Positions 1-64,000 of a stretch of DNA of 64,000 bases are shown here, piece by piece. Where the stretch lies: the NCBI RefSeq assembly GCF_026913205.2, contig NZ_CP168151.1, forward strand, positions 124,001-188,000. Direction: 5' to 3'. This stretch comes from Lentilactobacillus sp. SPB1-3 (GTDB lineage: Bacteria > Bacillota > Bacilli > Lactobacillales > Lactobacillaceae). How positions within the stretch are numbered: the first letter of the stretch is position 1; each line of letters opens with the position of its first letter. Both the position numbers and the translations under genes were made by a program. The notes under the pieces are model-generated. The model was not told the origin of the DNA. It saw nothing but the letters and a program-made list of their open reading frames with translations, and did not search any database.

Positions 1-935
1 TAAGTGTAGGAAAAATTTTGAATCCAGTATTTTTATTACTATTATTTAGTATTTTCGCACTTGGATTTTTAAGTCCTATGGGCCAAGCAGCCAAACAATC
101 AGTAACAGCAGCTTATCAATATCAGTCATTCTTCAATGGATTTCTTGAAGGTTACAATACGATGGATGCATTGGCTGGATTAGCATTTGGAGTGACCGTC
201 GTCACTGCTGTTAAACAATTAGGGAAAACTAAGCCAAGTGAAAATGCTAAAGTTACTGCGAAAGCTGGCGTTTTCGCAACTGCAGCAATTGGTTTTATTT
301 ATGTAGTTTTAGTTTGGTTAGGATCCACTACCTTAGCACACTTCAAAGTTTCGGCTGATGGTGGTGTGGCATTTAATCAAATGGTCTCGTATTATCTTGG
401 TGGATTTGGCCATGCTTTGTTAGCAACCTTACTGACCGTCACATGTTTAACTACAGCGGTTGGATTAGTTGCCGCATTCGCACAAGATTTCCATAAACAT
501 TTCCCAAGAGTTAGCTATCGGACTTGGCTAGGAATGATGTGTGCTGCTTCGTTCTTAACTGCCAATTTTGGATTAGACACGATCATTGCCTGGTCAACAC
601 CAATGCTAATGTTTTTATACCCATTTGCGATGGTATTGATCTTATTATCGGTCACTTCACCATTATTCGGTAGAGATCCGGTGGTTTATGCACTGGTTGT
701 GGGCTTTACTACCGTTCCTGCGTTATTTGATATGGTGGGTGCCTTTCCGCCAGTAGTTAGTCAGAGTGGTTTCGGCCAAATGCTAACTAATTTCCAACAC
801 CATGTGTTACCATTCGCTAATTTGGGGATGGATTGGGTAGTTCCGGCTGTGGTCGGGGCAGTTTTAGGACTAGGTTATCACTGGTTAAGACCCGCATTTG
901 ATAAGCAACGAGCAACTTTTACAGAACGCAATTAA
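1..935 (+). CDS. brnQ: Branched-chain amino acid carrier BrnQ, C-terminal part (5' end outside window)
   Basis: This is the C-terminal part, about 310 residues, of a membrane carrier of the LIVCS/BrnQ family, which takes up Leu, Ile and Val with a cation. The reading frame is open to the left edge of the window, so the TTG at 18 is not the true start; family members are about 440-450 residues, so roughly the first third is missing. The visible part has a conserved SPMGQAAKQ-like stretch, a FFNGFLEGYNTMDALAGLAFG segment typical of BrnQ (cut here to the motif region near residues 30-50), and about eight hydrophobic segments. A strong terminator follows directly. No neighbouring gene on the same strand is seen. 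Family assignment is confident; substrate preference is inferred. Confidence 0.9.
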   Translation, partial: SVGKILNPVFLLLLFSIFALGFLSPMGQAAKQSVTAAYQYQSFFNGFLEGYNTMDALAGLAFGVTVVTAVKQLGKTKPSENAKVTAKAGVFATAAIGFIYVVLVWLGSTTLAHFKVSADGGVAFNQMVSYYLGGFGHALLATLLTVTCLTTAVGLVAAFAQDFHKHFPRVSYRTWLGMMCAASFLTANFGLDTIIAWSTPMLMFLYPFAMVLILLSVTSPLFGRDPVVYALVVGFTTVPALFDMVGAFPPVVSQSGFGQMLTNFQHHVLPFANLGMDWVVPAVVGAVLGLGYHWLRPAFDKQRATFTERN

Positions 936-945
936 ATATCCATAT

Positions 946-980
946 AAAAAACCAGAACGCAACTCGCGTTCTGGTTTTGG
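946..980 (+). terminator. Intrinsic terminator after brnQ
   Basis: An inverted repeat, AAAACCAGAACGC and GCGTTCTGGTTTT with a short loop, lies just after the brnQ stop. A-tract and T-tract flank it, so it can also end the convergent lysozyme transcript on the minus strand. Confidence 0.85.
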
Positions 981-992
981 TTAACTTAAAGA

Positions 993-2126
993 TTATTTTT
1001 GGTTAGGGTTAACGCCACTGGTTAAGTAGCCTCTCCAAATCCAACCGCCATGAGCATTATCGTTACTTCTTACATGGTAATAAATGGCGTAATTACCAGT
1101 GTTCTTCTTGTACAACTTTTCGTGAGCATCAGTGTACCAAGTTACATTTGGCAAGTTCTTGTTGTAATCGTATCGAGTTCCCAGATGTTTTGAATAACGG
1201 GCACCTTTTGTAGTATAGAAAGCGTGACGTTTCATAGATGTTCGCCATACTAGTTTAACTGATTGTGATCTAGAACTTGAATATTGATTGGTTGGTTCTG
1301 ATGGACCAGGAACAATAACAGCTGTGCCATCATTGCCGTTGTTACTGTTACTGTTACTGTTACTGTTACTGTTACTGTTGCTATCGTTATTTGATGAACT
1401 AGTTGAGTCACTAACTGATCCAAGATAATAGTCATTAGTTAATTTACTAACATCTAAATCAACTTTTGAGCCTGGAAAGCGATAGTCACTTGCCCATTGC
1501 CATGCGTTTGCGTTGGGGTACTTGTTACCAGTTGGACTGTAAGGCCAATTAGCGATCCAACCTTTGTTTTGAGAATTAGTGTCGATCTTAACTCCCAACC
1601 AGCTAGACATTGTGTAAAGGTCAGTCTTGCTGTAACCAGCCTGATTCAAAGTTTGGTCAAAAGCAGCTAAATTAGCATCATTTGCTGATTTTGATAATGA
1701 TCCAAGTTCTGAGGATTCGAAGTCAGCCACCATAACTACGTTTTTACTAGTAGTTACTTTTTGAACCGCATTGATGAAGTTTTGGGCCTCAGCGACCGCT
1801 GCCGATTTGGAAGTAAAATGGACAAAGTGGTAGAAGTTGATACTTAATCCCGCTTGTTGGGCATATTTTACTTGTTGACCTAGGTAAGGATTGATGTAGC
1901 CAGTTCCTTCAGTAGCTTTAATTGTTACGGCCTTGACACCATTATTGGCCAAATTTTGGTAATCACTGGCAGATAACGCTGATTGATAACTCGAAAGGTC
2001 AGCCATGTCAGTAGTTGGTTGAGAGCTTGATGGGGACATTGAAGCTTTAGCTTGGTTTGAGAATAGGGCAAATCCTGCCAATGTGGCAAAGGATACCCCA
2101 ACTTTAATTAATGATTTATGGTTCAC
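993..2126 (-). CDS. Secreted GH25 lysozyme (N-acetylmuramidase) with C-terminal wall-binding-like domain
   Basis: A 377-residue exported protein. Residues 1-29 form a signal peptide ending in QAKA. Residues about 40-230 look like a glycoside hydrolase family 25 muramidase, with the early acidic DLSSYQ region, the IKATEGTGYINPY segment and the VMVADFESSELG segment carrying the expected catalytic acids. A low-complexity Ser/Asn linker follows (about 240-265), encoded by a tandem hexanucleotide. The last 90 residues form a domain ending in GGWIWRGYL that also occurs in the metalloprotease at 30876, so it is probably a cell-surface anchor module. Start is GTG with GGGAGAT ten bases upstream. Monocistronic. 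The likely role is peptidoglycan cleavage in wall turnover; this is inferred from the family. Confidence 0.88.
   Translation of the reverse strand: MNHKSLIKVGVSFATLAGFALFSNQAKASMSPSSSQPTTDMADLSSYQSALSASDYQNLANNGVKAVTIKATEGTGYINPYLGQQVKYAQQAGLSINFYHFVHFTSKSAAVAEAQNFINAVQKVTTSKNVVMVADFESSELGSLSKSANDANLAAFDQTLNQAGYSKTDLYTMSSWLGVKIDTNSQNKGWIANWPYSPTGNKYPNANAWQWASDYRFPGSKVDLDVSKLTNDYYLGSVSDSTSSSNNDSNSNSNSNSNSNSNNGNDGTAVIVPGPSEPTNQYSSSRSQSVKLVWRTSMKRHAFYTTKGARYSKHLGTRYDYNKNLPNVTWYTDAHEKLYKKNTGNYAIYYHVRSNDNAHGGWIWRGYLTSGVNPNQK
1337..1382 (+). repeat. In-frame hexanucleotide tandem repeat (GTTACT) in the lysozyme linker
   Basis: Six or more near-perfect copies of GTTACT sit in the coding region and give the alternating Ser-Asn linker on the minus strand. 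Because the unit is six bases, copy-number change lengthens or shortens the linker without shifting the frame. Confidence 0.9.
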
Positions 2127-2274
2127 AATTCTGCATCTCCCTATGAAAATAATTTCATCTCACTGAAAGAGTAACATAAACCCCAGTTTAATAGCTAAAT
2201 GTTGCTGTTAAGTAAATTAGAGATAACGAAATTTTAAAAACTGTAATAGTCTCGTGATTGTTATCAAGATTTGT

Positions 2275-2628
2275 TTAAGGATTCACAGATTGCTTGATTA
2301 TTTCGTGGATGATTTTTGAAGGTACAGGTTGGTCAAACTTTATGTTCAACCGTTTTTGTCCTGTTGTATATCCTGCATCGTTGGCTGTATCAATTATTTC
2401 ATCTGTTAAGTCTAAAGAAGTTTGCAGACTGACATGGTCTTTGTAAGCTGATGTACTGAGCTTTTTGTCAGGTAATATGAAGAATGGTTGGGACCAAGAT
2501 ATCTTTTCTTCTACATTAGTGGTTTCATTAAGAATTTGTTCCCTCAAGGCGACTAGTAAAGGTCGAGCACCTTCTTGGGAGACGGCTAAGTATTCATCAA
2601 AATTATCCACTGCTGGTTTGTTAGGCAT
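2275..2628 (-). CDS. DUF1801 / YdhG-like small protein
   Basis: A 117-residue soluble protein that resembles the DUF1801 family (structural fold shared with YdhG/'iron chaperone' proteins). The family hallmarks seen are the N-terminal EYLAVSQEGARPLLVALREQI helix region, the EKISWSQPFF strand, and the C-terminal segment with KIIHEIIKQSV. There is no signal peptide or membrane segment. The ATG start has a purine-rich AGAAGAT upstream. It is followed by no gene on the same strand before the lysozyme and is separated from the upstream amidotransferase gene by a terminator, so it is probably transcribed alone. Biochemical function of the family is not well established. Confidence 0.7.
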   Translation of the reverse strand: MPNKPAVDNFDEYLAVSQEGARPLLVALREQILNETTNVEEKISWSQPFFILPDKKLSTSAYKDHVSLQTSLDLTDEIIDTANDAGYTTGQKRLNIKFDQPVPSKIIHEIIKQSVNP

Positions 2629-2668
2629 AGATATTATCTTCTTTCTTATAGTAGAAATTCTCGCTAAT

Positions 2669-2706
2669 AAAAATCGTTAGTTGATTTAATAACTAACGAT
2701 TTTTTA
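2669..2706 (-). terminator. Intrinsic terminator of the amidotransferase gene
   Basis: Inverted repeat AATCGTTAGTT / AACTAACGATT with T-runs in both directions, placed directly at the 3' end of the minus-strand gene that ends at 2707. Confidence 0.85.
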
Positions 2707-3450
2707 CTAACTATTCAACTTTCTTTCAGCAACAACTTGAGCTCTTCGAACGAAATCTTCAAAGAGGTGCTTTGAATCATCATAGTGTTTATAAATGTTT
2801 TCAGGATGCCATTGAACTCCCAATATCTGGTCATTGTTAACTGACTCGATTGCTTCGATCACTTGATCATCTGCCTTAGCAGTTATCTTTAGGTAAGGGG
2901 CGACATCTTTAATTGCTTGGTGGTGACGCGAATTAATGTATGGTCGTTCACCAATGATGTCGTGTAATCGAGAATCTTGTTCGACCGTGATGTGGTGAGA
3001 AGGCATATTTCCTGGAGCAGCCTGACTATGTTTAAGTGTAGAGTGCAAATCTTGTGATAAATCCTGGAATAGAGTTCCACCAAGACCAACATTGATTAGT
3101 TGCATTCCGCGACAAATTCCAAAGATGGCCTTGCCAGCAGTAACAGATTGTTTTAATAGTTCTATTTCAAATAAGTCTCGTTTACGATAGGTCGTTCCCA
3201 ACTTGTAAAACGGTTCTTCGCCATAAAATGTTGGGTCAACGTCAGATCCACCTAAAAAACACACGCCATCAAATAACGTTAAGTAATCGCGAACGTCTTC
3301 AGGATCGACACTTGGAAAAATTACAGGGACGCCACCAGATTTGACGATTGCTTCAATAGCAGGACGGGGTGCAAAGGCGGCGTTTCTCTCATTAATGATG
3401 TTAGTAGCTTCAGTAAGAGTATCTGCGGGTAAAGCAATTCTAGGACGCAT
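2707..3450 (-). CDS. Class I glutamine amidotransferase-like hydrolase (peptidase C26, PuuD type)
   Basis: A 247-residue cytosolic enzyme of the gamma-glutamyl-gamma-aminobutyrate hydrolase type. The triad can be seen: the nucleophile Cys in FGICRGMQLINV (about residue 115), and the His and Glu in GVQWHPE (about 220). FLGGSDVDPTFYGEEP near residue 70 is also typical. Family members cut gamma-glutamyl bonds, as in putrescine breakdown, but no other puu gene is nearby, so the real substrate is unknown. Start ATG has a good GGAGGT site. The gene stands alone between the coiled-coil gene and a terminator. Confidence 0.85.
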   Translation of the reverse strand: MRPRIALPADTLTEATNIINERNAAFAPRPAIEAIVKSGGVPVIFPSVDPEDVRDYLTLFDGVCFLGGSDVDPTFYGEEPFYKLGTTYRKRDLFEIELLKQSVTAGKAIFGICRGMQLINVGLGGTLFQDLSQDLHSTLKHSQAAPGNMPSHHITVEQDSRLHDIIGERPYINSRHHQAIKDVAPYLKITAKADDQVIEAIESVNNDQILGVQWHPENIYKHYDDSKHLFEDFVRRAQVVAERKLNS

Positions 3451-3559
3451 AGGTAACCTCCGGTAAAAGTAGTGACTTGGATTAATATCTGGTTAAAAAA
3501 GTTTAATAATTCTCAGTAATATTAACACCGCCAGATTAAAGATTCAATTAATAAACCGC

Positions 3560-3994
3560 TTAGTTAGAGCCTACGTTATTACCGTGATTTGAGTTTGAAT
3601 CAAACTCTTGTGCGTCGACCTGCTTAAGTTCAGTTTTCATTTGTGAAGCTGCTTTTTCTGCGGCAACACGTTGCTGTTGAGCAAGTAATTGTAGCTTTTG
3701 TGATTGATCTAAAAGCTTAGTTAGTCTTTCAATTTGTTCTTGCTGACTAGCAATTTCTTCATTTAGTGATTTAAGTACAGATAGGCTGAGTTTCGTGACC
3801 TTGCTTTTGTCAGGAGTAATTAAACTTTCAATGGTGGCTTTTGCCGTAGCGTTAAAGCACAACGTTTGGCCTTGTTTGCGGGCGTAGGGGATGTTGTTAT
3901 TCTTCACAGTCCGATAGACCCGCATTTTGTTAACTCCAAGGCCATCAGCGATTTGTTTCATTGTCCAATATTCCTGCATACTTGAGCTCAAAGT
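3560..3994 (-). CDS. HTH plus coiled-coil protein resembling plasmid-associated DUF536 proteins
   Basis: About 144 residues. The N-terminal 55 residues (WTMKQIADGLGVNKMRVYR) look like a winged or simple helix-turn-helix; residues 75-130 are a long Gln/Leu/Lys-rich helix expected to form a coiled coil (LTKLLDQSQKLQLLAQQQ). This architecture resembles the small DUF536 proteins found beside repB on lactic acid bacterial theta plasmids. I chose the TTG at 3994, which lies eight bases after AGGTGG; the GTG at 4003 would sit almost on top of that site, and the ATG at 3982 is too far away. No replication gene or iteron is nearby. DNA binding is inferred. Confidence 0.6.
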   Translation of the reverse strand, partial: TLSSSMQEYWTMKQIADGLGVNKMRVYRTVKNNNIPYARKQGQTLCFNATAKATIESLITPDKSKVTKLSLSVLKSLNEEIASQQEQIERLTKLLDQSQKLQLLAQQQRVAAEKAASQMKTELKQVDAQEFDSNSNHGNNVGSN

Positions 3995-4089
3995 TTCCAC
4001 CACCTGTTAAATAAATTCGTTGATTAATATTATACAATATTTTGACTAGAAACCTAAGCCGGTTCATTATGATCAGTAATAATCGAATA

Positions 4090-4140
4090 ATAAAAAAGCT
4101 TCATAACCGATAGATTGACATCTAAACGATCATGAAGCAG
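4090..4140 (-). terminator. Terminator of the VIT gene pair
   Basis: Reading the minus strand, GCTTCAT and ATGAAGC close a stem with smaller nested pairs (AGAT/ATCT), followed by TTTTTTATT. It lies after the stop of the gene ending at 4170. Confidence 0.7.
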
Positions 4141-4169
4141 ATTGTATTCATCAATATTAAAAAGGTTAA

Positions 4170-4868
4170 TTATAGCAATAATCCAATAGAATAGTGAATA
4201 ATCATTGTGATGATCCCGACGATTACGTTTCTGATCATGGCGGTCTTTACGAGACCATTACCAAGTTTGGCACTTAAAAATCCGGTAATCGCAACCGACA
4301 CACAGACTGCTAAGATAGTTGCTGGCCACTGCATAACACCAGGTACCAATGTCATAGCTAAAAGAGGGAATAAACCACCAGCAGCTGCTGAGAATAGTGA
4401 TGAGAATGCTGCGTCCCAAGGGTTCATGTAATGTCCCAGTTGGATACCGTGCTTGATGTCGACGATGGTTTCAAGAGGCTTTTTTGACATCAAATCTTCG
4501 GCGATTTTTTGTGATGTTTCTTGTGAAACACCTTGGCCAACATAATAATCAGTAACGATTTTTAATTCTCCAGCAAAATCTGTCTTGAGTAATTCTGTTT
4601 CCATTGCAACCACAGATTTTTCAGTATCTTTTTGAGTACTAACAGAAGCATACTCACCTGAGGCCATTGAAAAGGCACAGGCCAATAAATCTGATAGACC
4701 AGCAATAAAAATAGTGAATTGGTTAGTTGTAGCAACCGCCACACTGAATAGGACACCAACGACGGTTAAGATACCATCATTAGAACCCAACACTCCAGCA
4801 CGTAATGTGTTTAGTCTTTCTTCAAGAGTTTGTTGATGTTCTTTTGGTTTTCTTTTTGAGATTTCCAT
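4170..4868 (-). CDS. VIT/CCC1 family metal transporter (second of tandem pair)
   Basis: A 232-residue membrane protein of the VIT1/CCC1 family, whose eukaryotic members move Fe2+ or Mn2+ into vacuoles; bacterial members are thought to export or sequester these metals. It has the family pattern: LRAGVLGSNDGILTVVGVLF near residue 25, an acidic cytosolic middle region (residues 75-140) where metal-binding Glu residues are expected, and three C-terminal hydrophobic segments. It starts 9 bases after the stop of the upstream paralogue with AGGAGGAG before ATG, so the two are co-transcribed. The products may form a hetero-oligomer; that is inference. Confidence 0.85.
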   Translation of the reverse strand: MEISKRKPKEHQQTLEERLNTLRAGVLGSNDGILTVVGVLFSVAVATTNQFTIFIAGLSDLLACAFSMASGEYASVSTQKDTEKSVVAMETELLKTDFAGELKIVTDYYVGQGVSQETSQKIAEDLMSKKPLETIVDIKHGIQLGHYMNPWDAAFSSLFSAAAGGLFPLLAMTLVPGVMQWPATILAVCVSVAITGFLSAKLGNGLVKTAMIRNVIVGIITMIIHYSIGLLL

Positions 4869-4877
4869 TTTCTCCTC

Positions 4878-5561
4878 CTATAAATTACCGATTAATCGTC
4901 CAATAGCAAATGTAACGATCATAGTTAAAATTCCTGATACTACATTTCGAATTACACCACGGCTTTTATTAGAATTACCAAGTTTAGCGGCAGAAAATCC
5001 GGTGATAGATAAAGCGATGATAACTGAAATACCAGTTGCCAAAATTCTAATATTAGGCGCAAATTGAGTAATTGCAACAAGTGGTAAAATGGAACCTAGA
5101 GGAAATGAAATCATAGAAGCTAACGCAGCTGATAAGGGATTAGTAAATTCATTCGCATTAAATCCATATCGTTGGCGAACGGTTGTCTGAAGCGGATCTT
5201 TAGCCATCATTTCTTTTGTGGCTTGATTGGCAAGTTCAGGTGCAATACCTGATGACTGAAGTTTATTAGACACGAAATCGAATTCTTCGTTATAATTTTC
5301 TTCAATCGCAATCTTTTGATGATTGATGGCATTCTTTTGGGAATCCTTTTGAGTATTAACGGAGACCCATTCTCCCATGGCCATTGATACTGTACCTGCA
5401 AGCATTCCTGATATACCAGAAATGAAGATAGCAAAGTTGTTCGTTGTAGCTCCAGCAACACCGATGACGATTCCGGCAACTGATAAAATGCCATCATTGG
5501 CGCCCATTACAGCCGCCCGCATGACGTTAATTTTTTGTGCTAAAGTTTTTTTCTGCTTCAT
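4878..5561 (-). CDS. VIT/CCC1 family metal transporter (first of tandem pair)
   Basis: A 227-residue paralogue of the downstream gene with the same layout: MRAAVMGANDGILSVAGIVIG at residues about 15-35, a conserved SMAMGEWVSV segment, an acidic cytosolic insert, then three hydrophobic segments. The start used here is ATG at 5561 after GGGTGG; a GTG nine bases upstream overlaps that site. It is the first gene of a two-gene operon. The window holds other metal genes (two mntH, a P1B ATPase, a ZnuA-like lipoprotein) but none adjoins this pair. Confidence 0.85.
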   Translation of the reverse strand: MKQKKTLAQKINVMRAAVMGANDGILSVAGIVIGVAGATTNNFAIFISGISGMLAGTVSMAMGEWVSVNTQKDSQKNAINHQKIAIEENYNEEFDFVSNKLQSSGIAPELANQATKEMMAKDPLQTTVRQRYGFNANEFTNPLSAALASMISFPLGSILPLVAITQFAPNIRILATGISVIIALSITGFSAAKLGNSNKSRGVIRNVVSGILTMIVTFAIGRLIGNL

Positions 5562-5688
5562 AATTACCACCCAGTTTATAATTATTCTTATCTAGTAACT
5601 TTTATTATAAACATTTTTCGTGATAATTCAAACAGATTTTTAGCACCGCGATAAAATCCGACTAATAATTATAGCACGAGGTATCTAT

Positions 5689-6453
5689 ATGGAAAATTCA
5701 ATTCTCGACTTAATCAATAATCATAGAAGTATTCGTAACTTTAAGCATCAGTCACTGTCTGACGAAGAAGTGAAGACATTAGTTACGGCGGCAAAAAAGG
5801 CTTCCACTTCAACTTTTTCTCAACAGTATTCCATCATTAGTGTGACTGATCAGGAAAAGCTGAAAGAAATTGATAAAATAACGGGTAACACCCACTGGAT
5901 GTTGAGCAGTGGCCATTATTTTGTCATGGTTGCAGACCAGTATCGTAACCTTAAGATTGCGGAGCGAGCAGGGGCAGACCCTTATATTCTTAAAACTGCC
6001 GATAAATTATTAGCTAGTGTTTTTGATGCTGGAATTGCTACTGAGAATTTAGTGTTAGCAGCTGAAAGTATGGGAATGGGTGCCACAATCATGGGGAGTA
6101 TATTAAATGACTCTAATAAGATGATTGGACTACTTGATCTTCCTAAGTTAACTTTTCCATTATTAGGAATCGCTGTCGGTTATCCAGAGACGATTCCGGA
6201 AATTAAGCCACGAATGCCAGAAACTTTACAACACTTTACAAATGGTTACCAACTGGATGATCAAATCGGAAACTGGTTACCGATTTACGACGACCAAATG
6301 GCAAAATACTATGCCAGCAGAAGTACTAATAGTCGTCAAGAAAACTTTAGTAATCACATTGTGTCTGAACTTTCAAGGAATCGGAAACTAAGAGCAGATT
6401 TGTTAGAAAACATTGTTAGTCAAGGATTCGATGTGGATGGTATTTCAAAATAA
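5689..6453 (+). CDS. NfrA/NfsA-type flavin oxidoreductase (nitroreductase family)
   Basis: A 254-residue cytosolic FMN enzyme. The N-terminal INNHRSIRNFKHQSLSDEEV is the nitroreductase signature that binds the FMN phosphate, followed by AAKKASTSTFSQQYSII; a GMGATIMGSI segment near residue 145 and the long C-terminal arm are as in NADPH-dependent NfsA/NfrA enzymes. Family members reduce nitroaromatics, flavins or quinones. Length agrees with the family. The gene is alone; the following 300 bases hold a T-box leader for the next operon. True substrate unknown. Confidence 0.85.
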   Translation: MENSILDLINNHRSIRNFKHQSLSDEEVKTLVTAAKKASTSTFSQQYSIISVTDQEKLKEIDKITGNTHWMLSSGHYFVMVADQYRNLKIAERAGADPYILKTADKLLASVFDAGIATENLVLAAESMGMGATIMGSILNDSNKMIGLLDLPKLTFPLLGIAVGYPETIPEIKPRMPETLQHFTNGYQLDDQIGNWLPIYDDQMAKYYASRSTNSRQENFSNHIVSELSRNRKLRADLLENIVSQGFDVDGISK

Positions 6454-6525
6454 TTTGATAAAAACATTTGACTTTTTGATTAGTTGCCAGTAAATTAGAA
6501 ATCAATTGTTAGATAACAATTAGAG

Positions 6526-6736
6526 TTTTTTGTTGAACGATGAAGAGAAGAGTAAATGAATTTTTGGATATCAGAGACCGTTGCCAGTGAGAATACGGAC
6601 AAAAATTCATCGAAAGTGCGCTTGGAGTTCGTTAAATTTTAATTTGGTACTTTTTTGAGGCACGCTTTTTGTGCGAAAATGGGTGGAACCGCGATAATAT
6701 CGTCCCTGCAAACTTTTGCAGGGACTTTTTTATTTG
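6526..6736 (+). promoter_or_regulatory. T-box riboswitch controlling the amino acid ABC transporter operon
   Basis: Stem I can be drawn: TTGAACGA with TCGTTAAA at the base, a GA-rich motif GAAGAGAAGAGTAA, and ATGAATTTTTG with CAAAAATTCAT. The T-box proper GGGTGGAACCGCG is at 6681-6693, and the terminator GTCCCTGCA..TGCAGGGAC plus T-run at 6702-6734. Uncharged tRNA should stabilise the antiterminator. The 3' side of the specifier loop reads CGAAAGTGCGC. Aligned on the Met T-box of this window the codon would be GTG (Val); the rule of codon followed by a purine favours TGC (Cys) or AGT (Ser). I cannot decide between them. Confidence 0.9.
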
Positions 6737-6774
6737 CCATCTAACAAATCTATTTTGAGGGAGATGAACGCTTT

Positions 6775-7434
6775 ATGAGCTGGACAGTTATACAACAGAG
6801 TTTGCCAATGTTCGCTAAAGGATTTGAATTAACACTGTGGCTTTCTTTCGTTGGGGTCGTGGGCTCAATCATTGTTGGTGTAGTCGTTAGTTTGATTCAA
6901 TACTTTAAGGTCCCTGTTTTGCACCAAATCGGTAGTATTTACGTTGAAATTTCAAGAAACACGCCGCTTTTGATTCAACTATTCTTCTTGTACTATGCTT
7001 TTCCAGTTATTGGAATCAAATTGGGAGCGGAGTTATCTGGAATTATCGGACTGATTTTTCTAGGAGGAAGTTACATGGCTGAAGGTTTTACCGGGGGATT
7101 CGTAGGAGTTCCTAAAAATCAAATTGAATCAGGTAAAGCTATTGGATTAAGTCAGTGGCAACTTGCTAGATTCGTTGTCTTTCCCCAAGGATTTTCATTA
7201 AGTGTTCCAGCGATGGCAGCTAACATAATTTTCTTGATTAAAGAAACATCGATTTTTACTGTTATTGCCATCCCGGAATTAACGAATACGGCTTTGGATT
7301 TGATTGGAATGTACTATCGTTCAAATGAGTATTTGTTTGTTTTAGTTGTCGCATATGCAATTATTTTAGTTCCTTTATCCTTAGGGTTAACTTATCTGGA
7401 AAAGAGGGTGCGTTATGGCTCATTCGGGAATTAA
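6775..7434 (+). CDS. Polar amino acid ABC transporter permease (first)
   Basis: A 219-residue integral membrane protein of the His/Glu/Gln/Arg permease family. It has about five membrane helices and the EAA loop (GKAIGLSQWQLARFVVFPQ, residues about 120-140) that docks onto the ATPase. It opens a four-gene operon (permease, permease, ATPase, binding lipoprotein) behind a T-box leader, so expression should rise when one aminoacyl-tRNA is scarce. It overlaps the next permease by 20 bases. Which amino acid is moved depends on the unresolved T-box specifier. Confidence 0.9.
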   Translation: MSWTVIQQSLPMFAKGFELTLWLSFVGVVGSIIVGVVVSLIQYFKVPVLHQIGSIYVEISRNTPLLIQLFFLYYAFPVIGIKLGAELSGIIGLIFLGGSYMAEGFTGGFVGVPKNQIESGKAIGLSQWQLARFVVFPQGFSLSVPAMAANIIFLIKETSIFTVIAIPELTNTALDLIGMYYRSNEYLFVLVVAYAIILVPLSLGLTYLEKRVRYGSFGN

Positions 7435-8104
7435 TGTGTTATTTGAAGGTGATAACTTCATTAGGTTACTTGGAGGACTTTGGATCACGATTAAAATCGC
7501 AGCTGGCGCGTTAGTCGGTGGTGTGATCTTGGGAACGATTCTTGGAGTACTAAGAACCTTAAATAGTAAGATATTACGATTCATATTACGATTATACTTG
7601 GAATTTTTCAGAATTATTCCGACAGTGGTATTACTGTTCTTATTCTATTACATCATTCCACGTCAATTTAACCTCAACATGCCGGCTAACGAATTAGCTA
7701 CGTTAGTGTTTGGTTTGTGGGTTGCAGCTGAAATGAGTGATATCGTTCGTGGCTCTTTGATTTCCGTGCCCAAACACCAACAGGAATCTGGTAAAGCCAT
7801 TGGGTTAAATCGTTATCAATTGTATAGATACGTATTGATCCCACAGGCTGTTTCATTGGAGATCCCCGCTACTATTAACTTAGCGACACGAGTTATTAAA
7901 ACGACGTCCTTGTTAATGCTGATTTCAGTAATGGATGTTATCAATGTCGGTCAACAAGTTATCGAAGCGAATAATCAGAGTTATCCAACCGGAGTATTCT
8001 GGGTATATGGATTGATTTTCATACTATATTTCCTAATTGATTATCCATTATCTTGGTGGTCAAAACGATTAGAAAAGCAAAGATTGGAGAGAAATAATGG
8101 CTGA
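7415..8104 (+). CDS. Polar amino acid ABC transporter permease (second)
   Basis: A 229-residue permease that should form a heterodimer with the product of the upstream gene. The EAA loop GKAIGLNRYQLYRYVLIPQ is at residues about 128-147, and about five hydrophobic helices are seen. Start ATG at 7415 lies inside the end of the first permease; the stop region overlaps the ATPase start by 8 bases. Such overlaps indicate translational coupling. Confidence 0.9.
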   Translation: MAHSGINVLFEGDNFIRLLGGLWITIKIAAGALVGGVILGTILGVLRTLNSKILRFILRLYLEFFRIIPTVVLLFLFYYIIPRQFNLNMPANELATLVFGLWVAAEMSDIVRGSLISVPKHQQESGKAIGLNRYQLYRYVLIPQAVSLEIPATINLATRVIKTTSLLMLISVMDVINVGQQVIEANNQSYPTGVFWVYGLIFILYFLIDYPLSWWSKRLEKQRLERNNG

Positions 8105-8837
8105 AACAATTTTAAAAGTTGAAAATTTAAATAAGTCATACGGTAAGAAACACGTTCTCCATGATATTAACTTTCAGGTTGATAAGGGAGAAGTAGTTAC
8201 TTTGCTGGGGCCATCAGGTTCTGGAAAGAGTACGCTGATCAGAACTATTAACGGTCTAGAAGATTATCAATCAGGGAGTATTTATTTTCAGGGCGAAAAA
8301 ATTATTCCTAATGAGAAGAACTTACAACAACTTCGTCAAAAAATTGGTATGGTGTTTCAAAGTTATGATTTATTCCCAAACTTAACTGTGCTGGCTAACA
8401 TAACGTTGGGCCCAGTGAAGGTACAAAAAAGAGATTCTAAAGAAGTGACTGACGAGGCTCATAGACTGTTGAAAGTGGTCGGCCTGGATGAATATGCTGA
8501 TTCATATCCTAGACAATTATCCGGTGGTCAAAAGCAGCGGGTCGCAATTGTGCGTGCTTTGGCATTACATCCAGAGTTTATGTTGTTTGATGAAGTGACA
8601 GCCTCGCTAGATCCAGAGATGGTTCGTGGAGTTCTAGATATCATTGTTGATTTGGCGAAAACTGATCATATGACAATGATTGTGGTTACTCATGAAATGA
8701 ATTTTGCTAAACAGATTGCTGATCGAGTAGTCTTTTTAGAAAATGGTAAGATTTTGGAACAGACGCCATCTGACCAATTTTTCTCAAATCCAACAACGGA
8801 TCGGGCAAAACAGTTTCTTGATAGTATGGATTTTTAA
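8097..8837 (+). CDS. Polar amino acid ABC transporter ATP-binding protein
   Basis: A 246-residue ATPase of the GlnQ/HisP type. Walker A GPSGSGKST at about residue 37, Q-loop VFQSYDLFPN, signature LSGGQKQRVAIVRAL at about 140, Walker B FMLFDEVTASLDP and switch VTHEMNFA are all intact. It energises the two permeases encoded just upstream and is translationally coupled to the second one. The D-loop has EVTASLD where most relatives have EPTSALD, which is common in this subfamily. Confidence 0.93.
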   Translation: MAETILKVENLNKSYGKKHVLHDINFQVDKGEVVTLLGPSGSGKSTLIRTINGLEDYQSGSIYFQGEKIIPNEKNLQQLRQKIGMVFQSYDLFPNLTVLANITLGPVKVQKRDSKEVTDEAHRLLKVVGLDEYADSYPRQLSGGQKQRVAIVRALALHPEFMLFDEVTASLDPEMVRGVLDIIVDLAKTDHMTMIVVTHEMNFAKQIADRVVFLENGKILEQTPSDQFFSNPTTDRAKQFLDSMDF

Positions 8838-8859
8838 TTAATAAAGGAGGAGATTTACA

Positions 8860-9714
8860 ATGAAGAATAAGTTATTCAAGCGAATTGCATTACTAGTTGG
8901 TTCATTAGCGTTATTAGGTTTGGTGCTAGCAGGTTGCGGTGCAAGTAAAAATTCAAATAGCAATAGTGCTAATCCAAGTTCCGTTCAACAAATTAAGAAA
9001 AATGGTACTATTCGAGTCGCTGTCTTTGGTGATTTGCCACCTTATGGTTGGGTCAACAAAAATGGCCAACGCGTTGGATACGACGTTACCTTAGCCCGCA
9101 AAGTTGCCAAAGACTTGGGTGTTAAGATTAAATTTGTTCAAGTTAATGCTAACAACCGTGTAGACGCTTTGAATGCCAATAAAGTTGATTTAGTTCTTGC
9201 AAACTTTACTGTTACACCAGAACGGAAACAGGTTATCGATTTTGCTAAACCATATATGAAAGTTTCCGTTGGTGTCGTTTCACCAAAGAATAAAAAAATT
9301 ACTAATGTTAACCAACTTAAGGGTAAGAACTTGATCGTTACTAAGGGAACGACTGCTGAGAACTACTTTACTCAAAGCCAAAAGTCAGTTCAGTTAATGA
9401 GATTTGATTCTAAGACTCAACAATTTAATGCTTTGAAGAATAACCGTGCAGCAGCATTAGCTGATGATAATTCATACTTGTATGCTTGGTCAAAAGACAA
9501 TCCTAAGTACACTGTAGGAATTAAGAGTATTGGTCCTAAGTCATATATTGCTCCTGCAGTTAAGAAGGGTAATAAGTCATTGTTAGATTGGACCAATAAA
9601 GAAATCACAAAACTTAACAATGAAAAGTTCTTCTTGAAGGATTACAATTCCCAACTAAAACCATACTTTGGTAAGGAAGTTAAACCTTCAGATGTAATTT
9701 TGCCATATAAATAG
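8860..9714 (+). CDS. Amino acid ABC transporter substrate-binding lipoprotein
   Basis: A 284-residue extracellular binding protein. The signal peptide ends in the lipobox LVLAGCGAS, so the mature protein is lipid-anchored at Cys 26. The rest is a type II periplasmic-binding fold of the polar amino acid family: IKKNGTIRVAVFGDLPPYGW start, ANFTVTPERKQVIDFAKPYM at about 120, and DDNSYLYAW near 205. It starts 22 bases after the ATPase with AGGAGGAG. It delivers the substrate to the two permeases. A terminator follows. Confidence 0.92.
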   Translation: MKNKLFKRIALLVGSLALLGLVLAGCGASKNSNSNSANPSSVQQIKKNGTIRVAVFGDLPPYGWVNKNGQRVGYDVTLARKVAKDLGVKIKFVQVNANNRVDALNANKVDLVLANFTVTPERKQVIDFAKPYMKVSVGVVSPKNKKITNVNQLKGKNLIVTKGTTAENYFTQSQKSVQLMRFDSKTQQFNALKNNRAAALADDNSYLYAWSKDNPKYTVGIKSIGPKSYIAPAVKKGNKSLLDWTNKEITKLNNEKFFLKDYNSQLKPYFGKEVKPSDVILPYK

Positions 9715-9732
9715 ATAATTAAATCTAAGATA

Positions 9733-9777
9733 AAAAGACTTGATCCTGGTAAATCCAGGTTCAAGTCTTTTTTTGCG
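9733..9777 (+). terminator. Terminator of the amino acid ABC transporter operon
   Basis: Long inverted repeat AAAGACTTGA-CCTGG / CCAGG-TTCAAGTCTTT followed by a seven-base T-run, directly after the binding-protein gene. Confidence 0.9.
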
Positions 9778-9792
9778 TTTTAGCGAAGATCG

Positions 9793-10182
9793 TCACTGTG
9801 CTTCGGTATTTGGGTTGATTTTATTTAGTATCCAATATAAAAACAAAAGGATTACCAAAAAAATTCCCATGAAACTAATGACGAATGAAATATACCACAC
9901 GATAATCAGAAAGATATTTAAGTTGATAGGCTCAATTGAGAACATGAGCAATCCGAATCCCAGGATGTCTATAAAAATTGAATTGTTCAGTGAGCGCTGA
10001 TATGCTCGTGGATTTTTTGAGCGTAATGAATCTTCAATCTGTTTGTGGGAAAAGAAGTAAATTGAAAAGGTTGTGGAAACCATGGCGAATATCCATAACA
10101 TTACCTTCAAAAACAAGCTGGCCTTTAAAAAGAAAGCAAAATAGGATGAGCTAATAAATCCTAGAATATAAATAATAAGCAA
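9793..10182 (-). CDS. Small hypothetical membrane protein
   Basis: About 129 residues with four hydrophobic segments in two hairpins (residues 1-20, 25-45, 70-90 and 95-125) separated by a charged loop with SHKQIEDSLRSKNPRAYQRSL. I do not recognise a family. A perfect GAAGGAGGA lies upstream; the TTG at 10191 sits directly on it, so the second TTG at 10182, ten bases further, is the better start. It is convergent with the ABC transporter operon. Between it and the ribose promoter there are about 250 AT-rich bases in which I see no gene. Confidence 0.55.
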   Translation of the reverse strand: MLIIYILGFISSSYFAFFLKASLFLKVMLWIFAMVSTTFSIYFFSHKQIEDSLRSKNPRAYQRSLNNSIFIDILGFGLLMFSIEPINLNIFLIIVWYISFVISFMGIFLVILLFLYWILNKINPNTEAQ

Positions 10183-10444
10183 TATCTTCAATCCTCCTTC
10201 ATTAAATTATCATACAAGATAATAATCCTACTTAAGACAGACATAATAAAGAAGCTATTCATTTACATGGTTGAAAGTAAACGCAGAGGCACGTTTGAAA
10301 ATAGTTGAGCAATGTAATTTTATTATTCAAACGGACTCATTTGATGGAAAATATTTTATTACTTAAAAAATATCGTTATATGTCTCAAAATAACCCACGA
10401 AAAAAATTTTCAAAAAAATATAAAAATCGATCAAAAGCCGTCAA

Positions 10445-10531
10445 TGTAAGCGATTTCGAAGAGGGTGGATAAAGCCTTTTAGTAAATCTTTTTAATAAAA
10501 CGTTTACACATCAAAAAAATCATTGTATACT
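10445..10531 (+). promoter_or_regulatory. rbs promoter with LacI/CcpA-type operators
   Basis: The promoter is TTTACA (10503-10508), 17-base spacer, TATACT (10526-10531). A cre-like box TGTAAGCGATTTCG is at 10445-10458, and a second half-palindrome AAAACGTTTACA at 10497-10508 overlaps the -35 box, as expected for repression by CcpA or a LacI-family RbsR. No rbsR gene is in the window. Confidence 0.75.
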
Positions 10532-10585
10532 ACTAATTATTTCAAAGATTACTTTACTTACATTAATGAAAAGGATGATATTTTT

Positions 10586-11521
10586 ATGGCTAAGATAGTT
10601 ACAGTTTTAGGATCAACAAACATTGATAAAGTAGTATCAGTACCACGTTTTGGTGTTAGTGGTGAAACTCTTCACACTCCTAATCACCAAGTTGAAGCAA
10701 TGGGTGGTAAAGGTTTAAACCAAGGTGTTGCCGTTGCTCGTTCAGCTGTTAAAACAAACATGATCACTAAAGTTGGTAAGGAATTCGATACTGCCAAAAA
10801 CATGAATGTTGCTAACCTAAGTACTGAACATGTTATGTATTCAGAAACTGAAGAAACAGGTCAAGCATATATCACAGTTTCAGAAGAAACTGGCGATAAC
10901 ATCATTTATATCTATGGTGGAGCTAACGCTGACATGACTGCTGCTGATGTTCGTGAACATACAGATGCAATCAAAGAATCTGATTTTGTAATTGCTCAAT
11001 TAGAAACATCAGTTGAAACTGTTATTGAAGCATTTAAAATTGCTCATGAAAATGGCGTAAAAACTATTTTAAATCCTGCACCAATGCCAGAAGATGGTGG
11101 ACTACCTGCAGAATTATTAAACCTAACTGATGTAATTGCTCCTAATGAACATGAAACATTCATCCTTACAGGAATCGAAGTTACAGATGAACACTCAATG
11201 ATCGATAACGCTTCTTACTACTTTGAACGCGGAATTGACACTGTTATCATCACTGTTGGTTCTGAAGGTGCCTTCTACATGAGAAAAGATGGTTCAGAAG
11301 GAATTGTTCCTTCATTCAAAGTTAAAGCTGTTGATACTACTGCTGCTGGTGATACATTTATCGGTGCGATGTCTACACGTTTGAACCCTGAATTAGATAA
11401 CTTACCAGAAGCAATGCGTTACGGTGCTGCTGCTTCATCACTTACTGTTCAAAGAGCCGGTGCTCAACCAAGTATTCCTGTTGAAGAAGAAGTATTAAAA
11501 GTTTTAGAAGACAACAAATAA
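10586..11521 (+). CDS. rbsK: Ribokinase
   Basis: About 311 residues, PfkB family; phosphorylates D-ribose at O5 in the cytosol. The N-terminal signature MGGKGLNQGVAVAR (about residues 38-52) and the C-terminal anion-hole and catalytic-base motif DTTAAGDTFIGAM (about 250-262) are present. The frame is open further upstream to a TTG at 10523, but that codon lies inside the -10 box, so the ATG at 10586 with AAAGGATGA upstream is the true start. First gene of rbsK-rbsD-rbsU. Confidence 0.92.
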   Translation: MAKIVTVLGSTNIDKVVSVPRFGVSGETLHTPNHQVEAMGGKGLNQGVAVARSAVKTNMITKVGKEFDTAKNMNVANLSTEHVMYSETEETGQAYITVSEETGDNIIYIYGGANADMTAADVREHTDAIKESDFVIAQLETSVETVIEAFKIAHENGVKTILNPAPMPEDGGLPAELLNLTDVIAPNEHETFILTGIEVTDEHSMIDNASYYFERGIDTVIITVGSEGAFYMRKDGSEGIVPSFKVKAVDTTAAGDTFIGAMSTRLNPELDNLPEAMRYGAAASSLTVQRAGAQPSIPVEEEVLKVLEDNK

Positions 11522-11548
11522 AAACATCAAAAAAGAGGACTAATCGTT

Positions 11549-11971
11549 ATGCGTAAAACTAATCTATTAAATACAAAATTATCAAATGCAATTTCTGAAA
11601 TTGGCCATACTCAATGGTTAACTATTGGTGATTCAGGATTACCTATTAAAGACGATGGACGCAAGATTGATTTATCAGTAGTGCGTGGTCTACCGCTATT
11701 TATTGATGTATTAAAAGCAACATTGTCAGAAATGAAAGTTCAAAAAGTATACTTGGCTAAAGAAATTCAAACAGAAAACCCAGATCAATTAGCTGCTATC
11801 AAGAGCTTATTAGATGATGACGTTGAAATTGTTTGGACTTCACATGATGAGTTAAAAGCAATGAGTCGTGATGACAATAATATTGCAACTGTTCGTACTG
11901 GTGAAATCACACCATTCTCAAATATCGTACTTGAATCAAACGTTGATTTTGTTGGCGAAGCAATTAAATAA
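11549..11971 (+). CDS. rbsD: D-ribose pyranase
   Basis: A 140-residue protein, the usual length for RbsD. It interconverts the pyranose and furanose forms of ribose so that ribokinase has its substrate. The N-terminus has KLSNAISEIGHTQWLTIGDSGLPI with the catalytic His, and the C-terminus has the typical VRTGEITPFSNIVLESNV. It lies 27 bases after rbsK and 14 before the permease gene, with an AGAGGA site, in one operon. Confidence 0.95.
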   Translation: MRKTNLLNTKLSNAISEIGHTQWLTIGDSGLPIKDDGRKIDLSVVRGLPLFIDVLKATLSEMKVQKVYLAKEIQTENPDQLAAIKSLLDDDVEIVWTSHDELKAMSRDDNNIATVRTGEITPFSNIVLESNVDFVGEAIK

Positions 11972-11985
11972 GAGGGTATTAGTAA

Positions 11986-12894
11986 ATGAATATTGTAGGC
12001 TTACTTTTCGCGATGCTAGCCGTGGTTGGCTGGAGTACTTATCCAACATTAGTTTCTAAATTTGGTGGAAAACCTGTTCAAGGAATTTTTGGTGCCACTT
12101 GGGGCACATTGATCGTTGCTATTGTACTTGCATTAATTAATCATTATGAACTTTTAACAGGTTCTAATTTCTGGTTGGCATTCTTCTCAGGTGCCGCTTG
12201 GGCATTTGGTAATGTTTTGACCATCGTTGCTTTTGGTATGAAAGATGCTGATGGTAATGCATTAGGTTCAGCCAAAGCTATGCCTATCTCAACTGCTTTT
12301 CAAATTACATCTAACGTTGTATGGGGAGTAGTAATGTTAGGTAACTGGGGTTCGACCCGTTCTAAAGTTATCGGTTTTGCTGCAGTTATTATTATCTTGA
12401 TTGGTGCTTACTTAACCACTTACCAAGAAAAGAAGACTGCTGGTAACAGAGAATTATTAATTAAAGCTGTTGGTGTTTTACTAATTGCTCAAATTGGTTA
12501 TTCTCTTTATGGAATCTTCCCACAATATACTCACAATACTGATGGATTACACATGTTCTTACCACAAGCAATTGGTATGGCAACATTTGGATTACTACTC
12601 GGTATTTACGAAGTAATTAAGAATCATAATAATATTTTCGTTCAACCTATCACTTACAAACAAATTTTCTCTGGTTTCTTCTTTGCAATGGCTGCATTAG
12701 GATACTTAGTATCAGCTCAACCAGCTATGCTTGGATTAGCTACAGGATTCGTTCTTTCACAGGTATCGATCGTTGGTGCCACAGTTTCCGGTATTATCGT
12801 TATGAAAACTCATAAGACCGGTAAAGAATGGTTAGTTATCTCTATTGGTTTAGTAGCAATTGTTGCCGCTGCAGCAGTTACTGCATTTATCTAA
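11986..12894 (+). CDS. rbsU: Ribose uptake permease of the GRP (glucose/ribose porter) family
   Basis: A 302-residue membrane protein with about ten hydrophobic helices, of the GRP/DMT-like family (RbsU, GlcU). It replaces the rbsABC importer in several lactobacilli and staphylococci, bringing ribose in by a secondary mechanism. The WSTYPTLVSKFGGKPVQGI segment and ALGSAKAMPISTAFQ segment are typical. Last gene of the ribose operon; a strong terminator follows. No regulator gene is part of the operon. Confidence 0.9.
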   Translation: MNIVGLLFAMLAVVGWSTYPTLVSKFGGKPVQGIFGATWGTLIVAIVLALINHYELLTGSNFWLAFFSGAAWAFGNVLTIVAFGMKDADGNALGSAKAMPISTAFQITSNVVWGVVMLGNWGSTRSKVIGFAAVIIILIGAYLTTYQEKKTAGNRELLIKAVGVLLIAQIGYSLYGIFPQYTHNTDGLHMFLPQAIGMATFGLLLGIYEVIKNHNNIFVQPITYKQIFSGFFFAMAALGYLVSAQPAMLGLATGFVLSQVSIVGATVSGIIVMKTHKTGKEWLVISIGLVAIVAAAAVTAFI

Positions 12895-12906
12895 TCTAAT
12901 AACCAA

Positions 12907-12948
12907 GTTAAAAAAGGCCACATCTTTAATAGATGTGGCCTTTTTTGT
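12907..12948 (+). terminator. Terminator of the ribose operon
   Basis: AAAAAGGCCACATCT / AGATGTGGCCTTTTTT, 5-base loop, T-run. Symmetric enough to act on the convergent deacetylase transcript too. Confidence 0.9.
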
Positions 12949-12970
12949 TTGAAATTTTCAATTTAAAATC

Positions 12971-13996
12971 TTATAAATTTCGATAATCATTTCTGCCAAA
13001 ATACTGATAGTTTGAAAGTAATGGTTTTTGCATTAATTGTTCTAGCGTAACAAATTTATAACCACGCTTTTTAAGGACATGAATGATCGATGGAACAGCC
13101 GCTACTGATGTTGGATGGATATCATGCATCAATATTACCGAGCCGTTATGAGTTGTGGTTAACACATGTTTTATTGTCTTTGGTGTATTCAAGTAAGACC
13201 AATCTAGTGAATCGACATCCCATTGGATCGTTGGACGATCAAAAGATGCACCGATTGATTCATTAATTGCGCCATACGGAGGTCTTACAAAGGCTGGCAG
13301 TGTTCCAGTTGCCTTATAAATTGCAGCGTCTGTGGTGGAGATTTGATGCATTGCGCGTGCCTTACCAATCTTAGTGAATTGTGGATGATTCCAAGAATGG
13401 TTACCGATTTGATTTCCTGATTGAATGACCATTCTCGAAATTTGCGGATATTTGATGACACTACTACCGACTTCGAAGAAGGTCGCTGGTACATTATTCT
13501 TTTTGAGGACCTTCAACAATTTGGGCGTTAATAGGGGATCAGGACCATCATCAAATGTCAAAGCGACTACTTTTTGCTTAGTGGCGGTTGGCTTCTTGTA
13601 TCGTAAGTTACTAGGCATGTAGCGGTTTAAAATGATTCCAGTTAACTTAGATAAAGGAATTTTTGCTATGCTGACATGTAATTTATTTTTGGTTAAATGC
13701 ATGGTTAGTGACTGTGAGTCTAAAGTAAAATTCTTAGCAGTCAGCCGATGTGGTAGTGGCAATTGCATAAGATATTGAACTTGCTTACCAGTTAGTTTGT
13801 GATCAGTCGCGATTTGGCTTCTGGTCAGTTGTCGAATCGTTCCTAGTCGATGCAGATTATTGCCAGTAATCTGTTTAAACGTTAAAGTCTGTGAGTTGGA
13901 ATTAGCAATGGTTCTTTTGGCTGCATGTACTTCGGTTGCTGCGGTACCAACTGAAATAGCCACGGTGGCTAACATAATTAATTTAGAAAATTTCAT
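12971..13996 (-). CDS. Secreted polysaccharide deacetylase (NodB domain)
   Basis: A 341-residue exported protein with a signal peptide (residues 1-26, ending EVHAA). After an N-terminal region of about 110 residues without a recognised fold comes a carbohydrate esterase 4 domain: VALTFDDGPDP (motif 1, with the Asp pair), HSWNHP (motif 2, metal His), RPPYG (motif 3) and VILMHDIH (motif 5). Such enzymes remove acetyl groups from peptidoglycan or other N-acetylglucosamine polymers outside the cell and can give lysozyme resistance; which substrate is used here is not known. ATG start after GGGGAGATGCA. Confidence 0.9.
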   Translation of the reverse strand: MKFSKLIMLATVAISVGTAATEVHAAKRTIANSNSQTLTFKQITGNNLHRLGTIRQLTRSQIATDHKLTGKQVQYLMQLPLPHRLTAKNFTLDSQSLTMHLTKNKLHVSIAKIPLSKLTGIILNRYMPSNLRYKKPTATKQKVVALTFDDGPDPLLTPKLLKVLKKNNVPATFFEVGSSVIKYPQISRMVIQSGNQIGNHSWNHPQFTKIGKARAMHQISTTDAAIYKATGTLPAFVRPPYGAINESIGASFDRPTIQWDVDSLDWSYLNTPKTIKHVLTTTHNGSVILMHDIHPTSVAAVPSIIHVLKKRGYKFVTLEQLMQKPLLSNYQYFGRNDYRNL

Positions 13997-14103
13997 TTTT
14001 GCATCTCCCCAGAGTATGTAATAGTTGCATAATGTGTTTCAGTACCAAGAAGTATACAGGGGTTTATGGATAATTTCTAAGTCTTGTTTGATTATTTGTA
14101 CTA

Positions 14104-14190
14104 TCTTAATTAATTTTCCAATTAAGGGGATACACAATGCGCTTCTAATTGTTACGAAAGAGCTAATTTATAAATTAGCTCTTTTTTATA
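14104..14190 (+). promoter_or_regulatory. Possible mini-ORF attenuator before the MFS pump
   Basis: A small hairpin CTTAATT/AATTAAG is followed by the SD AAGGGG, then ATG CGC TTC TAA (14137-14148, peptide MRF) and nine bases later a perfect 28-base palindrome AAAGAGCTAATTTA/TAAATTAGCTCTTT with a T-run (14157-14187). The gene before it on the plus strand ends over 1.2 kb upstream, so this terminator serves no upstream plus-strand gene. A TATAAT at 14212 after the terminator could be a second promoter. Confidence 0.45.
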
Positions 14191-14248
14191 TACCCTAATC
14201 TGTTGTACCATTATAATAATACGATTATTTTAAGAAAGAAGTGGCGTT

Positions 14249-15754
14249 ATGACAAAGCGACAAGTTATTATCGTGACTTGTGCCTTGTTGCTGTCAAATG
14301 CAATGAGTGGATTGGATAATACGATAATCAATACTGCTTTGCCAGCAATTGTTTCAGATTTACATGGAATTGAATTGATTGGTTGGGTAGTTTCTGTTTT
14401 CCTTTTAGGAACGGCAATTAGCACTCCATTATGGAGTAAACTTGGAGAATATATAGGTAATAAGCGTTGTTATCAACTGTCAGTAACGATATTTGCGCTT
14501 GGATCTTTTTTCTCTGGTTTTTCAAGTAATATGTGGATGTTGATTATTGCTAGAACTTTCATGGGGATTGGAAATGGTGGGATGGTTTCCGTTCCATACA
14601 TTATCTATTCCAGATTATATGAGAACCCTAGAAAGAGAATGCAGGTATTAGGATTTGTGTCTGCCAGTTACAGTATGGCGACCATTTTAGGACCACTGGT
14701 TGGTGGTTATATTGTTGATGTATTTAACTGGCATTGGATTTTTTATATAAGTGTTCCAATTGCAATTATTTCGATAGTGATTATTCAGTACTATTATCAT
14801 GCCAGTCAATTAGCTGAGAAAAATACCAAGGTGGATTATCTGGGAGCAGTATTAATGACTGCCGGGTTATTTTGCTTATTACTAGCCATTGAGTTGATCG
14901 GTGACGTCAATTATCTAATGATTGGCGGATTGATTGTTCTATCTATTGGGTTGCTGGCAATCATGCTCCGAGTAGAAAACCGAGTTGAAGATCCCATAAT
15001 CCCAAATCGATTATTTAAGAATCGATCATTAGTAATCGACTTTATAACATTTGCACTAGTTTGGGGTTCATTTATTGGTTTTCTAATTTATAGTCCAATG
15101 TGGGCTCAAGGGTTATTAGGAACTTCAGCCCTTATTGGAGGGATGACCCAGATTCCAGGATCGGTAACTGATTTTATTGGATCAGGTGCTGTTGCACCAT
15201 TGAGAAGGTATATCACTCCTCAACAGGTGGTTGGTCTAGGATTAATCACATTGATCATTTGTTTTATGCTGATGGTCTTTTGTGGCATCCATGCTCCATA
15301 TTGGTTATTGTTACTGGCTGGTGCTTTTGAAGGATTTGGTAATGGCGCTTGCTTTAACGAACTTCAAGTTAAGGTTCAGCAGGATGCTATTGCTAAAGAC
15401 GTGCCTGCAGCAACGTCATTTAGTTTCTTAGTCCGAATGTTGAGTCAGTCGTTTACGGCATCAATTTTTGGAATTATCCTAAATAACGCTTTGCGAGCGG
15501 GTGTTAAAAATTCAGGTGGAACGATTACTATGAAGATGATGAACCAATTATCTAACGTTTCGACTGCTAAGAAATTGCCTAGGTATTTGATACCTCAAAT
15601 GCAGACGATTTTACACACTGGTTTGCATAATATTATGTTGGTCGCACTGATTATCATGTTATGTGCAGGAGCTCTTAACATCTGGGCTCAAGGATTAGAA
15701 CGGACTAAAATTAAACTTAAGGGTTCACTATATGCTGACCCGCAACCAAAATAA
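14249..15754 (+). CDS. MFS drug-efflux transporter, DHA2 (14-TMS) family
   Basis: A 501-residue membrane protein with about fourteen hydrophobic helices. Motif LDNTIINTALPAI in helix 1 is the DHA2 motif D1, and ARTFMGIGNGGMVSVPYIIYS and ILGPLVGGYIVDVFNWHWIFYI are motifs B and C of drug:H+ antiporters. It probably exports a toxic compound with the proton gradient; the compound cannot be read from sequence. Preceded by a possible attenuator, followed by a two-way terminator. Confidence 0.85.
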   Translation: MTKRQVIIVTCALLLSNAMSGLDNTIINTALPAIVSDLHGIELIGWVVSVFLLGTAISTPLWSKLGEYIGNKRCYQLSVTIFALGSFFSGFSSNMWMLIIARTFMGIGNGGMVSVPYIIYSRLYENPRKRMQVLGFVSASYSMATILGPLVGGYIVDVFNWHWIFYISVPIAIISIVIIQYYYHASQLAEKNTKVDYLGAVLMTAGLFCLLLAIELIGDVNYLMIGGLIVLSIGLLAIMLRVENRVEDPIIPNRLFKNRSLVIDFITFALVWGSFIGFLIYSPMWAQGLLGTSALIGGMTQIPGSVTDFIGSGAVAPLRRYITPQQVVGLGLITLIICFMLMVFCGIHAPYWLLLLAGAFEGFGNGACFNELQVKVQQDAIAKDVPAATSFSFLVRMLSQSFTASIFGIILNNALRAGVKNSGGTITMKMMNQLSNVSTAKKLPRYLIPQMQTILHTGLHNIMLVALIIMLCAGALNIWAQGLERTKIKLKGSLYADPQPK

Positions 15755-15793
15755 AAAACGGAAACCATTTGTTTAATGGTTTCCGTTTTTTAT
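15753..15793 (+). terminator. Bidirectional terminator
   Basis: AAAACGGAAACCATT / AATGGTTTCCGTTTT with A and T tracts on both sides, between the convergent MFS gene and the minus-strand gene ending at 15803. Confidence 0.9.
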
Positions 15794-15802
15794 AATACTA
15801 AC

Positions 15803-17644
15803 TTATTTTTGTTTGAGCGCAGAATCTTTAAATGTCGTTAAATTAACTTTGGCAGTTGACAATTCATTGCTACCACTGATTGAAGTGGCCTTGAAAGTAA
15901 CTTTGTCGCCGGTTGAAATAAATGAGAATAATGGGTTAAAGTCACTATCTTTTGGATCAATTTTATAGACTTGTGGGTCGCCCTTTAGGATAAATAAGGT
16001 TTGGTTATCATTAGTTCTGATAATGCGATAAATATTTCCTGTGACTGTCTTTGCTGAAGACTTACCTTGCGTTGCAGGGCTAACTTTAGCACCCACTCGT
16101 TGGTTAAATAAATCAAGAGTACTTTGAGCGTCATCACCAACTGCGTAAGTTCCAGACTGGTTATTGCCGTCAGCCAGTAGGTAGACGAATTTCATAAATG
16201 AATTATTTTCGCGGTCTAACATGGAAACAACCCAAGTTGGTTTGCCACCGATTTTGTATAGCAGTGGTAAAGTACCCTTGTAATTTTGTGGATTGATATC
16301 TTGTTCAGCGTATGAAATGGCCCGTTCAGGAGTCATGACGTTACCATGTTCCTTGTAGTAATGCAGGGTATTGGTTCGCGCATCAACGAAAGTATATCCA
16401 AGGATAGAACTTTGATGAGAGTTGATACTAGTCATTCCTGTGAAGTAGTATACGCGTCCTTTATATGCATAAGGGGTAAGTGTCTTACCGCCTTCAGTAC
16501 CAGCTTTAGTTGGTTTCATAACATCACTGTGGCCACCAAAACTAGTTGCGTTCCAGAAACCTTTACGATACTTACCAAACATTGAAACTTCTTTGGCGAC
16601 CCAATCAGGAGAGACAGAGATGTCGATGAACTTTGGCACCTTGTTTGGTGAGTAAACGTCCACTTTACCAGTAATTGTGTTTAAAACAGCAACTTTAAAG
16701 TGTTTGTAATCATAATTGCGGTTAATGTATGAGATTGGTTTTGCTAATGTTCGCACGTAATATGGTGTTCCCTTATCATCAACCTCTAATTGAGAAGTGC
16801 TACCAACCATTGAGTATCCTAATGAATGGGCGCTGATTCTGCGATCTGCGTCACTATTGAAGTAGGCACTAGGAGTATACTTCATTGGCTTTTTGACGAA
16901 CTTTGGATCAGCGTTTTTATCAGTAGCGTTGGTCATGAAATAACCAGGAACTTGTTGGTAGTGGATATAACGCCAGAAACCACCAGAGAATTCAACAGGT
17001 GCAACATATACCATCTTGTTGCGATACATTTGTACTCGCATGTGATTTAAATCATATACGTTTGAGTTCTTAAAACTATTTAGTGAGTTATTCATGTCGG
17101 TAGAAATGGTTTGCGGTGCGTTAACGACTGGTGTGTCATCACCACCCTTAATTACTGGCATGGGTGCGTTACTGGCATCGTTGTTTAAATCTGTTTTGAT
17201 GGAGCTTACAGATGGTGAAGGGTTCATTTGAGTGACTAAGCTAGAGATTCCTGTTAGAACAATAAAAATCAGAATGGCACTAGCGATTGCAAGGACGATT
17301 CGACCGGCCCATCCAAATGATTCGGTTGTTCGATTAACGATTTGAGCAAAGAATCCGTCACCGTTGCTTTCTCTGCTTGGCTTATCGGAGTAAAACATCC
17401 TTTTAAGAACCATTACTAGAATAAGTCCACCAATTAACCAGCTTAACCAACCATCTATTAAGGAAGGATAGGCGAGGTCCGGTAAATTGAAGTAGGTATT
17501 AATGAAACTAACGATAAATAGAAGAATCACTAACGTTAAACTAATTGTCCGACCACGACGATCGGCAATAATTAAAAACCAGATTAATGGAATTAATAAA
17601 CCTGATAATTTAACCAGTGTAATCATTGCAAAGTAACTAAGCAT
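15803..17644 (-). CDS. Large membrane-anchored extracytoplasmic protein of unknown function
   Basis: A 613-residue protein I do not recognise. Residues 1-85 hold three hydrophobic helices, a cytosolic charged loop follows, and a fourth helix lies at about 115-140 (GRIVLAIASAILIFIVLTGI). The remaining 470 residues are probably outside the cell: Tyr-, Asn- and Lys-rich, with HSLGYSMVGSTSQLEVDDKG, a segment with GYTFVDARTNTLHYY near residue 410, and a small beta-rich C-terminal part (residues 520-610) that may bind nucleic acid or sugar. Start ATG has GGGAGAT upstream. The gene is single. A surface or transport-associated function is only a guess. Confidence 0.6.
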   Translation of the reverse strand: MLSYFAMITLVKLSGLLIPLIWFLIIADRRGRTISLTLVILLFIVSFINTYFNLPDLAYPSLIDGWLSWLIGGLILVMVLKRMFYSDKPSRESNGDGFFAQIVNRTTESFGWAGRIVLAIASAILIFIVLTGISSLVTQMNPSPSVSSIKTDLNNDASNAPMPVIKGGDDTPVVNAPQTISTDMNNSLNSFKNSNVYDLNHMRVQMYRNKMVYVAPVEFSGGFWRYIHYQQVPGYFMTNATDKNADPKFVKKPMKYTPSAYFNSDADRRISAHSLGYSMVGSTSQLEVDDKGTPYYVRTLAKPISYINRNYDYKHFKVAVLNTITGKVDVYSPNKVPKFIDISVSPDWVAKEVSMFGKYRKGFWNATSFGGHSDVMKPTKAGTEGGKTLTPYAYKGRVYYFTGMTSINSHQSSILGYTFVDARTNTLHYYKEHGNVMTPERAISYAEQDINPQNYKGTLPLLYKIGGKPTWVVSMLDRENNSFMKFVYLLADGNNQSGTYAVGDDAQSTLDLFNQRVGAKVSPATQGKSSAKTVTGNIYRIIRTNDNQTLFILKGDPQVYKIDPKDSDFNPLFSFISTGDKVTFKATSISGSNELSTAKVNLTTFKDSALKQK

Positions 17645-17756
17645 TTATATCTCCCTCATGTAGAAAATAATTAGATTCATGTATGATTATACCTTAATAA
17701 AGAAGTGACAAGGGTTAAAGAGAACTTTCGTGTATCCATAATATTCATATCCAACA

Positions 17757-17806
17757 AAAAAGAACCAATGATTTTACAAAATATCTGTAAACTCATTGGT
17801 TCTCGC
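17757..17806 (-). terminator. Terminator of degV
   Basis: On the minus strand AGAACCAATGA...TCATTGGTTCT with TTTTTT; lies 36 bases after the DegV stop. Confidence 0.85.
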
Positions 17807-17840
17807 TATATATAAATCATTAAAAAAACGGAAACTTAAT

Positions 17841-18701
17841 TTAAAATTGCTTTAACCATAGAATAACGAAAGCATCAGAACCAATATGGGTTCCAACTAC
17901 TGGGCCGATTTGTCCACTTTCAAATGTCGCATTTGGATATTTTGATACCATTTCATCTTTCCATTCATCAATTGCTTCTTGGTTATTGGTACCTGTGAGC
18001 AGAACATGTAGCGGAAATTTTGATTGTTCGTAAGCGGTTCTGAACTTATCTTCGATATACGAACGAGCCTTTTTCAACGTCCTGATCTTGTCGATGGCTT
18101 CGATACTATACTTGTCATTAAGTGTCAGGACTGGTTTGATTTTTAATAGACTACCAGCGAACGCAGCGGCATTAGTTAACCTACCACCGACTACCAAGTT
18201 TTTAAGATCGTTCACGACAAAATATTCATCAAGTGAGTCCCGCATCTTGTTCAAATTATCTAGAATTTCAGACCCAGAAAGACCGTCATTAGCCATTTTT
18301 GACGCATATTTAACCATGTATCCTAATGCCTGAACAGTTACGTGGGAGTCGTAGACGTGGATGGTAGCTTTCTGATAATCCTTGGTGATTATTTTTAAGT
18401 TGTTAACAAAACCGGTGATACCACTGGTTAGATGAATGCTAAAAATCTCATCATAGCCATCAGCCCCTAATTTGTCATACTGATCGATCATTTCTTGTGG
18501 AGTTGGTGGAGCGGTTGTTGGTAGCTTTTTTAAGGTCGCAAGAGTGGAGTAGAATTCGTCGTTAGTAATATCAATACCTTCGCGATAGCTTTGGCCATTA
18601 ATATTAACGGTAATAGGAACAACAAAAACATTGCCTAAATTTGCAGCTTCTGTTTGGCTAATAGCTGATGTACTATCAGTCACGATTGCAATTTTTCCCA
18701 T
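17841..18701 (-). CDS. DegV family fatty-acid-binding protein
   Basis: A 286-residue cytosolic protein of the DegV/FakB family. FakB proteins hold fatty acids for phosphorylation by FakA so that host or medium fatty acids enter phospholipid. Signature parts: IAIVTDSTSAIS at the N-terminus, FYSTLATLKKLPTTAPPTPQEM near 50-70 with the TTSQPS-like loop, and SIHLTSGITGF near 90. The C-terminal GPVVGTHIGSDAF is also typical. The FakA partner is not nearby. Single gene with its own terminator. Confidence 0.9.
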   Translation of the reverse strand: MGKIAIVTDSTSAISQTEAANLGNVFVVPITVNINGQSYREGIDITNDEFYSTLATLKKLPTTAPPTPQEMIDQYDKLGADGYDEIFSIHLTSGITGFVNNLKIITKDYQKATIHVYDSHVTVQALGYMVKYASKMANDGLSGSEILDNLNKMRDSLDEYFVVNDLKNLVVGGRLTNAAAFAGSLLKIKPVLTLNDKYSIEAIDKIRTLKKARSYIEDKFRTAYEQSKFPLHVLLTGTNNQEAIDEWKDEMVSKYPNATFESGQIGPVVGTHIGSDAFVILWLKQF

Positions 18702-19037
18702 AGGATGATTCCTCTTTATATTAAGTTTATAAGTAGATATGATTATATCATAATACTTAAAAAGTCATTAACAAATGTGAGTTGTTTAGTGATAATGAAA
18801 ACAAATGAAAGAAAAATGTAAATAGTCATGAAAACGTGTATTAGAAATTTTGAAAGCTTGCTGTTACAAATAGTATCTGTGAAATGTTTTTCATTTCTCA
18901 CTAAGGTGAAGTTGATTTTGTGAAGACAAGTGTGCCAACAATTACTAATAAGAGTCTGTATGTTAATAATATTTATGATATGATAATAAATTATATACGC
19001 ATAACAAATTAAGTATATTACATTTGGGGGATTCGTT

Positions 19038-19223
19038 TTGATTTTAATTTTTTTACTCGCAGCAATAGTTAGTGCACTGGTAGGCAATCTAGTTGCAGTA
19101 GGTTATAACTGGAAGGCGCTGAGCTGGAGAAGTTTTTTTAAACGTTTTGTTTTTTCAGGAATTATCTGTGCGATTTTATATATCATATTTCTCTACGAAT
19201 TATACAATTCATTAAACTACTAA
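19038..19223 (+). CDS. Small two-helix membrane protein, hypothetical
   Basis: 61 residues with two hydrophobic helices (residues 1-24 and 38-55) joined by a positively charged loop WKALSWRSFFKRF. The TTG start lies seven bases after TTGGGGGA, a good ribosome site, and a strong two-way terminator follows, which supports a real transcript. AT-rich promoter-like DNA with TATGATA lies upstream (18960-19010). No family recognised. Confidence 0.5.
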   Translation: MILIFLLAAIVSALVGNLVAVGYNWKALSWRSFFKRFVFSGIICAILYIIFLYELYNSLNY

Positions 19224-19251
19224 AATATTCATTGTCATTTGCAGAATTAAA

Positions 19252-19301
19252 TAAAAAATAAGCATGGCAGGTATCTATCCTGCCATGCTTATTTTTTATG
19301 A
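19252..19301 (+). terminator. Bidirectional terminator
   Basis: AAAAATAAGCATGGCAGG / CCTGCCATGCTTATTTTT with 7-base loop, between the small membrane protein gene and the convergent SufD-like gene. Confidence 0.9.
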
Positions 19302-19319
19302 AAAGCGTGTGACATATTA

Positions 19320-20429
19320 CTATTCAAAATAGTGATGAACGATGCCAACTGCTTCAATTGGAAGTTGGTGAACCACTGGTGAAATAAAGCCATTTATCAA
19401 AGTTTGCTTTGCTTTGTCCCGCGAAACTCCACTGGCAAGTAAGTCAGCAATCTGATCATCATCAAGAGATGACACAGAAGCCGTTTGAGTGGTCGTAGCG
19501 TTAGTTTTGTCATTTTTTAATAGTGGGTTAACTGATCCGACCGCATCTTCTCCTACGGTTAATAAACGTCCATCTAACTTGGAGTCTGAGTTGGTGCCAA
19601 CAGCATCGATTTGACTCACACCTGTGAAGTTAAACTTAGCTTGGTTAAGAAGGACACCGCGCATTGAGATGCTGGAGTTAGTATTGGGAGCGTGGTGATT
19701 ACCACTGACTTGTAGATTGATTTCGTCGCTTGCATGTGCGATTTGAAGGCCATAAAATTTTGAGATGGCCCTTGGTTCAACTAAGTGGGTGATTAAATCA
19801 CCTGATACATTGCCTCTGGAAGAAGAGAAGTATGTCCATGTAAGTTTGGCATCCTGACGGACAGTCTGGTCACTGAAAACATTAAGTTTAGTTTCTGATA
19901 GTGACGTAAGGATCGTGGATAGGTTAACCGTACTGTTGCGTAAAATTGAACCAGTCAAATCAATGCTAGCTTGCTGAATGTTTCCGGAAATATTGATGCG
20001 CTCATTGATCGATACCTGGCTATTATTACCCACATTTAAAATCAATGTTAAGGCTACTGAATCATTAGCGGCGGCATCAATCGTTAAATTTAAAGGTTCA
20101 TCAATAACCGTATCGTCAGGAACGAATATCATAATTCCGTCGATATTATGCTTAAAATGATTTAATAATATCTGGTTATTATTATTTGTCTCCATTTGAG
20201 TGGTCAGTGATTTTAATTCATCAGGGGTGAGAGATTTACTTGAAAATGATTGAATGTTGCCGCCCTTTGAAGTTAATTCAGCAAGTGCATCCTGACTAGC
20301 ATTCCATTGCCATTCAGAATTATTAACGGCTTGCCAATCAAATAGAGAAGTCGAGTAATCAATTTCCATATTCTTATGCGATTTGTCATTATTCCAAGCG
20401 TTATTTGCTTGAGATGAAAGTTCTTGCAT
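19320..20429 (-). CDS. Orphan SufD/SufB-like protein, degenerate at the conserved Cys/His site
   Basis: About 369 residues of the SufBD beta-helix family, scaffold parts of the SUF Fe-S cluster system. The C-terminal end matches best: SLDDDQIADLLASGVSRDKAKQTLINGF corresponds to the 'DDEQIFYLRSRGI..A...AF' end of SufD. Just before it, where SufD carries a C-S-H-G stretch with the functionally important Cys and His, this protein has T-T-Q-T, so neither residue remains. There is no sufC, sufB, sufS or sufU in the window and terminators flank it on both sides. ATG at 20429 is preferred (GGGTGA upstream) over TTG at 20435. Function may have drifted. Confidence 0.75.
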   Translation of the reverse strand: MQELSSQANNAWNNDKSHKNMEIDYSTSLFDWQAVNNSEWQWNASQDALAELTSKGGNIQSFSSKSLTPDELKSLTTQMETNNNNQILLNHFKHNIDGIMIFVPDDTVIDEPLNLTIDAAANDSVALTLILNVGNNSQVSINERINISGNIQQASIDLTGSILRNSTVNLSTILTSLSETKLNVFSDQTVRQDAKLTWTYFSSSRGNVSGDLITHLVEPRAISKFYGLQIAHASDEINLQVSGNHHAPNTNSSISMRGVLLNQAKFNFTGVSQIDAVGTNSDSKLDGRLLTVGEDAVGSVNPLLKNDKTNATTTQTASVSSLDDDQIADLLASGVSRDKAKQTLINGFISPVVHQLPIEAVGIVHHYFE

Positions 20430-20550
20430 TATCAATCACCCGTGTCCTTCCTGTCTGATATTATTATTCGTTTCGTTAATTGTTATAAATTATTCTAGCG
20501 GTTTATTTCAAAAAATTCAACAATATCTTGTAGCCAAAAATGGATAATAT

Positions 20551-20562
20551 ACAATATATTGT
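20551..20562. promoter_or_regulatory. Short perfect palindrome in the sufD-serA intergenic region
   Basis: ACAATATATTGT is a perfect 12-base dyad lying upstream of the SufD-like gene. It may be an operator; AT-rich context means chance is possible. Confidence 0.25.
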
Positions 20563-20609
20563 GGCAAAAACGCAGAAGGCAACGGATAGTTATGTTTCAA
20601 TTTGACCAC

Positions 20610-20646
20610 GAAAAAAGAAGTCATGTGAATCATGACTTCTTTTTAA
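20610..20646 (-). terminator. Terminator of serC-serA
   Basis: AAAAGAAGTCATG / CATGACTTCTTTT hairpin with T-run on the minus strand, immediately after the serA stop. Confidence 0.9.
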
Positions 20647-20648
20647 AA

Positions 20649-21815
20649 TTATTTTTCAATTACTCTGGTTCGATAAACCGAACCAATGTTATTTAATTCA
20701 TTGACTACTTCATCGACTTGTTTAGCCTGTAAATGATCAGTATCAATAATCGTGTACGCAACTTGATCTCTGGCTGCATTCGACATACTTTCGATATTGA
20801 TATTTTCATTTGCTAATGCAGTAGTGATTTGGCCAACCATGTTAGGAATGTTTTCATGAATAACTGTGATTCTGTAGGCTGTGTTAAATGGAACCGAGAG
20901 GCTTGGTAAGTTCACAGAATTATGAACATTTCCAGTTTCTAAATAATCCATAATTGTCGTGGCACCCTTGGTTGCACCATTCACCTCAGCTTCAGCTGTT
21001 GAGCCACCAATGTGGGGAGTGATCACGACATCATCGCGATTTAAAAGGATATCGTCTCCAAAGTCAGTCATATATGAAGTCAATTGACCAGTGTTTAATG
21101 CATCAATGGCTGCTTCGTTATCGACGATTCCACCTCGGGCAAAGTTTAGTAGTGTGGCACCGGGCTTCATAGCTGCGATAGCCTGAGTGTTGATCATACC
21201 AGTGGTTTCTGAATTCTTTGGCACGTGTATCGAAACGAAATCTGCGTTTTTGATGGCATCATTGAAGGTATCGGCACGATTGATTGCAGTAGATATCTGC
21301 CACGCAGCGTCAGCAGATAGATATGGATCATATCCAATGACATTCATACCAAGTGCGTTAGCTGCATTAGCCACCATTGAACCGACGTGACCAACTCCAA
21401 TCACAACAAGTGTTTTGCCGGTTAATTCTTCACCGTTGAATTTAGTTTTATCTTTTTCGGCTCGCAGTGAAATATCGGCACCACTGTTTTTAGCTGAGTA
21501 TGCGGCGGCTGCAAATAAATTACGGGAAGCTGCAATTAGCATCGCAATGACCACTTCTTTGACTGCGTTGGCATTGCTTCCGGGAGTGGTGAAGACAGCG
21601 ATACCGTCTTTGGTAGCTGTTTCAATGGGGATGTTATTAAAACCAGCTCCGGCACGAGCGATTACTTTTAGATTCTTAGGGAACTCATGCTCGTGTAAAT
21701 CAACAGACCTAATTAAGTAAGCATCGGCATTATCAGTTTTGTTGATTTCATATTGGTTGTTAAATAAGGCTAGTCCTTCTGGTGCAATGGCGTTAAAAGT
21801 TTTAATTTGATACAT
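20649..21815 (-). CDS. serA: D-3-phosphoglycerate dehydrogenase
   Basis: 388 residues; first step of serine synthesis, 3-phosphoglycerate to 3-phosphohydroxypyruvate with NAD. The nucleotide loop VVIGVGHVGSMVANAANALG is near residue 135, catalytic Arg in NFARGGIVD (about 225), and His in VITPHIGGST (about 265). Residues 315-388 form a short ACT-like domain (ITVIHENIPNMVGQITTALA), so this is the short form without the intervening domain. ATG at 21815 lies one base after the serC stop, and its SD AAGGGGG is inside the last serC codons, so the two genes are coupled; a TTG at 21845 would precede that site. Confidence 0.92.
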   Translation of the reverse strand: MYQIKTFNAIAPEGLALFNNQYEINKTDNADAYLIRSVDLHEHEFPKNLKVIARAGAGFNNIPIETATKDGIAVFTTPGSNANAVKEVVIAMLIAASRNLFAAAAYSAKNSGADISLRAEKDKTKFNGEELTGKTLVVIGVGHVGSMVANAANALGMNVIGYDPYLSADAAWQISTAINRADTFNDAIKNADFVSIHVPKNSETTGMINTQAIAAMKPGATLLNFARGGIVDNEAAIDALNTGQLTSYMTDFGDDILLNRDDVVITPHIGGSTAEAEVNGATKGATTIMDYLETGNVHNSVNLPSLSVPFNTAYRITVIHENIPNMVGQITTALANENINIESMSNAARDQVAYTIIDTDHLQAKQVDEVVNELNNIGSVYRTRVIEK

Positions 21816-21816
21816 A

Positions 21817-22905
21817 TTAATGTCCCCCTTGATAGTGTTTTTCAAAGTCTTCTAGAAAATCAACCAGAACTTGGGCTCCTTCAATTGGCATAGCGTTGTA
21901 TAAACTTGCTCTAAGTCCACCAACACTTCGATGTCCTTTTAAGCTCATCAAACCATGTTCTGTTGCGGCATTGATGACCTGATTGTCCAATTGTTCATCA
22001 CCGGTTGTGAAAGGAATATTAGTTAGTGAGCGGTCACTAGGAGTAATATGGTTAGTGAACAGTTTTGATTGGTCAAGGAAATCATAAAGCATCTGCGATT
22101 TTTGCTCGTTAATTTTTTGCATTTCATCAATTCCGCCGATTTCCTTAAGCCATTTAAGCACTAGCCCAGCAGTGTAGATTGGAAATACGGGCGGAGTATT
22201 GTAGAGCGAATTTTTCTTAACAAACAGATCGTAATCTAAGATACTAGGAACATTCTCAACCTTATGAACCAAGTCATCACGAACGATGACAACGGTCACT
22301 CCGGCTGGCCCGAGGTTTTTTTGAGCGCCTGCAAAAATTAAGCCAAAGTCCGTTACATTGTAAGTTTCTGCGAGAAAATTTGATGACATGTCAGCGACTA
22401 ACTCTGTGTTGATTGGTCGCACAGGTTGATGGTACGCTGTGCCCTCTATTGTGTTGTTCATAGTGAGGTGCAGGTAGTCATATTGATCAAGATTTTGATT
22501 TTCTGGTAAGTGAGGTAGAGATTGATACTGAATATTCTTAGTTGAAGCGAGGGTGTCCATATCAAATCCGAGTCTGGTTGCCTCATCACCGGCACGGACT
22601 GCCCAGTGACCACTGTCTAATAAGGCGATCTTTCTGTGATTCGTTGCCAAATTTAGTGGAGCGGCTGCAAACTGGCCAGTTCCACCACCTTGGAAGAAAA
22701 GAATATGATAATTGTCTGGTATCTTCATCAAATCTCTAAGGTCTTGTTGAGCATCGGCTAAGATATTTTCAAAAAGGGCGGAACGATGAGAGATTTCTAG
22801 GATACTCATTCCGGATCCTTGTACAGAAGGGAGTTCCTCCTGGATTTGGCTAATAACTTGGTCAGGTAATTTTGCTGGTCCTGCAGCATAATTGTAAATC
22901 TTCAT
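21817..22905 (-). CDS. serC: Phosphoserine aminotransferase
   Basis: About 362 residues, PLP enzyme of serine synthesis: 3-phosphohydroxypyruvate plus glutamate to phosphoserine. NYAAGPAKLPDQV is the canonical N-terminus, and GAQKNLGPAGVTVVIV (about 190-205) holds the PLP lysine. Starts at ATG 22905 (or 22908), 5-8 bases after AAGGAG. It heads a serC-serA operon controlled by a leader with a Ser-rich peptide and an attenuator. serB is not in the window, so phosphoserine phosphatase must be elsewhere. Confidence 0.93.
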   Translation of the reverse strand: MKIYNYAAGPAKLPDQVISQIQEELPSVQGSGMSILEISHRSALFENILADAQQDLRDLMKIPDNYHILFFQGGGTGQFAAAPLNLATNHRKIALLDSGHWAVRAGDEATRLGFDMDTLASTKNIQYQSLPHLPENQNLDQYDYLHLTMNNTIEGTAYHQPVRPINTELVADMSSNFLAETYNVTDFGLIFAGAQKNLGPAGVTVVIVRDDLVHKVENVPSILDYDLFVKKNSLYNTPPVFPIYTAGLVLKWLKEIGGIDEMQKINEQKSQMLYDFLDQSKLFTNHITPSDRSLTNIPFTTGDEQLDNQVINAATEHGLMSLKGHRSVGGLRASLYNAMPIEGAQVLVDFLEDFEKHYQGGH

Positions 22906-22928
22906 CATTTCCACTCCTTAAGTAAAAT

Positions 22929-23012
22929 AAAAAGGCCTCACAGATTTTCTGTGAGACCCCACTTGTCATATTAGTGGCCTCACAAAAGTTAATTGATAAC
23001 CTATGCGAGACC
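22929..23012 (-). promoter_or_regulatory. Transcription attenuator of serC-serA (alternative helices and terminator)
   Basis: On the minus strand four segments can pair in turn. P1 GGTCTCGC (23012-23005) pairs with P2 GTGAGGCC; P2 GTGAGGCCAC (22983-22974) pairs with P3 GTGGGGTCTCAC (22962-22951), the antiterminator; and GGTCTCACAG (22958-22949) pairs with CTGTGAGGCC (22943-22934) followed by TTTTT, the terminator. P2:P3 and the terminator exclude each other. No T-box motif is present. Confidence 0.75.
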
Positions 23013-23053
23013 GTTAGTTTTGTGTTTTGCAACCAAAATTAAGCCCACAAAGG

Positions 23054-23107
23054 TTATTGAGTGGACCAGGAGGATGAGATTAAGTTTTGTAATGGATTGA
23101 TTAGCAT
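23054..23107 (-). CDS. Candidate serine leader peptide, MLINPLQNLISSSWSTQ
   Basis: A 17-codon ORF with an excellent SD, GAGGAGGAC, seven bases before ATG. Codons 11-15 are TCA TCC TCC TGG TCC, so four of five read as serine just before the stop. It lies about 200 bases upstream of serC in the same direction and is followed by the alternative helices. A TATACT -10 box at 23126-23131 puts the transcript start a few bases before the SD; the -35 region is poor. It should sense charged tRNA-Ser through ribosome stalling; this is inference from design. Confidence 0.7.
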   Translation of the reverse strand: MLINPLQNLISSSWSTQ

Positions 23108-23185
23108 GTGACGTCCTCCTCATTTAGTATACGTAAAACTTACCAAATTTTAATTTAAAAAGCAACTGTTTTAATATTTCTATTT

Positions 23186-23214
23186 TTGTTAATTGGATAA
23201 AAATTAGATAAAAT
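23186..23214 (+). promoter_or_regulatory. Promoter of the MFS gene at 23246
   Basis: TTGTTA, 17 bases, TAAAAT, 32 bases before the start codon and divergent from the serC leader promoter. Confidence 0.6.
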
Positions 23215-23245
23215 GAATAGACATCAGGTTTTGGAGGAATATTAA

Positions 23246-24640
23246 TTGGAAAGTAACGAAGTAAACTTTAGTCGAAAATCATTTTTAGCAATTGCTGCAA
23301 TCGCGACATTAACATTTATCGGTGTATTGACCGAAACATCAATGAATGTTACTTTTCCAGCGTTGATGAAGACATATGACGTTGATATGAACACGGTTCA
23401 GTGGGTTACGACCGGCTACTTATTAACGGTGGCATTGATCATGATCACGTCTGCATTTCTTAAACGCAGATTTAAAAACTCCCAACTGTTTATCGCAGCA
23501 GCATGGTTGTACATAATTGGAGATTTGATGTGTATTTTCGCTCCTAATTTCTGGTTATTATTGTTGGGAAGGATAATTCAGTCAGGTTGTGTAGGAATTT
23601 CTGGACCATTAATGACTAACATAATGTTGGAAGTCGTCCCTAGAAAAAAATTAGGAGTCTATCTGGGAACTGGAAGCTTAATTATTTTAATCGCCCCCGC
23701 AATTGGACCTTCATTTGGTGGTCTGATGGTTTATCTGTCAGACTGGCGCCTGATTTTTTGGTCAACACTACCAATTGCATTGATTGCTCTTGTATTAGGA
23801 AAAAAAGTTATTGAACAGTATTCTGCTGTTAACAGCGAGATAGAATTTGACTGGACTAGATTTGCGGTTCTTGCGGTCGGTATAGTATCACTTATACTCG
23901 GGCTTAACCTTGCCACTGGTCCTAATGGGGTCATTAAGTTTGCAATTTTGTTTGCAGTTTCGATTGTGTTGTTTATTGTATTTTATTACCTTTCTAAAAA
24001 TAGTACGAAAGCGTTGTTCAATTTAAATATTTTCAAGGATTCCATTTTTACACTTAGCTTTTTTCCATATGTATTCTTACAAATGAGTAATATCGGAATT
24101 AATTTTTTATTGCCAAATTATGCCCAATTGGTAAATCATTCCAGTTCATTGATTGGTGGTCTGATTTTACTACCAGGTAGTTTACTAAATGGTTTCGGAC
24201 AACCATTTTACGGATATCTGCTTGATCGATTTGGTGGGAAGTTACCGTTGTACCTTGGAAATGCATTGGTTGCCATTTCGATGTTGGTTATGATGCTTTT
24301 GGGCGTGAAAATGAGTATTGTGACTATTGTGATTCTCTACCTGATTTTCAGTATTGGCCGTTCAATGGCATTCGGAAATACCATGACTTATGGACTAAAA
24401 ATCATGGATTCACATTTAAGAAATGATGCTAATGCGATTTATAATACGGGTCAGCAATTAGCTGGATCGATCGGAACGACTGTGATGGCTGCATTGATGA
24501 CCGGAATCCATCTACCAACGAATACTTCTGTGGAAAATATCGGCCTAGGAAGTCAGGTTGCGTTTGGTTTGGTTTTAGTTTTGACTTTGGTTAATTTTGT
24601 CGTGTACGCCAGATTATTCAAAGTTCCTAGTGAAGTATAA
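23246..24640 (+). CDS. MFS transporter (DHA2-like)
   Basis: A 464-residue membrane transporter with about twelve to fourteen helices. TSMNVTFPALMKTYDVDMNTVQWVTTGYLL is the usual drug-antiporter start (helix 1 and the WxxTGYLL turn), and LGRIIQSGCVGISGPLM corresponds to motif B. The TTG start is eight bases after GGAGG. The substrate is unknown. It is a relative of the transporter at 47429 but not a recent duplicate. Lies next to the divergent serine operon without evident functional tie. Confidence 0.8.
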   Translation: MESNEVNFSRKSFLAIAAIATLTFIGVLTETSMNVTFPALMKTYDVDMNTVQWVTTGYLLTVALIMITSAFLKRRFKNSQLFIAAAWLYIIGDLMCIFAPNFWLLLLGRIIQSGCVGISGPLMTNIMLEVVPRKKLGVYLGTGSLIILIAPAIGPSFGGLMVYLSDWRLIFWSTLPIALIALVLGKKVIEQYSAVNSEIEFDWTRFAVLAVGIVSLILGLNLATGPNGVIKFAILFAVSIVLFIVFYYLSKNSTKALFNLNIFKDSIFTLSFFPYVFLQMSNIGINFLLPNYAQLVNHSSSLIGGLILLPGSLLNGFGQPFYGYLLDRFGGKLPLYLGNALVAISMLVMMLLGVKMSIVTIVILYLIFSIGRSMAFGNTMTYGLKIMDSHLRNDANAIYNTGQQLAGSIGTTVMAALMTGIHLPTNTSVENIGLGSQVAFGLVLVLTLVNFVVYARLFKVPSEV

Positions 24641-24706
24641 AATTAACAATGCTTGACCAATAGTTAAATATCCAGCAGAATTAAGCTAAAAATTTGGAGG
24701 TGCCCA

Positions 24707-25339
24707 ATGACTAATTTTTACTTTGTTCGTCATGGCCAAACTGCTGCTAACAAAGCGGGTTTAAAACAAGGAATCATTAATACTGAGATTACCAATTTAA
24801 CGGATGTTGGTCGACAGCAAGCAAGCCAACTGCACGAACATTTTGCAATTGATTTCGCAGATTTGATGATTGCTAGCCCGCTCCAACGGACTATGGATAC
24901 CGCAAACATATTAAATCAAACCGCAAACTTAGATGTGATAACTGATGAACGAATCTTAGAGATTTCTTACGGCGATTGGGATGGTCAAAGTAATGCAACC
25001 CTCCAATCTGAATTTCCGGATGTTTTTGAACCTGTTTTGCATGACGTGTTACCTGCGTATGCAGCAATTGCTAATGGTGAGACATTTCAACAAATTATCT
25101 ATCGTGTAAAACAGTTCATGATGGATTACGCCAAACAATATCCAAACGGTAATTTAATTGTTGTTACTCATGGATTTACTATTAAAGCTGCTGTATTAGC
25201 TGCCACGGATAATAACGATGATCTCATGGCAATTGAAGAACCGGATAATTGTAGTGTGACAAAGATCACTTACGACAAGGATCAAGAAAATTATTATGTT
25301 AGGTATTTCAACCGCGTCGTGAGGGATGCATTTGTCTAG
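24707..25339 (+). CDS. Histidine phosphatase family protein (phosphoglycerate mutase-like)
   Basis: A 210-residue cytosolic phosphatase of the branch 2/PGAM superfamily. The catalytic RHGQTAANKAG is at residues 8-18 with the phosphorylated His; the second His is in VVTHGFTIK near 152, and the acid Glu in ILEISYGDWDG near 85. Members act on small phosphate esters. Start ATG follows GGAGGTGCCC. It is 66 bases after the MFS gene with no terminator between, so it may be co-transcribed. Confidence 0.85.
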   Translation: MTNFYFVRHGQTAANKAGLKQGIINTEITNLTDVGRQQASQLHEHFAIDFADLMIASPLQRTMDTANILNQTANLDVITDERILEISYGDWDGQSNATLQSEFPDVFEPVLHDVLPAYAAIANGETFQQIIYRVKQFMMDYAKQYPNGNLIVVTHGFTIKAAVLAATDNNDDLMAIEEPDNCSVTKITYDKDQENYYVRYFNRVVRDAFV

Positions 25340-25366
25340 ATCGAGCGGTAATTTATAAAATATAAA

Positions 25367-25395
25367 TTGACATTTAAATTTCTTTTGGTTATTCT
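25367..25395 (+). promoter_or_regulatory. Promoter of the cysteine-leader/oppA unit
   Basis: TTGACA, 17 bases, TATTCT. Transcription would start near 25402, about 30 bases before the leader-peptide ATG. Confidence 0.75.
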
Positions 25396-25430
25396 TATCT
25401 CAAATAAGTAGACGAAAGGAGAAATCACGA

Positions 25431-25514
25431 ATGTGCAAAACTGTTACTAACGCTATCTGTTGTTCAAAGTGTTTGGTATTAGTGCGCGCTGATCGTGGTT
25501 TTTCTGAAGATTAA
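25431..25514 (+). CDS. Candidate cysteine leader peptide (27 residues, CCSKC motif)
   Basis: A 27-codon ORF with SD AAAGGAGA seven to ten bases before ATG. Its sequence begins MCKTVTNAICCSKC and continues LVLVRADRGFSED; four of 27 residues are Cys, three of them within five codons (TGT TGT TCA AAG TGT). It sits behind a strong promoter and before an intrinsic terminator. The stretch GGTATTAG after the Cys codons can pair with CTAGTATC of the terminator's 5' arm. A role as a sensor of Cys-tRNA supply is inferred. Confidence 0.7.
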   Translation: MCKTVTNAICCSKCLVLVRADRGFSED

Positions 25515-25567
25515 TCGGGTAGTTTCCAGCTTTTTTGTGGGGAAGTCTAACTAATTTAATCGATAAC

Positions 25568-25612
25568 AGAAGTGCCTAGTATCAGTGTATCTGATACTAG
25601 GCACTTTTTTTC
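25568..25612 (+). terminator. Attenuator terminator before oppA
   Basis: Perfect 16-base arms AAGTGCCTAGTATCAG / CTGATACTAGGCACTT with a five-base loop and T-run, between the cysteine leader and the OppA-like gene. The upstream phosphatase gene has no other terminator, but the promoter lies between it and this hairpin, so it works mainly on the leader transcript. Confidence 0.9.
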
Positions 25613-25704
25613 TGCTTAATTTTAAATTGAAAGGATGAATGATCATATGTGTAGTCTGATGCGTATTTCTAGACATTGAAGAATATAAATCGGAGGAATT
25701 ATGA

Positions 25705-27351
25705 ATGAATAAAAAATTAGTATTTGGAGTCGCTGCTGCTGTTGTCGCAATTGGAATTATTGGTGAGGTTGCTAATCGAAAACCTGCTTCTAATGCTCAA
25801 AGTGTTAAATCACAAACACTTAATTTAAGTGCGACCGCTCCATTGGATACCATTGATATCTCTAAATCGACTGGTTATGGCCAAACGGGCAATGTGTTTG
25901 AAAGTTTCTTTAGACTTGGGAAAAATGGAAAAGCCACTGCTGGACTGGCTGATAAATATTCAGTATCTAAGAACGGTAAAACTTGGAAGTTTCACATTAG
26001 ATCAGCAAAGTGGAGTAATGGTGATCCCATAACAGCACAAGATTTTGTTTATTCATGGCGCAGAACGATCAATCCTAAAACTAAATCAGAGTACGCATAT
26101 CTGTTTGATAATATTAAAAATGCCACTGCAATTAGTAATGGCAAAAAGAATGCTGATCAACTTGGAATTCACTCTAGTGGTAAGCATACTGTTGTGGTTG
26201 AGCTAACTAAACCTGTTTCTTATTTTAAGGTTTTAATGGCTTACCCATTATTTGGACCCCAAAACGAAAAATTTATTAAATCAGTTGGTAGTAAATATGC
26301 AACTAGATCTAAGTATATGGTTTATTCAGGACCATTTAAGATGGTCGACTGGACAGGAACTGGTAACAAGTGGTCATTTGTTAAAAACAATCAGTATTGG
26401 GATAAGAAACAAGTCAAATTACATCGTATCAATTATACGGTTGTCCAGAATCCAGCAACTGGTCTGGATCTCTATCAGCAAGGTAAGCTTGATCTGACGC
26501 CACTTTCAACTGAACAGGTAAAAAACTTCAAGAACAATAAGGAATATCGCCAATACCCATATTCGTATAATACATTCTTGAAATATAATTTTGCTGACGA
26601 GAATACAAGCCGTCGTAAAGTGATTAATAATCAAAATGCCAGATTAGCAATGTCATTGGCGATTGATCGCAATCAGTTAACCAAGAAGGTCTTAGGTGAT
26701 GGTTCATCAACTCCAACCGGTTTAGTTCCTGAAAAGGTTGCTTCTGATCCTAAAAACGGAACTGATTTTGCTAAGGAACAAGTGGTGAAAAATACTGTCG
26801 ATTACAATCCCGAACTGGCTAAGCAGTATTGGCAGAAGGCTTTGAAACAATCAGGCATGAAAAAAGTCAGCTTTGAATTGTTAGCTTCAAATGATGATCC
26901 GGAATCCAATGTGGTTACGCAGTACCTTAAAGCTCAATTGCAAAAAGAACTGCCTGGATTAACCATTAATATCCGCTCAATACCTGGAAATGCTGCCAAT
27001 TCACTAACGCAGAAAGGTGATTTTGACATCAGCCTGTCAGGATGGGGTGCGGACTTTAATGATCCAATTTCTCATTTACAAATTCCGGTAGCTGGCACGC
27101 CATATAATTACGGCAAGTATAATAATTCTACTTATAACAAATTAATCTATAAAGCCAATAATCAAGACGCAAATGAGCCAGAAAAACGTTGGGATGATTT
27201 AGTTCAAGCAAGTCATGTTCTTAATGAAGATCAGGGACTAACACCACTTTATCAACAAGTTACGGCATATCTACAAAAACCAACGATTCATGGAATAATC
27301 CATAATACTGCTGGAACACAGTGGAATTATAAATATGCATATTTGAAATAG
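25705..27351 (+). CDS. OppA-like peptide-binding protein, cysteine-free and without lipobox
   Basis: A 548-residue extracellular solute-binding protein of family 5. The start has a hydrophobic anchor (residues 4-22) but no lipobox Cys, so it is held by an uncleaved helix or released, not lipidated. AKWSNGDPITAQDFVYSWRRTINP (about 95-120) is the family signature, and the DFNDPISHL segment near 450 is typical of OppA. I find no Cys in the whole protein. ATG at 25705 follows GGAGG by nine bases; a competing ATG at 25701 reads only Met-Asn-Glu-stop. No permease or ATPase gene is beside it, so it must share an Opp system. A Cys-leader attenuator precedes it. Confidence 0.85.
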   Translation: MNKKLVFGVAAAVVAIGIIGEVANRKPASNAQSVKSQTLNLSATAPLDTIDISKSTGYGQTGNVFESFFRLGKNGKATAGLADKYSVSKNGKTWKFHIRSAKWSNGDPITAQDFVYSWRRTINPKTKSEYAYLFDNIKNATAISNGKKNADQLGIHSSGKHTVVVELTKPVSYFKVLMAYPLFGPQNEKFIKSVGSKYATRSKYMVYSGPFKMVDWTGTGNKWSFVKNNQYWDKKQVKLHRINYTVVQNPATGLDLYQQGKLDLTPLSTEQVKNFKNNKEYRQYPYSYNTFLKYNFADENTSRRKVINNQNARLAMSLAIDRNQLTKKVLGDGSSTPTGLVPEKVASDPKNGTDFAKEQVVKNTVDYNPELAKQYWQKALKQSGMKKVSFELLASNDDPESNVVTQYLKAQLQKELPGLTINIRSIPGNAANSLTQKGDFDISLSGWGADFNDPISHLQIPVAGTPYNYGKYNNSTYNKLIYKANNQDANEPEKRWDDLVQASHVLNEDQGLTPLYQQVTAYLQKPTIHGIIHNTAGTQWNYKYAYLK

Positions 27352-27392
27352 GACTATTATTAAAAGTAAATTAGAAAAATTAAAATTTACTG

Positions 27393-27421
27393 TTGAAAAT
27401 TAATTATCTAAGTAATAGACT
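27393..27421 (+). promoter_or_regulatory. Promoter of the L-HicDH gene
   Basis: TTGAAA, 17 bases, TAGACT, 31 bases before the ATG. A hairpin AGTAAATT/AATTTACT (27364-27390) with no clear T-run lies before it and may end the oppA transcript. Confidence 0.6.
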
Positions 27422-27452
27422 ATTAATAAGTTTACGACTTTGAGGTGATTTA

Positions 27453-28376
27453 ATGACAAGAAAAATCGGAGTAATCGGTATGGGTAATGTTGGCTCTACA
27501 GTTGCTCATTACTTGGTATCATCGGGATCAACAGATGATTTAGTTTTAATTGATACAAATGACAAGAAGGTTCAAGCTGATGCAATTGATTTTGAAGATG
27601 CACTAGCGAACCTGCCTGCCCACACGAATATTACGATAAATGATTATTCCGCATTAAGTGATGCAGATATAGTAATTTCTGCGTTAGGACAAATTAGACT
27701 TCAGGATAATGCAGGCGATGATCGTTTTGCTGAACTACCATTCACCAGTGGTCAGGTCAAAGATGTAGCTCAAAAAATTAAAGCATCTGGGTTCCATGGA
27801 GTGATTATCGCGATTACTAATCCGGTGGATGTCATTACTTCAATTTACCAAGAAGTTACCGGACTACCAAAGAATCAGGTGATTGGTACGGGGACGTTAC
27901 TTGATTCTGCTAGAATGAAACGGGCCGTCGCTAAGGGATTAGACATTGATCCACGGTCTGTTACGGGTTATAACCTAGGGGAACATGGAAATTCTCAGTT
28001 TACAGCATGGTCAACGGTCCGTGCGTTGGGTAGACCTGTTACTGACATTGCGAACGAACGTGGTTTAGATCTTGATGAAATTGACCATGAAGCTCGCATT
28101 GGTGGTTATGTTGTCTTTCGTGGCAAAGGATATACTAATTATGGTGTAGCTACTGCCGCGGTCCGGTTAGCAAACGTAGTTTTGAATGACGCTCATGAGG
28201 AATTACCAGTTTCCAATTATCGTGAGGAGTTAGGAACCTATTTATCATATCCGGCAATTGTTGGCCGCAACGGGATTGTGGAACAATTACAGCTTAAGTT
28301 AACTGATGAAGAATTAGCGAAGTTGCAAACTTCTGCTGACTTTATCAAAACTAAGTTTGCCGAATCAATGCAGTAA
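27453..28376 (+). CDS. L-2-hydroxyisocaproate dehydrogenase
   Basis: A 307-residue enzyme of the lactate/malate dehydrogenase family. NAD loop [17 protein letters not shown] at the N-terminus; catalytic His in [14 protein letters not shown] (about 178); substrate Arg in [14 protein letters not shown]-type loop (about 85-95). The loop is longer and less LDH-like, as in L-HicDH enzymes, which reduce branched-chain and aromatic 2-oxo acids to L-2-hydroxy acids. It lies directly before an aminotransferase and a D-hydroxyacid dehydrogenase, fitting amino acid transamination products. No terminator separates it from the aromatic leader 35 bases downstream. Confidence 0.85.
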
Positions 28377-28410
28377 GATGCAGTTAATTTATTCTAAGGA
28401 GTTTTGAATT

Positions 28411-28497
28411 ATGAACGAACAAAAACAAACTCAATTGAATAATTATTTATACTTTTGGTTTTTCAGAAATGATCTGTTAGCCAGAAGTATTTCTTGA
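28411..28497 (+). CDS. Candidate aromatic leader peptide (28 residues, YLYFWFF motif)
   Basis: A 28-codon ORF with SD AAGGAG nine bases before ATG. Residues 12-18 read Y-L-Y-F-W-F-F, so six of seven are aromatic and include Tyr, Trp and Phe. It ends in TGA 13 bases before a strong hairpin of the attenuator. It lies immediately before an aromatic-type aminotransferase. The peptide is polar elsewhere (MNEQKQTQLNN). A role as sensor of aromatic aminoacyl-tRNA is inferred from its composition and place. Confidence 0.75.
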   Translation: MNEQKQTQLNNYLYFWFFRNDLLARSIS

Positions 28498-28509
28498 TGG
28501 AATCGATGG

Positions 28510-28604
28510 CCACGCAGATCACGGGATGACTGCGTGGGATATATTTAAGCCAAGATAAAGCTTATCAAGCCCTAGCAGTCAATTAAGATTGCTAGGGCTT
28601 TTTT
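28510..28604 (+). promoter_or_regulatory. Transcription attenuator before the aminotransferase
   Basis: Three helices with shared arms are visible. Helix 1:2 is CCACGCAG (28510-28517) with CTGCGTGG (28530-28537). The antiterminator is GACTGCGTGGG (28528-28538) with CCCTAGCAGTC (28570-28580), nine pairs with two mismatches. The terminator is AGCCCTAGCA (28568-28577) with TGCTAGGGCT (28590-28599) and T6. This is the 1:2, 2:3, 3:4 order of classical trp-type attenuators. Confidence 0.8.
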
Positions 28605-28620
28605 GGAAGGAGAAATTGAT

Positions 28621-29793
28621 ATGAGTAAAGAATTAGTAGCAAAAATGAATCGTCAGGTAACGCAACTAAAACCATCTTCAATTCTGGAATTCAACAAACA
28701 AATTTCAAAAATTGAAGGTATTATCAAATTAACTTTGGGAGAACCAGACTTTAATACGCCTGAACACATTAAACAAGCAGCGATTAACGCCATAACTGAC
28801 AATGACAGTCACTACACTGATTCACATGGAATAATTGAGCTCCGAGAGGCGGCCGCAAATTACATGAACGAAAAGTACGACTTGAATTACGATCCTGCCT
28901 CTGAGGTATTAATTACCGCTGGGGCTACTGGTTCAATTTACTCATCGCTCACAGCCATTCTAAATCCTGGGGATTCAGTAATTATTCCAACGCCAATATT
29001 CCCATTTTACATTCCAATTACCCAGTTAAACGGCGCTAAACCAATATTTATTGATACTTCTGATGATGGCTTCATATTATCTCCTGAAAAATTAGCCGAA
29101 ACAATTGAAGCTAATCGAGACACCGTTAAAGCGGTGATTTTGAATTACCCAACTAATCCAACCGGAGTAACTTATGAGCGAGAGGATCTCGAGAAAATCG
29201 CTGATGTGCTGAAGCGTTACGATATTTTTGTGATTAGTGATGAGATATACAGTGAACTGACATACGAAAAACAGCATGTTTCAATGGGGACAATATTGCC
29301 AGAACAGGCTTTGGTAATTAATGGTGTTTCAAAATCTCATGCAATGACCGGTTGGCGGATTGGAGTTGTTTGTGGTCCAGCTGACATCCTTGCAGAAGTT
29401 GGTAAAGTAAGTGAATTTACTGTAACTTCTGAAACCACTAACGCTCAACGGGCAGCTGTTGAAGCATTCACGAATGGTATGAATGATGCGATTCCAATGA
29501 AAGAAGAATATGCTAAACGTCAACAAATTTTGGTCAAGGGCCTAACTGAAGCTGGTTTTGAATGTCCTAATCCTAAGGGAGCTTTTTACATTTTTGCTAA
29601 AATTCCTGCGGGTATGAATCAAAATAGTGTCGATTTTTGCTATGAACTAGCCGAAAATGCCAAAGTTGCTGTAATTCCTGGAGCAACTTTTGGCCCCGGT
29701 GGGGAAGGTTACGTTCGAATTAGTTATGCAGCTAGTGAGGCGGACTTGCGCGAAGCGGTCAACCGAATTAAAGCATATGCATTAGTAAAATAG
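28621..29793 (+). CDS. araT: PLP-dependent aminotransferase, likely aromatic (AraT-like)
   Basis: 390 residues, class I/II aminotransferase of the PatA/AraT group. LTLGEPDFNTPEHIK near residue 35, NYPTNPTGVTY (about 170) and the PLP lysine in VSKSHAMTGWRIG (about 238), plus Arg in GYVRISYAAS near the C-terminus that binds the substrate carboxylate. Aromatic specificity is not certain from motifs, but the aromatic leader peptide and the adjacent hydroxyacid dehydrogenase favour Phe/Tyr/Trp with 2-oxoglutarate. ATG at 28621 follows AAGGAG; the ORF extends to a TTG 18 bases upstream that falls right after the terminator T-run. The gene name is tentative. Confidence 0.8.
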   Translation: MSKELVAKMNRQVTQLKPSSILEFNKQISKIEGIIKLTLGEPDFNTPEHIKQAAINAITDNDSHYTDSHGIIELREAAANYMNEKYDLNYDPASEVLITAGATGSIYSSLTAILNPGDSVIIPTPIFPFYIPITQLNGAKPIFIDTSDDGFILSPEKLAETIEANRDTVKAVILNYPTNPTGVTYEREDLEKIADVLKRYDIFVISDEIYSELTYEKQHVSMGTILPEQALVINGVSKSHAMTGWRIGVVCGPADILAEVGKVSEFTVTSETTNAQRAAVEAFTNGMNDAIPMKEEYAKRQQILVKGLTEAGFECPNPKGAFYIFAKIPAGMNQNSVDFCYELAENAKVAVIPGATFGPGGEGYVRISYAASEADLREAVNRIKAYALVK

Positions 29794-29806
29794 GGAGATT
29801 TTCAAA

Positions 29807-30793
29807 ATGAAAATTCTAATGTATAACGTTAGGCAAGATGAAGAACAAGATATTAAAAATTATCAAGCAAAACATGATGTTGAAATCTCAACAAATAATG
29901 TTCCTCTCAGCGATAAGACAGTTGCGCTGGCGGCAGGTTACGATGGTATTATCACCCAGCAACATGGCTCGCTCGGATCAGAAAAGGTTTATGAAAAGCT
30001 TCATTCATTTGGAATTAAACAGATTGGTTTAAGAATTACAGGATATGAAATTGTTGATTTAGATGCAGCAAGAAAAAATGATCTTGTAGTTACTAATGTT
30101 CCTGCATACTCTCCCCGTTCAGTTAGTGAGTTGGTATTGGCCCATACGATGTGGTTGGTTCGGCATATGGGAATCTTGACCGCTCGAGAAAGTCATGGCA
30201 ACTTTAGTTGGAATGGCATTGAATCTGGTGAAATTCATGATATGACAATTGGCATTATTGGTGCAGGTAAGATTGGCAGTGCGGTTGCCCGAATTTTCAG
30301 AGCGCTTGGAGCAACTGTGATTGCTGCTGATCCAGTTAAAAGACCGGAGTTAAATGACACACTCACATATGTTGATCACGAAACGGTCTTTAAGACATCA
30401 GATATTATTACGATGCACACGCCATTGACTAGTGAAACCCATCATATGATTGATGAAACTTTTTTTAGACAAATGAAATCAAGTGCATTTTTTATCAATG
30501 CATCGAGAGGACCAGTCGTAAAAACTGAAGACTTAGTTTCTGCTTTAGAAAATCGTGAGATTGCCGGTGCGGCCATCGATACTTATGAAGGAGAAAGCGC
30601 CACAGTTGGCAAAAATTTAGATAGTAAAGTTCTGGACAAAAATCTTCAAAAATTGTTGGCAATGCCAAATGTGAATGTCAGTCCTCACGTTGGTTTTTAT
30701 ACTGATGTTGCAGTTAAGAATATGATTGAGATAGCGTTGAACGATACAATTGATATTTTAAATGACGCTGGAAGCCTGCATATCGTTAGCTGA
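29807..30793 (+). CDS. D-2-hydroxyacid dehydrogenase
   Basis: A 328-residue NAD-dependent enzyme of the D-LDH/D-HicDH group. TIGIIGAGKIGSAVARIFRALG (about 145-165) is the NAD fold; catalytic Arg is in FINASRGPVV (about 232), and Glu and His are in the C-terminal third, with NVSPHVGFYTD holding the His. The related D-HicDH reduces 2-oxo acids such as phenylpyruvate. It begins 14 bases after the aminotransferase with GGGAG, so the pair probably turns aromatic amino acids into aryl-lactates. That pathway is an inference from context. Confidence 0.85.
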   Translation: MKILMYNVRQDEEQDIKNYQAKHDVEISTNNVPLSDKTVALAAGYDGIITQQHGSLGSEKVYEKLHSFGIKQIGLRITGYEIVDLDAARKNDLVVTNVPAYSPRSVSELVLAHTMWLVRHMGILTARESHGNFSWNGIESGEIHDMTIGIIGAGKIGSAVARIFRALGATVIAADPVKRPELNDTLTYVDHETVFKTSDIITMHTPLTSETHHMIDETFFRQMKSSAFFINASRGPVVKTEDLVSALENREIAGAAIDTYEGESATVGKNLDSKVLDKNLQKLLAMPNVNVSPHVGFYTDVAVKNMIEIALNDTIDILNDAGSLHIVS

Positions 30794-30817
30794 TTCTAAC
30801 TGTGTTTTTAAATAATA

Positions 30818-30875
30818 GAACCACCCTAAATATGTTATATTGGAAGCAATAATAATGTTTAAGGGGTGGTTTTTT
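30818..30875 (+). terminator. Terminator-like hairpin that holds the next gene's ribosome site
   Basis: AACCACCC-TAAA (30819-30830) pairs with TTTA-AG-GGGTGGTT (30858-30872), with a two-base bulge and a 27-base loop, followed by a T-tract that ends at the ATG of the metalloprotease. The 3' arm is also that gene's SD AAGGGGTGG. It can end the D-hydroxyacid dehydrogenase transcript and can hide the SD in read-through RNA. Confidence 0.6.
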
Positions 30876-31991
30876 ATGGTCAAATTTAAGAAGCAGTTGC
30901 TTGGACTAGCCACTGCAATTTTTGCTTTCGGTTCGGTGTTTACAGCAGGCATTGGAAATGAATCTCAATCCGCAGAAGCCAATACTAAATCCGCTAAAGT
31001 CGTTAAAGTACAGAATTTTAGTACTAGACAGTACCGAGCTACTAAGGGGTATATTTATCGGACAACAACATTAAATAAAAAAATTCATAATGCTAAAAAT
31101 TATCCTAAGACGGTATTTTACACTAGTCGCCAAGTAACAGTTAAGAAGACCAATGGTAAAAAGGCCGTTTATTTCTATGTCCAAAATAAGACCAAGAAGG
31201 TCAAAGGATATATTTGGCGTGGTTACCTAGTTCAAATAAGGAAAATATCTTCTGATAAGACGCCTACCGAGAACAACAATGATCTAAGTTCTACTTCATC
31301 AACAGCTGAACCAATTATCTCTGCCAGTGCCCTTGATGAGTTAATTAATAAAGCTCCGGACTTAGATCCCTCAAGTGCAATTTTGAATTTAAATGCTCGG
31401 GAATATGGTACGTACAGGAATATCTTGGACAAGGCTTACAATATCATTCAAACATCCCCGGCATCGATGTTTGAAAATAATACTGCAAGTATATACGTCA
31501 CAAATAATAGATTGGTACCATACGTTCAACAAGCAATCAGCAAGTGGAATAATGTGCTGAACGAAACGGTTTTTACCATGGGAACTAAGGGTAATCACAC
31601 ACTTACTGTTAATTTGGTTTCTGATGATGATTCTGGCTGGGATGGCATGTACGACGGTAAAGCAGTTTATGTTGAGGCAACGCGCTTTTTAAACTCGCAT
31701 TACCCCAACGCTTATTTAGATCCTCAAGCAGCTTCGCTAGTGAACCCTAATACTTATTGGGTTGGTGTAATTACTCATGAATTGGGTCATACTCTTGGAT
31801 TGGATCACACCGGTTATCAAAGTGACTTGATGTTTGCAAGCAGTAGTAAAGGTAGTGCGATTGCCAAATATGATTGGCAATCACCAGTTGAATTGTCAAG
31901 CACAGGGCTTGATGGTGCTGAGAGCGGCGGTAACTTTACAAGTCGCGACATTGATCGTGCAAAATTAGCTAAAAACCTTGGTTACTGGTAA
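30876..31991 (+). CDS. Secreted zinc metalloprotease of the metzincin type
   Basis: About 371 residues. A signal peptide lies at residues 1-32 (FGSVFTAGIGNESQSAEA). Residues about 45-120 form a Lys/Tyr-rich domain ending GYIWRGYLVQI, the same type of domain as in the lysozyme at 993. A Ser/Thr linker follows. The C-terminal part holds THELGHTLGLDHTGY, the HExxHxxGxxH zinc site of metzincins, with SDLMF after it as Met-turn. The family is close to matrixin-like peptidase M10/M57 proteins. ATG at 30876 follows AAGGGGTGG; an earlier in-frame ATG at 30840 lacks one. Substrate unknown, likely at the cell surface. Confidence 0.85.
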   Translation: MVKFKKQLLGLATAIFAFGSVFTAGIGNESQSAEANTKSAKVVKVQNFSTRQYRATKGYIYRTTTLNKKIHNAKNYPKTVFYTSRQVTVKKTNGKKAVYFYVQNKTKKVKGYIWRGYLVQIRKISSDKTPTENNNDLSSTSSTAEPIISASALDELINKAPDLDPSSAILNLNAREYGTYRNILDKAYNIIQTSPASMFENNTASIYVTNNRLVPYVQQAISKWNNVLNETVFTMGTKGNHTLTVNLVSDDDSGWDGMYDGKAVYVEATRFLNSHYPNAYLDPQAASLVNPNTYWVGVITHELGHTLGLDHTGYQSDLMFASSSKGSAIAKYDWQSPVELSSTGLDGAESGGNFTSRDIDRAKLAKNLGYW

Positions 31992-32018
31992 TTTAGTTGA
32001 ATGGAGAAGTTTATTAAA

Positions 32019-32429
32019 ATGTCTTTGAGTGTATATTTGTATTTTAATGGTAATTGCAAAGAAGCAATTGAGTTTTATAGTGATGTATTTGGAGTCGCTG
32101 ATGATGACAGACAAATCACAACTTATAAAAACGCATCAGATTTTGGTGGTAATCCAGAGGATGCGGATAGAATCATTCGGTCATCAATCAAGGTTGGCGA
32201 TATGAAAATATTGATGGCCGATGTTGCTAAGGGAAGCAACTTACGTCAAGGTAATAACTTTGCGTTACAGTTTGAGACGCGGGACGAAAATGAACTTAGA
32301 ACGGTCTATGATAGATTGTCTGAAGGTGGAAAGGTTCATTTACCATTGCAGGACTCGTTCTTCACATCATTATTTGCCAATTTGACTGATAAATTCGGTA
32401 TCAGTTGGCAATTAAGATTAGAAAAATAG
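32019..32429 (+). CDS. VOC/PhnB-like glyoxalase-fold protein
   Basis: About 136 residues of the vicinal oxygen chelate superfamily, PhnB/3-demethylubiquinone-like group: LSVYLYFNGNCKEAIEFYSDVFG at the N-terminus, VGDMKILMADV in the middle and the PLQDSFFTSLFANLTDKFGISWQL end typical of PhnB. Function of these small proteins is mostly unknown. ATG at 32019 (nine bases after GGAGAAG) fits better than the ATG at 32001. A two-way terminator follows. Confidence 0.85.
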   Translation: MSLSVYLYFNGNCKEAIEFYSDVFGVADDDRQITTYKNASDFGGNPEDADRIIRSSIKVGDMKILMADVAKGSNLRQGNNFALQFETRDENELRTVYDRLSEGGKVHLPLQDSFFTSLFANLTDKFGISWQLRLEK

Positions 32430-32467
32430 AAAAATGGTCACTTTTTGATAAAAGTGACCATTTTTAA
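32428..32467 (+). terminator. Bidirectional terminator
   Basis: AAAAATGGTCACTTTT / AAAAGTGACCATTTTT hairpin between the VOC gene and the convergent metal ATPase gene. Confidence 0.9.
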
Positions 32468-32472
32468 TTTAA

Positions 32473-34257
32473 TCAATAGTTTCTTGCTCGTAATGCCCAG
32501 AGAATTGTCACCGTATCAACAACTTCTTGGAATAGAGCACCGATGATAGCAGGGATGACTCCGGTACTAGCAATCAACATTAAAATGATACAGACGATTA
32601 TTCCGATTAAAACCGCATTTCTTGCGACTTGCATAGTGTGTTCAGCGATTCTTCTGGCAGTTACAACTAATGATAAATCATCTTTCAAAATAACTGCATC
32701 GGCTGACTCAGATGCTGCTGTTGCTCCGTGCACACCCATTGCAATTCCAACATCCGCAGTGGCCAATGAAGGTGCGTCATTAACACCATCTCCGACCATG
32801 ACAACTGGCTTTTTTTCTGAAGGCAATTGTTGAACAATTTGAATCTTTTCTTCGGGGAGTTTTTCAGCATATACGTGATCAATACCGACTTCAGTTGCGA
32901 TTTGGTTTGCGATTGCAAGCTTGTCACCTGAAATCATCAGCAGGTTGTGAATTCCAGATTGATGAAGACCGTTCATGACCGCTTTTGCTTCTGGTCTAAG
33001 AGTATCCTTGAAGGCCACGTAGCCAATATATTCGTTATTAATGGAAACATAGACCGCAGTTTGGTCAATAGTTGAAATTCTGACGTCGGTAACAAAACTA
33101 GCTTTACCTGCTTTTATCAAATCGCCGTTTATCTTAGCTTCGATTCCTTGTGCAGTCACTTCTTTAACGTCTTCAACTGGCATAATAACACTGGCAGACT
33201 TCACCAATGAACGTGCCAAAATATGACTTGATTGCTGTTCCGCACTTGCAGCTAGTGTCAATACTTTTTCCGTTGTATATCCAGGAACAGCATAGGTTGT
33301 TTCAACTGTTAATTGACCTTGAGTGATGGTTCCTGTTTTATCAAATGCCATTGACTTAGCCTTAGCAAGTTGTTCGATAGTCGTTCCACTTTTGACAATA
33401 ATTCCATTTCGAGAAGAAAGACTCATTCCAGATACTAAAGCAATCGGGGCAGCTAAAATCAGGGGACAAGGGGATGCGACAACTAGTACTTCCGCAAATC
33501 TCACTGGGTCTTTAGATAGGTACCAAGCAATTCCAGCAATCAGATAAGCGACGATAGTAAAAGGCACTGCATAACGGTCCGCCATTCTAACAAATGGTGC
33601 TGGATGTTCCTCAGCTTCTTTAACTAATTGGATAATATTTTGGTACTGGCTATCTTTGGCCGTTTTACGGGCAATCATTTTGAATGAAGAATCTTGGTTT
33701 AGTGATCCTGACATAATTGTATCATTGACTTGTTTATGGACGGGTAGGGATTCACCAGTTAGCGAAGATTCATCTATCGTGACTGATGAAGATAAGACAA
33801 CGCCATCCACGGGAACGATTTCGCCAGGCTTAACTAGCAATTCATCGTTGACAGCTACCGCATCAACTTCGATGTCTTCAAGCGACTCATCTTTTATCAG
33901 GTGTGCGGTTTGCGGTGAGTTATCGAGTAAGGTTTGCAGTTCGGAATTAGCCTTATTAGCCGCATAATCTTCTAATGCATCGCCACCTGTGAGCATAAGA
34001 AGAACAATTAAGGCAGCCCAATATTCTGACACAGCTAAAGTTGCAATTACGGCTGTTATGGCTAACAAATCAACGCCGAATTTTCCTGACCGTAATGTCT
34101 TGATCATATCGATGAACATGGTCAAAGCAATAATGGTCCCAGCTATTGTGATGATCGATTGGGAAATGTGTGGTAAATGGAATAGAAATTCTACCGTTGC
34201 CGCGACAATCGTCACTGTTACAACGCTGATTAGACTGGCGTAGTTTTTGATTTTCAT
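32473..34257 (-). CDS. Heavy-metal P-type ATPase (P1B, SPC-type)
   Basis: 594 residues. The phosphorylation site DKTGTITQG (about 305), LTGESLPV actuator loop and GDGVNDAPSLATADVGIAMG hinge are intact. Helix 4 carries VVASPCPLILAAPIA: SPC instead of CPC places it in the P1B-4 group, whose members export Co, Fe or Zn. No N-terminal metal-binding domain; six or seven helices are seen. The nucleotide-binding domain reads SSHILARSL where most P1B pumps have a His-Pro pair, so Pro is replaced. ATG start after AAGGTGGGATGATA. Single gene. Metal specificity is not decided by sequence alone. Confidence 0.88.
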   Translation of the reverse strand: MKIKNYASLISVVTVTIVAATVEFLFHLPHISQSIITIAGTIIALTMFIDMIKTLRSGKFGVDLLAITAVIATLAVSEYWAALIVLLMLTGGDALEDYAANKANSELQTLLDNSPQTAHLIKDESLEDIEVDAVAVNDELLVKPGEIVPVDGVVLSSSVTIDESSLTGESLPVHKQVNDTIMSGSLNQDSSFKMIARKTAKDSQYQNIIQLVKEAEEHPAPFVRMADRYAVPFTIVAYLIAGIAWYLSKDPVRFAEVLVVASPCPLILAAPIALVSGMSLSSRNGIIVKSGTTIEQLAKAKSMAFDKTGTITQGQLTVETTYAVPGYTTEKVLTLAASAEQQSSHILARSLVKSASVIMPVEDVKEVTAQGIEAKINGDLIKAGKASFVTDVRISTIDQTAVYVSINNEYIGYVAFKDTLRPEAKAVMNGLHQSGIHNLLMISGDKLAIANQIATEVGIDHVYAEKLPEEKIQIVQQLPSEKKPVVMVGDGVNDAPSLATADVGIAMGVHGATAASESADAVILKDDLSLVVTARRIAEHTMQVARNAVLIGIIVCIILMLIASTGVIPAIIGALFQEVVDTVTILWALRARNY

Positions 34258-34339
34258 TTATCATCCCACCTTTTCTAAGTAGTGAAGCCCTCACCTAGAT
34301 TGTAACAATTCTAAAATACCAAATCTAATTTTAAAATCG

Positions 34340-34374
34340 CAAAAAAGAGTGCCCATATGAGACACTCTTTTTAT
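34340..34374 (-). terminator. Bidirectional terminator at the spx-like gene
   Basis: AAAAAAGAGTG / CACTCTTTTT hairpin; its right arm overlaps the last codons of the Spx-like gene. Confidence 0.8.
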
Positions 34375-34772
34375 ACAGTTAACATTTTTTGCGTTAACAA
34401 TTCTAAGTTTCGCTTTCGCACACTACGTGGGAGAAAGGCCCTGATATCTTCCTCGCTGAAGCCGACTTGCATCATATAATCATTCTTTATGATAGGTCGC
34501 TTAATTAACTCTTGATGCTTTACCAAGATATTAACTAATTCCGAGAAAGTTAAATCGTTGATCCGTGACTTAATTTCTTGATACTTCTTAGCACGAGTTG
34601 ATACAAGATCTTCGCTACCATTTTCAGATAGAGAGAAAAGCTGTTTAATTTCATCTCGTGTCAGTGGTTCTCGAATCATGTTTCTAACTTCAAATTGAAG
34701 ATCATGTTCTTCCAACCATTCTCTAGCTTTTCGACTAGACGAATTGCTTGATGATACGTATAGGGTAATCAT
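34371..34772 (-). CDS. Spx/ArsC-family regulator lacking the CXXC redox switch
   Basis: 133 residues, the normal length of Spx, a protein that binds the RNA polymerase alpha subunit and redirects transcription in thiol stress. MITLYVSSSNSSSRKAREWLEEH at the N-terminus aligns with the Spx 'YTSPSCTSCRKAK' stretch but has Ser in place of both Cys residues. The rest (LTRDEIKQLFSLSENG, LIKRPIIKND) keeps the family pattern. It may act without thiol sensing. Start ATG after GGAGGT. Confidence 0.88.
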   Translation of the reverse strand: MITLYVSSSNSSSRKAREWLEEHDLQFEVRNMIREPLTRDEIKQLFSLSENGSEDLVSTRAKKYQEIKSRINDLTFSELVNILVKHQELIKRPIIKNDYMMQVGFSEEDIRAFLPRSVRKRNLELLTQKMLTV

Positions 34773-34959
34773 GATAAAAACCTCCGTCCTATTAGTGACT
34801 TATGGCCTAAACAGCTTACCCCTCTACATAATTATCTTAACATCTGAGGTATTATTAACAACTTTGAAAACTGGAATTTTCAAGCAATTATTTAATGGTA
34901 GGTCGTGTCATAGTATAATTATTATTAATACTTTTTAACTGACTGGAAGTGATGATGAA

Positions 34960-35661
34960 GTGAATCAAGAACTTAGTGCTAGGGCGGGGTTAAAGGACGT
35001 TGTTCCGACTTTGGTTGGCTATATTGGCGTGGGATTAGCTTTCGGAATTGTAGCTAAGGCTGCCAATCTTTCAGTATTGGTTGTGTTTATCATGTCGCTG
35101 CTTGTGTATGCCGGCGCAGGCCAATTTTTAATCGTGTCAATGTTGACTGCGGGTGCACCAGTAGTTACGATTGCGATTTCCGTACTGCTTATCAATGCCC
35201 GTATGAGCTTAATGAGTATGACAGTTGCTCCTTATCTAAAGAAAGAATCGTTGCTTAAATATATCGGTTTAGGAAGTTTACTAACCGATGAAACATTCGC
35301 ACTGTCGATGAATAAGCTTAATTATACGGATCGGCAATTAAATGGAGCCTGGTTGAATACTGCTAATATAGTTGCGTACTTAGTTTGGGCGCTCTCAACT
35401 GTGGTTGGAGCGGTGCTTGGTAGTGCAATATCGGATCCGAAAGTTTTAGGCCTTGATTTTGCGGTGGTTGCCATGTTCATTGGTTTACTTTACTTACAGA
35501 TGATTGCCGATCACAGTAAACCACTGATCATGCATCTAGAAGTCGCCGGGTTTGTCATGGTGAGTATTTTCGTTCTGATGCGTTTTATGCCCGGAAATAC
35601 CGCGATTCTTGTTGGTACGATATTAGGTTGCTTATTTGGAATGGCGGTGGAAAAGAAATGA
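34960..35661 (+). CDS. azlC: Branched-chain amino acid exporter large subunit
   Basis: 233 residues with about six to seven helices, AzlC family. AzlC and AzlD together export branched-chain amino acids or their analogues. The motif ...YAGAGQFLIVSMLTAGAP (about 48-65) and LINARMSLMSMTVAPYL are typical. Start GTG with GGAAGTGATGA upstream. The stop overlaps the azlD start (ATGA), so translation is coupled. Confidence 0.9.
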   Translation: MNQELSARAGLKDVVPTLVGYIGVGLAFGIVAKAANLSVLVVFIMSLLVYAGAGQFLIVSMLTAGAPVVTIAISVLLINARMSLMSMTVAPYLKKESLLKYIGLGSLLTDETFALSMNKLNYTDRQLNGAWLNTANIVAYLVWALSTVVGAVLGSAISDPKVLGLDFAVVAMFIGLLYLQMIADHSKPLIMHLEVAGFVMVSIFVLMRFMPGNTAILVGTILGCLFGMAVEKK

Positions 35662-35978
35662 ATAATTATATCTATGGTTCAATTATCATCAGTGGCATTG
35701 TAACTTGGTTACTGCGAGTGGTGCCATTTGGCATCGTTAAAAATGTAAAGATTTCAAAGGGCGTTATGAGTTTTCTAAGTTTTGTGCCAGTTGCCATCTT
35801 GTCCGCAATTTTTATGGAAAGCTTACTAGTTTACAATTCAGGAACTTGGCCCGCAATTAATATTGAGAATTTGATTGCTTCAGTTCCTACTATTATTAGT
35901 GGCGTTATTTCAAAAAGTTTGATGGTGGTAGTGATAGTAGGGGTTATTTCAATGGCGTGTGTTAGATTTTTGATGTAG
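35658..35978 (+). CDS. azlD: Branched-chain amino acid exporter small subunit
   Basis: 106 residues with four helices. ATG at 35658 overlaps the azlC stop in ATGA and is taken as start; the frame extends further up but without a site. TWLLRVVPFGIV and FVPVAILSAIFMESLL are conserved in AzlD. It forms the exporter with AzlC. Confidence 0.9.
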   Translation: MNNYIYGSIIISGIVTWLLRVVPFGIVKNVKISKGVMSFLSFVPVAILSAIFMESLLVYNSGTWPAINIENLIASVPTIISGVISKSLMVVVIVGVISMACVRFLM

Positions 35979-35989
35979 TAGGTTAATAA

Positions 35990-36250
35990 TTACATTATCC
36001 AAAACCACGGGAACAACATGAAACGCCAAATAGTTGCTGAGAAGCTATCATCGTATTTGTCATCAGCTGTTCCTAGTCTTTTTTCTAAGTATACTAAGAT
36101 AAAACCGGTCGCCAAGAATATTAATGGTGATATTTTTAAATAGCCGCCATAATTCCATACTACATAGATGGTCCTAAAGAATGATATAAGATAAATCATT
36201 CTAAATATGTACGTAATGATTTTCAGCTTATTCTTTGAATTTATTTTAAT
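35990..36250 (-). CDS. Small membrane protein, hypothetical, possibly starting at ATT
   Basis: From ATG at 36199 the frame gives 69 residues but with no ribosome site. An excellent GAGGTGAT lies six bases before an in-frame ATT at 36250, with a stop codon just before, so an 86-residue product from a rare ATT start is possible. It would have a basic start (KINSKNKLK) and two hydrophobic helices, then an acidic-basic stretch (EKRLGTADDKYDDS). I do not recognise it. It is convergent to azlD. Confidence 0.4.
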   Translation of the reverse strand: MKINSKNKLKIITYIFRMIYLISFFRTIYVVWNYGGYLKISPLIFLATGFILVYLEKRLGTADDKYDDSFSATIWRFMLFPWFWIM

Positions 36251-36356
36251 GTTTGATCACCTCGGTTAATTCATTGACTCGATAATAGTAAAGATTAAAG
36301 CAATTATCAAACTATGATTGGTATTATCATGATAATTTTATTCATTTACACACGTT

Positions 36357-36399
36357 AAGAAAAAGATGTCCCACCCAATTAGGGGAGACATCTTTTTAA
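36357..36399 (-). terminator. Terminator of luxS-metE-metF
   Basis: AAAAAGATGTC-CCCC / GGG-GGACATCTTTTT on the minus strand directly after metF. Confidence 0.9.
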
Positions 36400-36400
36400 A

Positions 36401-37279
36401 TTAATGTACTTCAGTTGCTTTAAAAACAGACTTTGTTTCATTATAAATTCGCGCAGCTGTATCAGCTTGATTCATGGTATATAAATGGATCCCATCAACC
36501 CCGCGAGAAACAAGGTCGATGATTTGATCAACTGCAAAGGCAATCCCAGCATCTCGCATAGCTTCCTTATTGTCAGCATACCGATCAAGAATCGCCTGAA
36601 ACTTCTTAGGAACAGGAACGCCAGTGATAGAAGTAATTCTTTCAATCTGCCGTTTGTTGGTGCAGGGCATGATGCCAGCTTCAATTGGCACATTGATACC
36701 AGCAATGCGGGCTTTTTCGTAAAATTCATAAAAAGCATCATCATCAAAGAATAGTTGCGTGATTAGATGGTCGGCACCACTATCTACTTTTACCTTGAGG
36801 TTTGCGATATCGTCAATGAAACTATCAGCGTCGGTATGACAATTAGGATAGCAAGCGCCAAGAATATTGAATTCTGGCCGATTATTTTTGATGAATTCGA
36901 CTAGTTCATTGGCATGATTGAATTCGCCAACAGGTTTGCGATTGGCAATTCGATCTCCTCTCAGAGCTAAAATGTTATGCACGTTAATTTCATCTAATTT
37001 ATCTAAGAGTTGTAACACTTCAGACTTTGTTTGATAAAGACCAGGAACGTGGGCCACAGCATCAATACCTAATTGATTTTGAATAATGTCTGCGACTTCG
37101 ATATTGCCACCAAGCGGATTAGTTCCGCCAGCACCTAAAGTCACTGATATAAAATCTGGGTCAACAGCTTTGAACTGTGAAATGGTATCTAAAATTGCGG
37201 AATCAGGAGTCGATTTCTTAGGTGGAAAAACCTCTAGAGAAAATATAGTTTTTTGATTAGATAACGCCGTTAGGTTCAT
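36401..37279 (-). CDS. metF: Methylenetetrahydrofolate reductase
   Basis: About 292 residues, FAD enzyme that makes 5-methyl-THF for MetE. SLEVFPPKK holds the catalytic Glu near residue 15, DFISVTLGAGG and LALRGD are FAD-site motifs, and LITQLFFDDDAFYEF near 180 is typical. ATG at 37279 lies inside the end of metE (23-base overlap) with AGGAG eight bases upstream; a longer frame to 37312 has no site. Last gene of the Met operon. Confidence 0.92.
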   Translation of the reverse strand: MNLTALSNQKTIFSLEVFPPKKSTPDSAILDTISQFKAVDPDFISVTLGAGGTNPLGGNIEVADIIQNQLGIDAVAHVPGLYQTKSEVLQLLDKLDEINVHNILALRGDRIANRKPVGEFNHANELVEFIKNNRPEFNILGACYPNCHTDADSFIDDIANLKVKVDSGADHLITQLFFDDDAFYEFYEKARIAGINVPIEAGIMPCTNKRQIERITSITGVPVPKKFQAILDRYADNKEAMRDAGIAFAVDQIIDLVSRGVDGIHLYTMNQADTAARIYNETKSVFKATEVH

Positions 37280-39542
37280 GAATTTCGCTCCTAACCTTTT
37301 TGGTTGCGTCAACGATATTTTTCAAGCTTTCAAATGATTCAGTTTCTGATCGTGTTTTCAAACCACAGTCAGGATTAATCCAGATTTTTTCCAGAGGTAA
37401 TTTAGTGATCAACTGATTAATTAAGTCAGTGATTTCTTGAACTGATGGAATTCTTGGAGAATGAATATCGTATACTCCAGGACCAACTTCAGTTTGGAAA
37501 TTGGCGTCCACTAATTGGTCAATTAAAGTGAAATCAGCACGGGATGCTTCAAATGAAATAACATCAGCATCTAAAGCATCGATTGCTTCAATGATGTCGC
37601 CAAATTCGCTGTAGCACATATGGGTGTGAATTTGCGTTGTTGCAGCAACTTTACTATGAACTAGTCGGAATGCTGGAACGGCCCAGTCTAGATAATCTGA
37701 GAACCAGTTAGACTTTCTTAAAGGCAAGTTTTCACGCAATGCAGGTTCATCGATTTGAATAATCTTAATATCATGCTTTTCAAGATCCAGAACTTCTTCT
37801 TGAAGAGCTAAAGCTATCTGAGTGACAGATTCTTTAGGCGAGATATCTTCACGTGGAAATGACCAGTTGAAGATGGTCACAGGACCAGTGAGCATACCCT
37901 TTACTAACTTGTTGGTGAGGTTATTGGCGAAGACAGTATCCTTAACAGTAATTGGGGCTGTTCGGGAAATATCTCCCCAAATAATTGGTGGTTTAACTCC
38001 TCGAGTACCATATGATTGAACCCAACCGTTTTGAGTAAAGACAAAACCGGCGAGTTTTTCACCGAAGTATTCTACCATGTCATTTCGTTCGTATTCCCCA
38101 TGAACAAGCACGTCTAAACCGATATCTTCTTGGAATTTAATGATGCGTTTGATTTTGTCATTATTAAATTGATCATATTCCTCGCGACTAATTTCGCCCT
38201 TGCGGAATTTAGAACGGTTTTGACGAACATCCTTAGTTTGAGGGAATGAGCCAATCGTGGTGGTTGGCAAGATGGGTAACTTAAATTCATCTTTTTGAAT
38301 TTGTTCTCTTTCATTTCTAACTGGCAATCTTATGTAATCGTCATGAGTTAAAGAAGCGATTTGAGTTCGGACAGTTTCGTTGACTGGATGCTTTACAGAA
38401 CTGAACAATTCAGTGTTTTTATTCAAAATCGTATTACCATCGGCTTGATGTGAGTAAATCTTATCGAGGTCTGTAATTTCGCCTAATTTTTGAATGGCGA
38501 AGGCTAAGTGTTGTTGTACGTCACTTGGCAATTTAGTTTCGTCCTCAGCGGAATATGGAACGTGTAGTAGGGAGCAAGATGTGCTTAGGACAATGTTTGA
38601 ATCGATATTTAGCCCTTCAAGTTCTGCAATTGTGTTAGCATAGTGGTTTCGCCAGATGTTTTTTCCGTTTAAAATACCAGCGAATAAGGTTTTGTCGGCG
38701 GGAAATCCGGTCTTGGCTAATAGTTCGCGGTTGTAGGGTCCTTCTACAAGATCTAGTCCAATACCATCAAAGTCCTTGCTGATCACATCGTTATAGATGT
38801 CTCTAATATCACCAAAGTAAGTTTGGAGATTGACTTTAGTTTCAGGTTTATTAGTCAAAATCCCATCGTATAGTTGGTCAAAAATTTGTTTATCACTGAC
38901 AGTTACATCTAAACATAGTGCGGGTTCATCAATTTGGACCCATTGAACATGTTGTTCTGCCAATTTAGTTAAAACAGATTGATAAGCGCTGATTAAATCA
39001 GTGACAAATTCTTTAGGTGTTGCTTCATCAATAAATCGACTTAATTTCAAGAGGGTATAAGGACCAGTAATGACAGCTTTAACTGGAACTTTCAATTCCT
39101 GAGCTTCAGCAACTTGATCAAATAATTGGGTACCCACTAATTTAACTTGAGTAGTTTTAGAGAATTCAGGAACAATGTAGTGATAGTTGGTGTTGAACCA
39201 TTTCTTCATAGACAGGGCTTTAACTGAACCTGATTCATCTTGTCGTCCCCGAGTTTGCGCGAAGTATTCGTCAAGAGGCGACAGATTTAATTGACGATAA
39301 CGTTCAGGCACGATGTTCAAAAGGTTGGCGGTATCTAATAAACTATCAAAGAAAGAAAAGTCACCAACTGGAATTAAATCAATGCCAGCGTCAACTTGGG
39401 CTTGCCAGTGAGCTTGACGAATATTTTTAGCAATGGTGAATAACTCATCTTGAGAAATTTGCTTCTTCCAATAGTGTTCGGTCGCAAACTTTAATTCACG
39501 ATGGTGACCAATTCTAGGGAATCCAATAATGGTTGTTGTCAT
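37257..39542 (-). CDS. metE: Cobalamin-independent methionine synthase
   Basis: 761 residues, the full length of MetE. It moves the methyl group of 5-methyl-THF-triglutamate to homocysteine. Two homologous barrels; N-terminal FPRIGHHRELK, C-terminal zinc ligands in HTHMCYSEF (His, Cys), in the acidic FEASRAD segment, and the Cys in INPDCGLKTR. It starts 18 bases after luxS with GGAGGCACC. Works with MetF and receives homocysteine from LuxS. Confidence 0.95.
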   Translation of the reverse strand: MTTTIIGFPRIGHHRELKFATEHYWKKQISQDELFTIAKNIRQAHWQAQVDAGIDLIPVGDFSFFDSLLDTANLLNIVPERYRQLNLSPLDEYFAQTRGRQDESGSVKALSMKKWFNTNYHYIVPEFSKTTQVKLVGTQLFDQVAEAQELKVPVKAVITGPYTLLKLSRFIDEATPKEFVTDLISAYQSVLTKLAEQHVQWVQIDEPALCLDVTVSDKQIFDQLYDGILTNKPETKVNLQTYFGDIRDIYNDVISKDFDGIGLDLVEGPYNRELLAKTGFPADKTLFAGILNGKNIWRNHYANTIAELEGLNIDSNIVLSTSCSLLHVPYSAEDETKLPSDVQQHLAFAIQKLGEITDLDKIYSHQADGNTILNKNTELFSSVKHPVNETVRTQIASLTHDDYIRLPVRNEREQIQKDEFKLPILPTTTIGSFPQTKDVRQNRSKFRKGEISREEYDQFNNDKIKRIIKFQEDIGLDVLVHGEYERNDMVEYFGEKLAGFVFTQNGWVQSYGTRGVKPPIIWGDISRTAPITVKDTVFANNLTNKLVKGMLTGPVTIFNWSFPREDISPKESVTQIALALQEEVLDLEKHDIKIIQIDEPALRENLPLRKSNWFSDYLDWAVPAFRLVHSKVAATTQIHTHMCYSEFGDIIEAIDALDADVISFEASRADFTLIDQLVDANFQTEVGPGVYDIHSPRIPSVQEITDLINQLITKLPLEKIWINPDCGLKTRSETESFESLKNIVDATKKVRSEIHEPNGVI

Positions 39543-39560
39543 AGTGGTGCCTCCTCTAAA

Positions 39561-40034
39561 TTAAATTTCGTGTCTTTCGAATGGTTGATCTGAAATTCCT
39601 TCAGCAAGAATTTTCTTGCTCCATTCTTTGGCTGAAAATAGTGAATGGTCACGGTAGTTACCACAACTGGTAATGTCTGTGCCGGGGATGTCTTCCCATT
39701 TAGTTACATTGGCGATTTCTTCTAGAGAACTCTTTAAAGCCTTAGCGACTTCGGTAGTGGAATGTTTTCCCCAAGTGATTAAATGAAATCCAGTTCGGCA
39801 TCCAAATGGAGAACAATCAATTACTCCACTAAGCCGATCACGAAGCAAACCAGCAAGTAAATGTTCGATTGTGTGTAATCCTGCAGTAGGAATAGCATTT
39901 TCATTGGGCTGAACTAATCGTAAGTCATAGTTTGAAATAACGTCGCCTTTATCACCGTGTTCCTCAGTAATCAAACGAACGTATGGTGCTTTAACCTTTG
40001 TGTGATCTAATGTAAAACTTTCAACTTTTGCCAT
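39561..40034 (-). CDS. luxS: S-ribosylhomocysteine lyase
   Basis: 157 residues. It splits S-ribosylhomocysteine into homocysteine and DPD, the precursor of AI-2. The metal site HTIEHLLA (about 54-61) and the Cys in the later ITSCGNY (about 123) are present, as is the catalytic Cys in [12 protein letters not shown]. It is the first gene of luxS-metE-metF, so homocysteine is passed straight to methionine synthesis; pfs is not in the window. Start ATG after AGGAGA. Regulated by a Met T-box upstream. Confidence 0.96.
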
Positions 40035-40095
40035 AATAAAAATCTCCTTTGTTTTTTAATCTGATTAACTAATTTAGTTTTAATGATTGATAAAT

Positions 40096-40362
40096 AAAAA
40101 AGCACTCGCCCCCACACCATTTCTGATGAAGGGGCGAGTGCTTTCGCGTTACCACCCTTATTTGTAATGACTTCGCAGCCATCACCTCAAAAAGTACCTG
40201 TTGATACTTCGGCAAGGTAACGGTTGCTCCCGATTCCACAGCGTTAACTGTGAAATGGCTATTTCGAGTTCATGTTCGCTACCGTTAATCTCACCCTTTC
40301 ACACCAACCGGGTTCTCTTTGCAAATCACATAGTAGTTACTCTTCTCGTCAGAGCCTTAAAT
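40096..40362 (-). promoter_or_regulatory. Methionine-specific T-box riboswitch
   Basis: On the minus strand: stem I with GACGAGAAGAGTAA, specifier loop GCGAAC-ATG-AACTCG (40277-40266 region), the T-box GGGTGGTAACGCG (40158-40146) and the terminator AGCACTCGCCCC / GGGGCGAGTGCT plus T6 (40141-40096). The specifier codon ATG means Met. It controls luxS-metE-metF. Confidence 0.92.
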
Positions 40363-40387
40363 AAAGAATCATTAAAATTTAATGATA

Positions 40388-40416
40388 ATACTAATCATAT
40401 TCCAATCACTTGTCAA
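40388..40416 (-). promoter_or_regulatory. Promoter of luxS-metE-metF
   Basis: TTGACA, 17 bases, TAGTAT on the minus strand, just before the T-box leader. Confidence 0.75.
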
Positions 40417-40623
40417 GAGATTTTAAAAATAAAATTTTATTAGATTATTCGCCCTAGCAATTGCAGTTATCTTAGGCAACTTACAAGATAGATAGCACAT
40501 TCTGAATTCTTTTATCAATAGGGTGAGCTGAAAAAAATTTACAATATTTTCTGAAAAGGCTTTCATTTATTATTTCATTGTGATATATTTTACATGCAAG
40601 ATACTTATCGGGGAGGCACATAT

Positions 40624-41382
40624 ATGACTGATAGATTAAAGAATAAAGTTGCAATCGTTACTGGAGGAACTTTAGGAATTGGTTATGCAATTGCCCAAAA
40701 GTTCGTTGAAGAAGGGGCTAAGGTAGTTATCACTGGTCGCCGGGAAGAAATCGGCGAAAAGGCTGCTAAGGAAATTGGTACTCCAGATCAAATTCGGTTC
40801 TTTAAACACGATGCTGCCGATGAACAAGGTTGGAATGACTTGTTTGAACAAACTGAACAAGCTTTTGGCCAAGTAACAACTTTGGTAAACAATGCGGGGA
40901 TTGCAATTGCCAAAAATATTGAAGAGACCACTGCTGAGGATTGGCGCAAGTTAATGTCAGTTAACTTAGATGGTGTCTTCTACGGAACCAAGCTAGGAAT
41001 TATCAAGATGAAGAATAAGCATTTGGGTGCATCGATTATTAACATGTCTTCAATCGAAGGATTTGTTGGTGACCCTAATCTTGCTGCTTACAACGCTTCA
41101 AAGGGTGGAGTAAGACTATTGACTAAATCAGCTGCCTTACACTGTTCTTTAAATGACTATGATGTTCGTGTTAACACTGTTCATCCAGGTTACATTAAGA
41201 CACCATTAGTTGACGATATTCCTGGTGCTGAAGAAGCACAATCACAAAGAACTCAAACTCCAATGGGACACATTGGTGAACCAAATGATATTGCATATAT
41301 CTGTGTTTACTTGGCTTCAGACGAATCTAAGTTTGCTACTGGTTCTGAGTTCACCGTTGATGGTGGTTACTTAGCTCAATAA
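40624..41382 (+). CDS. (R)-specific, NADP-type short-chain alcohol dehydrogenase
   Basis: 252 residues, exactly the length of the Mg-dependent R-ADH of L. brevis and L. kefiri, and very close to them from what I recall. VTGGTLGIGYAIA is the nucleotide loop, TGRREE near 40 fits NADP use, NNAGIA, catalytic Ser in NMSSIEG, YNASK with Tyr and Lys. The C-terminal Gln that helps bind Mg is kept (DGGYLAQ). It reduces ketones to (R)-alcohols; natural substrate not known. ATG at 40624 follows GGGGAGGCAC; the ATG at 40594 has no site. Confidence 0.93.
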   Translation: MTDRLKNKVAIVTGGTLGIGYAIAQKFVEEGAKVVITGRREEIGEKAAKEIGTPDQIRFFKHDAADEQGWNDLFEQTEQAFGQVTTLVNNAGIAIAKNIEETTAEDWRKLMSVNLDGVFYGTKLGIIKMKNKHLGASIINMSSIEGFVGDPNLAAYNASKGGVRLLTKSAALHCSLNDYDVRVNTVHPGYIKTPLVDDIPGAEEAQSQRTQTPMGHIGEPNDIAYICVYLASDESKFATGSEFTVDGGYLAQ

Positions 41383-41388
41383 TTTTAG

Positions 41389-41417
41389 TTGCGTTGTTCC
41401 ATATTTGTCCGTATACT
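41389..41417 (+). promoter_or_regulatory. Promoter of the NCS1 permease
   Basis: TTGCGT, 17 bases, TATACT; the PyrR leader begins just downstream. Confidence 0.65.
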
Positions 41418-41429
41418 AATAGAAAAATA

Positions 41430-41546
41430 TCCTTTAATTAGTCCCGTGAGGCTATAAGGAACGACTAAGTAATGAATCAGTTTGTGTGGATTTCCATACT
41501 ACTGAGAGGTCCCCTTATGCCTTCGGGTATAAGGGGATTTCTTAGT
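41430..41546 (+). promoter_or_regulatory. PyrR-binding attenuator
   Basis: The PyrR RNA motif is plain: TTAGTC-CCGTGAGGCT-ATAAGGAAC-GACTAA (41438-41468) matches the conserved AGTCC..GAGAGGCT..AAGG loop. A terminator with a UUCG tetraloop, CCCCTTATGCC/GGTATAAGGGG, lies at 41511-41536 with a weak T-run. UMP-bound PyrR should promote termination, so the permease is made when pyrimidines are low. Confidence 0.88.
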
Positions 41547-41558
41547 TAGGAGCTAATT

Positions 41559-42914
41559 ATGGAAAACAATCGATTTGGTCAGATAGAAGTTGTTAACAAA
41601 GAGCATCGACACCAATCATTTTGGGATATGTTTGCCACGTGGGTGGGGGCAAATGCCAATAACGGAACCTGGTTTGTCGGTGGTGTGATTGCTGCGTGTG
41701 GATTCGCTACGGCTTCAGTAACCATGGTAGTTGTCGGAATCATATCGTATATTCTCTTAGCGTTAGCTGCGAAAATGGGTTATGATACCGGAATTTCTTC
41801 GATGGCTCTCACAAGAGCGTCTTTTGGATTACGAGGTAGTTTTTTGCCATCGATAATCAATCTGGTTCAGTTCATCGGATGGGCCGCTGTTAATACATTT
41901 ATCGCGGCCACTTCAATTAGCTATATCTTGCATGATTTATTGGCTTGGCCAGTATATGGTCAACCTGGTGGGATGAAAGGCTTGATTCTCGGTATCGTCA
42001 TCATGAGTATTTTACATATTTTAAGCACATCTATGGGGGAAGTTTCCGTCAGAATTATTGAACGTGTCGGCATTGTGTTGGTATTTATTCTGGTAATTTG
42101 GGAAAGTTACGTGGTGTTTAAGCATGTTTCGTTCAGCGAAATCATTGCCTATCGGCCGGCAGCCAATGTCAAAATGTCTTCTGGTCAAGCCGTCGATGTC
42201 TTAGCCGCATTTAACTTAGCTTGGGTAACTGCGGGAAGCGACTTTACTCGTTTTTCAAAGAAGGAAAGTAGCGCCACTTGGGCACCATTTTTAGGGGCCA
42301 ATTTAGGTTTCTTCTGGTTCACTGCGGTTGGTACCATATCTACGATTGCGACAGCTATTACCTTAGGTCACTTTGATGCTAATAATTCAGATCCATCAAC
42401 CATTGCTAGTAAATTAGGATTAGGAATTTTAGCCATGCTGGTCATCATTATTACCAGTACGACAGCCAATGCGGTTAATCTAATGGCAGCGGGTTCAGCC
42501 TTAACTAATATGACCAAGCGATTGAAGCTAACACCTAGTATTATCCTGGTGACGATCATAGCAACGTTTGTGACGTTTATTCCTGCATTTTACTCGACTT
42601 TTCTGGGAGTGTTCACCGCATTTCTTGATGGAATCGGAATGTTTTTAGGACCAGAAATTGCCATTTTCTTAGCTGATTATTATCTGATTGCCAACCAAAA
42701 TTATGTTGCTGAGGAATTCACAAAAATCAGAGGAAAGTACTGGTATCGTTTTGGCATTAACTGGTTAGCTATCATTGTCTGGATGATTTCGGTAATTAGT
42801 TACATTATTTTTAAATCTATTCCGATGATTGCCAATACTATTGGTGCAACGTTTGTTTCCATGATTTTGGCCGTGGTTTTGTATGTCGGATTGGCAAAAC
42901 TCCGTAAAAAATAA
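41559..42914 (+). CDS. NCS1-family nucleobase permease, probably pyrimidine
   Basis: 451 residues, about twelve helices, of the CodB/NCS1 family. FATWVGANANNGTWFVGGV near the start is the substrate-helix motif, and AFNLAWVTAGSDFTRFSK near 230 is conserved. NCS1 carriers move cytosine, uracil, purines or vitamins; the PyrR attenuator in front supports a pyrimidine such as cytosine or uracil. No cytosine deaminase gene is next to it. Start ATG after AGGAG. Confidence 0.85.
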   Translation: MENNRFGQIEVVNKEHRHQSFWDMFATWVGANANNGTWFVGGVIAACGFATASVTMVVVGIISYILLALAAKMGYDTGISSMALTRASFGLRGSFLPSIINLVQFIGWAAVNTFIAATSISYILHDLLAWPVYGQPGGMKGLILGIVIMSILHILSTSMGEVSVRIIERVGIVLVFILVIWESYVVFKHVSFSEIIAYRPAANVKMSSGQAVDVLAAFNLAWVTAGSDFTRFSKKESSATWAPFLGANLGFFWFTAVGTISTIATAITLGHFDANNSDPSTIASKLGLGILAMLVIIITSTTANAVNLMAAGSALTNMTKRLKLTPSIILVTIIATFVTFIPAFYSTFLGVFTAFLDGIGMFLGPEIAIFLADYYLIANQNYVAEEFTKIRGKYWYRFGINWLAIIVWMISVISYIIFKSIPMIANTIGATFVSMILAVVLYVGLAKLRKK

Positions 42915-42954
42915 TAAAAAACCGTAACGATTTCATTCGTTACGGTTTTTTTAT
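42914..42954 (+). terminator. Bidirectional terminator
   Basis: AAAAACCGTAACGA / TCGTTACGGTTTTT between the NCS1 gene and the convergent ABC transporter gene. Confidence 0.92.
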
Positions 42955-42967
42955 TAATTAAATATTA

Positions 42968-44953
42968 TTAATCTGCAGACAACGCATCGATAGGATTTAA
43001 TCTTGATGCTCTTCTAGCAGGTAGTAATGCAGCGATAAATGAAATTACGATTGCAATAATGATTGTCGTAACAACATCTGTTGGCGTGATTTGCACCATG
43101 TTGAATTTAACGATTCCGTACAGCATCTTGTTCAACCCAACTTGAGCTCCCCAGGCAATAACTAATGAAATTGCAGCTGAGAATAAACCAATTAGAACGG
43201 ATTCTGCTGTGAATAGGCGACGTATGTCTTTTCTTCTAGCACCTAAGGCTCTAAGAATACCGATTTCCTTAGTTCTTTCAGATACTGACATGTACATCGT
43301 TACAATAATCATTAAGGCAGATACGATTAATGAAATACCGGCGATTGCAGACAAAATAATTGTCGCAATTTGAACGTATTGGTTAACCGTATCTAAGATA
43401 TCACCGACAGTGATAGCCCCGAAGGTGTACTTGCCGTCGGTTTTGATATTCTTAATGTCAGAAGCGGCTTGTTTAACTTGAGTACTCTTTTTGATATTAA
43501 CTGAAACATAGTTAGCCTTTGTTTCGGCTCCGGACTTTTTAAGAATGGCTTTCATAGTCGAGTAGTTTGTGGCTGCTGCCACAGCTGTTTGACCACTACC
43601 TTTGGTAAGACCGACCACCTTAACAGTTCCTTTGACTTGAACTGGGCGGTTATTACCATTGATCCATGGGAAGGAAATAACCACTTTTTTACCAATTATT
43701 TTTTTGTAATTTTTGCTATTACTTAGTGATACTGCTTGAGTTTTACCGATGACAATTTCATTTTTACCTGGTTTGTGACCAGTTGCTACAGTATTATCGG
43801 TAATGGCCTTTGACCAAGTGTTCATATTAGAACCATTGGCATTCTTGCGACCACGAGACAGAGTGAAGTTAGATAATTGATAACCAGGTTCCACTTTATC
43901 AACGTTTTTCACATCATTTAATTTTTTAATTTCTGAATCCTTGAGCATTAATTTTTGCGGTTGGCTAGCCGTTTTGCTCAACGAAGCCTGAAATGCAGCA
44001 GAACTTAACTTCTTTCCAGAAGGGTTCTTCATGACTGTAATGGAATTTGGGTTAATCATAGAGTTGATTTGATCTTGGATGAAGGCGTTGACCCCATTTC
44101 CCAAACCACTGAACAGAAGTACTGCAAACAATCCAATTGCGGTACCAATCATAATCAGTGAGTTGCGCCAGAAATTATATTTCAAGTGTTTGAAAGCATC
44201 ATTATAACTTGCACCAGCAGAGAGTGGCTTTGATTCAAGCTTTTCTTCGTTATCTGGTACTGGATAAGCAGGCTTTAATCGAGTATCACCATCTAGTTGA
44301 CCATCTGCCAAATGAACGATTCTAGTTCCATAGTCTGCCACTGCTTGAGAGTGGGTAACAGTGATTACTAAACGACCTTCGGAGGCAATTTTATCTAAAA
44401 TTTCCAAAACTTCTTTGGTATTTTGAGAATCCAAGGCTCCAGTTGGTTCATCAGCGATAATAATATCAGGATCACTTGCTAAGGCTCTGGCAATAGCAAC
44501 TCTTTGCTTTTGTCCACCAGATAGTTGATTAGGATACTTCTTTATTTGATCGCTCAAGCCAACTTGAGAAAGTAGGTCAATGGCTCGTTGACGTTTTTCT
44601 GAACTGGATAACTTAGTCATATTCAAAGATACGAGAATATTGTCTACGATATCTAAGTGGCTAATTAAATTATATGATTGGTAGATGTAGCCAACCGTAC
44701 TTCTTCGGTAATTATCTAATTGTTTTTCTTTACTATGATCAAGTTTTTTACCATTGATAATTACGGAACCAGAGAAATTACGGTCAAGCCCACCAATAAT
44801 ATTCATTAATGTGGATTTTCCACCACCGGATTCACCTAAAATTGAGATGAATTCGCCACGTTCAAGGTTTAAATCGATACCTTTAAGAACAGGGAACTCT
44901 TCTTTTCCTAAATAATAGGATTTGTGAATGTCATGCAATTCAAGAAATGCCAT
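42968..44953 (-). CDS. MacB-like ABC transporter (ATPase-permease fusion)
   Basis: About 661 residues. Residues 1-230 are a MacB/LolD-type ATPase: GESGGGKSTLMNIIGG, LSGGQKQRVAIARAL, IIADEPTGALD. A linker leads to one helix near 285, then a large extracytoplasmic domain (about 300-535) and three C-terminal helices (about 545-655) with the FtsX-type MYMSVSERTKEIGILRALGARRKDI motif. It is a type VII mechanotransmission transporter; such proteins export peptides or act in peptide-antibiotic resistance. Start ATG 44953 with AGGAGG; the longer frame to 45016 lacks a site. Single gene. Confidence 0.9.
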   Translation of the reverse strand: MAFLELHDIHKSYYLGKEEFPVLKGIDLNLERGEFISILGESGGGKSTLMNIIGGLDRNFSGSVIINGKKLDHSKEKQLDNYRRSTVGYIYQSYNLISHLDIVDNILVSLNMTKLSSSEKRQRAIDLLSQVGLSDQIKKYPNQLSGGQKQRVAIARALASDPDIIIADEPTGALDSQNTKEVLEILDKIASEGRLVITVTHSQAVADYGTRIVHLADGQLDGDTRLKPAYPVPDNEEKLESKPLSAGASYNDAFKHLKYNFWRNSLIMIGTAIGLFAVLLFSGLGNGVNAFIQDQINSMINPNSITVMKNPSGKKLSSAAFQASLSKTASQPQKLMLKDSEIKKLNDVKNVDKVEPGYQLSNFTLSRGRKNANGSNMNTWSKAITDNTVATGHKPGKNEIVIGKTQAVSLSNSKNYKKIIGKKVVISFPWINGNNRPVQVKGTVKVVGLTKGSGQTAVAAATNYSTMKAILKKSGAETKANYVSVNIKKSTQVKQAASDIKNIKTDGKYTFGAITVGDILDTVNQYVQIATIILSAIAGISLIVSALMIIVTMYMSVSERTKEIGILRALGARRKDIRRLFTAESVLIGLFSAAISLVIAWGAQVGLNKMLYGIVKFNMVQITPTDVVTTIIIAIVISFIAALLPARRASRLNPIDALSAD

Positions 44954-45016
44954 AATGGAGCCTCCTAGTATATTTAACACGCCGTAAAATATAAACATTA
45001 TATGGAACAAAGTCAA

Positions 45017-45294
45017 TCTAAATATTGGTATTTTTTTGTGAGGTTAAACAATGAATTTTTTTGAACGTTTGTAGTTTAGTTTTGCATATTATGAATTTAA
45101 TTACTAATATTAAGTCGGAAAAATTAAATGGCATGAATTTGTTTGTTATAGTAACCGGTTCCTTTAGTGAAATCACGACAATCAATAGTGAACAAATGCC
45201 TATATATGGGCAGTTGTCGCCTGTACATTTTTTTGTTTTATGCTAATATTATGGTTGGTGAGAGTCTAGTTCACCCAGGAGGAGGAAATCCATA
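45017..45294 (+). promoter_or_regulatory. mntH1 promoter region with an inverted repeat
   Basis: No gene is supported here. A dyad TGCCTATATATGGGCA at 45197-45212 ends one base before a TTGTCG -35 candidate (45214-45219), with TTATGCT around 45238-45244 as -10. The place suits an MntR/DtxR-type repressor, but the sequence is not a textbook MntR box. Confidence 0.4.
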
Positions 45295-46851
45295 ATGGAT
45301 AACAATAAGTCACCAAAGAAGGAAAGATTAATTCATCACGCAGATGGACCTTCGTTGGAAGAGATTAATGGAACAGTTAAAGTTCCAAAAGGAAAAGGAT
45401 TTGCTAGAACGTTATTGGCATATTCAGGCCCTGGTGCTCTAGTTGCAGTGGGGTACATGGATCCAGGTAACTGGTCAACTTCAATTACCGGTGGTCAGAA
45501 CTTCCAGTATCTATTAATGTCTGTAATCTTAATGTCGAGTTTAATTGCAATGCTGTTACAATACATGGCGGCTAAACTGGGCATTGTGAAACAGATGGAT
45601 TTGGCACAAATGATTAGGTCTAGAACTAGCAAGACCTTAGGAATCGTTTTATGGATCATGACCGAATTAGCTATTATGGCAACGGATATCGCGGAAGTAT
45701 TGGGAGCGGCAATTGCCCTGTATCTATTATTTGATATCCCGTTGATAATTGCTGTGTTCATCACGGTATTAGACGTATTATTACTATTATTGCTTACCAA
45801 AGTTGGATTTAGAAAAATTGAAGCAATTGTCGTTTGTTTGATTTTAGTAATTTTATTAGTTTTCATCTACCAAGTAGTTCTATCTGATCCTAACTGGGGT
45901 GCTGCCTTAGCTGGATTAGTTCCAACTACTAAGACATTTGCTACCTCGCCAGAAATTGGTGGTATTACACCACTTACTGGTGCTTTGGGTATTATTGGAG
46001 CTACTGTTATGCCACATAACTTGTACCTTCATTCAGCAATTTCACAAACTCGTCAGGTCGATCACAATGACGAAGAAGAAGTTGCTCAAACAGTTAGATT
46101 TACTGCATGGGATTCAAATATTCAACTAACAGTAGCTTTCTTGGTTAACGCTTTGCTGTTAGTTATGGGAGTGGCTGTGTTTAAGAATGGCGCCGTTAAA
46201 GACCCATCATTCTTCGGTTTATACGCTGCCCTGTCTGATCCATCAACTTTGAGTAATGGAATTTTGATTCAAGTTGCCAAGTCAGGTGCCTTATCAACAT
46301 TATTTGCGGTTGCCTTATTAGCATCTGGACAAAACTCAACTATTACTGGTACGTTAACTGGTCAAGTTATTATGGAAGGTTTCATCCATATGAGAATGCC
46401 ATTGTGGATGAGAAGATTAGTAACCCGGTTAATTGCGATTGTTCCAGTTGTGATTTGTGTGTTGATGACTAATGGTCAAACTGATATTCAACAACACGAA
46501 GCTCTCAACACATTGATGAATAATTCGCAGGTATTCTTGGCGTTCGCATTACCATTTTCAATGTTGCCACTATTAATGTTTACTGATAGTAAATTAGAAA
46601 TGGGTGATCGCTTTAAGAACACCTTGATTATTAAGATTCTAGGGTGGATTTCAGTTATTTCCTTAACTGGACTTAACTTATACGGATTACCAGATCAAAT
46701 TAAAGCTTTATTAGGCTCAGCATTTAATTCAGCCACTGTTGATATCGTGACTTACGGAGCAATGATTTTCGTAGTCCTATTATTGATTTGGATGACAGTC
46801 GACTTGAGAAGATCAAATGCTAAGTTCAAAGATGGCAAATTCATCGAATAA
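45295..46851 (+). CDS. mntH: Nramp divalent metal transporter MntH (copy 1)
   Basis: 518 residues, eleven helices; proton-driven Mn2+ (and Fe2+) uptake. The metal-site motifs are both canonical: YMDPGNWSTS in helix 1 and ATVMPHNLYLHSAISQTR in helix 6. N-terminal 45 residues are hydrophilic. AGGAGGAGG precedes the ATG. A universal stress protein gene follows after 23 bases. Shares about half of its sequence pattern with copy 2 at 59592. Confidence 0.95.
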   Translation: MDNNKSPKKERLIHHADGPSLEEINGTVKVPKGKGFARTLLAYSGPGALVAVGYMDPGNWSTSITGGQNFQYLLMSVILMSSLIAMLLQYMAAKLGIVKQMDLAQMIRSRTSKTLGIVLWIMTELAIMATDIAEVLGAAIALYLLFDIPLIIAVFITVLDVLLLLLLTKVGFRKIEAIVVCLILVILLVFIYQVVLSDPNWGAALAGLVPTTKTFATSPEIGGITPLTGALGIIGATVMPHNLYLHSAISQTRQVDHNDEEEVAQTVRFTAWDSNIQLTVAFLVNALLLVMGVAVFKNGAVKDPSFFGLYAALSDPSTLSNGILIQVAKSGALSTLFAVALLASGQNSTITGTLTGQVIMEGFIHMRMPLWMRRLVTRLIAIVPVVICVLMTNGQTDIQQHEALNTLMNNSQVFLAFALPFSMLPLLMFTDSKLEMGDRFKNTLIIKILGWISVISLTGLNLYGLPDQIKALLGSAFNSATVDIVTYGAMIFVVLLLIWMTVDLRRSNAKFKDGKFIE

Positions 46852-46874
46852 TTAAATATACTGGGGGTATTTTT

Positions 46875-47324
46875 GTGGCAAACGAAGATTATAACAAAAA
46901 CTTTAAACGTATTTTAGTAGGAGTTGATGATTCAGAGGATGCGCAACTAGCATTTAGATACGCAATCCGTGAGGCTCGTAGTGAAGACGCAACTTTGATT
47001 ATTACTTCAATCTTGGAACACGAAGATATGAATGTTTATGAAGCTTTGAATAAGGACTTTATTCACGGCAAGCGTGATGAGTTAAGTGAACATATTGCTA
47101 AGTATCGCGATTTAGCATTGAGAGCAGGGGTTAAGAACGTTGAAATGGTAATTGATGAAGGCGAAGCCGGTGAAACTATCGTGAAAAACGTTATTCCAGC
47201 GACAGATGCCGATTTGTTGATTATTGGTTCACTTTCTAAGACAGGAATCAGAAAGTATTTTGGTTCTCAAGCTGCTTATATGGCAAAATATTCACCAATT
47301 TCAGTGATGGTTGTAAGAGAGTAA
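46875..47324 (+). CDS. Universal stress protein (UspA family)
   Basis: 149 residues. FKRILVGVDDSEDAQLAFRYAIREA at the start, VIDEGEAGETIVKNVIP in the middle, and the ATP-binding tail DLLIIGSLSKTGIRKYFGSQAAYMAKYSPISVMVV (GxSx9-type) are all present. GTG start after GGGGGTAT. It is in one operon with mntH, a common pairing in lactobacilli. Precise function unknown. Confidence 0.92.
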   Translation: MANEDYNKNFKRILVGVDDSEDAQLAFRYAIREARSEDATLIITSILEHEDMNVYEALNKDFIHGKRDELSEHIAKYRDLALRAGVKNVEMVIDEGEAGETIVKNVIPATDADLLIIGSLSKTGIRKYFGSQAAYMAKYSPISVMVVRE

Positions 47325-47352
47325 TAATTGTTTAGAACATGAATTGGAAAAT

Positions 47353-47398
47353 ATAAACGGAAAGTAGAAGCAAACCAGGTTTCTAGTTTCCGTTTTAT
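47353..47398 (+). terminator. Terminator of mntH1-uspA
   Basis: AAACGGAAA-TAGAA / TTCTA-TTTCCGTTT with TATTTTG after it. Confidence 0.75.
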
Positions 47399-47428
47399 TT
47401 TGTAAAGTTATTTTTGGAGGGGATTATT

Positions 47429-48775
47429 GTGGAGCTTACAGATAAAGCCAGAAAATGGTTCGTTGCCACTTTACTGGTGGGAACATTTACGATGTCAATT
47501 AGTCAGTCATCACTATCGACTGCATACCCAACTTTTATGAAGTACTTTAATTTACCTGCTAGTACGATTGCCTGGTTAACAACGGGATTCATGCTAGTTA
47601 TGTCGGTAGTTATGCCATTATCGCCATGGTTAATGGATAATTTTAAGTTCAAGCCATTATATTTAACATTATTAGGAATTTTTGCTGTTGGTACAATAAT
47701 CATTATCTTCGCACCCAACTTTCAGATTATGATGGTTGGAAGATTAATGGAAGCAATTAGTGTCGGAATCCTCTTTCCTTCGTACCAGTCCATCATTCTT
47801 GAAATCACACCTCAAAAACACCGAGGAGCTATTATGGGAACTGTGGGCTTGGTAATGGGATCTGCTTTGGCAGTTGGTCCGATTATTTCAGGTGTATTGT
47901 TACAGATTTTAAACTGGCAAGCAATTTTTGGCTTGTTCCTAGTCGTCTTACTGGTAGTGTTTATCTTGGCCTTACGAACAATCGTGAGCCCTCGAGAGAT
48001 CAAGTCTAGCAACTTTGATTTTATTTCAGTGATTTATTCTTTGGGAATCATTGGTTTGCTTTACTTCATCAATGAAATTAAGTCGATGACGGTAACTAAT
48101 TATACTAATTGGATTATTTTGGTGGTTTCAATCGTCTTATTATGGCTCTTTGTTCAACGTCAGCTATCATCAAAAACCCCATTACTTAGATTAGATATTT
48201 TGAAAATTACTAACTTTGATTTAGGGGTGGCTTTAACATCACTTTCTTACATGTCATTGATTACCGTGACTATCGTAATGCCACTGTATTATCAACAGGT
48301 ATTAGGAATGTCACCATTGTGGTCAGGATTGTCATTGGTTCCAGCGGCAGCACTACTTTCATGGCTTAATCGTCGTAGTGGTAAAATGGCTGACCGAGTG
48401 GGATTCAAACCAACAATTATGATCGGTTTTGGGTTATTTATCGTTGGATGGTTACTGTTGTTCGCAATTAGTGACATGCACAGTATCTGGTTAGCTATTA
48501 TTGGCTCAATGGTAGTGGAGGCTGGTAATGCTTTCGCTATGATGCCAGCAACGACCTTAGGAGCTAATTCATTATCCGATGACCTTATTCCTCATGGATC
48601 ATCAATTATTGCCACCATCAGACAAATTATGGGTTCAACGGCCATCGTGGTTGCCACAGTTATCTTAGGTAATGGTAATTTCAAAGGAGTCTTCTTGACT
48701 TTCCTTATTTTGGAAATTATTGCGATGTTATTAGTTTTCGTGATTAAAGATTCAACGAAGAAAAAAGTTTCATAA
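47429..48775 (+). CDS. MFS transporter (DHA2-like)
   Basis: About 448 residues with twelve to fourteen helices. SLSTAYPTFMKYFNLPASTIAWLTTGFMLVM near the start is typical of drug:H+ antiporters, and VGRLMEAISVGILFPSYQSI and IMGTVGLVMGSALAVGPIISGVLL give motifs B and C. The GTG at 47429 lies after GGAGGGGA; a TTG fifteen bases upstream overlaps that site. Substrate unknown. Terminator follows. Confidence 0.8.
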   Translation: MELTDKARKWFVATLLVGTFTMSISQSSLSTAYPTFMKYFNLPASTIAWLTTGFMLVMSVVMPLSPWLMDNFKFKPLYLTLLGIFAVGTIIIIFAPNFQIMMVGRLMEAISVGILFPSYQSIILEITPQKHRGAIMGTVGLVMGSALAVGPIISGVLLQILNWQAIFGLFLVVLLVVFILALRTIVSPREIKSSNFDFISVIYSLGIIGLLYFINEIKSMTVTNYTNWIILVVSIVLLWLFVQRQLSSKTPLLRLDILKITNFDLGVALTSLSYMSLITVTIVMPLYYQQVLGMSPLWSGLSLVPAAALLSWLNRRSGKMADRVGFKPTIMIGFGLFIVGWLLLFAISDMHSIWLAIIGSMVVEAGNAFAMMPATTLGANSLSDDLIPHGSSIIATIRQIMGSTAIVVATVILGNGNFKGVFLTFLILEIIAMLLVFVIKDSTKKKVS

Positions 48776-48785
48776 ATATTAGCTT

Positions 48786-48829
48786 TAAGAACGACGCTTT
48801 CGAGATATTTTGAAAACGTCGTTTTTTTA
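48786..48829 (+). terminator. Terminator of the MFS gene
   Basis: AACGACG ... CGTCGTT stem with long loop and TTTTTTT. Confidence 0.75.
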
Positions 48830-48831
48830 TG

Positions 48832-48940
48832 TTGATGCCATTTTCAAAAGATGGTATAGTTAATTTAAGCCAAAATGTAAACGCTTTAAGTTTATTAATC
48901 CAATCTTGCAACCACTAGTTGGTTGCTTTTCTATTTTTTA
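48832..48940 (+). promoter_or_regulatory. Promoter, cre site and leader hairpin of the aldehyde dehydrogenase gene
   Basis: TTGATG, 17 bases, TATAGT (48832-48860). A cre box TGTAAACGCTTTAA lies at 48876-48889, just after the transcript start, so CcpA would block it. Downstream, GCAACCA-CTAG-TTGGTTGC followed by TTTTCTATTTTTT (48908-48938) forms a terminator-like hairpin in the leader, 45 bases before the gene. Confidence 0.65.
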
Positions 48941-48982
48941 GTAGTTAATTAACTTTTCACAAACTAGGAGGGATTTTATAGA

Positions 48983-50410
48983 ATGGCATATAAAACAGTT
49001 AATCCATACACAAATGAAATCGTTAAGGAATATGAAGATACGACCGACGCTGAGTTAGAAAGCGCGATTGATACAAGTTATCGTTTATTCAAACAGTTTA
49101 AGGATCAACCAATTTCTGAACGGGCCAAGATTCTTCATCAAATTGCTGCAAATATTCTCAAGCATTCTGATGAACTTGCTAAAGCAGCTACGGTTGATAT
49201 GGGTAAGCTTTATAGAGAATCCAAAGGAGAAGTCGAACTGTGTGCAATGATTGCCGATTGGTTCGCTGATCACGCTGAGGATTTGCTGAAACCTGATAAA
49301 ATCGATACTATCGCTAACGGTGAAGCTGAAGTTCAAAAGCACGCTACTGGAGTTATCATGATGGTAGAACCTTGGAACTTCCCTTATTATCAAATCATGC
49401 GGGTCTTTGCACCTAACTTTATGGTTGGAAACACTATGATTTTAAAACATGCTTCCAATACCCCAACTTCTGCAAAAATGTTTGCTGATATCGTTGAATC
49501 AGCAGGGGCACCTAAGGGATCATTGACCAATCTGTTTTTAAACTATGGTCAAGTTACTAGAGCAATTGCAGATCCTAGAATTCAAGGTGTGGCCCTCACT
49601 GGATCAGAGCGTGGTGGTCGTTCAGTTGCTGAAGCAGCTGGTAAGAATTTGAAGAAGAATACCATGGAACTTGGTGGTATGGATGCATTCATCGTCTTAG
49701 CTGATGCGAATGTTGATGATGTTAATAACATCGCTTGGCGGGCAAGATTGTATAACGCTGGTCAAGTATGTACTTCATCCAAGCGATTCATTGTTATGGA
49801 CAACTTATATGATGAATTCGTTGCCAAATTAAAAGATAACTTCTCCAAAGTAAAACCAGGCGATCCGATGGATGATGACACAACTTTAGCTCCAATGAAC
49901 TCAGAAAAAGCTAAGAATAAGCTTCAAGAGCAAGTTGATCGGGCAGTTGCTGCCGGAGCTACTGTTGAGTATGGTAATGAACCAATTGATTTACCTGGTC
50001 AATTCTTTAAACCAACGATTTTAACTAATATTACTAAGGACAATCCTGCATATAGCGAGGAAATGTTTGGACCAGTCGCTCATGTTTATAAGGTTCACAG
50101 TGAAGAAGAAGCGATTGAACTGGCAAATGATTCTATGTTTGGTCTAGGTGGAATTGTCTTCGGCGGTGATAGTGATCATGCTGCTGAGGTAGCTTCTAAG
50201 GTTGAGACTGGGATGGTGTTCGTAAATAACTTTATGGCATCCTTGCCCGAATTACCTTTTGGTGGAGTCAAAAATTCTGGCTATGGTCGAGAAATGAGTC
50301 AAATTGGTCAAATGGCATTTGTAAATGAACAGTTGATCGTTAAGGCTGATCATCCAGATTTAAGTAATCTAGCTGGTGGTTTGGTAGCTGTAGATAAAGA
50401 TAATAAATAA
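48983..50410 (+). CDS. NAD(P)-dependent aldehyde dehydrogenase (succinate-semialdehyde type)
   Basis: 475 residues, full ALDH fold. Catalytic Cys in YNAGQVCTSSKRF (about 265), general base Glu in MELGGMD (about 232), and FGPVAHVYKV near 360. It resembles the succinate-semialdehyde dehydrogenase branch used by lactobacilli, but true substrate is not certain. AGGAGGG lies 11 bases before ATG. cre control suggests use when preferred sugar is gone. Single gene. Confidence 0.9.
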   Translation: MAYKTVNPYTNEIVKEYEDTTDAELESAIDTSYRLFKQFKDQPISERAKILHQIAANILKHSDELAKAATVDMGKLYRESKGEVELCAMIADWFADHAEDLLKPDKIDTIANGEAEVQKHATGVIMMVEPWNFPYYQIMRVFAPNFMVGNTMILKHASNTPTSAKMFADIVESAGAPKGSLTNLFLNYGQVTRAIADPRIQGVALTGSERGGRSVAEAAGKNLKKNTMELGGMDAFIVLADANVDDVNNIAWRARLYNAGQVCTSSKRFIVMDNLYDEFVAKLKDNFSKVKPGDPMDDDTTLAPMNSEKAKNKLQEQVDRAVAAGATVEYGNEPIDLPGQFFKPTILTNITKDNPAYSEEMFGPVAHVYKVHSEEEAIELANDSMFGLGGIVFGGDSDHAAEVASKVETGMVFVNNFMASLPELPFGGVKNSGYGREMSQIGQMAFVNEQLIVKADHPDLSNLAGGLVAVDKDNK

Positions 50411-50419
50411 TAAAATAAT

Positions 50420-50459
50420 CTAAACTTCGTGAAGCTATTGGCCTCACGAAGTTTTTTTG
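50420..50459 (+). terminator. Terminator of the aldehyde dehydrogenase gene
   Basis: AAACTTCGTGA / TCACGAAGTTT with an 11-base loop and T-run. Confidence 0.88.
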
Positions 50460-50480
50460 TGCAATACTTTTGGAAGTAGA

Positions 50481-50509
50481 TTGACAAGTTAGCGGGGATT
50501 CTGCATACT
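50481..50509 (+). promoter_or_regulatory. Promoter of the ZnuA-like gene
   Basis: TTGACA, 17 bases, CATACT, 44 bases before the GTG start. Confidence 0.7.
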
Positions 50510-50552
50510 GTTAAAGAGTATTCATTACTATTTACATAAGGAGATTATTACT

Positions 50553-51467
50553 GTGCTGAAAAAGAACCGAGGAATTACACTAATCGTAGCGTTGTTTTCA
50601 TTAATGTTACTAATTGCCGGATGTTCATCTACAAGTGGGAATAATCCGAAGACAGGTAAAATTAACGTTGTTACCACCACCGATTTTTATGGTGAAGTTG
50701 CTAAGGCTGTTGCTGGTAATAAGGGAAATGTCACCGAAATCATCAATAAACCTGATGTTGATCCCCATGATTACACTCCAACCACGAATGATGGGAAAGC
50801 TGTGGCCACGGCAAATGTCGTGATTGCCAATGGAATTGGCTATGATAACTGGATGGATAATTTAGTAAAAAATAATTCCAATGCGAAATACATCCAAGTT
50901 GGCGAAAACTTACTTAATAAGAAAAACGGTGATAATCCACATGTCTGGTACAAGCCTGAAACAATGCCCAAGCTAGCTAACGAGTTGGCCAAACGCTTTG
51001 GAAAACTTCAACCTAAGAACAAGGATTATTTCACTAAGAATGCTAAAAAATATATTGAATCGTTAAAACCGATCGATAAAAAAATTGCTAACCTAAACAA
51101 ATTAGCAGAGAAATCCAAAACTAAACAAGTATATGTCAGTGAACCGGTATTTGATTATGCTTTAGAATCTGCTGGATTTAAGGTGGGAAATAAGACGTTT
51201 GAAGACGACACTGAAAATGGTGTGGATCAGTCGCCTAGCACGATTGATGCAATGCAAAAGGGAATCAAGAACCACCGTATCGCCTTTTTCGTATTAAACA
51301 AACAAGCTGATTCTAAGACAGTCAATAATATGGTGGCTTTGGCTAAGAAGAGTGATGTTCCAGTATTGTCGATCACTGAAACCCTTCCTGCTGGCAAAGA
51401 CTATCAGACATGGATGATCAGTCAGTATAATCAATTAGAAAAAATTCTGAAAAAAGAAAATAAATAG
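50553..51467 (+). CDS. Metal-binding ABC transporter lipoprotein (ZnuA/TroA family), orphan
   Basis: 304 residues. Lipobox LLIAGCSST at residues 20-28. The cluster A-I binding fold has metal-ligand His in VDPHDYTPT (about 70) and DNPHVWYKP (about 130), and an acid near the C-terminal SITETLP. Such proteins bind Zn2+ or Mn2+ for uptake. No permease or ATPase gene lies next to it, so it must work with a transporter encoded elsewhere. GTG start after AAGGAGAT. Confidence 0.88.
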   Translation: MLKKNRGITLIVALFSLMLLIAGCSSTSGNNPKTGKINVVTTTDFYGEVAKAVAGNKGNVTEIINKPDVDPHDYTPTTNDGKAVATANVVIANGIGYDNWMDNLVKNNSNAKYIQVGENLLNKKNGDNPHVWYKPETMPKLANELAKRFGKLQPKNKDYFTKNAKKYIESLKPIDKKIANLNKLAEKSKTKQVYVSEPVFDYALESAGFKVGNKTFEDDTENGVDQSPSTIDAMQKGIKNHRIAFFVLNKQADSKTVNNMVALAKKSDVPVLSITETLPAGKDYQTWMISQYNQLEKILKKENK

Positions 51468-51471
51468 TCAA

Positions 51472-51514
51472 AAAACGGCAACTTACCAAATGGTAGGTTA
51501 CCGTTTTTCTTAGT
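51472..51514 (+). terminator. Bidirectional terminator
   Basis: AAAAACGG-AACTTACC / GGTAGGTT-CCGTTTTT between the ZnuA-like gene and the convergent amtB. Confidence 0.9.
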
Positions 51515-51521
51515 TTTTAAA

Positions 51522-52850
51522 TTAATGATGTAATGATGAATTATTTAACTTCTCTAATTGCCCTCGAAATTCTTTGCTATATAAATTGAGGTCGCTTTGG
51601 TAGCTATCAATACTTTGAGCCATTTCAATCGTGTAGTCAACTTCTTCGCCATGCTCACCTTGATCAAGTCCGAGCTCTTCTTCCTGTCGGTTGACCCGCA
51701 TTGGCATTAGCGTTGAAAGACCCTTGATAATGATGGAACAAGCGATAGTTACGAATACGATTGTGGCAATTGTGGCAGCCAGCTGAATTCCAAGCAATCG
51801 CCAGCCACCGCCATAGAATAATCCATTAGTAGTCACAACTGGGTTAATAGTTTTAGTAGCAAATAGACCAGTTGAAATACTGCCGACGATGCCGCTAATG
51901 CCGTGACAGCCAAAGGCATCTAATGCATCATCAATCCCAATGCGATCTTTTAATTGGGAAACGAAGAAATAACTTGCACAGGTAGCCAGAATACCGATGA
52001 AGAAGGCGCCGACGATAGTCACATATCCAGCAGCGGGCGTTATGCCAACCAAACCACAAAGTGTTCCTGTACAGACACCAACTAGCGTAGGTTTACCGGA
52101 AATAATCATATCTAAACACATCCAAGTGATCATTGATGCTCCAGTGGCGACTGTGGTGGTAATCACTGCAGAAACTGCAACTGAGTTAACTGCAAGTGCC
52201 GAGCCAGCGTTAAAACCATACCAGCCGATCCAAAGAATCGATGTTCCTAGCAGAACCCATGGTAAGTTGTAATGGGTGTGAGGAATATCACCATAGTGAA
52301 TTCTTTTCCCTAAAAATGCTGACAATACAAAGGCGGTAATGCCTGCATTGATGTGTACGACTGTTCCACCAGCAAAATCTAGAGTTCCCAGCCTAGCAAG
52401 TATGCCAGCAGGGCTCCAAATCATATGAGCCATTGGATAATATACCAAGATGGACCAAAAGACTATGAATGCGAGTAGAAAGTTGAATCTAATCCGACCA
52501 ACAACCGCGCCAACGAATAAGGCCGGAGTGATAATGGCAAACATCATTTGAAAGAGTGAAAATATACTTTCAGGAATTTTGGTTGCTGTGAGGGATGTTG
52601 AATTGAATTTGTGCATGAAAAAATTATGTAGGTTGCCAATGATTCCCCAATGATTACCGCTAAATGCTAAGGAATAGCCAAGAATTATCCAGAGCAAAAT
52701 GGCAACACCAGTCATGATAAAGACCGACAACATTGTGTTAACAACGTTTCTTTTCGACACCAGTCCCCCATAGAAAAATGCTAAACCCGGAGTCATGAAT
52801 AGAACTAGAATGCTAGCAATGATTACAAATGATGTGTTTGCTAAGCTCAT
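51522..52850 (-). CDS. amtB: Ammonium transporter
   Basis: 442 residues, eleven helices, Amt/Rh family; lets ammonium enter the cell. The pore His pair is in FAGGTVVHINAGI (about 165) and DAFGCHGISGIVGS (about 312). The C-terminal cytosolic tail after residue 385 has ELGLDQGEHGEE, the region that contacts PII proteins, but extends about 40 residues further than usual. No glnK is beside it in the window. ATG after GAGGGCGA. Confidence 0.93.
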   Translation of the reverse strand: MSLANTSFVIIASILVLFMTPGLAFFYGGLVSKRNVVNTMLSVFIMTGVAILLWIILGYSLAFSGNHWGIIGNLHNFFMHKFNSTSLTATKIPESIFSLFQMMFAIITPALFVGAVVGRIRFNFLLAFIVFWSILVYYPMAHMIWSPAGILARLGTLDFAGGTVVHINAGITAFVLSAFLGKRIHYGDIPHTHYNLPWVLLGTSILWIGWYGFNAGSALAVNSVAVSAVITTTVATGASMITWMCLDMIISGKPTLVGVCTGTLCGLVGITPAAGYVTIVGAFFIGILATCASYFFVSQLKDRIGIDDALDAFGCHGISGIVGSISTGLFATKTINPVVTTNGLFYGGGWRLLGIQLAATIATIVFVTIACSIIIKGLSTLMPMRVNRQEEELGLDQGEHGEEVDYTIEMAQSIDSYQSDLNLYSKEFRGQLEKLNNSSLHH

Positions 52851-52971
52851 ATAATCGCCCTCTTTTACTTAATGTTATGAATTCTAACATTAAAATTTGC
52901 TAAGTAAAGTTTAATTTGAGTGATGTTATGTGAGAATATTTGGGTAGAAGTTGAAAATAACCCATGGCACA

Positions 52972-53014
52972 AAAAAAGACCTCACCAAATTTATTTTTGG
53001 TGAGGTCTATCGTT
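52972..53014 (-). terminator. Terminator of the NAD(P)-binding protein gene
   Basis: AGACCTCACCAAA / TTTGGTGAGGTCT followed by T7 on the minus strand. Confidence 0.9.
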
Positions 53015-53050
53015 ATGTTATAAAAAGTAACATTAAATTGGTTAAAATGT

Positions 53051-53689
53051 TTATAGCTCGGATACTGCTTCTTCAATCGGAGTGTCACCATTACTCATAG
53101 CGATTACTTTCCGGATTGTTCGATCATTTTTAAGAATGGCCACGATAGTTGTCGCAACATCATCGATGGTATTTGAATCGGATGCGTATTGACCAAGAGT
53201 GATCTTGCCGGTTGCGGGTTCTTCAGTTAAAGCTGTTGGTTGTAAGATAGTGAAATCTAAATCGGTATTATTCATCAACCACTTATCTGCATAGTGCTTA
53301 GCAATCAAATAGTCGGCGATAGGCGAGATATCTGGTTCACTAAAAGCATCTAAGTTTAATGAATTTCGTGAACTCAACATGATAAATCTCTTGATACCTT
53401 TATGTTCAGCTGCTCGCATTACCTTAACAGCTCCGTTTAAATCGACTTGTAATAGGTCTTTGCCCCCAGAACCTGCAGTGAAAATAATCGTGTCGCTATC
53501 TGGCAATTCTTCAGTCAGTAATTCTGGTGACACGTGAAGATCAATTTTGAATGGGGTAACGTTGACCCCAGTTGGAATTTTTTCGACTTGCCGAGCACCG
53601 GCAAATACTTCAACGTCGGGCTTGTTGATCAGTTCTCTAACAACTGATGAACCAACTCTCCCGGTTGCTCCAATAACAGTAACTTTCAT
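53051..53689 (-). CDS. Atypical SDR NAD(P)-binding protein (YwnB/NmrA-like)
   Basis: 212 residues. VTVIGATGRVGSSVVREL is the NAD(P) loop of atypical short-chain reductases, FTAGSGGKDLLQVDLNG and RFIMLSSRNSL follow, and LDFTILQPTALTEEPATG closes the pattern. Members bind NAD(P) and may be flavin or quinone reductases or redox sensors. ATG after GGAGATGG. Single gene with its own terminator. Confidence 0.85.
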   Translation of the reverse strand: MKVTVIGATGRVGSSVVRELINKPDVEVFAGARQVEKIPTGVNVTPFKIDLHVSPELLTEELPDSDTIIFTAGSGGKDLLQVDLNGAVKVMRAAEHKGIKRFIMLSSRNSLNLDAFSEPDISPIADYLIAKHYADKWLMNNTDLDFTILQPTALTEEPATGKITLGQYASDSNTIDDVATTIVAILKNDRTIRKVIAMSNGDTPIEEAVSEL

Positions 53690-53775
53690 GACTTCTCCAT
53701 CTCCCTACTTCAATGTTAATAGTATAAGATTATCTGAATCAAATTAAAACAAAAAATTAGTAATGACCAAGTAGA

Positions 53776-54750
53776 TTACCAGAGATATTCTACTGGATTT
53801 TTAATGTATTTGTTGTAAACATCTTGAACAACTGCCATTTGATCAGGTGTTAATTCATCAAGATCTGAAGCCACTGTATTTCTTTCGATTTGGCTTGGCT
53901 TGCTGGCACCAGGAATAACCGTTGAGATGGCGTCGTGCATCAAGATAAATTTCAAGGCAGTTGCTGCTAGATTATCTGTTCCTAAGCGTTGCTTAAGCTC
54001 GTTAGCTGCCATAACTCCAGTTTTGTAATCAACTCCGGAGAATGTTTCTCCTTTATCGAACAATTCACCATTTCGGTTGGTTGTCCGGTGATCGTCTGCT
54101 GGAAATTTAGTATCTAAATCATATTTACCCGTCAATAATCCACTTGCCAAAGGAACACGGGCTAAAATGCCAACGTTATTCTTCTTAGCTTGATCAAAGA
54201 ATAAATCGCGTGGACGTAAGCGGAACATGTTGAAAATAATTTCGACAGCCGAAATGTCATAGCTTAAAGCCTTTAGAGCTTCTTCAACTCGTTCAACACT
54301 CACACCATAATTTTGAATTTTTCCTGCTTTTTTAAGCTCATCTAGGGCAAAGAATGTTTCGGGCATGTAGTAAACACTCATTGGTGGACAATGAAGAAGA
54401 ACCATATCTAGTGAGTCAACGCCAAGGTTGCTTAATGATTCATTTACATATTGTTCAAGGTGTTCTTTATTAAAACTAGTAACTGATAATGGATCTTTTC
54501 GACCAATTTTAGTTGTGTAGTGAACGTCTGGATGTTGTTTTAAAAATTGACCGACTGTATGCTCACTGGCACCATCTTGGTAAATATCTGCAGTATCAAA
54601 GAAGTTAACACCTTTATCGTAAGCTTCAGCTAATGTTTCAGTAGCGTCACTTTCGTTAAATTGTGTGCCCCATTGGCCGCCAAGTTGCCAAGTACCTAGT
54701 GAAACTTCACTGACTTTGAATCCGGTTTTTCCTAATGTACGAAATTTCAT
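53776..54750 (-). CDS. Aldo/keto reductase
   Basis: 324 residues, TIM barrel with NADPH. The catalytic tetrad is visible: Asp in FFDTADIYQDGASE (about 50-62) with Tyr, Lys in HYTTKIGRKD (about 80), His in DMVLLHCPP (about 118). VIPGASKPSQIERN near 285 is the cofactor site. Natural substrate unknown. AAAGGAGT precedes ATG. The 300 bases after its start (54751-55000) contain no gene that I can see. Confidence 0.9.
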   Translation of the reverse strand: MKFRTLGKTGFKVSEVSLGTWQLGGQWGTQFNESDATETLAEAYDKGVNFFDTADIYQDGASEHTVGQFLKQHPDVHYTTKIGRKDPLSVTSFNKEHLEQYVNESLSNLGVDSLDMVLLHCPPMSVYYMPETFFALDELKKAGKIQNYGVSVERVEEALKALSYDISAVEIIFNMFRLRPRDLFFDQAKKNNVGILARVPLASGLLTGKYDLDTKFPADDHRTTNRNGELFDKGETFSGVDYKTGVMAANELKQRLGTDNLAATALKFILMHDAISTVIPGASKPSQIERNTVASDLDELTPDQMAVVQDVYNKYIKNPVEYLW

Positions 54751-54999
54751 ATTTAATAAACTCCTTTTATAATTACTAAACTAAATTTTACACTTGTTTA
54801 CGGAATACTTCTAAAAGTAATGGCAAATAATTGAGCATGCAAGTGAAAACTTCAAAATTTTGGTTTGCAAATACTGCAACGATATGCTTTCTGGATCACG
54901 TCGCTGATCCCCTATTATATAGGAATGCCACGCTTAAATAGTTTCCGTTACTTGTGTAATGGTTATCAAAAATGGCGGTAAATTAAAATATTTTTCGGG

Positions 55000-55028
55000 T
55001 TGTCATCAATTTTATTTTGTAGTACGCT
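55000..55028 (+). promoter_or_regulatory. Possible promoter of the rib operon
   Basis: TTGTCA, 17 bases, TACGCT, about 25 bases before the FMN riboswitch. The -10 is weak. Confidence 0.5.
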
Positions 55029-55050
55029 TGTTTGCGAAAACTGAATAGAT

Positions 55051-55286
55051 TTCTTCGGGGCAGGGTGAAATTCCCGACCGACGGTGACAATTTACGAATT
55101 GAAGTCCGTGACCCGCATATATTTGCGGTTGACCCAGTGTGATTCTGGGACCGACAGTACAGTCTGGATGGGAGAAGAAAATGCTAATATTTCGTACCGT
55201 CAACAGCTGATTAGCTGTGCTCGGTTGAAGTCTTTTTTAGCTTGATAAAATTCCTGGCCCTGCAATTTTTTGCAGGGCCTTTTTTA
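55051..55286 (+). promoter_or_regulatory. FMN riboswitch (RFN element) with terminator
   Basis: The aptamer runs from TTCTTCGGGGCAGGGTGAAA (55051) through CCCGACCGACGGTGAC, GTCCGTGACCCG and GGACCGACAGTACAGTCTGG to GGGAGAAGAA (55180), matching all conserved RFN parts with P1 closed by TTCTTC/GAAGAA. The expression platform ends with GGCCCTGCA / TGCAGGGCC and T6 at 55256-55286. FMN should switch off the rib operon. Confidence 0.95.
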
Positions 55287-55294
55287 CGAGGTGA

Positions 55295-56356
55295 ATGGAC
55301 TTGAATCATATGTTTTACATGCAAATGGCTTTGAAAGAAGCCGTTAAAGATCACCCGCGAACTTGGAAAAATCCCAAGGTCGGGGCAGTAATCGTTAAAG
55401 ATGATCAAATTCTAGCCAGAGGCCATCATGAGATATTTGGTGGACCACATGCTGAAGTCAATGCGATCAATCATTTAGCTGATGAAGAAAGTGCACAAGG
55501 AGCGACAATGTACGTGACGTTGGAACCGTGTTCCCATACTGGCAAAACGCCTCCTTGCGCGAAAATGATCGTCGAAACTGGAATCACAACGGTTGTAATC
55601 GGCGAAGTTGATCCGAATCCGCTGGTATCGGGTAAAGGTATCGAGTATTTAGAATCCCACCATGTGAAAGTTATCGTGTTGAATACACCTTTAGCAGCGA
55701 ACGATGCTTATCGATTTTATTTTCGAAATCATCGGCCATTAATTACGCTTAAATATGCGATGACTGCGGATGGGCGTATCAATTTTTCAAATGGCCAGCG
55801 GTCTCGGCTAACTGGCCAGGAGGCTTTTAATGACAACCAAGATCTGCGTCAAAATACTCAAGCAATTTTGGTGGGAATGAATACTTTAAAGATTGATGAT
55901 CCTGAATTAACAGTTCGGAATGGCGCCATTTTTTCACTAATTCGCATCGTTGTTACTCATAACGTGGACGAAATTAAGTTTAGTAATAAACTATTTCAAA
56001 CGGCAACGAAGGAAAGCCCAGTATGGGTAATGGCCAACCAGGATCCTCAAAAAACAGTTCCTGAAAATGTCAAAATTATCGTAAAAAGTGGTTGGACGGC
56101 AGCAAATATCTCAGAATATTTAGCGGATGTTGGCATTCAATCTTTGCTGGTTGAGGGTGGTAGCCAAGTGCTCAATCAGTTTGTGGCAGAAAAACAATTT
56201 AACAGAATAGTTACCTACGTCACGCCGTTATTATTTGGTAATCAAGCCTTGCCAGTGTTAACCGGAATTGGTCTGCAAGAGCCGCTGAAACTTAGTTTAG
56301 CTTCAGTCGAAACATTAGCGAATGACGTCAAACTAGTTTTTGAAAGGAGCAATTAA
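55295..56356 (+). CDS. ribD: Bifunctional pyrimidine deaminase/reductase
   Basis: 353 residues. N-terminal deaminase with HAEVNAI and PCSHTGKTPPC, the zinc ligands; C-terminal reductase from about residue 150, LKYAMTADGRI and VEGGSQVLNQF. It performs steps two and three of riboflavin synthesis. The ATG at 55295 is only three bases after GAGGTGA; TTG at 55301 has better spacing, so the exact start is uncertain. First gene of the rib operon. Confidence 0.94.
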   Translation: MDLNHMFYMQMALKEAVKDHPRTWKNPKVGAVIVKDDQILARGHHEIFGGPHAEVNAINHLADEESAQGATMYVTLEPCSHTGKTPPCAKMIVETGITTVVIGEVDPNPLVSGKGIEYLESHHVKVIVLNTPLAANDAYRFYFRNHRPLITLKYAMTADGRINFSNGQRSRLTGQEAFNDNQDLRQNTQAILVGMNTLKIDDPELTVRNGAIFSLIRIVVTHNVDEIKFSNKLFQTATKESPVWVMANQDPQKTVPENVKIIVKSGWTAANISEYLADVGIQSLLVEGGSQVLNQFVAEKQFNRIVTYVTPLLFGNQALPVLTGIGLQEPLKLSLASVETLANDVKLVFERSN

Positions 56357-56358
56357 TC

Positions 56359-56955
56359 ATGTTTACTGGAATTATTCAGAGCAGAAGTCGGGTATTAGAC
56401 GTGGCAACTATTGATGAATCATTAAAGTTAACGATTCGCCGTCCGGAAAGCTTCGAAATTCAAGAAGGTAGTAGTTTAGCAATCAATGGCGTTTGTTTGA
56501 CAGTGACTGATTTAACGAGCGAAAGTCTGATGTTGACTGTTATGCCGGAGACTTATAGAAAGACGACATTGAAATTTTTACGGGTCAATGATGTCGTGAA
56601 TATTGAACCGGCTCTAACTTTGAGAGAACCACTCGATGGTCATTTTGTGTTAGGTCATGTTGATCAAACAGTTAAATTGGTAAAGAAGACCCAGGATGGT
56701 AATTCTGTAAAACTTACTTTTGAATTGCCCGATTCATTAGCAACGTTTGTGGCCTATAAAGGGTCAGTTGCGTTAGACGGAACCAGTTTAACTGTGACAC
56801 AGGTAACTGATAAGACTTTTACAGTTAATTTGATTCCCTATACCGCGGATAATACTGGCCTCCTCAATGTCCATCAGGATGATCAATATAATTTGGAAGT
56901 CGATGTTCTTGCTCGTTATATTCAGCGGGCACAAGTGGAGGCGGACGTATGGTGA
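56359..56955 (+). CDS. ribE: Riboflavin synthase alpha chain
   Basis: 198 residues made of two similar lumazine-binding repeats: MFTGIIQ at the start, INGVCLTVTDLT in repeat 1, and LDGTSLTVTQVT in repeat 2. Dismutates two dimethylribityllumazines to riboflavin. AAAGGAG precedes ATG, two bases after ribD. It overlaps ribA by seven bases. Confidence 0.95.
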   Translation: MFTGIIQSRSRVLDVATIDESLKLTIRRPESFEIQEGSSLAINGVCLTVTDLTSESLMLTVMPETYRKTTLKFLRVNDVVNIEPALTLREPLDGHFVLGHVDQTVKLVKKTQDGNSVKLTFELPDSLATFVAYKGSVALDGTSLTVTQVTDKTFTVNLIPYTADNTGLLNVHQDDQYNLEVDVLARYIQRAQVEADVW

Positions 56956-57554
56956 CTAATAATTCTTTGCAGGCGCGCGCCCAAGCAGATTTACCGACTG
57001 AATACGGAAACTTCAAGGTTATCGCCTATGCAGTAGATCAGGAACCACCGACACTTTTGATTTATAAGGGAGATTTAAAGAGTGTTAAGGCACCTATGGT
57101 TAGAGTTCATTCTGAGTGCTTTACTGGCGATGTCTTAAGCTCATTAAGATGTGATTGTGGTCCGCAACTTCACGCTGCTCTTCAAAAAATTGAGGCGGCT
57201 GGTTGTGGCGCAGTTATTTACTTAAGACAAGAAGGTCGTGGCATTGGACTGGTTAATAAGTTAAAGGCGTACCGCCTTCAAGAACAAGGATTTGATACTG
57301 TGGAAGCTAATCAACAATTACATTTGCCAGTAGATAGCCGTAGTTATGAGGTTGCAGCAAACATCCTGCAGGATCAAGGTGTTAGTCATATTGATCTGCT
57401 AACTAATAATCCAGACAAAATTAAACAACTCAGTTTAGAAGGAATCACAATAGATCATCGAATTCCTCTTGAAATTCCTGCTAACCAGTTCGATCAAAAA
57501 TATCTACAAACTAAAAAACGCAAACTTCATCATTTATTATCGGAGGTCGACTAA
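56949..57554 (+). CDS. ribA: GTP cyclohydrolase II, stand-alone
   Basis: 201 residues. Zinc ligands in SECFTGDVLSSLRCDCGPQL (three Cys), and LRQEGRGIGLVNKLKAY with the catalytic Arg/Tyr region. It opens GTP to start the pathway. In many Firmicutes this domain is fused behind DHBP synthase as a protein of about 400 residues; here only the RibA part exists and DHBP synthase is a separate last gene. GGAGGCGGACGT precedes ATG. Confidence 0.94.
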   Translation: MVTNNSLQARAQADLPTEYGNFKVIAYAVDQEPPTLLIYKGDLKSVKAPMVRVHSECFTGDVLSSLRCDCGPQLHAALQKIEAAGCGAVIYLRQEGRGIGLVNKLKAYRLQEQGFDTVEANQQLHLPVDSRSYEVAANILQDQGVSHIDLLTNNPDKIKQLSLEGITIDHRIPLEIPANQFDQKYLQTKKRKLHHLLSEVD

Positions 57555-58004
57555 ATGAAAAATATGAATGAATCGAAAAAAATCGCAATCGTTGTTTCCC
57601 AATTTAATAATATTGTTACCGACCGATTGCTAAGCGGAGCAGTACAAACCCTAAGCCAGTCTGAAATTGACGATGGCAACATAGTCGTTTACCAAGTTCC
57701 CGGAGCTTTTGAAATCCCTAGAATTGTCAATTTGGTTTCTCAAAAGGATGAGTATTCTGGAGTTATCGCTTTAGGTGCCGTTGTGAAGGGACAAACCGAT
57801 CATTATCAATTTATCAGTGAAGCAGTGACACATCAGTTAGTCGAATTGGCTACCACTGCACCAGTTCCAGTGTTATTCGGCGTTCTAACTACGGATAATT
57901 TGGAACAGGCTTTGAATCGAGCAGGAGGAAAAGCTGGTAACAAGGGTAGTGAGTGCGCTAATGCTCTTTTACGACTGCTGGAAGTTGAACTGCAACTAAA
58001 TTAA
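57555..58004 (+). CDS. ribH: 6,7-dimethyl-8-ribityllumazine synthase
   Basis: 149 residues. VVSQFNNIVTDRLLSGA, VPGAFEIPRIV and ALGAVVKGQTDHYQFISEAV, with the catalytic His in the last, are all present. Joins the pyrimidine and the four-carbon unit. Starts directly after the ribA stop with GGAGGTC. Forms a capsid-like complex in other species. Confidence 0.95.
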   Translation: MKNMNESKKIAIVVSQFNNIVTDRLLSGAVQTLSQSEIDDGNIVVYQVPGAFEIPRIVNLVSQKDEYSGVIALGAVVKGQTDHYQFISEAVTHQLVELATTAPVPVLFGVLTTDNLEQALNRAGGKAGNKGSECANALLRLLEVELQLN

Positions 58005-58036
58005 TCATATAGATGGGTTTAATAAGGAGGATGAGC

Positions 58037-58636
58037 ATGAGTAATATGGAGCAAGCATTAGCCGATTTAAAGGCGGGCAAATTGGTAGTCGTCACAGATG
58101 ATCCTGACCGAGAAGGTGAAGGAGATCTGTTGGGAATTGCTGAATTTGCGACTCCCGCTACAGTTAATACGATGATTACACTAGCTCGCGGATTGTTGTG
58201 TGTACCAATGGCACCGGAATGGGCAGCACAGCAAGGACTTAATGCGATGACTAACACTAGTAATGATGCTTTTAATACAGCATTTTTGGTTAGTGCTGAC
58301 GCCAGAAGTACAAGCACCGGAATATCTGCTTTTGATCGGGCAACCACTATCAAAAAGATGGCTGACCCACAGGCGACATTTGCAGACTTTTATCACCCAG
58401 GGCATGCCTTTCCATTGAGAGCAGTGACTGTTGGCCTGCAAGAACGCCAAGGGCATACCGAAGCTGGAGTTAGTTTGGCTAAATTAACTAGTAAAAGTCC
58501 AGTTGCTTATATTTGTGAAATAATTAAACCAGATGGTCATATGGCAAAGGGGCGAGATTTGGTGGAGTTTGCGCACCAACACAATTTTAATCTGATTTCT
58601 ATCGCCAAAATCAGTGAGTATTTAGCTAATCACTAA
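58037..58636 (+). CDS. ribB: 3,4-dihydroxy-2-butanone-4-phosphate synthase, stand-alone
   Basis: 199 residues from ATG 58037, six bases after AAGGAGG. Makes the four-carbon unit from ribulose-5-phosphate. Conserved GLLCVPM, STSTGISAFDRATTI, GHAFPLRA and GHTEAGVSLAKL are present. The acidic loop reads DDPDREGEGDLL where most enzymes have DDEDRE, so one Glu is a Pro; the Arg-Glu pair that follows is intact. Last gene of the rib operon, 32 bases after ribH. Confidence 0.92.
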   Translation: MSNMEQALADLKAGKLVVVTDDPDREGEGDLLGIAEFATPATVNTMITLARGLLCVPMAPEWAAQQGLNAMTNTSNDAFNTAFLVSADARSTSTGISAFDRATTIKKMADPQATFADFYHPGHAFPLRAVTVGLQERQGHTEAGVSLAKLTSKSPVAYICEIIKPDGHMAKGRDLVEFAHQHNFNLISIAKISEYLANH

Positions 58637-58662
58637 TTCAAATGTTTGAATAATCTAGTTCG

Positions 58663-58713
58663 CAAAAACACCGAAAAATCGGAATTTATGATTTTACGGT
58701 GTTTTTTATTGGA
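58663..58713 (+). terminator. Terminator of the rib operon
   Basis: AAAACACCG-AAAAATC / GATTTTACGGTGTTTT followed by TTATT; also usable by the convergent tetR gene. Confidence 0.85.
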
Positions 58714-58733
58714 TTTAGATATTTGAATATTGT

Positions 58734-59378
58734 TTAAAAAACTTTGGGTTCGATTGCTTCTATTAAAGCAGTCATACCTGAATCGATAGTTCTGTCATCA
58801 AGTGGTTGATTGAAGAACAGATACCCTAGCACCAAGCCACCCATGATGGACCAAAGAGTCCGAATAATGTCGCTATTAGGCAGTGAATTTAAGATATGAT
58901 CGGCCTTTAATTCATCAATCAATGTGTTTAATTTTTGCCAATAAATATTGGGGAAAATGTTGATCAAGTTTTGTCTGACTTGATGATCATAAAAAAGCTC
59001 GGTAAAAAATATTTTAAATACTTTATCATTGTCTTTAACCATGTCCATTCGATCAATCAATAGGGCGTGGACGAACTCTGTGGTACTAGAATAATTTTGG
59101 GAAAGTTTGTCCTGGATGAATGAATCGATAGTGGATGGAAAGACACGATTTAAAACGGGTTCGATGATAGCATTTAGTAATCCCCGTTTGTTTTTAAACT
59201 TGGCAAAGATATTTCCTTCAGCTACGCCGGCAGCTTCAGCGATTTCTTTGGTACTAGTATTTTCATAACCTTTTTCAGAAAATATTTGGATCGCAGCCGT
59301 TAAGATCTTTAGCTGTTTTTCGGTGAAGTTATCTAATGTACCAGCTTGATAATATAGTTCTAACTCAGGTTTATACAC
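58734..59378 (-). CDS. TetR family regulator
   Basis: About 214 residues. The HTH lies at residues about 22-62: LTAAIQIFSEKGYENTSTKEIAEAAGVAEGNIFAKFKNKRGLL. The rest is an all-helical ligand domain. GTG at 59378 follows GAGGAG by seven bases; the TTG at 59393 would start in front of that site. It is divergent from mntH copy 2, and a perfect palindrome in between is its probable operator. The inducer is unknown. Confidence 0.9.
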   Translation of the reverse strand: MYKPELELYYQAGTLDNFTEKQLKILTAAIQIFSEKGYENTSTKEIAEAAGVAEGNIFAKFKNKRGLLNAIIEPVLNRVFPSTIDSFIQDKLSQNYSSTTEFVHALLIDRMDMVKDNDKVFKIFFTELFYDHQVRQNLINIFPNIYWQKLNTLIDELKADHILNSLPNSDIIRTLWSIMGGLVLGYLFFNQPLDDRTIDSGMTALIEAIEPKVF

Positions 59379-59473
59379 AGTTTGACTCCTCAATTATTTA
59401 GTCGATGACATACGATTTGATTATATCGACCAGCTGAGGAATGTCAAATTTTCAAATATTTTCATACTAATGG

Positions 59474-59533
59474 TTGACACTTTTTCGGCAGGGTCTATAA
59501 TAAGCTTTGGAAATTAATTGAGTGCTCACTCAA
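59474..59533 (+). promoter_or_regulatory. Promoter and TetR-type operator before mntH copy 2
   Basis: TTGACA (59474), 16 bases, TATAAT (59496-59501), followed by the palindrome TTGAGTG-CT-CACTCAA at 59518-59533, about ten bases after the expected transcript start. TGAGTG/CACTCA half-sites are common for TetR-type repressors. Confidence 0.8.
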
Positions 59534-59591
59534 AGTGAAACCTCAAGATAGTTACCCAAATTTCAAGCCAATGGAAAGAGGGCATTCTTCT

Positions 59592-60986
59592 ATGAAAGAA
59601 AGTGTTTGGACTGAGTCACCAGAAAACGACTCAAAAGCAGTAGTTGAAAAGGTAGAGAGCAAGAAGAGTCAAAAGAGTTTGGATGAAGTTAATGGAAGCA
59701 TCAAGGTTCCAGATAATGCTGGATTCTGGCGAACATTAGCAGCTTACACCGGACCCGGAGTTCTAATCGCGGTTGGGTATATGGATCCAGGTAATTGGAT
59801 TACTTCAATCGCTGGTGGAGCACAGTTTAAGTACAAGTTACTATCAGTGGTAATGATTTCTAGTTTGATCGCCATGTTACTACAATCCATGGCAGCTAAA
59901 CTAGGTATTGTAACCGGAAAAGATTTAGCTCAGTTAACTCGCGAACACACTTCAAAATGGGGTGGCTTCGCACTCTGGGTTATTACAGAACTTGCAATTG
60001 TGGCAACGGATGTTGCTGAAATTATTGGATCAGCGATTGCAATCGAGTTGCTGTTCCACATTCCGTTAATTGTCGGAATTATCATCACAGCGGCTGATGT
60101 TTTGATTTTGTTATTATTGATGCGTTTAGGATTCAGAAAGATTGAAGCTATTGTGGCAACTTTAGTAGTTGTTATCTTAGCAGTCTTCCTCTACGAAGTT
60201 GCTTTGGCACAACCAAATATGCAGCAAATGTTTGCTGGATACGTTCCTACTAAGGATATTATTACTAACAAGTCCATGCTTTACTTAACACTCGGAATTG
60301 TCGGTGCCACAGTTATGCCTCATGATTTGTTCCTTGGATCATCAATTTCACAAACTCGCGAAGTTGATAGAAATAACGAAAAGGCTCTTGCAAAAGCAAT
60401 CAAGTTCACAACGATCGATTCAAATATTCAATTAACCGTTGCCTTCATCGTTAACAGTTTACTATTAGTATTAGGTGCAGCATTGTTCTTCGGTACTAAC
60501 AGTACACTTGGTCGATTCGTTGACTTGTTCAACTCATTGAACAATCCGCAAATCGTTGGTGCAATTGCTAGTCCAATGCTAAGTATGTTGTTCGCTGTAG
60601 CATTACTGTCATCTGGACAAAGTTCAACGATCACTGGAACATTAGCCGGTCAAATCATCATGGAAGGTTTCATTAACCTGAAGATGCCAATGTGGGCACA
60701 AAGATTATTGACTAGATTGATTTCAGTAACACCAGTTCTAGCTTTCGCTATTTACTATCATGGAAACGAAGCTAAGATTGAAGATCTCTTGACATTTTCA
60801 CAAGTATTCTTGAGTGTGGCATTGCCATTCGCGGTTATCCCACTGGTCATCTTCACTAGTGATAAGAAGTTGATGGGTCGATTCGCTAACCATACTTGGG
60901 TCAAGTGGGCTGCTTGGACAGCCAGTGTCGTTCTAATTGCTTTGAATGTTTACTTGATTTGCCAAACAGTTGGAATAATTAAATAG
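59592..60986 (+). CDS. Nramp metal transporter (MntH copy 2)
   Basis: About 464 residues, eleven helices. Helix 1 has the normal [10 protein letters not shown] motif. Helix 6 reads [18 protein letters not shown]: after MPH there is Asp instead of Asn and the second His of the usual MPHNxxLHS is Gly. Transport range or proton coupling may differ from copy 1. The frame is open to a GTG at 59535, but that abuts the operator and has no site; ATG 59592 after AAGAGGG is chosen. Monocistronic with a terminator after it. Confidence 0.9.
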
Positions 60987-60994
60987 TCGATTAA

Positions 60995-61032
60995 TCAGCA
61001 GGGACTCTAATAGGGTTCCTGCTGTTTTTTGT
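60995..61032 (+). terminator. Terminator of mntH copy 2
   Basis: CAGCAGGGA / TTCCTGCTG with T6. Confidence 0.85.
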
Positions 61033-61097
61033 TGTTTAAAATGTGGTTTAATATATAGTAGTTAAACGAAATGGGATGATGAATTATTCGTGTTGAT

Positions 61098-61856
61098 ATG
61101 TTACAAGCGATAATGATTTTATTTCCAGCAGGTATTGTTGCGGGAATTATGAGTGCAACTACGGGGATGGCTTCACTAGTTTCTTATCCGGCTTTACTCG
61201 CCGTGGGAGTGCCACCTGTGTTTGCTAATATGACTAACACAGTTTCGCTAGTATTGGCTGGAGCGGGAGCCACAATCTCTTCAAGAAGAGAACTAAGGCA
61301 CCACATGAGTGATTTGTGGAAAGTATTACCACTAACACTGGTAGGTAGTGTAATCGGTGCGGTTTTATTGCTCGAACAACCGGCTGACATGTTTGAAAAG
61401 GTGGTACCATTTTTCGTTCTAACTGCTGGATTATTACTAGCATTTCCACCATCTGCAAAGACTTTAGAGGTCAGACGGGTCAGCAGAATCCGTTCAATTG
61501 GATTTGATGCCATGATTATCGTGGTCGGTGCGTATACTGGATACTTTGGTGCTGCAGGTGGAGTTATGCTGTTAGCCTTATTATCTAGAAGTGGCAAGTA
61601 TGAATTCACTACATATAACGCTTTAAAGAATGTCTCACTAGGAGCATCCAACTTATTAGCAGCCATTATTTATTCTTTTAGATCACGAATTTATTGGCTA
61701 TTAGTTATTCCACTGGCGCTAGGATTTTTCATCGGTGGATTGATTGGTCCGCAAATTGTCAGACTGATTCCAGACAGAATAATGAGTGGAATAGTTGTCG
61801 TGGGCGCTATTGGCTTATCGATATGGTTGTTTGTGGATGCGTATGGGCTGATATAA
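61098..61856 (+). CDS. TauE/SafE family anion permease
   Basis: 252 residues with about eight helices. Two related halves start with IVAGIMSATTGMASLVSYPALLAVGVPPVFANMTNT and IVVGAYTGYFGAAGGVMLLALL, the TauE/SafE pattern. Family members export sulfite, sulfoacetate or similar anions, but most have no known substrate. The ATG has only a weak purine stretch upstream. Single gene. Confidence 0.88.
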   Translation: MLQAIMILFPAGIVAGIMSATTGMASLVSYPALLAVGVPPVFANMTNTVSLVLAGAGATISSRRELRHHMSDLWKVLPLTLVGSVIGAVLLLEQPADMFEKVVPFFVLTAGLLLAFPPSAKTLEVRRVSRIRSIGFDAMIIVVGAYTGYFGAAGGVMLLALLSRSGKYEFTTYNALKNVSLGASNLLAAIIYSFRSRIYWLLVIPLALGFFIGGLIGPQIVRLIPDRIMSGIVVVGAIGLSIWLFVDAYGLI

Positions 61857-61899
61857 TTAATGTTTTTAGATAATAATATTTGATAATTAACCTCAAAAC

Positions 61900-61940
61900 A
61901 GCTACTAATTTATTTTTAAAATAAATTAGTAGCCTTTTTC
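61900..61940 (+). terminator. Terminator of the TauE/SafE gene
   Basis: GCTACTAATTTATTTT / AAAATAAATTAGTAGC with CTTTTT. Confidence 0.88.
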
Positions 61941-62015
61941 GTAATAAGATAGGCACAGAAACACCGTGTTAAAATTAATTTCAAAAAATAAATGGAATTT
62001 TTTTCATTAAGGTGC

Positions 62016-62044
62016 TATACTTATTTTCAATGAAAACGTTTTCT
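62016..62044 (+). promoter_or_regulatory. -10 box and cre site of the sugar permease operon
   Basis: TATACT at 62016-62021 is followed by TGAAAACGTTTTCT at 62031-62044, a near-perfect cre box overlapping the transcript start. CcpA repression is expected. The -35 is not clear. Confidence 0.7.
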
Positions 62045-62084
62045 TTGTTTTTTGTAGAATATTTGACTAGAAGGAGTGTTATAT

Positions 62085-63449
62085 ATGCAAGCTCAAAAGA
62101 AACATGGTTTTGGTTTTATTAAGTTTGAAGGCCAGGAACTTGATAATGGCTATACTAGTAAAATGCCAGTTTTTCAATTCGTATTGGTATCTTTATTGTT
62201 CCCTATGTGGGGAGCAGCGGCCAGTTTAAATGATATTTTGATTACTCAATTTAAGTCGATTTTTCAGTTGAGTAATTTGGCATCTGCCTATGTACAAAGT
62301 GCTTTTTCTTTAGGATATTTTTTAATGGATATTCCAGCATCTTGGTTAATTAAGCGTACATCTTACAAACTAACTATTATTATTGGTCTGCTATTATATT
62401 TGATTGGATGTGTTTTATTCTTCCCTGCTTCTGCTGCAGCAACTTATGGATTCTTTTTAGCTGCCTTGTTTGTTTTAGCCACAGGATTGACTGTTATTGA
62501 AACAGCTGCGGATACAGACTCAGCACTTTTAGGACCCGAGAAACAAAGAACACTACGTTTGAATATTTCTCAAACTTTTCTTCCTTTTGGATCTATTGCA
62601 GGAATTTTGCTTGGTAAGTATCTCATTTTTTCTGGTGGTACTAACTTAGATACGCAACTTAGCAAATTATCTGGTAGTGCAAGAATTCGATTAGGCGAAG
62701 AGGCTTTACAAAAAACATTACAACCATATAAATATATTGTTATAGTGATCGCCGTTATGATTATTTTATTTTTGATAACTGAATTTCCAAGTGGTAAACC
62801 AAAACAAAAAGTTGATGTTCCAAAGGAAAATCTTGGTAGAACTGTACTTAATCTGTTAAAAAACCATAATTTTACTTATGGTATGTTCACATTATTCATG
62901 TATGTTGGTTTGCAAGTTTCAGTTTGGTCATTTACTATTCGACTGGCTTTAGACTTGGATCATTCTATTAATGAAAGAACATCTTCAAACTTTGTTATTG
63001 GTAGTTATGTTGCTTTCTTCATCGGTCGTATATTAGCTGATTATCTTATGAGAAAGATTCCTCATTTGAAAGTATTACTTTGGTATTCAGTTCTTGGATT
63101 CATTGCTATTGGTTACATGATGATTGACCGAAGTTTTAATGGTGTGTATGTTGCTATCTTGGTATCAGGTTTGATGGGACCCGGCTACGCAACTATATAC
63201 ACTGAAACCCTTGGGTTTATAAAAGATCCTCATCAAACAGAAACAGCTGGCGCAATGTTAGTTATGATGGTTGTTGGTGGAGGAGTTTGGCCAGCAATTC
63301 AAGGATATGTTGCTGATGTTACTGGCTCAATGACCATATCATTTGCTGTTCACTTCTTAACATTTGGGGCAATGATTGTTTATGCTTACCATTACATTAA
63401 ACATCCGTTTGACGGTCTCAAAGAAGGTGCAAAGAATGACAACATTTAA
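62085..63449 (+). CDS. MFS sugar permease, FucP-like
   Basis: About 454 residues, twelve helices, of the fucose/galactose/glucose:H+ symporter (FHS/FucP) family. FPMWGAAASLNDILITQFKSIFQLS in helix 1 with the conserved Asn-Asp, SAFSLGYFLMDIPASWLI in helix 2 and ...VIETAADTDSALLGP in helix 4 follow the FucP layout. ATG at 62085 after AAGGAG. The next gene overlaps by 13 bases and is epimerase-like, so both serve uptake and first conversion of one sugar, not identified. Confidence 0.85.
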   Translation: MQAQKKHGFGFIKFEGQELDNGYTSKMPVFQFVLVSLLFPMWGAAASLNDILITQFKSIFQLSNLASAYVQSAFSLGYFLMDIPASWLIKRTSYKLTIIIGLLLYLIGCVLFFPASAAATYGFFLAALFVLATGLTVIETAADTDSALLGPEKQRTLRLNISQTFLPFGSIAGILLGKYLIFSGGTNLDTQLSKLSGSARIRLGEEALQKTLQPYKYIVIVIAVMIILFLITEFPSGKPKQKVDVPKENLGRTVLNLLKNHNFTYGMFTLFMYVGLQVSVWSFTIRLALDLDHSINERTSSNFVIGSYVAFFIGRILADYLMRKIPHLKVLLWYSVLGFIAIGYMMIDRSFNGVYVAILVSGLMGPGYATIYTETLGFIKDPHQTETAGAMLVMMVVGGGVWPAIQGYVADVTGSMTISFAVHFLTFGAMIVYAYHYIKHPFDGLKEGAKNDNI

Positions 63450-64000
63450 ATTGTACAAAGATTATTTTGAAGATAGTGAACGAATTTTGATTAAAAATGA
63501 TGAATTTATTGTTTCTAGCTTTAAATATTCATCCGGAGTTGAAGCTATTAAGATAAAGAATTCTCGTGGTTACTTAGTAATATTGCCATTTGAAGGCTTG
63601 ATGATTTGGGAAGCCATGTTTGATAATTTTGATTTAAAGATGAAAAATACATTTAAGCAACCTTATTCAGGAAAACAAATTACTGATTCATATGGTCCGT
63701 TTTTGTTTCATTCGGGATTATTGTCTAGTGGAAATCCTGGACCTGAAGATGATCATTACGCGCATGGTGAATTTCCTTTGACACCAATGGATTCGTCAGT
63801 TATCGATATTAAAGATGACGAGATAAAAATAAGTAGTCAAGTTGAATATGTTAAAGGTTTTGGTGATCATTATTTCGCAGAACCATCAGTTACCCTGAAA
63901 AAAGGGAGCGCATTATTTGATGTTCGGATGTTCGTTAAAAATCTTTCAGAGTATCAAGACATGCCACTTCAGTATTTAACACACATCAATTACAAGTTTG
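63437..64000 (+). CDS. Aldose 1-epimerase-like protein (DUF4432 type), N-terminal part, cut by window edge
   Basis: 188 codons are visible and the frame runs off the end of the window. The protein starts MTTFKLYKDYFEDSERILIK and contains VILPFEGLMIWEAMFD and HYAHGEFPLTP, the pattern of galactose-mutarotase-like DUF4432 proteins, which bind sugars in a beta-sandwich. ATG at 63437 overlaps the permease stop by 13 bases and follows AAAGAAGG, so it is translationally coupled. The specific sugar is unknown. Confidence 0.75.

Follow-up and report, generated by a model that had tools for sequence, protein, structure and literature searches.

The window, by which we mean the whole 64,000-nucleotide stretch of DNA analysed here, is part of the 1.93-Mb genome of a Lentilactobacillus (G000:C1:124001-188000). 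The leader under study lies between a gene of the lactate/malate dehydrogenase family, its 5' neighbour (27453-28376; Pfam Ldh_1), and two genes on the + strand that we take it to control. The first encodes a class I/II aminotransferase (28621-29793; PF00155) that is AraT-like: it scores 561 bits against NF005588, under that model's cut-off of 576, its top PDB sequence match is 4my5, and it is 94% identical in the best segment to its counterpart in Lentilactobacillus kosonis (L031). The second (29807-30793; PF00389/PF02826) belongs to the D-2-hydroxyacid dehydrogenase / D-lactate dehydrogenase family; its NF006374 score is under the cut-off, and its top PDB sequence match is 4xkj. The genome also has a prephenate-dehydrogenase-family gene and a DAHP synthase, and a search of it for prephenate dehydratase (PF00800) found none. 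We located no promoter near the leader, where 3 matches were seen and 4.8 were expected. Far downstream, at 55047-55183 (+), the window holds an FMN riboswitch (RF00050, 121.5 bits). In L. kosonis (L031/L144) the araT gene matched as two overlapping pieces, which could be due to a frameshift or a sequencing error. By eye, some other Lentilactobacillus loci (L012, L014, L017, L018) carry one to several imperfect repeats of about 130 bases, rich in inverted repeats, between terminator and araT.

The leader ORF (28411-28497, +) starts 34 bases downstream of the stop of the dehydrogenase-family gene. As the original prediction had it, this is a 28-codon frame with an AAGGAG Shine-Dalgarno sequence (28396-28401, +), in a region that aligns among relatives, and it encodes the peptide MNEQKQTQLNNYLYFWFFRNDLLARSIS. 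The frame in the window runs beyond the usual stop of most relatives. Within it lie the putative stall codons TAT TTA TAC TTT TGG TTT TTC (28444-28464, +), read as Y-L-Y-F-W-F-F and present in relatives too. The three predicted hairpins that follow are likewise all in place: CCACGCAG (28510-28517) pairs with CTGCGTGG (28530-28537), GACTGCGTGGG (28528-28538) with CCCTAGCAGTC (28570-28580), and, in the terminator, AGCCCTAGCA (28568-28577) with TGCTAGGGCT (28590-28599), followed by T6 (28599-28604).

Folding of 28395-28615 gave -67.7 kcal/mol, compared with -43.9 (sd 3.8) for dinucleotide shuffles, none of which (0 of 200) did as well (z -6.3). This fold also pairs the aromatic codons at 28449-28460 with 28479-28490, a helix overlooked in the earlier reading. 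With it and one further pairing, the leader divides into six segments, which we number 0 to 5, and all of the helices lie on the + strand. Helix 0:1 (span 28449-28490) is the one just described. Helix 1:2 (span 28470-28521) joins 28470-28477 with 28514-28521 and 28480-28482 with 28508-28510. The hairpin that the earlier reading counted as its first becomes helix 2:3 (span 28510-28537), in which 28519-28521 also pairs with 28527-28529; its middle hairpin becomes helix 3:4 (span 28527-28581), a putative antiterminator pairing 28527-28533 with 28575-28581 and 28536-28538 with 28570-28572; and helix 4:5 (span 28568-28604) has the form of an intrinsic terminator. In the arrangement that the sequences point to, helices 0:1, 2:3 and 4:5 make up the OFF state and 1:2 and 3:4 the ON state. 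The hairpins of the original prediction thus stand, and its trp-type order of 1:2, 2:3 and 3:4 gives way to a six-segment, his-type relay with two pairings it had overlooked.

To place the leader among its relatives we began from the aminotransferase. A first search of 100 genomes gave 30 loci and a contig scan added three; of these 33 upstream regions, 26 have a leader, and none was found upstream at the other seven (L021, L025, L027, L028, L030, L032 and L033). Alignment A1 comprises 23 of the 26 araT leaders, the divergent L022, L026 and L029 being left out. The original prediction had named covariation in related lactobacilli as its check, and lack of conservation of the codons or of the alternative pairing as grounds for giving it up; both the aromatic codons and the alternative pairings proved strongly conserved. 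In A1 the share of paired cells is 96.8% for the OFF structure, with double changes at 15 of 35 pairs, and 93.6% for the ON structure, with double changes at 8 of 23, figures that are not probabilities because the rows, like the sequences in the shuffle and swap controls, are related and kinship was ignored. No shuffle (0 of 500) matched the pairing of either state, and sliding the partner by 1-3 columns left 34-51% (OFF) and 26-49% (ON) of cells paired. For helix 1:2, 92.3% and 100% of cells are paired, with both-side changes at 5 of 13 pairs. Given A1 alone as input, RNAalifold returned 0:1, 2:3 and 4:5, with both-side changes at 15 of 33 pairs. Each of the five helices is backed by covariation, joined by RNAalifold for 0:1, 2:3 and 4:5, by the fold and the arm test described below for 0:1, by the folding model for 1:2 and by sequence for 4:5.

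These results bear on a simpler reading, in which the leader is a plain trp-type attenuator with three helices only and 0:1 and 1:2 are incidental. Such attenuators have their stall codons in or next to segment 1 of a 1:2/2:3/3:4 array in which 3:4 is the terminator. Helices 2:3, 3:4 and 4:5 are indeed present and covarying, as this reading would have it. However, the codons end 45 bases before the first of these hairpins (the original prediction put the distance at about 50), with two switching pairings in between, so that a stall on them would be too far upstream to act and would have no evident effect. Helices 0:1 and 1:2 moreover show double changes of their own, and 0:1 was picked by RNAalifold unaided. 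We consider the three-helix reading quite unlikely. The release step, which the original prediction had left in need of explanation, is answered in principle by the six-segment reading, since a stalled ribosome would act on 0:1 and 1:2 and not on 2:3 directly. The his operon attenuator of enterobacteria has six segments, A-F, with A:B, C:D and E:F paired in the OFF state and B:C and D:E in the ON state, and the same pattern is found in the 23-leader alignment. Antiterminator and terminator are mutually exclusive there, both states covary, and the terminator stem is followed by T6.

Helix 0:1 could be followed beyond A1. In 55 of 57 non-redundant aromatic leaders, the 7-base arm ending at the Trp-position codon is fully complementary (G-U allowed) to a stretch 18-115 bases on; with partners swapped in from leaders that have a different arm, full pairing fell to 561 of 1946 (29%). 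The 57 leaders have 12 different arm sequences, and the two failures are L026 and L118. Among the pairs are CTTTTGG:CCAAAAG, CTATTGG:CCAATAG, CTTCTGG:CCAGAAG and CTTTCGG:CCGAGAG, as well as CTTTAGC:GCTAAAG, CTTTTTG:CAAAGAG and CTTTTAT:ATAAGAG. Where TGG is replaced by CGG, AGC, TTG, CGT, GGG or TAT, the partner changes with it in the non-redundant set except in L118, which indicates that the RNA helix, and not the peptide alone, constrains the Trp codon. The 7-residue cluster is without Trp in 13 of 136 aromatic leaders, which have R, S, G, L or Y instead. The original prediction took the mixed Tyr, Phe and Trp codons before the aminotransferase operon to mean a sensor of all three amino acids. 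The mixture is borne out and its codons are conserved in relatives; sensing of Trp is the least certain part, because of these 13 clusters and because RNA pairing is kept in most such non-redundant cases.

The ORF itself is putatively translated. Shine-Dalgarno sequence and reading frame are conserved among relatives, with synonymous third-base variation: the 57 leaders use TTT 128 times and TTC 37 times, and TAT 71 and TAC 55 times. The peptide core is strongly conserved, and leader cores in relatives take forms such as TQLNSCRYYFWFFQI, then TGATCTGTG...AAGCCAAAAG...GGCCGCGCAGATCA...TTGACTGTGCGGG...CAGTCA. Counted from the last aromatic residue, the stop follows at 0-2 codons in 42 of the 57, at 4 codons in 11 and at 7-12 codons in 4, and in many relatives it falls in or near segment 1. 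The leaders of the window and of L. kosonis (L031) are without one base common to most A1 rows (column 30; four other rows are without it too), and their frames stay open across segment 1, the stop coming 12 bases short of hairpin 2:3. Short ORFs are common, and the frame might be a chance one before an ordinary terminator. As a control we took 279 other small ORFs with a Shine-Dalgarno sequence from sequence flanking the loci we examined: not one of them has five or more aromatic residues in 7 codons, compared with 128 of 129 aromatic leaders of the 146-place Lactobacillaceae set, and the best control score, 4 in 7, was reached by 3 of the 279. Conservation refutes the chance reading, whose probability we regard as practically nil.

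We then asked how widely the leader occurs, using a covariance model, R1, whose E-values are rough. At E <=0.01, R1 has matches in 118 of 397 Lactobacillaceae genomes, in 20 of 40 genera, false hits included. We inspected all 146 places in this family and judged 136 to be leaders, in 109 of the 397 genomes. On inspection by eye we set aside the other ten (L116, L121, L126, L127, L193, L195, L196, L197, L201 and L202) as either chance terminators or unclear cases. One of them, L126, a weak R1 match, has a short ORF with a Shine-Dalgarno sequence and hairpins before an amino acid permease gene, without an aromatic cluster, and might be a different attenuator. L144, which has the same leader as L031, was left out of the 143-locus set, and its place is counted among the 146. 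In 295 genomes of the other Lactobacillales families, searched at E 0.001, R1 marked 9 places, of which 7 are leaders, before aroF (4), aroE (2) and araT (1); L141 and L142 were judged chance matches. A phylum-wide sample of 299 genomes gave, besides the window's own genome, only L206, which we rejected as a leader as it looks like a plain terminator. In its own genome R1 yields one convincing locus, the window leader. That genome's aroF (L204; G000:C1:57506-58225, -), a DAHP synthase by Pfam, is preceded by the ORF MQNKSLTIAQAYYFWSR and, by eye and by folding, by hairpins and a terminator-like stem, all missed by R1; our leader counts are therefore lower bounds.

The genes under the leaders are mostly those that the codons would suggest. 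If the first gene is whichever of ten reference proteins is matched first by tblastn, the 136 Lactobacillaceae leaders precede araT (80), tkt (19), PTS_EIIC_2 (11), aroF (10), aroE (7), serC (6), aroC (1) or a dehydrogenase (1), and for one no such gene lies on the sequence available. The leader before the dehydrogenase (L162) is a poor one, AFSFAF, and was counted as 'other'; in L136 and L137 aroF is preceded by a further ORF of about 180 codons. Among 136 aromatic leaders, araT, tkt, aroF, aroE or PTS_EIIC_2 is first downstream in 134, and the remaining two are L200 (aroC) and L146, at a contig end. Composition shifts with the gene: per 7-residue cluster, tkt, aroE and aroF leaders average 2.8-3.2 Tyr and 1.7-2.2 Phe, and araT leaders 1.9 Tyr and 3.2 Phe. 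Six leaders (L073, L074, L075, L119, L198 and L208) have three consecutive Ser codons, TCATCCTCC or AGCTCCTCC, in place of an aromatic cluster, and all six precede serC-serA. In the five of these that were folded, the Ser codons are closely followed by a 0:1-like arm, which pairs as TGGTCTACA with TGTAGGCCA or as variants of these. The codons thus vary with the pathway and the helix that contains them is kept by compensation, which amounts to a natural test of a change in attenuator specificity. The controlled genes match the codon pathway, aromatic or Ser, and for PTS_EIIC_2 the substrate is only suggested. PTS_EIIC_2-like genes come first under 11 of the 136 aromatic leaders (for example L068, L084, L085, L090, L092 and L115), and PTS_EIIC_2-like proteins are present in 17 of the 32 araT loci whose downstream sequence extends for 2.9 kb or more; the assignment is by PF13303 on L077 and L111 and by tblastn to the L077 protein for the others. 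Their place under the same leaders suggests a substrate class, and we regard them as candidate aromatic-compound transporters.

A conserved, structured leader with a terminator could also be translation-independent, a T-box, a riboswitch or the target of an RNA-binding protein, with the ORF a coincidence. The conservation of Shine-Dalgarno sequence and aromatic codons with synonymous variation argues against this, as does the way in which codon type tracks the pathway. Nor does any Rfam leader family match at gathering score: the whole window gives the FMN riboswitch only and no T-box, 20 homologous loci give one rRNA only, and 28300-28700 has only seven sub-threshold matches (E 0.15-9.9). It seems very improbable indeed that the leader works without translation.

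The ORF, its codons, the pairings, their covariation and the tie between codon type and pathway can all be read from the sequences. Taken together with the folding model described below, they make it highly likely, in our judgement, that the leader is a ribosome-mediated six-segment transcription attenuator that is ON in starvation, although we infer that the ORF is translated, that the ribosome stalls and that transcription terminates, and likewise the folding order and the sign of the switch. It very probably switches the aminotransferase gene on when Tyr, Phe and Trp are scarce, and the original prediction of an attenuator for this operon is supported by the conserved codons and alternative pairings. 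With ample aromatic aminoacyl-tRNA, the leading ribosome would pass the aromatic codons and cover segment 1; segment 2 would then pair with 3 and 4 with 5, and RNA polymerase would terminate near 28604. When Tyr, Phe or Trp runs short, the ribosome would stall on the codons of segment 0, blocking 0:1 and leaving segment 1 exposed ahead of it. Helix 1:2 would then form, 3 would pair with 4, no terminator would arise, and araT and the hydroxyacid dehydrogenase gene would be transcribed. With no ribosome on the leader, 0:1 is expected to form first and to hold the switch OFF.

We modelled this geometry by folding the 23 leaders with a ribosome footprint. Its customary limits, counted from the first base of the codon in the A site, are 18 bases on the 5' side and 10, 12 or 14 bases on the 3' side. 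When the transcript stopped at segment 2, helix 1:2 reached at least 0.5 in 23 of 23 leaders for every A-site position between two codons before and two codons after the first F of FWFF, except that at the last of these positions the longest footprint gave 22 of 23. For an A site on the last Phe the count was 23, 17 or 0 of 23 for downstream reaches of 10, 12 and 14, and one codon further on it was 0 of 23. With the ribosome at the stop it was 2 of 23, the window being one of the two: its frame ends only at a distal stop beyond segment 1, and 1:2 then stays free in the model. With the A site upstream of the cluster it was 17-23 of 23 (17-21 for codons -10 to -3 at edge +12), and without a ribosome 18 of 23. 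Only on its 3' side, then, does the stall position have a sharp boundary. For transcripts that run to the end of segment 3, helix 2:3 formed in 22 of 23 leaders with the ribosome at the stop and in 22 of 23 without one; when the ribosome stalled at the Trp position, 1:2 reached at least 0.5 in 13 of 23 (two of them at 0.50), and when five cluster codons were averaged, in 4 of 23. Once the transcript also contained segment 4, helix 3:4 formed in 22 of 23 for the Trp-position stall, L024, a poor fit to the model, being the one that fails. Here 3:4 also won in 15 of 23 leaders when no ribosome was present and in 8 of 23 when one stood at the stop, the window in both cases.

In the model, then, the geometry fits a switch that is ON in starvation, and folding at equilibrium is not enough by itself to ensure the OFF state. 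With no clean OFF at equilibrium, each helix must be trapped in the order of its synthesis, which would be 0:1 before 1:2, 1:2 before 2:3 and 2:3 before 3:4. Several aro-type and some araT leaders (L106, L095, L026) have an extra hairpin from the leader stop codon, in L095 GTGTTTGCA with TGCAAACAC. This is possibly a further relay step.

The sign could in principle be the opposite, with an aromatic amino acid or the nascent YYFWFF arresting the ribosome near the stop, as in TnaC, so that excess would turn a catabolic operon ON. The araT and hydroxyacid dehydrogenase genes could be catabolic, which we would tie to phenyllactate formation, and the strong conservation of the peptide core would suit an arrest peptide. 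TnaC-type arrest peptides have invariant arrest residues that include Trp, whereas 13 of 136 leaders here are without Trp in the cluster. The 2 of 23 models in which 1:2 reached 0.5 with the ribosome at the stop mean that this position is, for most leaders, OFF, and the same leader class precedes the biosynthetic aroF, aroE, aroC and tkt, with its Ser version before serC-serA. We give the opposite sign little probability.

A weaker helix in the window leader may hide its own Shine-Dalgarno sequence. It would pair 28389-28394 and 28399-28404 with 28427-28432 and 28437-28442 (+; span 28389-28442), that is, the Shine-Dalgarno region with the TQLN codons. For the window alone, 11 of 200 shuffles were as good; in a partner-swap on 57 related leaders the mean was -7.5 compared with -6.0 kcal/mol, with 0 of 10000 permutations reaching it. 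L024 retains QLN without the Shine-Dalgarno pairing, and in the aroF and tkt leaders displayed the pairing is mostly weak. In five Ser leaders the sequence GGAGG could, by eye, pair with the Ser codons.

What the analysis supports most directly is a conserved six-segment aromatic attenuator whose sign and response we infer, and one scaffold that recurs in at least 109 of 397 Lactobacillaceae genomes. It is tempting to go further and see an order-wide, six-segment family with interchangeable codons as a main sensor of aromatic and serine starvation in Lactobacillales, replacing T-boxes, bringing the shikimate genes, the pair of AraT and D-hydroxyacid dehydrogenase, and PTS_EIIC_2 under common control, and hiding its own Shine-Dalgarno sequence so that only the first ribosome reads it. 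We hold this wider view tentatively, at somewhat less than an even chance. If it is true, the PTS_EIIC_2 proteins would be aromatic-compound transporters, and the Shine-Dalgarno sequence would be hidden by codons just upstream of the stall site. The attenuator by itself, apart from this wider view, would lead us to expect added Phe or Tyr to lower aminotransferase expression in phenyllactate-making lactobacilli.

Amino-acid control in Firmicutes is usually credited to T-boxes, and aromatic regulation in low-GC Gram-positives was reportedly treated by Panina et al. in 2003. In the trp and pheA/pheST leaders of Proteobacteria, ribosomes stall on aromatic codons; these leaders have four segments and runs of one residue. 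They share with ours the link from aromatic codons to aromatic genes, whereas here there are six segments and Y, F and W are mixed. In the open-access PMC literature we found no earlier description of an aromatic or Ser leader element of this kind. Regular leader peptides are treated as exceptional in Firmicutes in the relevant parts of two papers (PMC2965389, PMC3766115), the second of which counts 291 T-boxes in 15 Lactobacillaceae genomes. Staphylococcus aureus ilv-leu has a leucine-rich attenuator peptide, and leaders of branched-chain genes have been predicted in Lactococcus lactis and Streptococcus, also Lactobacillales, according to the sections cited (PMC5794164); the S. aureus case is, like ours, a leader-peptide attenuator in a Firmicute, but its codons are Leu/Ile and its operon is a different one. 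Candidate His leader attenuators are listed for the B. cereus group, Peptostreptococcaceae and relatives, and Erysipelotrichales in a source whose pertinent passages name T-boxes as the commonest control of his genes in Lactobacillales (PMC9413887), and a His leader peptide precedes hisS/hisZ paralogues of bacilli in the corresponding part of another (PMC2965389). As far as these passages go, they are regular leader peptides like ours but His-specific. The uORFC-13-1 motif of Acholeplasma aroF comes with a uORF that has one or more Phe codons and a terminator; the portion of the paper describing it gives 24 representatives, from Acholeplasma and environmental sequences, whose U-run codes for at least one Phe, and, unlike for the window leader, contains no six-segment relay (PMC8632094). 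A T-box achieves antitermination in amino-acid starvation as proposed here, with the difference that the signal we propose is the ribosome and not tRNA binding. By its anatomy, as read from the sequence, the window leader is a leader-peptide attenuator of his topology: like the his attenuator it has a leader ORF with cognate codons, three OFF and two ON hairpins and the form of an intrinsic terminator. It differs in having no Rfam match, in mixing three aromatic residues, in occurring in Lactobacillales and in standing, with its relatives, before aminotransferase, shikimate and serine genes.
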